A stretch of 10,000 nt of DNA, taken from assembly GCA_020216805.1 (NCBI GenBank), contig JAIWNN010000078.1, positions 1-10,000 of the forward strand, written 5' to 3'. The translations under genes were made by a program, and so were the position numbers. Origin of the DNA: Desulfarculus sp. GTDB lineage: Bacteria > Desulfobacterota > Desulfarculia > Desulfarculales > Desulfarculaceae. Shown piece after piece: positions 1 through 10,000 of this stretch. The notes beneath the pieces are model-generated. The model had not been told where the DNA came from. It saw only the letters and a list, made by a program, of their open reading frames with translations, and did not search any database. Numbering within the stretch: the stretch's first letter is position 1; every line of letters begins with the position of its first letter.

Positions 1-32
1 TGGACGCCATCCTGAACTGGGATTTCAACTAG
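1..32 (+). CDS. 3' end of an unidentified CDS (partial)
   Basis: Reading from base 3, nine sense codons give DAILNWDFN and then a TAG stop at 30-32. Eight of the nine third positions are G or C, which matches the coding style of the rest of the window, and a plus-strand intrinsic terminator lies about 105 bp downstream. That makes a true gene end plausible. The visible peptide is far too short to assign a family, so no function is given. The alternative is a chance open frame at the window edge. Confidence 0.42.
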   Translation, partial: DAILNWDFN

Positions 33-137
33 GCTGGGTTCGGGACGCGGCGGCCGCTGGGGGGAGGCGGTCAATGCCGGAGCACGGGTCTGGCGCTTGC
101 CGAACTGGTCATCGCGAGCACAATGCGCCCAAGCCAA

Positions 138-173
138 CACGCCGGACGGGAGGACCCGTCCGGCGTGGCTTTT
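138..173 (+). terminator. Rho-independent terminator of the upstream plus-strand gene
   Basis: A perfect 13-bp inverted repeat (CACGCCGGACGGG at 138-150 and its complement at 155-167) closes an AGGA tetraloop and is followed by GCTTTTC. The T run lies on the plus-strand side, so it should end transcription from the gene finishing at 32. It also faces the end of the convergent minus-strand gene at 202. No T run exists in that direction, so for the minus strand it is only a possible hairpin barrier. Confidence 0.8.
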
Positions 174-201
174 CATCTGGCCCGCCTCGGGCCGGCCGGG
201 T

Positions 202-1020
202 TCAGGGCAGGAACTTCATCAGGGTGGGCGAGACCTCGATGGCCGACTCCACCCGCTCCACTCCCTGGACCTCCTCGGCCAGGGCGCGGGCCCGCTTGGC
301 CTCCTCGTAGCTGGCCACGTAGCCGGACAGGCTCAGAACCCCGTCCGCCGCCTCGATCTCCAGGGCGTGGATGTCCAGCTCCTCCACCAGATGACGACGG
401 GCCCGGGCCGCCAGCACCAGACCCTCGATCAGCCGGTGGCTTTCCGCCGAGGGAGCGAAGTCGTCGTGACTGGCCAGGTCCAGGACGGTCAGGGCCGCCT
501 GCTCCAGGGAGAGCCGCCCCATGTTCAGCACCAGATCGTAGTGGAGCGGCGAGGCCCAGTCGGCCCCGAACAGGTGGGCCACGTAGGTGCGGCGCTGCTG
601 GTCCACCACCGTGGCCAACTGCCGGGCCCGCTCCAGCTCTATGTTCTGTTCGGCGGCGATGCGCTGGGCCCGCAGGTCCAGGGGAGCCACGGTGCGCACC
701 CGCAGCACCCCGGGCACCAGCCGCAACAGGAAATTGGCCCCCCGTCCCACCACCACCGCCTGGCCGGTCTGGGCGTACTGCAGCATCACCAGCTCCAAGA
801 GGGCCGTGAAGACCCTCCGCCGGCGACTGCTCAGGTCCAGCATGGCCGGGCCCTGCTCGGCCAGGAGCTGGTGCTCGTCGCGGCTCAGATCCACCAGGCC
901 CTGCACCGCGTCCATCAGGGTGTGCCGATCCACCAACTCCAGGCGTCCCCGCGCGCAGATCTCCTGGGCCAAGGCGTTGCGCTGGGATCCCACCTCGCCC
1001 GAAATCGTGATGATGCCCAT
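202..1020 (-). CDS. Cytidylate-kinase-like protein with C-terminal BON domain
   Basis: This encodes 272 residues. Residues 1-182 or so resemble the cytidylate-kinase-like family (AAA-type P-loop nucleotide kinases). The N-terminal strand is ITIS, followed by a P-loop-position segment GEVGSQRN (8-15), the family-typical AVVVGRGANFLLR (88-100), a VRTVAPLDLRAQRIA stretch (108-122) and YDLVLNMGRL (161-170). Residues about 205-264 fit a BON domain, with LEIEAADGVLSLSGYV (220-235) and VQGVERVESAIEV (251-263). BON domains usually bind phospholipid or other partners. The P-loop lacks the classical GKS/T and also the second glycine pair usual in this family, so activity and substrate are uncertain. 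The ATG at 1020 has an excellent SD (GGAGGTG, 5-nt spacer). The gene lies 116 bp downstream of pncB on the same strand and may be co-transcribed. No signal peptide is visible, so it is probably cytoplasmic. Confidence 0.82.
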   Translation of the reverse strand: MGIITISGEVGSQRNALAQEICARGRLELVDRHTLMDAVQGLVDLSRDEHQLLAEQGPAMLDLSSRRRRVFTALLELVMLQYAQTGQAVVVGRGANFLLRLVPGVLRVRTVAPLDLRAQRIAAEQNIELERARQLATVVDQQRRTYVAHLFGADWASPLHYDLVLNMGRLSLEQAALTVLDLASHDDFAPSAESHRLIEGLVLAARARRHLVEELDIHALEIEAADGVLSLSGYVASYEEAKRARALAEEVQGVERVESAIEVSPTLMKFLP

Positions 1021-1076
1021 GGATTCACCTCCGGTTCGGGAGTGCAGAGGTCCATGTCATCAGGTTAGCACAAGCG

Positions 1077-1116
1077 CCCGGCGGCGGGGCAGACCATCCA
1101 GGTCCGCCCGCCGGGG
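1077..1116 (-). other. GC-rich hairpin between pncB and the kinase gene
   Basis: An imperfect stem pairs 1077-1095 with 1101-1116: GACC/GGTC innermost, one mismatch, GGGC/GCCC, then CGGC/GCCG and CCC/GGG around small bulges. It begins 21 bp past the pncB stop, where a terminator would sit. The sequence following it on the minus strand (GCGCTTGTGC) lacks a U tract, so it may only attenuate or stabilise the pncB message rather than terminate it fully. Confidence 0.4.
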
Positions 1117-1136
1117 AGATGGAGGGGCTTGTGGGG

Positions 1137-2489
1137 CTAGTTCTTCTGGCGGTTCAGGGCTTCCAGGCGGGTGCGCTCCTGCAGGCTGGCCAGGGTGGCG
1201 GTGACGGTGGGGCGCAAGGGACGGGGTTCGCTCAGGCGCAGGCAGGGGGCCGGCAGGGTCAGGACCTCCTGGGCGAAACGCTGCTTGGCCGCCCTCCAGC
1301 CGGCCTCGGGCTCCAGGCGGCGGCCGTCGCGCATCACCGGGACCAACAAGGGCCGGCCGGCCTGGTTCTCCTGGCGCAGGCCCAACAAATCCCCCTGAAT
1401 GCGCTGGTTGGCGTCCAGAACCCGCCAGATCTGCTTGGCCTCGGCCCAGGACTCCTTGCCGGCGCTGAGCTTGAGGGTGGGGCGGCCGGCGTAGGAGACC
1501 AGTTTGTAGGCCAGGTCCAGATAAGGCGCGTCGGCCGAGGAACCCATGCGGGTGCCCACCGCGAACAGGTCGACCTTGGCCCCCCGCTCCAGCAGATCGG
1601 CGATGCGGTACTCATCCAGGCTGCCGCTGACCACCACCATGGCCTGCTCCAATCCGGCCCGGTCCAGCCGGTCCCGGGCCTGGCGGCTCATGCCCACCAG
1701 GTCGCCGGAGTCCAGGCGGATGCCCACCAGGCGGTGCCCCTTGGCCTTGAGCTCGCCAGCCACGGCGATGGCCCGCTCCAGCCCGGCCACGCTGTCGTAG
1801 GTGTCCACCAGGATCACGGTGTGGTCCGGGAAGCTCTCGGCGAAGGCTCGGAAGGCGGTGGTCTCGTCGCCGAAGCTCTCCACGAAGGAGTGGGCCATGG
1901 TGCCCACCGGGTTGATGCCGTAGAGCTGGCAGGCGGCCAGGTTGCTGGTGCCGGAAAAACCCACCAGGGCCGAGGAGCGGGCGGCGGCCAGCCCGGCCTG
2001 GAGGCCCTGGGTGCGGCGCAGGCTGAAGTCCACCAAGGTGCGGCCCTGGGCGGCCAGCACGCAGCGGGCGGCCTTGCTGGCCAGGGTGGAGTGGAGGTTG
2101 ATGATGTTGATGATCATCGTCTCCACCAACTGGGCCTCGATGATGGGGGCGGTGACCTCCAGCAGGGGCTCCTCGGCGAAGCAGATCGAGCCCTCTGGCA
2201 GGGCCCAGACCTCGCCGCTGAAGCGCACGCCGGCCAAGAACTCCAGGAAGTCGGGCCGGAAACGGCCCAGGGAGGCCAGGTAGGCGATCTCCTGAGGCTG
2301 AAAGGCGAAGCCCTCCAGGTAGTCCAGGGCGTCCTCCAGACCCGCCGCCACCATGAAGCCGCGCTCCGGGGGCAGGTCATGGGCGAACAGGCTGAAGGTG
2401 GCCACGTCGTTCATGGCCTTGGCGTGGTAGGCCGCGGCCATGGTGATCTCGTAGAAGTCGGTGACCATCGCCAGGGAGCCGCTGTACAT
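1137..2489 (-). CDS. pncB: Nicotinate phosphoribosyltransferase
   Basis: This 450-residue protein condenses nicotinate with PRPP (coupled to ATP hydrolysis in this family) to give nicotinate mononucleotide, the entry step of NAD salvage in the cytoplasm. Family landmarks in order are TDFYEITMA near the N terminus (10-18), DFSLRRTQG (154-162), GFSGTSN (177-183), GTMAHSF (196-202) with the catalytic, phosphorylatable His200, DTYD (229-232), IRLDSGD (257-263), SGSLDEYRI (288-296) and VGTRMG (311-316). The length is normal for the family. The ATG at 2489 has a modest SD (GAAGG, 5 nt upstream). Met8 is a possible alternative start but would cut into the conserved N terminus. A strong promoter lies directly upstream. 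The kinase-BON gene follows on the same strand. Confidence 0.95.
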   Translation of the reverse strand: MYSGSLAMVTDFYEITMAAAYHAKAMNDVATFSLFAHDLPPERGFMVAAGLEDALDYLEGFAFQPQEIAYLASLGRFRPDFLEFLAGVRFSGEVWALPEGSICFAEEPLLEVTAPIIEAQLVETMIINIINLHSTLASKAARCVLAAQGRTLVDFSLRRTQGLQAGLAAARSSALVGFSGTSNLAACQLYGINPVGTMAHSFVESFGDETTAFRAFAESFPDHTVILVDTYDSVAGLERAIAVAGELKAKGHRLVGIRLDSGDLVGMSRQARDRLDRAGLEQAMVVVSGSLDEYRIADLLERGAKVDLFAVGTRMGSSADAPYLDLAYKLVSYAGRPTLKLSAGKESWAEAKQIWRVLDANQRIQGDLLGLRQENQAGRPLLVPVMRDGRRLEPEAGWRAAKQRFAQEVLTLPAPCLRLSEPRPLRPTVTATLASLQERTRLEALNRQKN

Positions 2490-2525
2490 CTGCCTTCTCG
2501 CGCGCGGGTTGGTGTTGAGGCTGCC

Positions 2526-2554
2526 AGCATAAGCCGAGACGGGGATGATGTCAA
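2526..2554 (-). promoter_or_regulatory. Sigma70-like promoter for pncB
   Basis: On the minus strand a perfect TTGACA (2549-2554) is separated by 17 bp from TATGCT (2526-2531), which matches the -10 consensus at four positions. The predicted start near 2519 gives a leader of about 30 nt to the pncB ATG. It is among the clearest promoter matches in the window. It lies only 28 bp beyond the stop of the upstream ybaK-like gene, so pncB can be transcribed independently. Confidence 0.65.
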
Positions 2555-2581
2555 CCTTGACGCTGGGGTATGCCGGGAGGG

Positions 2582-3064
2582 CTATTGCTCGACATCCACC
2601 GGTATGGGGGACAGCACCCGCACCAGTTCGGCCGGGGTGATCTGGACCAGAAAGCCGCGCTTGCCGCCGTTGATGTGGATGGTGGCCAGGTCCAGGATGC
2701 CGCGCTGGACATAGACCGGCATTGGGCGCTTGGTCCCGAAGGGGCTGACCCCGCCCACCTGGTAGCCGGTGAGCCGGGCCACCACCGCCGGGTCGCAGGG
2801 CGTCACCTGTTTGACCCCCAACTCCCGGGCCAGGGCCTTGGTGCTCACCTGGCGGTCGCCGTGCATCAGCACCATCAGAGGGGTGCCGGCCTCGTCCTCC
2901 ATGACCAGGGTCTTGATCACCTGGTGCTCGTCCACTCCCAGTTCACGGGCCGCCACCTCGGTGCCGCCCTTGTCCTGGTAGGCGTAGGGCCGGGGGGTGA
3001 AGTTCACCTTGTGCTCGCGCAGCACCCGCACCGCCGGCGTGGCCGGGGTCTTGTCCTTGGCCAA
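2582..3064 (-). CDS. ybaK: YbaK/ProXp-type aminoacyl-tRNA deacylase
   Basis: This 160-residue protein is of the YbaK/EbsC family, trans-editing enzymes that hydrolyse mischarged aminoacyl-tRNA (Cys-tRNAPro for E. coli YbaK). Visible landmarks are TPAVRVLREHKVNFTPRPY (6-24), the conserved lysine in QVIKTLV (Lys51, equivalent to the essential Lys of YbaK), the GYQVGGVSPFG loop (100-110) and the NGGKRG turn (132-137). The open frame continues to an ATG at 3409, but that extension is low-complexity and overlaps tsaE on the other strand. I therefore place the start at TTG 3062-3064, which has GGAGG 7 nt upstream and gives the normal family length. Which tRNA it edits cannot be read from sequence alone, so the symbol is a family-level label. 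Confidence 0.88.
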   Translation of the reverse strand: MAKDKTPATPAVRVLREHKVNFTPRPYAYQDKGGTEVAARELGVDEHQVIKTLVMEDEAGTPLMVLMHGDRQVSTKALARELGVKQVTPCDPAVVARLTGYQVGGVSPFGTKRPMPVYVQRGILDLATIHINGGKRGFLVQITPAELVRVLSPIPVDVEQ

Positions 3065-3217
3065 GGTTCGTCCTCCGCTTCCTGATTCCAACTTATCCCA
3101 GGCCGGCCGCCGGGGCAAGGGCTCCGGGCTCCAACTCCATCGGGCCATCCATCGGGTTGGTTCGTTTGGGCTGGCTCCGCCATCGCCCAGCCATCCCGCT
3201 CCAATTCCGCGCGATCC

Positions 3218-3233
3218 AGGCCGGGCCCGGCCT
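3218..3233. repeat. 16-bp perfect palindrome between divergent ybaK and tsaE
   Basis: AGGCCGGGCCCGGCCT is its own reverse complement, and outside it CCAGG (3216-3220) and CCTGG (3237-3241) form a further near-symmetric pair. It sits in the 205-bp divergent region, 36 bp before the chosen tsaE start. It could be an operator or the base of a hairpin. It could also reflect chance in sequence dominated by GGCC and CCGG. Confidence 0.3.
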
Positions 3234-3269
3234 TGCCCTGGACCGCAAGGCATGGTAAATCCTGGCAGC

Positions 3270-3752
3270 ATGGGCCAGGAAGCCACATCGCTGGAGTTGG
3301 AGCTGGCGGAGGAGTCGGCCGCCCTGGCCCTGGGCCGGGCCCTGGGCCGGTCGCTCGAGGCCGGGGCGGTGGTGCTCCTGACCGGCGATTTGGGCGCGGG
3401 CAAAACCACCCTGACCCGGGGCCTGGCCGCCGGCCTGGGGGTGGACCCGGCCTATGTCATCGCCAGCCCCACCTTCACCCTGCTCAACATCTACCCCGGG
3501 CGGCTGGAGCTGTTTCACGCCGATCTCTACCGCCTGAGCCCGGCGGAGGCCGACGATCTGGAGCTCCTGGACCAGGCCGCGGTCGGAGTGCTGGCGGTGG
3601 AGTGGCCCGAACGGGCCGGCCAGCCCTGGCCGGAACAGGCGGTGCGGGTGGATCTGGCCCACCAGGGCCAGGGCCGGCGGGCCAGGATCAGTGGACCGGC
3701 GGCCATCGTTTCCCGCCTGGCGGCGGAGATGGCGGCCGAAGACAAAGGATGA
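3270..3752 (+). CDS. tsaE: tRNA threonylcarbamoyladenosine biosynthesis ATPase TsaE
   Basis: This 160-residue P-loop ATPase of the TsaE/YjeE family works with TsaB and TsaD to transfer threonylcarbamoyl to A37 of ANN-decoding tRNAs. Walker A is GDLGAGKTT (39-47). It is followed by the family signatures SPTFTL (66-71), HADLYRL (83-89) and VEWPER (110-115). The frame has no strong SD at either nearby ATG. I prefer ATG 3270 over ATG 3252 because the six extra codons include GTA, AAT and CCT, unlike the GC-ending codons of the gene, and because 3270 gives a family-like N terminus. A perfect 12-bp tandem duplication (3327-3350) encodes ALGRALGR. The stop is 3 bp before lysC, whose SD lies inside the last tsaE codons, so the two are probably translated as a coupled pair. 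Confidence 0.92.
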   Translation: MGQEATSLELELAEESAALALGRALGRSLEAGAVVLLTGDLGAGKTTLTRGLAAGLGVDPAYVIASPTFTLLNIYPGRLELFHADLYRLSPAEADDLELLDQAAVGVLAVEWPERAGQPWPEQAVRVDLAHQGQGRRARISGPAAIVSRLAAEMAAEDKG

Positions 3753-3755
3753 GCC

Positions 3756-5003
3756 ATGGCACTGATCGTCCAGAAATACGGCGGCACCAGCGTCGGCGAC
3801 ATCGAGCGGATCAAGAACGTGGCGGTCCGGGTCAAGCGCGGCCTGGACCAGGGCCACCGCATGGTGGTGGTGCTCTCGGCCATGGCCGGCGTCACCAACT
3901 CCCTGATCGCCCTGGCCCAGCAGATGAGCCCCGACCCCGATCCCCGCGAGCTGGACGTGCTCCTGACCACCGGCGAGCAGCAGTCGGTGGCGCTGTTTTG
4001 CATGGCCGCCCGCGATCTGGGCATCCCGGCCCGCTCGCTGCTGGGCTTCCAGGCCGCCATCCTCACCGACCGCGTCTTCGGCCGGGCCCGGATCAACTAT
4101 ATCGAGACCCGCCGCATCCTGGAGCTTCTGGACAAGGGCCGGCTGGTGGTGGTGGCCGGGTTCCAGGGCGTGGACGAGGACACCGGTGACATCACCACCC
4201 TGGGCCGGGGCGGCAGCGACACCACCGCCGTGGCCCTGGCCGCGGCCTTGCGTGCCGACGTCTGCGAGATCTACACCGACGTGGAGGGGGTTTTCACCAC
4301 CGACCCCAACGTGGAGCCCAAAGCTCGCAAGCTAAAGCAGGTCGCCTACGAGGAGATGCTGGAGATGGCCTCCCTGGGGGCCAAGGTTTTGGATATCCGC
4401 TCGGTGGCCCTGGCGGCCAAGTTCGGGGTCAAGGTCCACGTGCGCTCCACCTTCAGCGACCGGGAGGGAACCATGGTCGTGCCCGAGGCCCATATCGACG
4501 AGAAGCTGATGGTCAGCGGGGTGGCCTACACCAAGAACGAGGCCCGCATCAAGGTGCTGGACGTGCCCGATCAGCCCGGCGTGGCCAGCCGCCTGTTCGC
4601 CCCCATCAGCCAAGCCGGGATCGTGGTGGACGTCATCATCCAGAACACCAGCGCCGACGGCCATACCGATCTGACCTTCACCGTCCCGCGCACCGACTTC
4701 AAACGCGCCCTGGAGCTGGTCGGCCCGGTGGCGGCGGAGATCGGCGCCGGCCAGGTGGAGGGCGACACCAACATCGCCAAGGTCTCCATCATCGGCATCG
4801 GCATGCGCAACCACGCCGGGGTGGCGGCCAAGATGTTCAGCACCCTGGCCCGCGAAAACATCAACATCCAGACCATCAACACCAGCGAGATCAAGATCTC
4901 CTGCATCATCGACGAGAAGTACACCGAGCTGGCGGTGCGCGCCCTGCACGAGGCCTTCGGGCTGGCCGAGGAGGTGGAGCCCTCGCGGGAGGACCTGGCC
5001 TAG
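3756..5003 (+). CDS. lysC: Aspartate kinase, class II
   Basis: This 415-residue enzyme phosphorylates aspartate, the first step towards lysine, threonine, methionine and diaminopimelate. The kinase domain shows KYGGTS (7-12), VLSAMAGVTN (39-48), TTLGRGGSDTTA (147-158) and YTDVEGVFTTDP (173-184). Two ACT domains follow (about 265-335 and 342-405), with QNTSADGHTDLTFTV (296-310) and TSEIKIS (377-383), the regions that bind lysine or threonine for feedback inhibition in this family. The length is typical of class II (alpha/beta type) aspartokinases. The ATG has SD AAAGGA at 3744-3749 with a 6-nt spacer, and the gene is tightly linked to tsaE. An internal in-frame ATG with its own SD at 4473 may yield a separate regulatory beta subunit. 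Confidence 0.96.
   Translation: MALIVQKYGGTSVGDIERIKNVAVRVKRGLDQGHRMVVVLSAMAGVTNSLIALAQQMSPDPDPRELDVLLTTGEQQSVALFCMAARDLGIPARSLLGFQAAILTDRVFGRARINYIETRRILELLDKGRLVVVAGFQGVDEDTGDITTLGRGGSDTTAVALAAALRADVCEIYTDVEGVFTTDPNVEPKARKLKQVAYEEMLEMASLGAKVLDIRSVALAAKFGVKVHVRSTFSDREGTMVVPEAHIDEKLMVSGVAYTKNEARIKVLDVPDQPGVASRLFAPISQAGIVVDVIIQNTSADGHTDLTFTVPRTDFKRALELVGPVAAEIGAGQVEGDTNIAKVSIIGIGMRNHAGVAAKMFSTLARENINIQTINTSEIKISCIIDEKYTELAVRALHEAFGLAEEVEPSREDLA
4473..5003 (+). CDS. Possible internal-start beta subunit of aspartokinase
   Basis: Codon 240 of lysC is ATG and is preceded by GGGAGGG with a 4-nt spacer (4462-4472). Starting there would give a 176-residue protein made of the two ACT domains. Class II aspartokinases of Bacillus and Corynebacterium are alpha2beta2, with the beta chain made from an internal start near residue 250. 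The position agrees closely. The SD-like bases also encode a conserved REGT stretch, so they could be fixed by protein sequence rather than by translation needs. Confidence 0.4.
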   Translation: MVVPEAHIDEKLMVSGVAYTKNEARIKVLDVPDQPGVASRLFAPISQAGIVVDVIIQNTSADGHTDLTFTVPRTDFKRALELVGPVAAEIGAGQVEGDTNIAKVSIIGIGMRNHAGVAAKMFSTLARENINIQTINTSEIKISCIIDEKYTELAVRALHEAFGLAEEVEPSREDLA

Positions 5004-5036
5004 GGCCGGCGACGCCGTGAGGGGCGCGATTAGCTG

Positions 5037-5065
5037 GTGACAGGACCTCGCCGGCGTGATATAAA
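5037..5065 (+). promoter_or_regulatory. Sigma70-like promoter of the cimA leader
   Basis: GTGACA (5037-5042, five of six -35 bases) is separated by 17 bp from TATAAA (5060-5065, five of six -10 bases), inside the only AT-rich patch of this region. Predicted initiation near 5072 gives a leader of about 250 nt before cimA. An 8-bp inverted repeat (5005-5012 with 5048-5055) brackets the -35 box and could be an operator or a 3' hairpin of the lysC message. It lacks a T run, so it is not a clear terminator. Confidence 0.65.
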
Positions 5066-5138
5066 TAACTTAAAGTGGCGCCATGGCGGCGCCCCCGGGA
5101 AAAACCACCGCCGGGAGTCAAAGGGAGAAAAGCTCGAA

Positions 5139-5198
5139 TTGGCCCACGGCAGCGCCCCCATCGCCCTCGCCCTGATTATCGCCATCGCGCGAATTTGA
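5139..5198 (+). CDS. Isoleucine-rich leader peptide of cimA
   Basis: A 19-codon frame starting at TTG and ending in TGA encodes MAHGSAPIALALIIAIARI. Five of the 19 codons are isoleucine (ATC 5160, ATT 5175, ATC 5178, ATC 5184, ATT 5193) and two are leucine, clustered at the end, as in amino-acid attenuation leader peptides. AAGGGAG (5121-5127) is an SD with a rather long 11-nt spacer. The upstream in-frame stretch contains no ATG or GTG. It lies between a good promoter and a set of alternative RNA stems, directly before citramalate synthase, an isoleucine-pathway gene. The role is inferred from this arrangement. The TTG start and the long spacer are the weak points. Confidence 0.65.
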   Translation: MAHGSAPIALALIIAIARI

Positions 5199-5282
5199 AG
5201 CGCGGCCGGCGCACTTTTGTGCTCGCGTCGGTCGCCGCCTCCAGGGGACGGTGATGGGGGTTGTTGCGTTTTTTCCCTGGGG
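5185..5282 (+). promoter_or_regulatory. Transcription attenuator upstream of cimA
   Basis: Three competing pairings can be traced. Segments 1:2 pair 5185-5190 with 5200-5205 (core CGCGC/GCGCG) across the leader-peptide stop codon. Segments 2:3 form an 11-bp stem, 5202-5212 with 5225-5235, containing two G-U pairs. Segments 3:4 form a longer interrupted hairpin. In it 5224-5231 pairs with 5261-5268 (one mismatch, three G-U pairs), 5232-5237 with 5249-5254, and 5240-5242 with 5246-5248, ending directly at TTTTTT (5269-5274). Stalling at the isoleucine codons would block segment 1, free 2:3 and prevent the terminator. A further 8-bp pairing, 5239-5246 with 5275-5282, would also exclude the terminator. 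Folding was done by eye, and the 3:4 stem is the least certain. Confidence 0.58.
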
Positions 5283-5320
5283 ATGGTTGCCACGCGGGCG
5301 GAAGGAAAGGAGTTCCGCCC

Positions 5321-6913
5321 ATGTCTCCCCAGGCCCAGCCCACCCCGGTTGAGCTCTACGACACCACCCTGCGCGACGGCGCCCAGGCCGAGGGCCTGTC
5401 GCTCTCCGTGGAGGACAAGCTCAAGGTGGCCCGCCAACTGGACCGCCTGGGCGTCCACTACATCGAGGGCGGCTGGCCCGGCTCCAACCCCCGCGACCGC
5501 GAGTTCTTCGCCGCCGTGCCCGGGCTGGGGCTCAAGCAGGCCCAGGTGGTGGCCTTCGGCTCCACCCACCACGCCAACACCAGCGCCGAAAATGACGCCA
5601 ACCTGGCCGAACTGCTGAGCGCCCAGACCCAGACCGTCACCATCGTGGGCAAAAGCTGGCTGCGCCACGTCACCACCCAACTCGGCATCCCCCCCCAGCG
5701 CAACCTGGAGATGATCCGCGACTCGGTGGCCTTCCTGAAGGCCAGAGAGCGCCAGGTCTATTTCGACGCCGAGCACTTTTTTGACGGCATGAAGGAGGAC
5801 CCGGAGTACGCCCTGACCTGCCTGGCGGCGGCGGCCGAAGGCGGGGCCCGGGGCCTGGTCCTCTGCGACACCAACGGCGGTTCCCTGCCCTGGCAGGTGG
5901 CCGAGCGGGTGGCGGTGGTCAAGGAGCGCCATCCCGGGCTGGTGATCGGCATCCACTGCCACAACGACGGTGAGCTGGCGGTGGCCAACAGCCTGGCCGG
6001 GGTGGAGGCCGGGGTGCGCCAGGTGCAGGGCACCTTGTGCGGCTTCGGCGAGCGCTGCGGCAACGCCAACCTCTGCTCCATCATCCCCACCCTGCAGTTC
6101 AAGATGGGCTTTCACTGCCTGGACGAGGAGCGGATGAAGCTCCTGACCGAGACCGCCCGCCTGGTCTACGAGCTGGCCAACCTGCCGCCCCAGCGGTTCG
6201 CTCCCTACGTGGGCCAGAGCGCCTTCAGCCACAAGGGCGGTCTGCACATCAGCGCGGTGGAAAAGGACCCGGCCCTGTACGAGCACCTGCCCCCGGAGCT
6301 GGTGGGCAACCAGCGTCGCTACCTGGTCAGCGACCTGGCCGGCAAGGCGGCGATCCTGCAGCGCGCCCGCCAGTTCGGCTTGGAGCTTTCGCCCGAGGAC
6401 CCGGAGGTGCAGGCCATCCTGCAAGAGCTCAAGGCCCGCGAGGGCGAGGGCTATCAGTACGAGGGGGCCGAGGCCAGCTTCGAGCTTTTGATGAACCGGG
6501 CCATGGGCCACCGCCACCGCTACTTCGACCTGGTGGGCTTTCGGGTGATGGACTTCAAGGCCGCCGAGGGCGAGCTACCCCTGGCCGAGGCCACGGTCAG
6601 GGTGCGGGTGGGCGGCATGGAGGAGCACACCGCCGCCACCGGCCACGGCCCGGTCAACGCCCTGGACCGCGCCCTGCGCAAGGCTCTTTCGCGCTTCTTC
6701 CCCCGCCTGGCCGAGGTGCGTCTGGTGGACTACAAGGTCCGGGTCCTGGCCGGGGCCGACGGCACCGCCAGCCAGGTGCGGGTGCTGATCGAATCCAGCG
6801 ACGGCGTCAGCCGCTGGGGCACGGTGGGGGTCAGCTTCGACGTGTTGGAGGCCTCCTGGCAGGCCCTGGGCGACTCCATCCGCTACAAGCTGTTCAAGGA
6901 CAAGCAACTCTGA
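5321..6913 (+). CDS. cimA: (R)-citramalate synthase
   Basis: This 530-residue enzyme condenses pyruvate and acetyl-CoA to citramalate, opening a threonine-independent route to 2-oxobutyrate and isoleucine. The HMG-CoA-lyase-like TIM barrel shows YDTTLRDGAQ (13-22), the CimA-typical GGWPGSNPRD (50-59), AFGST (78-82), GIHCHNDGELAVANS (210-224) with the metal-binding HxH, and the AFSHKGGLHISAV block (301-313). The C-terminal LeuA-type regulatory domain is about 400-515, with VRVGGMEEHTAATGHGPVNA (429-448). Length and the GWPGSNP motif favour CimA over 2-isopropylmalate or homocitrate synthase. The frame extends to ATG 5261, but ATG 5321 has AAAGGAG with an 8-nt spacer and starts just before the conserved domain. 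It is preceded by its own promoter and a putative isoleucine attenuator. An eight-C run at 5689-5696 leaves the frame intact. Confidence 0.94.
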   Translation: MSPQAQPTPVELYDTTLRDGAQAEGLSLSVEDKLKVARQLDRLGVHYIEGGWPGSNPRDREFFAAVPGLGLKQAQVVAFGSTHHANTSAENDANLAELLSAQTQTVTIVGKSWLRHVTTQLGIPPQRNLEMIRDSVAFLKARERQVYFDAEHFFDGMKEDPEYALTCLAAAAEGGARGLVLCDTNGGSLPWQVAERVAVVKERHPGLVIGIHCHNDGELAVANSLAGVEAGVRQVQGTLCGFGERCGNANLCSIIPTLQFKMGFHCLDEERMKLLTETARLVYELANLPPQRFAPYVGQSAFSHKGGLHISAVEKDPALYEHLPPELVGNQRRYLVSDLAGKAAILQRARQFGLELSPEDPEVQAILQELKAREGEGYQYEGAEASFELLMNRAMGHRHRYFDLVGFRVMDFKAAEGELPLAEATVRVRVGGMEEHTAATGHGPVNALDRALRKALSRFFPRLAEVRLVDYKVRVLAGADGTASQVRVLIESSDGVSRWGTVGVSFDVLEASWQALGDSIRYKLFKDKQL

Positions 6914-6947
6914 CCGGCGGCCGGCGCGGCGCCATGCGCCGGCCGGT
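6914..6947 (+). other. Strong hairpin directly after the cimA stop
   Basis: GGCCGGCGC (6919-6927) pairs perfectly with 6936-6944 around an 8-nt loop, and CC/GG bases outside extend it with a bulge. The hairpin starts at the stop codon, where terminators or 3'-end stabilisers sit, but the following bases (GGCGGGGAGC) have no T run. It may therefore protect the message or act with another factor. Confidence 0.4.
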
Positions 6948-6988
6948 GGCGGGGAGCGGACCCCTCCCTCGGCCGGCGATCGGCGGGC

Positions 6989-7018
6989 GAGGTCTTCCCT
7001 CCCCTGACCTCCATTTTT
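6989..7018 (+). terminator. Possible weak intrinsic terminator after cimA
   Basis: GAGGTC (6989-6994) pairs with GACCTC (7006-7011) around an 11-nt pyrimidine loop and is followed, after CA, by TTTTT (7014-7018). The stem is only 6 bp, but the T run and the place, about 75 bp past the cimA stop and before a possible fbp promoter, suit a terminator separating the two genes. Confidence 0.45.
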
Positions 7019-7042
7019 GCGCCCCGCCGGTCGCCAGCGGCC

Positions 7043-7072
7043 TTGTCAGGCCGGGGGAGCTGGTGCTAAAAC
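7043..7072 (+). promoter_or_regulatory. Possible fbp promoter
   Basis: TTGTCA (7043-7048, five of six) is followed after 18 bp by TGC-TAAAAC (the -10 at 7067-7072 matches four of six, with an extended TG). This predicts a start near 7079 and a leader of about 164 nt before fbp. That leader holds a 9-bp hairpin (7112-7120 with 7137-7145) and a small GGGGC/GCCCC hairpin (7213-7229) touching the fbp SD. I see no gene in the 329-bp interval. Confidence 0.4.
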
Positions 7073-7242
7073 TGCGGTAGCCCCGCGCCGTTAGCCCGAA
7101 TCCACCCGCCAGGGACGGTCCGGAGGCCGGCCGCCAGGCCGTCCCGCGCCCCCATGGTTGGTTCGACTCGCGCCCCGGGGCTGGAGTCCGTCAACCGCTC
7201 ACGTTCTGGAAAGGGGCCGCAAGCGCCCCGGAGGAGACGGCC

Positions 7243-8259
7243 ATGCCACCAGAGATCGGGGTCACCGTAACCCAGCACCTCCTCAGCCAGCAGGCCGAGC
7301 ACGGGGGGGCCACCGGCGCCTTCACCCGCCTGCTCAACGAACTGGTCCTCTCGGCCAAGATCATCAGCCGCGAGGTGACCAAGGCCGGCCTGGTGGAGAT
7401 CCTGGGCTTCACCGGACAGCGCAACGTCCAGGGCGAGCGGGTGCGCAAGCTCGACGAGTTCGCCCACGACGTAATCGTCCACCGCCTCTGCCACTCCGGC
7501 CACCTCTGCGTGATGGGCTCGGAGGAGGACGCCGACCCCATCGAGATCCCGCGCGGCTTCCAGGTGGGCAACTACGTGCTGCTCTTCGATCCCCTGGACG
7601 GCTCCTCCAACATCGACGCCAACGTCTCCATCGGCACCATCTTCAGCGTGCTGCGCAAGAAGTCCAACGATCCGGCCTACCAGATGAGCGACCTGCTGCA
7701 ACCCGGCTACGAGCAGGTGGCGGCTGGCTACTTCCTCTATGGCTCCTCCACCATGATGGTCTACACCACCGGGGCCGGCGTCAGCGGCTTCACCCTGGAC
7801 CCCAGCGTGGGAGAGTTCCTGCTCAGCCACCCCAACATCGAGATCCCCCAGAAAGGCAAGATCTTCAGCGCCAACACCGCCTACTGGGACTACTGGGACG
7901 CCGACACCCAGGCCTACATCGACTTCCTGCGCAAGCCCGGCCCCAACAAGCCGGTCTACTCCCTGCGCTACATCGGCTCCCTGGTGGCCGACTTCCACCG
8001 CACCCTGCTCTACGGCGGCGTCTTCCTCTATCCCGCCGACAGCAAGGATCCCAAGAAGCCCCACGGCAAACTGCGCCTGCTCTACGAATGCTCACCGCTG
8101 GCCTTCATCTGCGAGCAGGCCGGCGGCGCGGCCAGCACCGGCCGCCGGCGGATCATGGAGGTTCAGCCCCAGGAGCTGCACCAGCGGGTGCCCCTGGTCA
8201 TCGGCAGCCCAGACGAGGTCTACCTGGCCGAGCAGTTCTATGCCGGCAAAAGGCCATAG
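7243..8259 (+). CDS. fbp: Fructose-1,6-bisphosphatase class I
   Basis: This 338-residue cytoplasmic enzyme hydrolyses fructose 1,6-bisphosphate to fructose 6-phosphate, the committed step of gluconeogenesis. The class I signatures are intact: GSEEDADP (92-99) with metal-binding acidic residues, [11 protein letters not shown] (115-125), the substrate-binding block [18 protein letters not shown] (242-259) and [16 protein letters not shown] (280-295). The length is normal. The ATG has GGAGGAG at 7230-7236 with a 6-nt spacer. Its last 20 bases overlap the start of tsaD in another frame, so the two are likely on one message with coupled translation. It is otherwise unrelated in function to its neighbours. 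Confidence 0.96.
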
Positions 8260-9319
8260 CGGCCGGGGACCGGGCGGCGCGGGCGATCCCGGCCGCCTGG
8301 TCCTGGGCATCGAAAGCAGCTGCGACGAGACCGCGGCGGCCGTCCTGGCGGACGGCCGCCGGATCCTTTCCAGCGTGGTGGCCAGCCAGGTCAAGGACCA
8401 CGCCCCCTTTGGGGGGGTGGTGCCGGAGCTGGCCAGCCGGCGGCACCTGGAGAACGCCGCGCCGGTGGTGCGGGCGGCCTTGCGCGAGGCCGGGGTGGGG
8501 CTCGACGATCTCAGCGGCATCGCGGTGACCCAAGGGCCGGGCCTGATCGGGGCGCTGTTGGTGGGGCTCAACCTGGCCAAGGCCCTGGCCTGGGCGCGGG
8601 GGTTGCCCATCGCCGGGGTCAGCCACCTGGAGGGCCACCTGATGGCCCTGACCCTGGCCGAGGAGCCCCCGCCCTATCCCCACCTGGCGCTGTTGGTCAG
8701 CGGCGGCCACACCAGCCTCTACCTGGTGCGCGGGCCGCTGGACCAGGAGGAGCTGGGTCAGACCGTGGACGACGCCGCCGGCGAGGCCTACGACAAGGTG
8801 GCCAAGCTCTACGGCCTGGGCTATCCCGGCGGGGTGGTCATCGACCGCCTGGCCGCCCAGGGCGACGCGAACGCCATCGTCTTCCCCCGGCCCCGTCTGC
8901 ACGACGGCACGCTGGATTTCTCCTTCGCCGGGCTCAAGACGGCGGTGCTCCAGTTTCGCCAGAAACACCAGGGCCAGCCCTACCGCATCGAGGACCTCTG
9001 CGCTGGGTTCCAGGAGGCGGTGGTCGAGGTGCTGGTGAAAAAGGCTCTGCGCGCGGCCCAGATCCATGGAGTCCGACACCTGGCCCTGGCCGGCGGGGTG
9101 GCGGCCAACCGCCGCCTGCGGGAGTTGACGGCCCAGGTCGCGCGGGAGGCGGGGATGGGCGCGACCCTGCCCCCCTTGAGCCTGTGCACCGACAACGCGG
9201 CCATGATCGCCGCCGCCGGAACGGCCGCCCTGCGCCAGGGCCAGCGTCTTTCGCTGGACGCCGACGCGGTCAGCCGCCTGCCTCGGGGCGGCAAGCTGCC
9301 GGCGTGCGCCCGCGCCTAG
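8240..9319 (+). CDS. tsaD: tRNA N6-adenosine threonylcarbamoyltransferase TsaD
   Basis: This 359-residue enzyme is of the Kae1/TsaD/YgjD family and transfers the threonylcarbamoyl group to A37 of ANN-reading tRNAs, acting with TsaB and TsaE. Landmarks are GIESSCDET (23-31), the metal-binding HLEGH (129-133), SGGHT (154-158), [10 protein letters not shown] (177-186), GGVAAN (285-290) and TDNAAMIA (317-324). Only one standard start (ATG 8240) precedes the conserved GIESSCDET. It adds about 19 glycine-rich residues not usual in the family, overlaps fbp by 20 bp and has no clear SD. Translation may depend on coupling to fbp, or begin later at a non-standard codon such as CTG 8297. tsaE lies 5 kb upstream on the same strand, so two t6A genes are clustered here. 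Confidence 0.95.
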
Positions 9320-9423
9320 CATCCCGGCCACCGGACGGGCGGCGCCGGTTTGGGCCCGCTCGCCAGCGGCGGACCCGGTGGCGGGCGGGCGAGATGGCAT
9401 GGGCGCAACCCTTCAGGATCACC
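9320..9423. other. GC-rich intergenic stretch after tsaD
   Basis: No gene is visible. CCACCGG (9328-9334) is complementary to CCGGTGG (9375-9381), with smaller GC-rich pairings such as CGCT/AGCG between them, so the tsaD message probably ends in a folded structure. No T run follows, and a clear intrinsic terminator is not seen. Confidence 0.35.
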
Positions 9424-9631
9424 CGCCTATACCATCAAGCCGCCTCAAGAATTAGAATCAGGCGGCACCCAACACTCGGGTCAGTCGTTGCGAGGAGCGA
9501 AGCGACGTGGCGATCTATTGAAAAAAAGCTAAAGAGAGTGCTTCGCTTCGCTCGCAATGACAAATTCAGGCTTTCTTGGTCAGGCCGGACGGACCGAGCC
9601 TTTCCGGTCTCATGGTTGATCGGTATAGGCG
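9424..9631. repeat. 208-bp composite inverted-repeat element (MITE-like candidate)
   Basis: CGCCTATACCATCAA (9424-9438) recurs as an inverted copy at 9616-9631 with a single extra base (TTGAT, C, then GGTATAGGCG). Between them lie a 7-bp perfect hairpin (GCCGCCT 9439-9445 with AGGCGGC 9460-9466), a GCGAAGCGA-type palindromic repeat (9484-9561) and a third stem (9568-9572/9597-9601 with 9578-9581/9592-9595). The segment is visibly less GC-rich than its surroundings and has no convincing coding frame. No target-site duplication is evident, so mobility is unproven. Confidence 0.5.
9484..9561. repeat. Dispersed palindromic repeat of the GCGAGGAGCGAAGCGA type
   Basis: The left arm GTCGTTGCGAGGAGCGAAGC and the right arm (complement GTCATTGCGAGCGAAGCGAA) form an imperfect hairpin. 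It has an 11-nt terminal match with one mismatch, a 3-nt insertion, then CGAAGCGA. A short AT-rich centre with a seven-A run lies between them. Sequences with this ATTGCGAGGAGCGAAGCGACG core are widespread as interspersed repeats in many bacterial genomes. The function of such repeats is unclear; they are probably non-autonomous elements. Confidence 0.75.
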
Positions 9632-9706
9632 AACAAGATTATTGACTTGATATATCCCCGGCCCCGCATGGCCGCGATGGGCGCGATAGGGAAAGGCTGG
9701 CCTCTC

Positions 9707-10000
9707 ATGCGTTGGCTCCGGGCCACGGCCGCGGCATTGCTCCTGGTGGGCCTCCTGGCCGCTCCGGCCCAGGCCCAGGACGGCGTCAAGCTGGTCAATC
9801 TCGGCGGGGCGCGGCTGGAGCTGGAGGTGGTCACCAGGCCCCGGGACCGCTATCGGGGGCTGTCGGGCCGGGCGGATCTGGCGCCGGGGAAGGGGATGGC
9901 CTTCGTCTATCCCCGCCCCGGGCAGCGCTGCATGGTCATGCGCGGCATGCGATTTGGCCTGGATATCATCTGGCTGCGCGGCGGAGCCGTGGTGGGCGTC
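9707..10000 (+). CDS. DUF192 family secreted protein (3' end outside window)
   Basis: Ninety-eight codons are open to the window edge. Residues 1-23 look like a Sec signal peptide: RWLR, then a hydrophobic ATAAALLLVGLLAAPA core, then AQA before QD as a likely cleavage site. The mature part follows the DUF192 pattern: an RxRxRGLSGR segment (46-55), GMAFVY (63-68) and MRGMRFGLDIIWL (78-90), where the family typically has GM-hydrophobic-F and M-N-T-x-x-PLDI. Its function is unknown. I chose ATG 9707 because AGGGAAAGG lies about 11 nt upstream and the signal peptide starts there. In-frame ATGs at 9668 and 9677 lack an SD and would put non-signal residues in front. The palindromic element lies about 75 bp upstream. 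Confidence 0.85.
   Translation, partial: MRWLRATAAALLLVGLLAAPAQAQDGVKLVNLGGARLELEVVTRPRDRYRGLSGRADLAPGKGMAFVYPRPGQRCMVMRGMRFGLDIIWLRGGAVVGV

Follow-up and report, generated by a model that had tools for sequence, protein, structure and literature searches.

The window, by which we mean the whole stretch of 10,000 nt that was analysed, represents contig 14 of genome G000, which is 55% complete. It carries the gene of citramalate synthase (cimA), the enzyme through which the isoleucine pathway of many anaerobes is entered. The CimA protein of the window matches TIGR00977 (citramalate synthase) with 721 bits, the cut-off being 450. A gap of 317 nt separates cimA from the aspartate kinase gene ask, and fbp and tsaD come next after cimA. 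The features considered here are given with their window coordinates; G002 and G004 are two genomes of the same genus.

3756-5003: aspartate kinase gene (ask), the upstream neighbour of cimA
5037-5065, + strand: putative promoter boxes GTGACA (5037-5042) and TATAAA (5060-5065) with a 17-nt spacer, proposed from sequence and conservation
5073-5198, + strand: open frame matching the whole 35-codon frame of the relatives, with AAG (5073-5075) opposite their ATG
5124-5127, + strand: GGAG, a possible Shine-Dalgarno (SD) sequence of the TTG frame with 11-nt spacing, absent from G002 and G004
5139-5198, + strand: Ile-rich leader frame MAHGSAPIALALIIAIARI, from TTG (5139-5141) over 19 codons to the stop TGA (5196-5198)
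5148-5163, + strand: in-frame stretch able to pair with 5253-5268 (computed duplex)
5202-5235, + strand: post-stop hairpin (5202-5212 with 5225-5235), in whose 5' strand GGCCGGCGC is identical in G002 and G004
5231-5255, + strand: competing hairpin (5231-5237 with 5249-5255), computed and mutually exclusive with the hairpin 5202-5235
5269-5274, + strand: U6 (T6) tract before cimA, its position kept in the window, G002 and G004
5296-5320, + strand: hairpin with the cimA SD (5307-5312) in its loop (computed fold)
5321-6913, + strand: cimA, start ATG at 5321, with its match to the TIGR00977 profile

The last hairpin of this list directly abuts the cimA start codon.

A sequence-only reading of this DNA had proposed a 19-codon frame from TTG to TGA with five Ile codons, four of them within the last seven codons, and re-reading the sequence gave exactly this frame (Ile at 5/19 codons in MAHGSAPIALALIIAIARI, 4 within the last 7). 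Its Ile content was compared with 3000 dinucleotide shuffles of 5004-5320. Frames with at least five Ile and at least 25% Ile were found in none of them, and the same holds for frames with four Ile in the last seven codons. A weaker criterion, three Ile in the last eight codons, is the level reached by the leaders of G002 and G004, and six of the 3000 shuffles attained it. In 23 loci of the family, which overlap in part and amount to 264,218 strand-bases, the window frame is the sole one that reaches either strict level, and seven frames reach the weak one. The Ile frame before cimA is not a chance product.

The same reading placed a promoter at 5037-5065. The boxes are present, and TGGTGACA and TATA occur at equal spacing in the window, G002 and G004. 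A strict promoter scanner, which requires T at the sixth position of the -10 box, listed no promoter in 4900-5400. The conserved boxes suggest that cimA would have a separate transcript, starting between ask and cimA.

At the corresponding place G002 and G004 carry the frames MSLRESHSAPGAASKPQPAQRASVAVSYISSLIRI and MSLRESHSALGAVVKPQPAQVVCAAASYISTLIRI, both of 35 codons with an ATG start and the ending YIS[S/T]LIRI*. Their leaders share with the window the -35 box and its spacing, the post-stop hairpin and the U6 tract before cimA. Upstream of the -35 box the two genomes are unrelated: the distance from the ask stop is 207 and 366 nt, respectively, and the best blastn-short match between these spacers is 9 nt long (E 0.22). 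The 271-nt leader itself is 91% identical. Of the 108 positions of the frame, 15 differ between the two genomes: 2 are first, 9 are second and 4 are third codon positions. They fall into 13 codons, of which 9 are changed nonsynonymously and 4 synonymously. None of the nonsynonymous changes falls into the final five codons LIRI-stop, and one of them is the S/T exchange at codon 31. The 84-85 nt from the stop to the end of T6 contain a single differing spot. Given this drift in the middle of the peptide, next to an unchanged LIRI-stop and post-stop RNA, it is not the peptide itself that is conserved, but its Ile end, the frame and the RNA.

As a separate observation, the G002 spacer between ask and the cimA leader holds a long inverted repeat, GGGCGGGGATAAACC... 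/ ...GGTTTATCCCCGCC (L132, about 2510-2599), which by eye is missing from the G004 spacer. A sub-threshold match of this repeat to a plant microRNA is surely spurious.

The window is more distant from both relatives. BLAST at E 0.001 did not link its leader with that of G002. Shared by all three are TGGTGACA, TATA, CTRATT, CGAATTTRA, GGCCGGCGC and T6, in this alignment with gaps of 6 and 12 nt within the frame and a first half that aligns loosely. The window has five Ile codons and G002 and G004 have three, two of the window's codons being located in the 12-nt in-frame insertion. The score of the inner global alignment between the window and its relatives was equalled by 4 of 500 mononucleotide shuffles for G004 and by 1 of 500 for G002. 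Global alignment and place together point to homology of the window leader with those of G002 and G004. It had been suggested to align the regions upstream of cimA in related genomes and to look for a conserved short frame amid drifting bases; G002 and G004 do retain a short Ile-ended frame with its stop, the promoter and the post-stop RNA, while the middle drifts. Seen across these sequences, the frame, the putative promoter boxes, the stop, the post-stop hairpin and the U-tract are conserved in the two congeners, and the pattern indicates that the leader is real and selected.

A competing explanation would take the Ile run as an accident of an AT-richer patch, with a frame starting at ATG 5083 as the real early frame, or with none translated at all. 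The window indeed has such a frame, which extends from ATG 5083 over 30 codons to a TGA overlapping 5175 and contains no Ile. Its ATG lies about 18 nt past the -10 box, and the loose alignment of the 5' half as well as the strong overall folding of the region (z -3.1) would also fit this explanation. It is nevertheless highly improbable in our view, as not one of the 3000 shuffles reaches the strict Ile levels and two further species have an Ile-ended frame with its stop at the homologous position.

The start of translation is less clear than the end. TTG 5139 with an SD had been proposed as start, and this part of the proposal is not borne out by the relatives: both start at an ATG, which in the alignment stands opposite AAG 5073-5075 of the window, and no comparable SD is found there. 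The window frame is open upstream of TTG 5139, which is the only in-frame ATG, GTG or TTG after the likely transcription start. The start codon is not conserved. TTG 5139 may be the start of the window leader, or else the start may have been lost. In G002 and G004 the leader ATG is found 7 nt downstream of TATACT. At 7 nt from the -10 box, the leader frame probably begins right at the 5' terminus of the RNA, and the frames of the two genomes are thus probably leaderless.

RNA folding was computed both for the region behind the frame and for whole transcripts. The post-stop hairpin has 11 pairs in the window and 13 in G002 and G004, with z values of -2.9 in the window, -3.1 in G004 and -3.0 in G002. 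For the first set of computations, bases were masked from the stop onwards to represent the ribosome, and the RNA was folded from the stop to U6 only; 12 masked nt correspond to a ribosome on the stop codon. In G002 and G004 the post-stop hairpin stands at 0.99 with 0 to 6 nt masked, at 0.82 with 9 and at 0.01 with 12. At 12 masked nt the terminator base CGGC:GUUG right before U6 reaches 0.95. With 15 nt masked it amounts to 0.14-0.21, and the best structure has another stem near U6. A stem reaching U6 is computed for these two genomes in one state only. In this model, the fold of G002 and G004 would therefore flip from an antiterminator-like to a terminator-like form once a ribosome covers the stop.

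This flip was not reproduced in the window, where the post-stop hairpin is dominant only at 6 masked nt and the hairpin 5231-5255, ending 13 nt before U6, dominates at the other masks. Whole transcripts folded with a 33-nt mask gave no clean switch in the window, G002 or G004. In the whole transcript of the window, pairing between the arm before U6 and the frame amounts to 0.62-0.83 with the ribosome stalled at any of Ile 2 to 5, and to 0.21 with a stall at Ile 1. A clear terminator/antiterminator switch in the window itself is not supported by the masked or the whole-transcript folds.

The duplex between 5148-5163 and 5253-5268 is rarer in the window than expected by chance. It was equalled by 2 of 1000 shuffles of the frame and 8 of 1000 of the arm, and by 0 of 1000 when the arm was chosen afterwards as 16 nt. 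The corresponding pairing of the frame with the arm at the U-tract is matched in G002 and G004 by 232 and 343 of 1000 shuffles, respectively. As the arm pairing is strong in the window yet at chance level in the relatives, we do not take it as a conserved mechanism. For base pairing between the frame and the 5' strand of the post-stop hairpin, the evidence is weak (62, 59 and 872 of 1000).

The differences between the window and its relatives may be read as decay: the leader would have degenerated in the lineage of the window by a change from ATG to AAG, leaving a relic frame that is open by chance and whose Ile-rich end can still be read, and would still work in G002 and G004. The AAG opposite the ATG of the relatives agrees with this, and so do the sole remaining in-frame start after the likely transcription start, a TTG whose 11-nt SD spacing has no counterpart in the relatives, and the computed flip that the window does not reproduce. 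We consider decay unlikely all the same. Ile codons are more numerous in the window than in its relatives, five versus three, two of the five lying in an insertion that keeps the frame; promoter, stop, hairpin and U-tract are all retained; and an SD-like GGAG precedes the TTG.

The leader might also act on translation, in that a stalled ribosome would alter the folding at the cimA SD rather than at a terminator. An intrinsic terminator scanner found none on the + strand of 4900-5400, and the hairpin 5296-5320 of the window carries the cimA SD in its loop, with comparable short pairs possible in G002 and G004. This hairpin is, however, missing from the minimum-energy folds of the two relatives, and the position of U6 is constant in all three leaders. 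Control at the level of translation thus appears to us a rather improbable explanation.

We regard it as probable that the conserved element is an isoleucine-sensing leader peptide which attenuates transcription of cimA in one genus; the start of transcription, the translation of the frame, the termination and the response to Ile are what we infer from its arrangement. The first 200 nt of the transcript would comprise the Ile-ended frame, the post-stop hairpin with its strands B and C, and a region D just before U6 that competes with B for the 3' strand C. When charged Ile-tRNA is scarce, the ribosome would stall at the Ile codons and B:C could form. C would then be kept from the terminator, and RNA polymerase would continue into cimA. 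With ample Ile the ribosome would arrive at the stop codon and cover B, C would pair with D, and as the C:D stem would reach the U-tract, transcription would end before cimA. As in amino-acid leader attenuators, the frame is rich in the product, is located between a putative promoter and a gene of the pathway, and keeps its regulatory codons while the rest drifts. Most features therefore point to this class, with the start and the fold of the window as the weak points. The attenuation by Ile suggested in the sequence-only reading has gained from the orthologous Ile-ended leaders in G002 and G004; not supported are its TTG/SD start and, for the window's own RNA, a clear switch.

The distribution of the leader was studied in 60 genomes, in which cimA loci were sought and found in the genus and the family. 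Four of six genomes of the genus (G000, G002, G004 and G003) hold the region upstream of cimA; the contigs of G005, whose CimA is 98% identical, and of G001 end inside cimA, and both were left out of the count. The leader is present in three of these four, and so is known from only three sequences. In the fourth, G003, cimA is located at another place, with no ask within 8 kb and no Ile-ended leader frame. In the other genera of the family, ask lies at most 129 nt upstream of the first aligned cimA base in all nine genomes that have DNA before cimA, and at most 35 nt in eight of them. Outside ask, no Ile-ended frame precedes cimA in these nine genomes. Five more family genomes have distant cimA matches only.

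A wider survey listed the best 80 cimA loci, 79 of which have enough upstream DNA. A strict leader scan of these 79 gave no match. A looser one listed 15 frames, two of them ambiguous ones in Aneurinibacillus (L101, L125); the other 13 are C-termini of aspartate kinases, which are Ile-rich themselves. Among these 79 of the best 80 loci, no such cimA leader was thus found outside the genus, apart from G021 (see below). A pattern scan of viral contigs for the conserved leader end returned two loci, both without cimA. Rfam models, T-box included, gave no match at gathering score in the window, and just three sub-threshold, unrelated matches (E 0.41-1.8) in 4990-5340.

The leader of G021 (L019, G021:C98), from the same class and another family, is a classical ILV leader, MNARTNINIIGIIPVVGVVVCLLLLVVLRNTQRSLVM, followed by a 15-bp terminator hairpin and a U-tract before cimA. 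Like that of the window, it contains Ile and directly precedes cimA. It differs in that by its composition it would sense Ile, Val and Leu and in that it stands at the head of a cluster in which cimA lies with a leuA-like gene and ilvB, and no sequence similarity to the window leader was seen.

Leaders were also found before ilvD. The search pattern asked for endings of the form (L/V)I(I/L/S/T)LP(L/R), or AILILLPR as in two of them, and leaders of this form occur in 16 genomes of the family; 17 of 20 were examined, and the one without is G006. They number 22 in total (loci G000:C159 (L153, L185), L174-L188 and L192) because all six genomes of the genus carry two in tandem. The window's own genome has both on its contig 159, ending at 3584 and 3866 (L153). 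All 22 leaders have their stop codon within a hairpin of 5 or more pairs. This hairpin is a near-invariant GCCCC/GGGGC, with an extension to CCCCGG-TAA-CCGGGG in G000 and G005. Directly behind the ilvD leaders neither an ordinary terminator nor a U-tract was found, and the ilvD loci tested had no Rfam match. A search for a downstream stretch that would pair with the post-stop GGGGCC gave a duplex better than 95% of 200 shuffles in just 3 of 22 leaders, so a three-strand switch is not supported for them.

Both kinds of leaders of the family consist of a short frame that ends in codons of the pathway, with a hairpin at the stop. The ilvD leaders are set apart by the LP(L/R)-stop ending, the stop within the hairpin and the missing U-tract directly behind it. 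The ILV leaders of ilvD are better conserved than the cimA leaders. That Ile without Val marks the end of the cimA leaders, and Ile, Leu and Val that of the ilvD leaders, is as expected from the places of the enzymes in the pathway. More tentatively, the BCAA pathway of the family might be under leaders of divided specificity, an Ile-only one at cimA, newly placed in one genus where it separates cimA from ask, and ILV leaders at ilvD, the latter perhaps acting by an undescribed attenuation, e.g., via Rho or release at the stop codon. We consider this possible, though less likely than not.

Well-known ribosome-mediated attenuators of this kind are the leaders of ilvGMEDA and ilvBN in E. coli. 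The window resembles them in the short frame of regulated codons between promoter and gene, the competing hairpins and the U-tract; it deviates in its target cimA, in regulatory codons that are few and for Ile alone, and in a terminator that is weak by the scanner. In Actinobacteria, candidate leader peptides upstream of ilvB are described in PMC1262725, according to which codon changes upstream of the Streptomyces ilvB were without effect. In the window, for comparison, codons of the frame are able to base-pair with the arm that precedes U6. Compared with the actinobacterial leaders, phylum, gene and sequence are different.

In the literature searched, no leader peptide was reported for cimA or citramalate, nor in the present bacterial group. 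While the type of switch is well known, cimA as its target and the bacterial group seem new for it. If the proposed attenuation is true, this would be, as far as the literature searched shows, the first description of cimA under the control of a leader peptide, and such control would have arisen within one genus, while in its sister genera cimA still follows ask directly. The three leaders, with a single post-stop spot changed between two and much in the third, would then represent a small natural experiment on the origin and drift of an attenuator.

Apart from the leader, the window contains at 9487-9561 an imperfect palindrome that starts with gttgcgaggagcgaagcga and ends with cttcgctcgcaatgac. 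Its left end is found at four sites in the incomplete G000 genome with at most two mismatches (control pattern: 0). The palindrome is an intergenic repeat.
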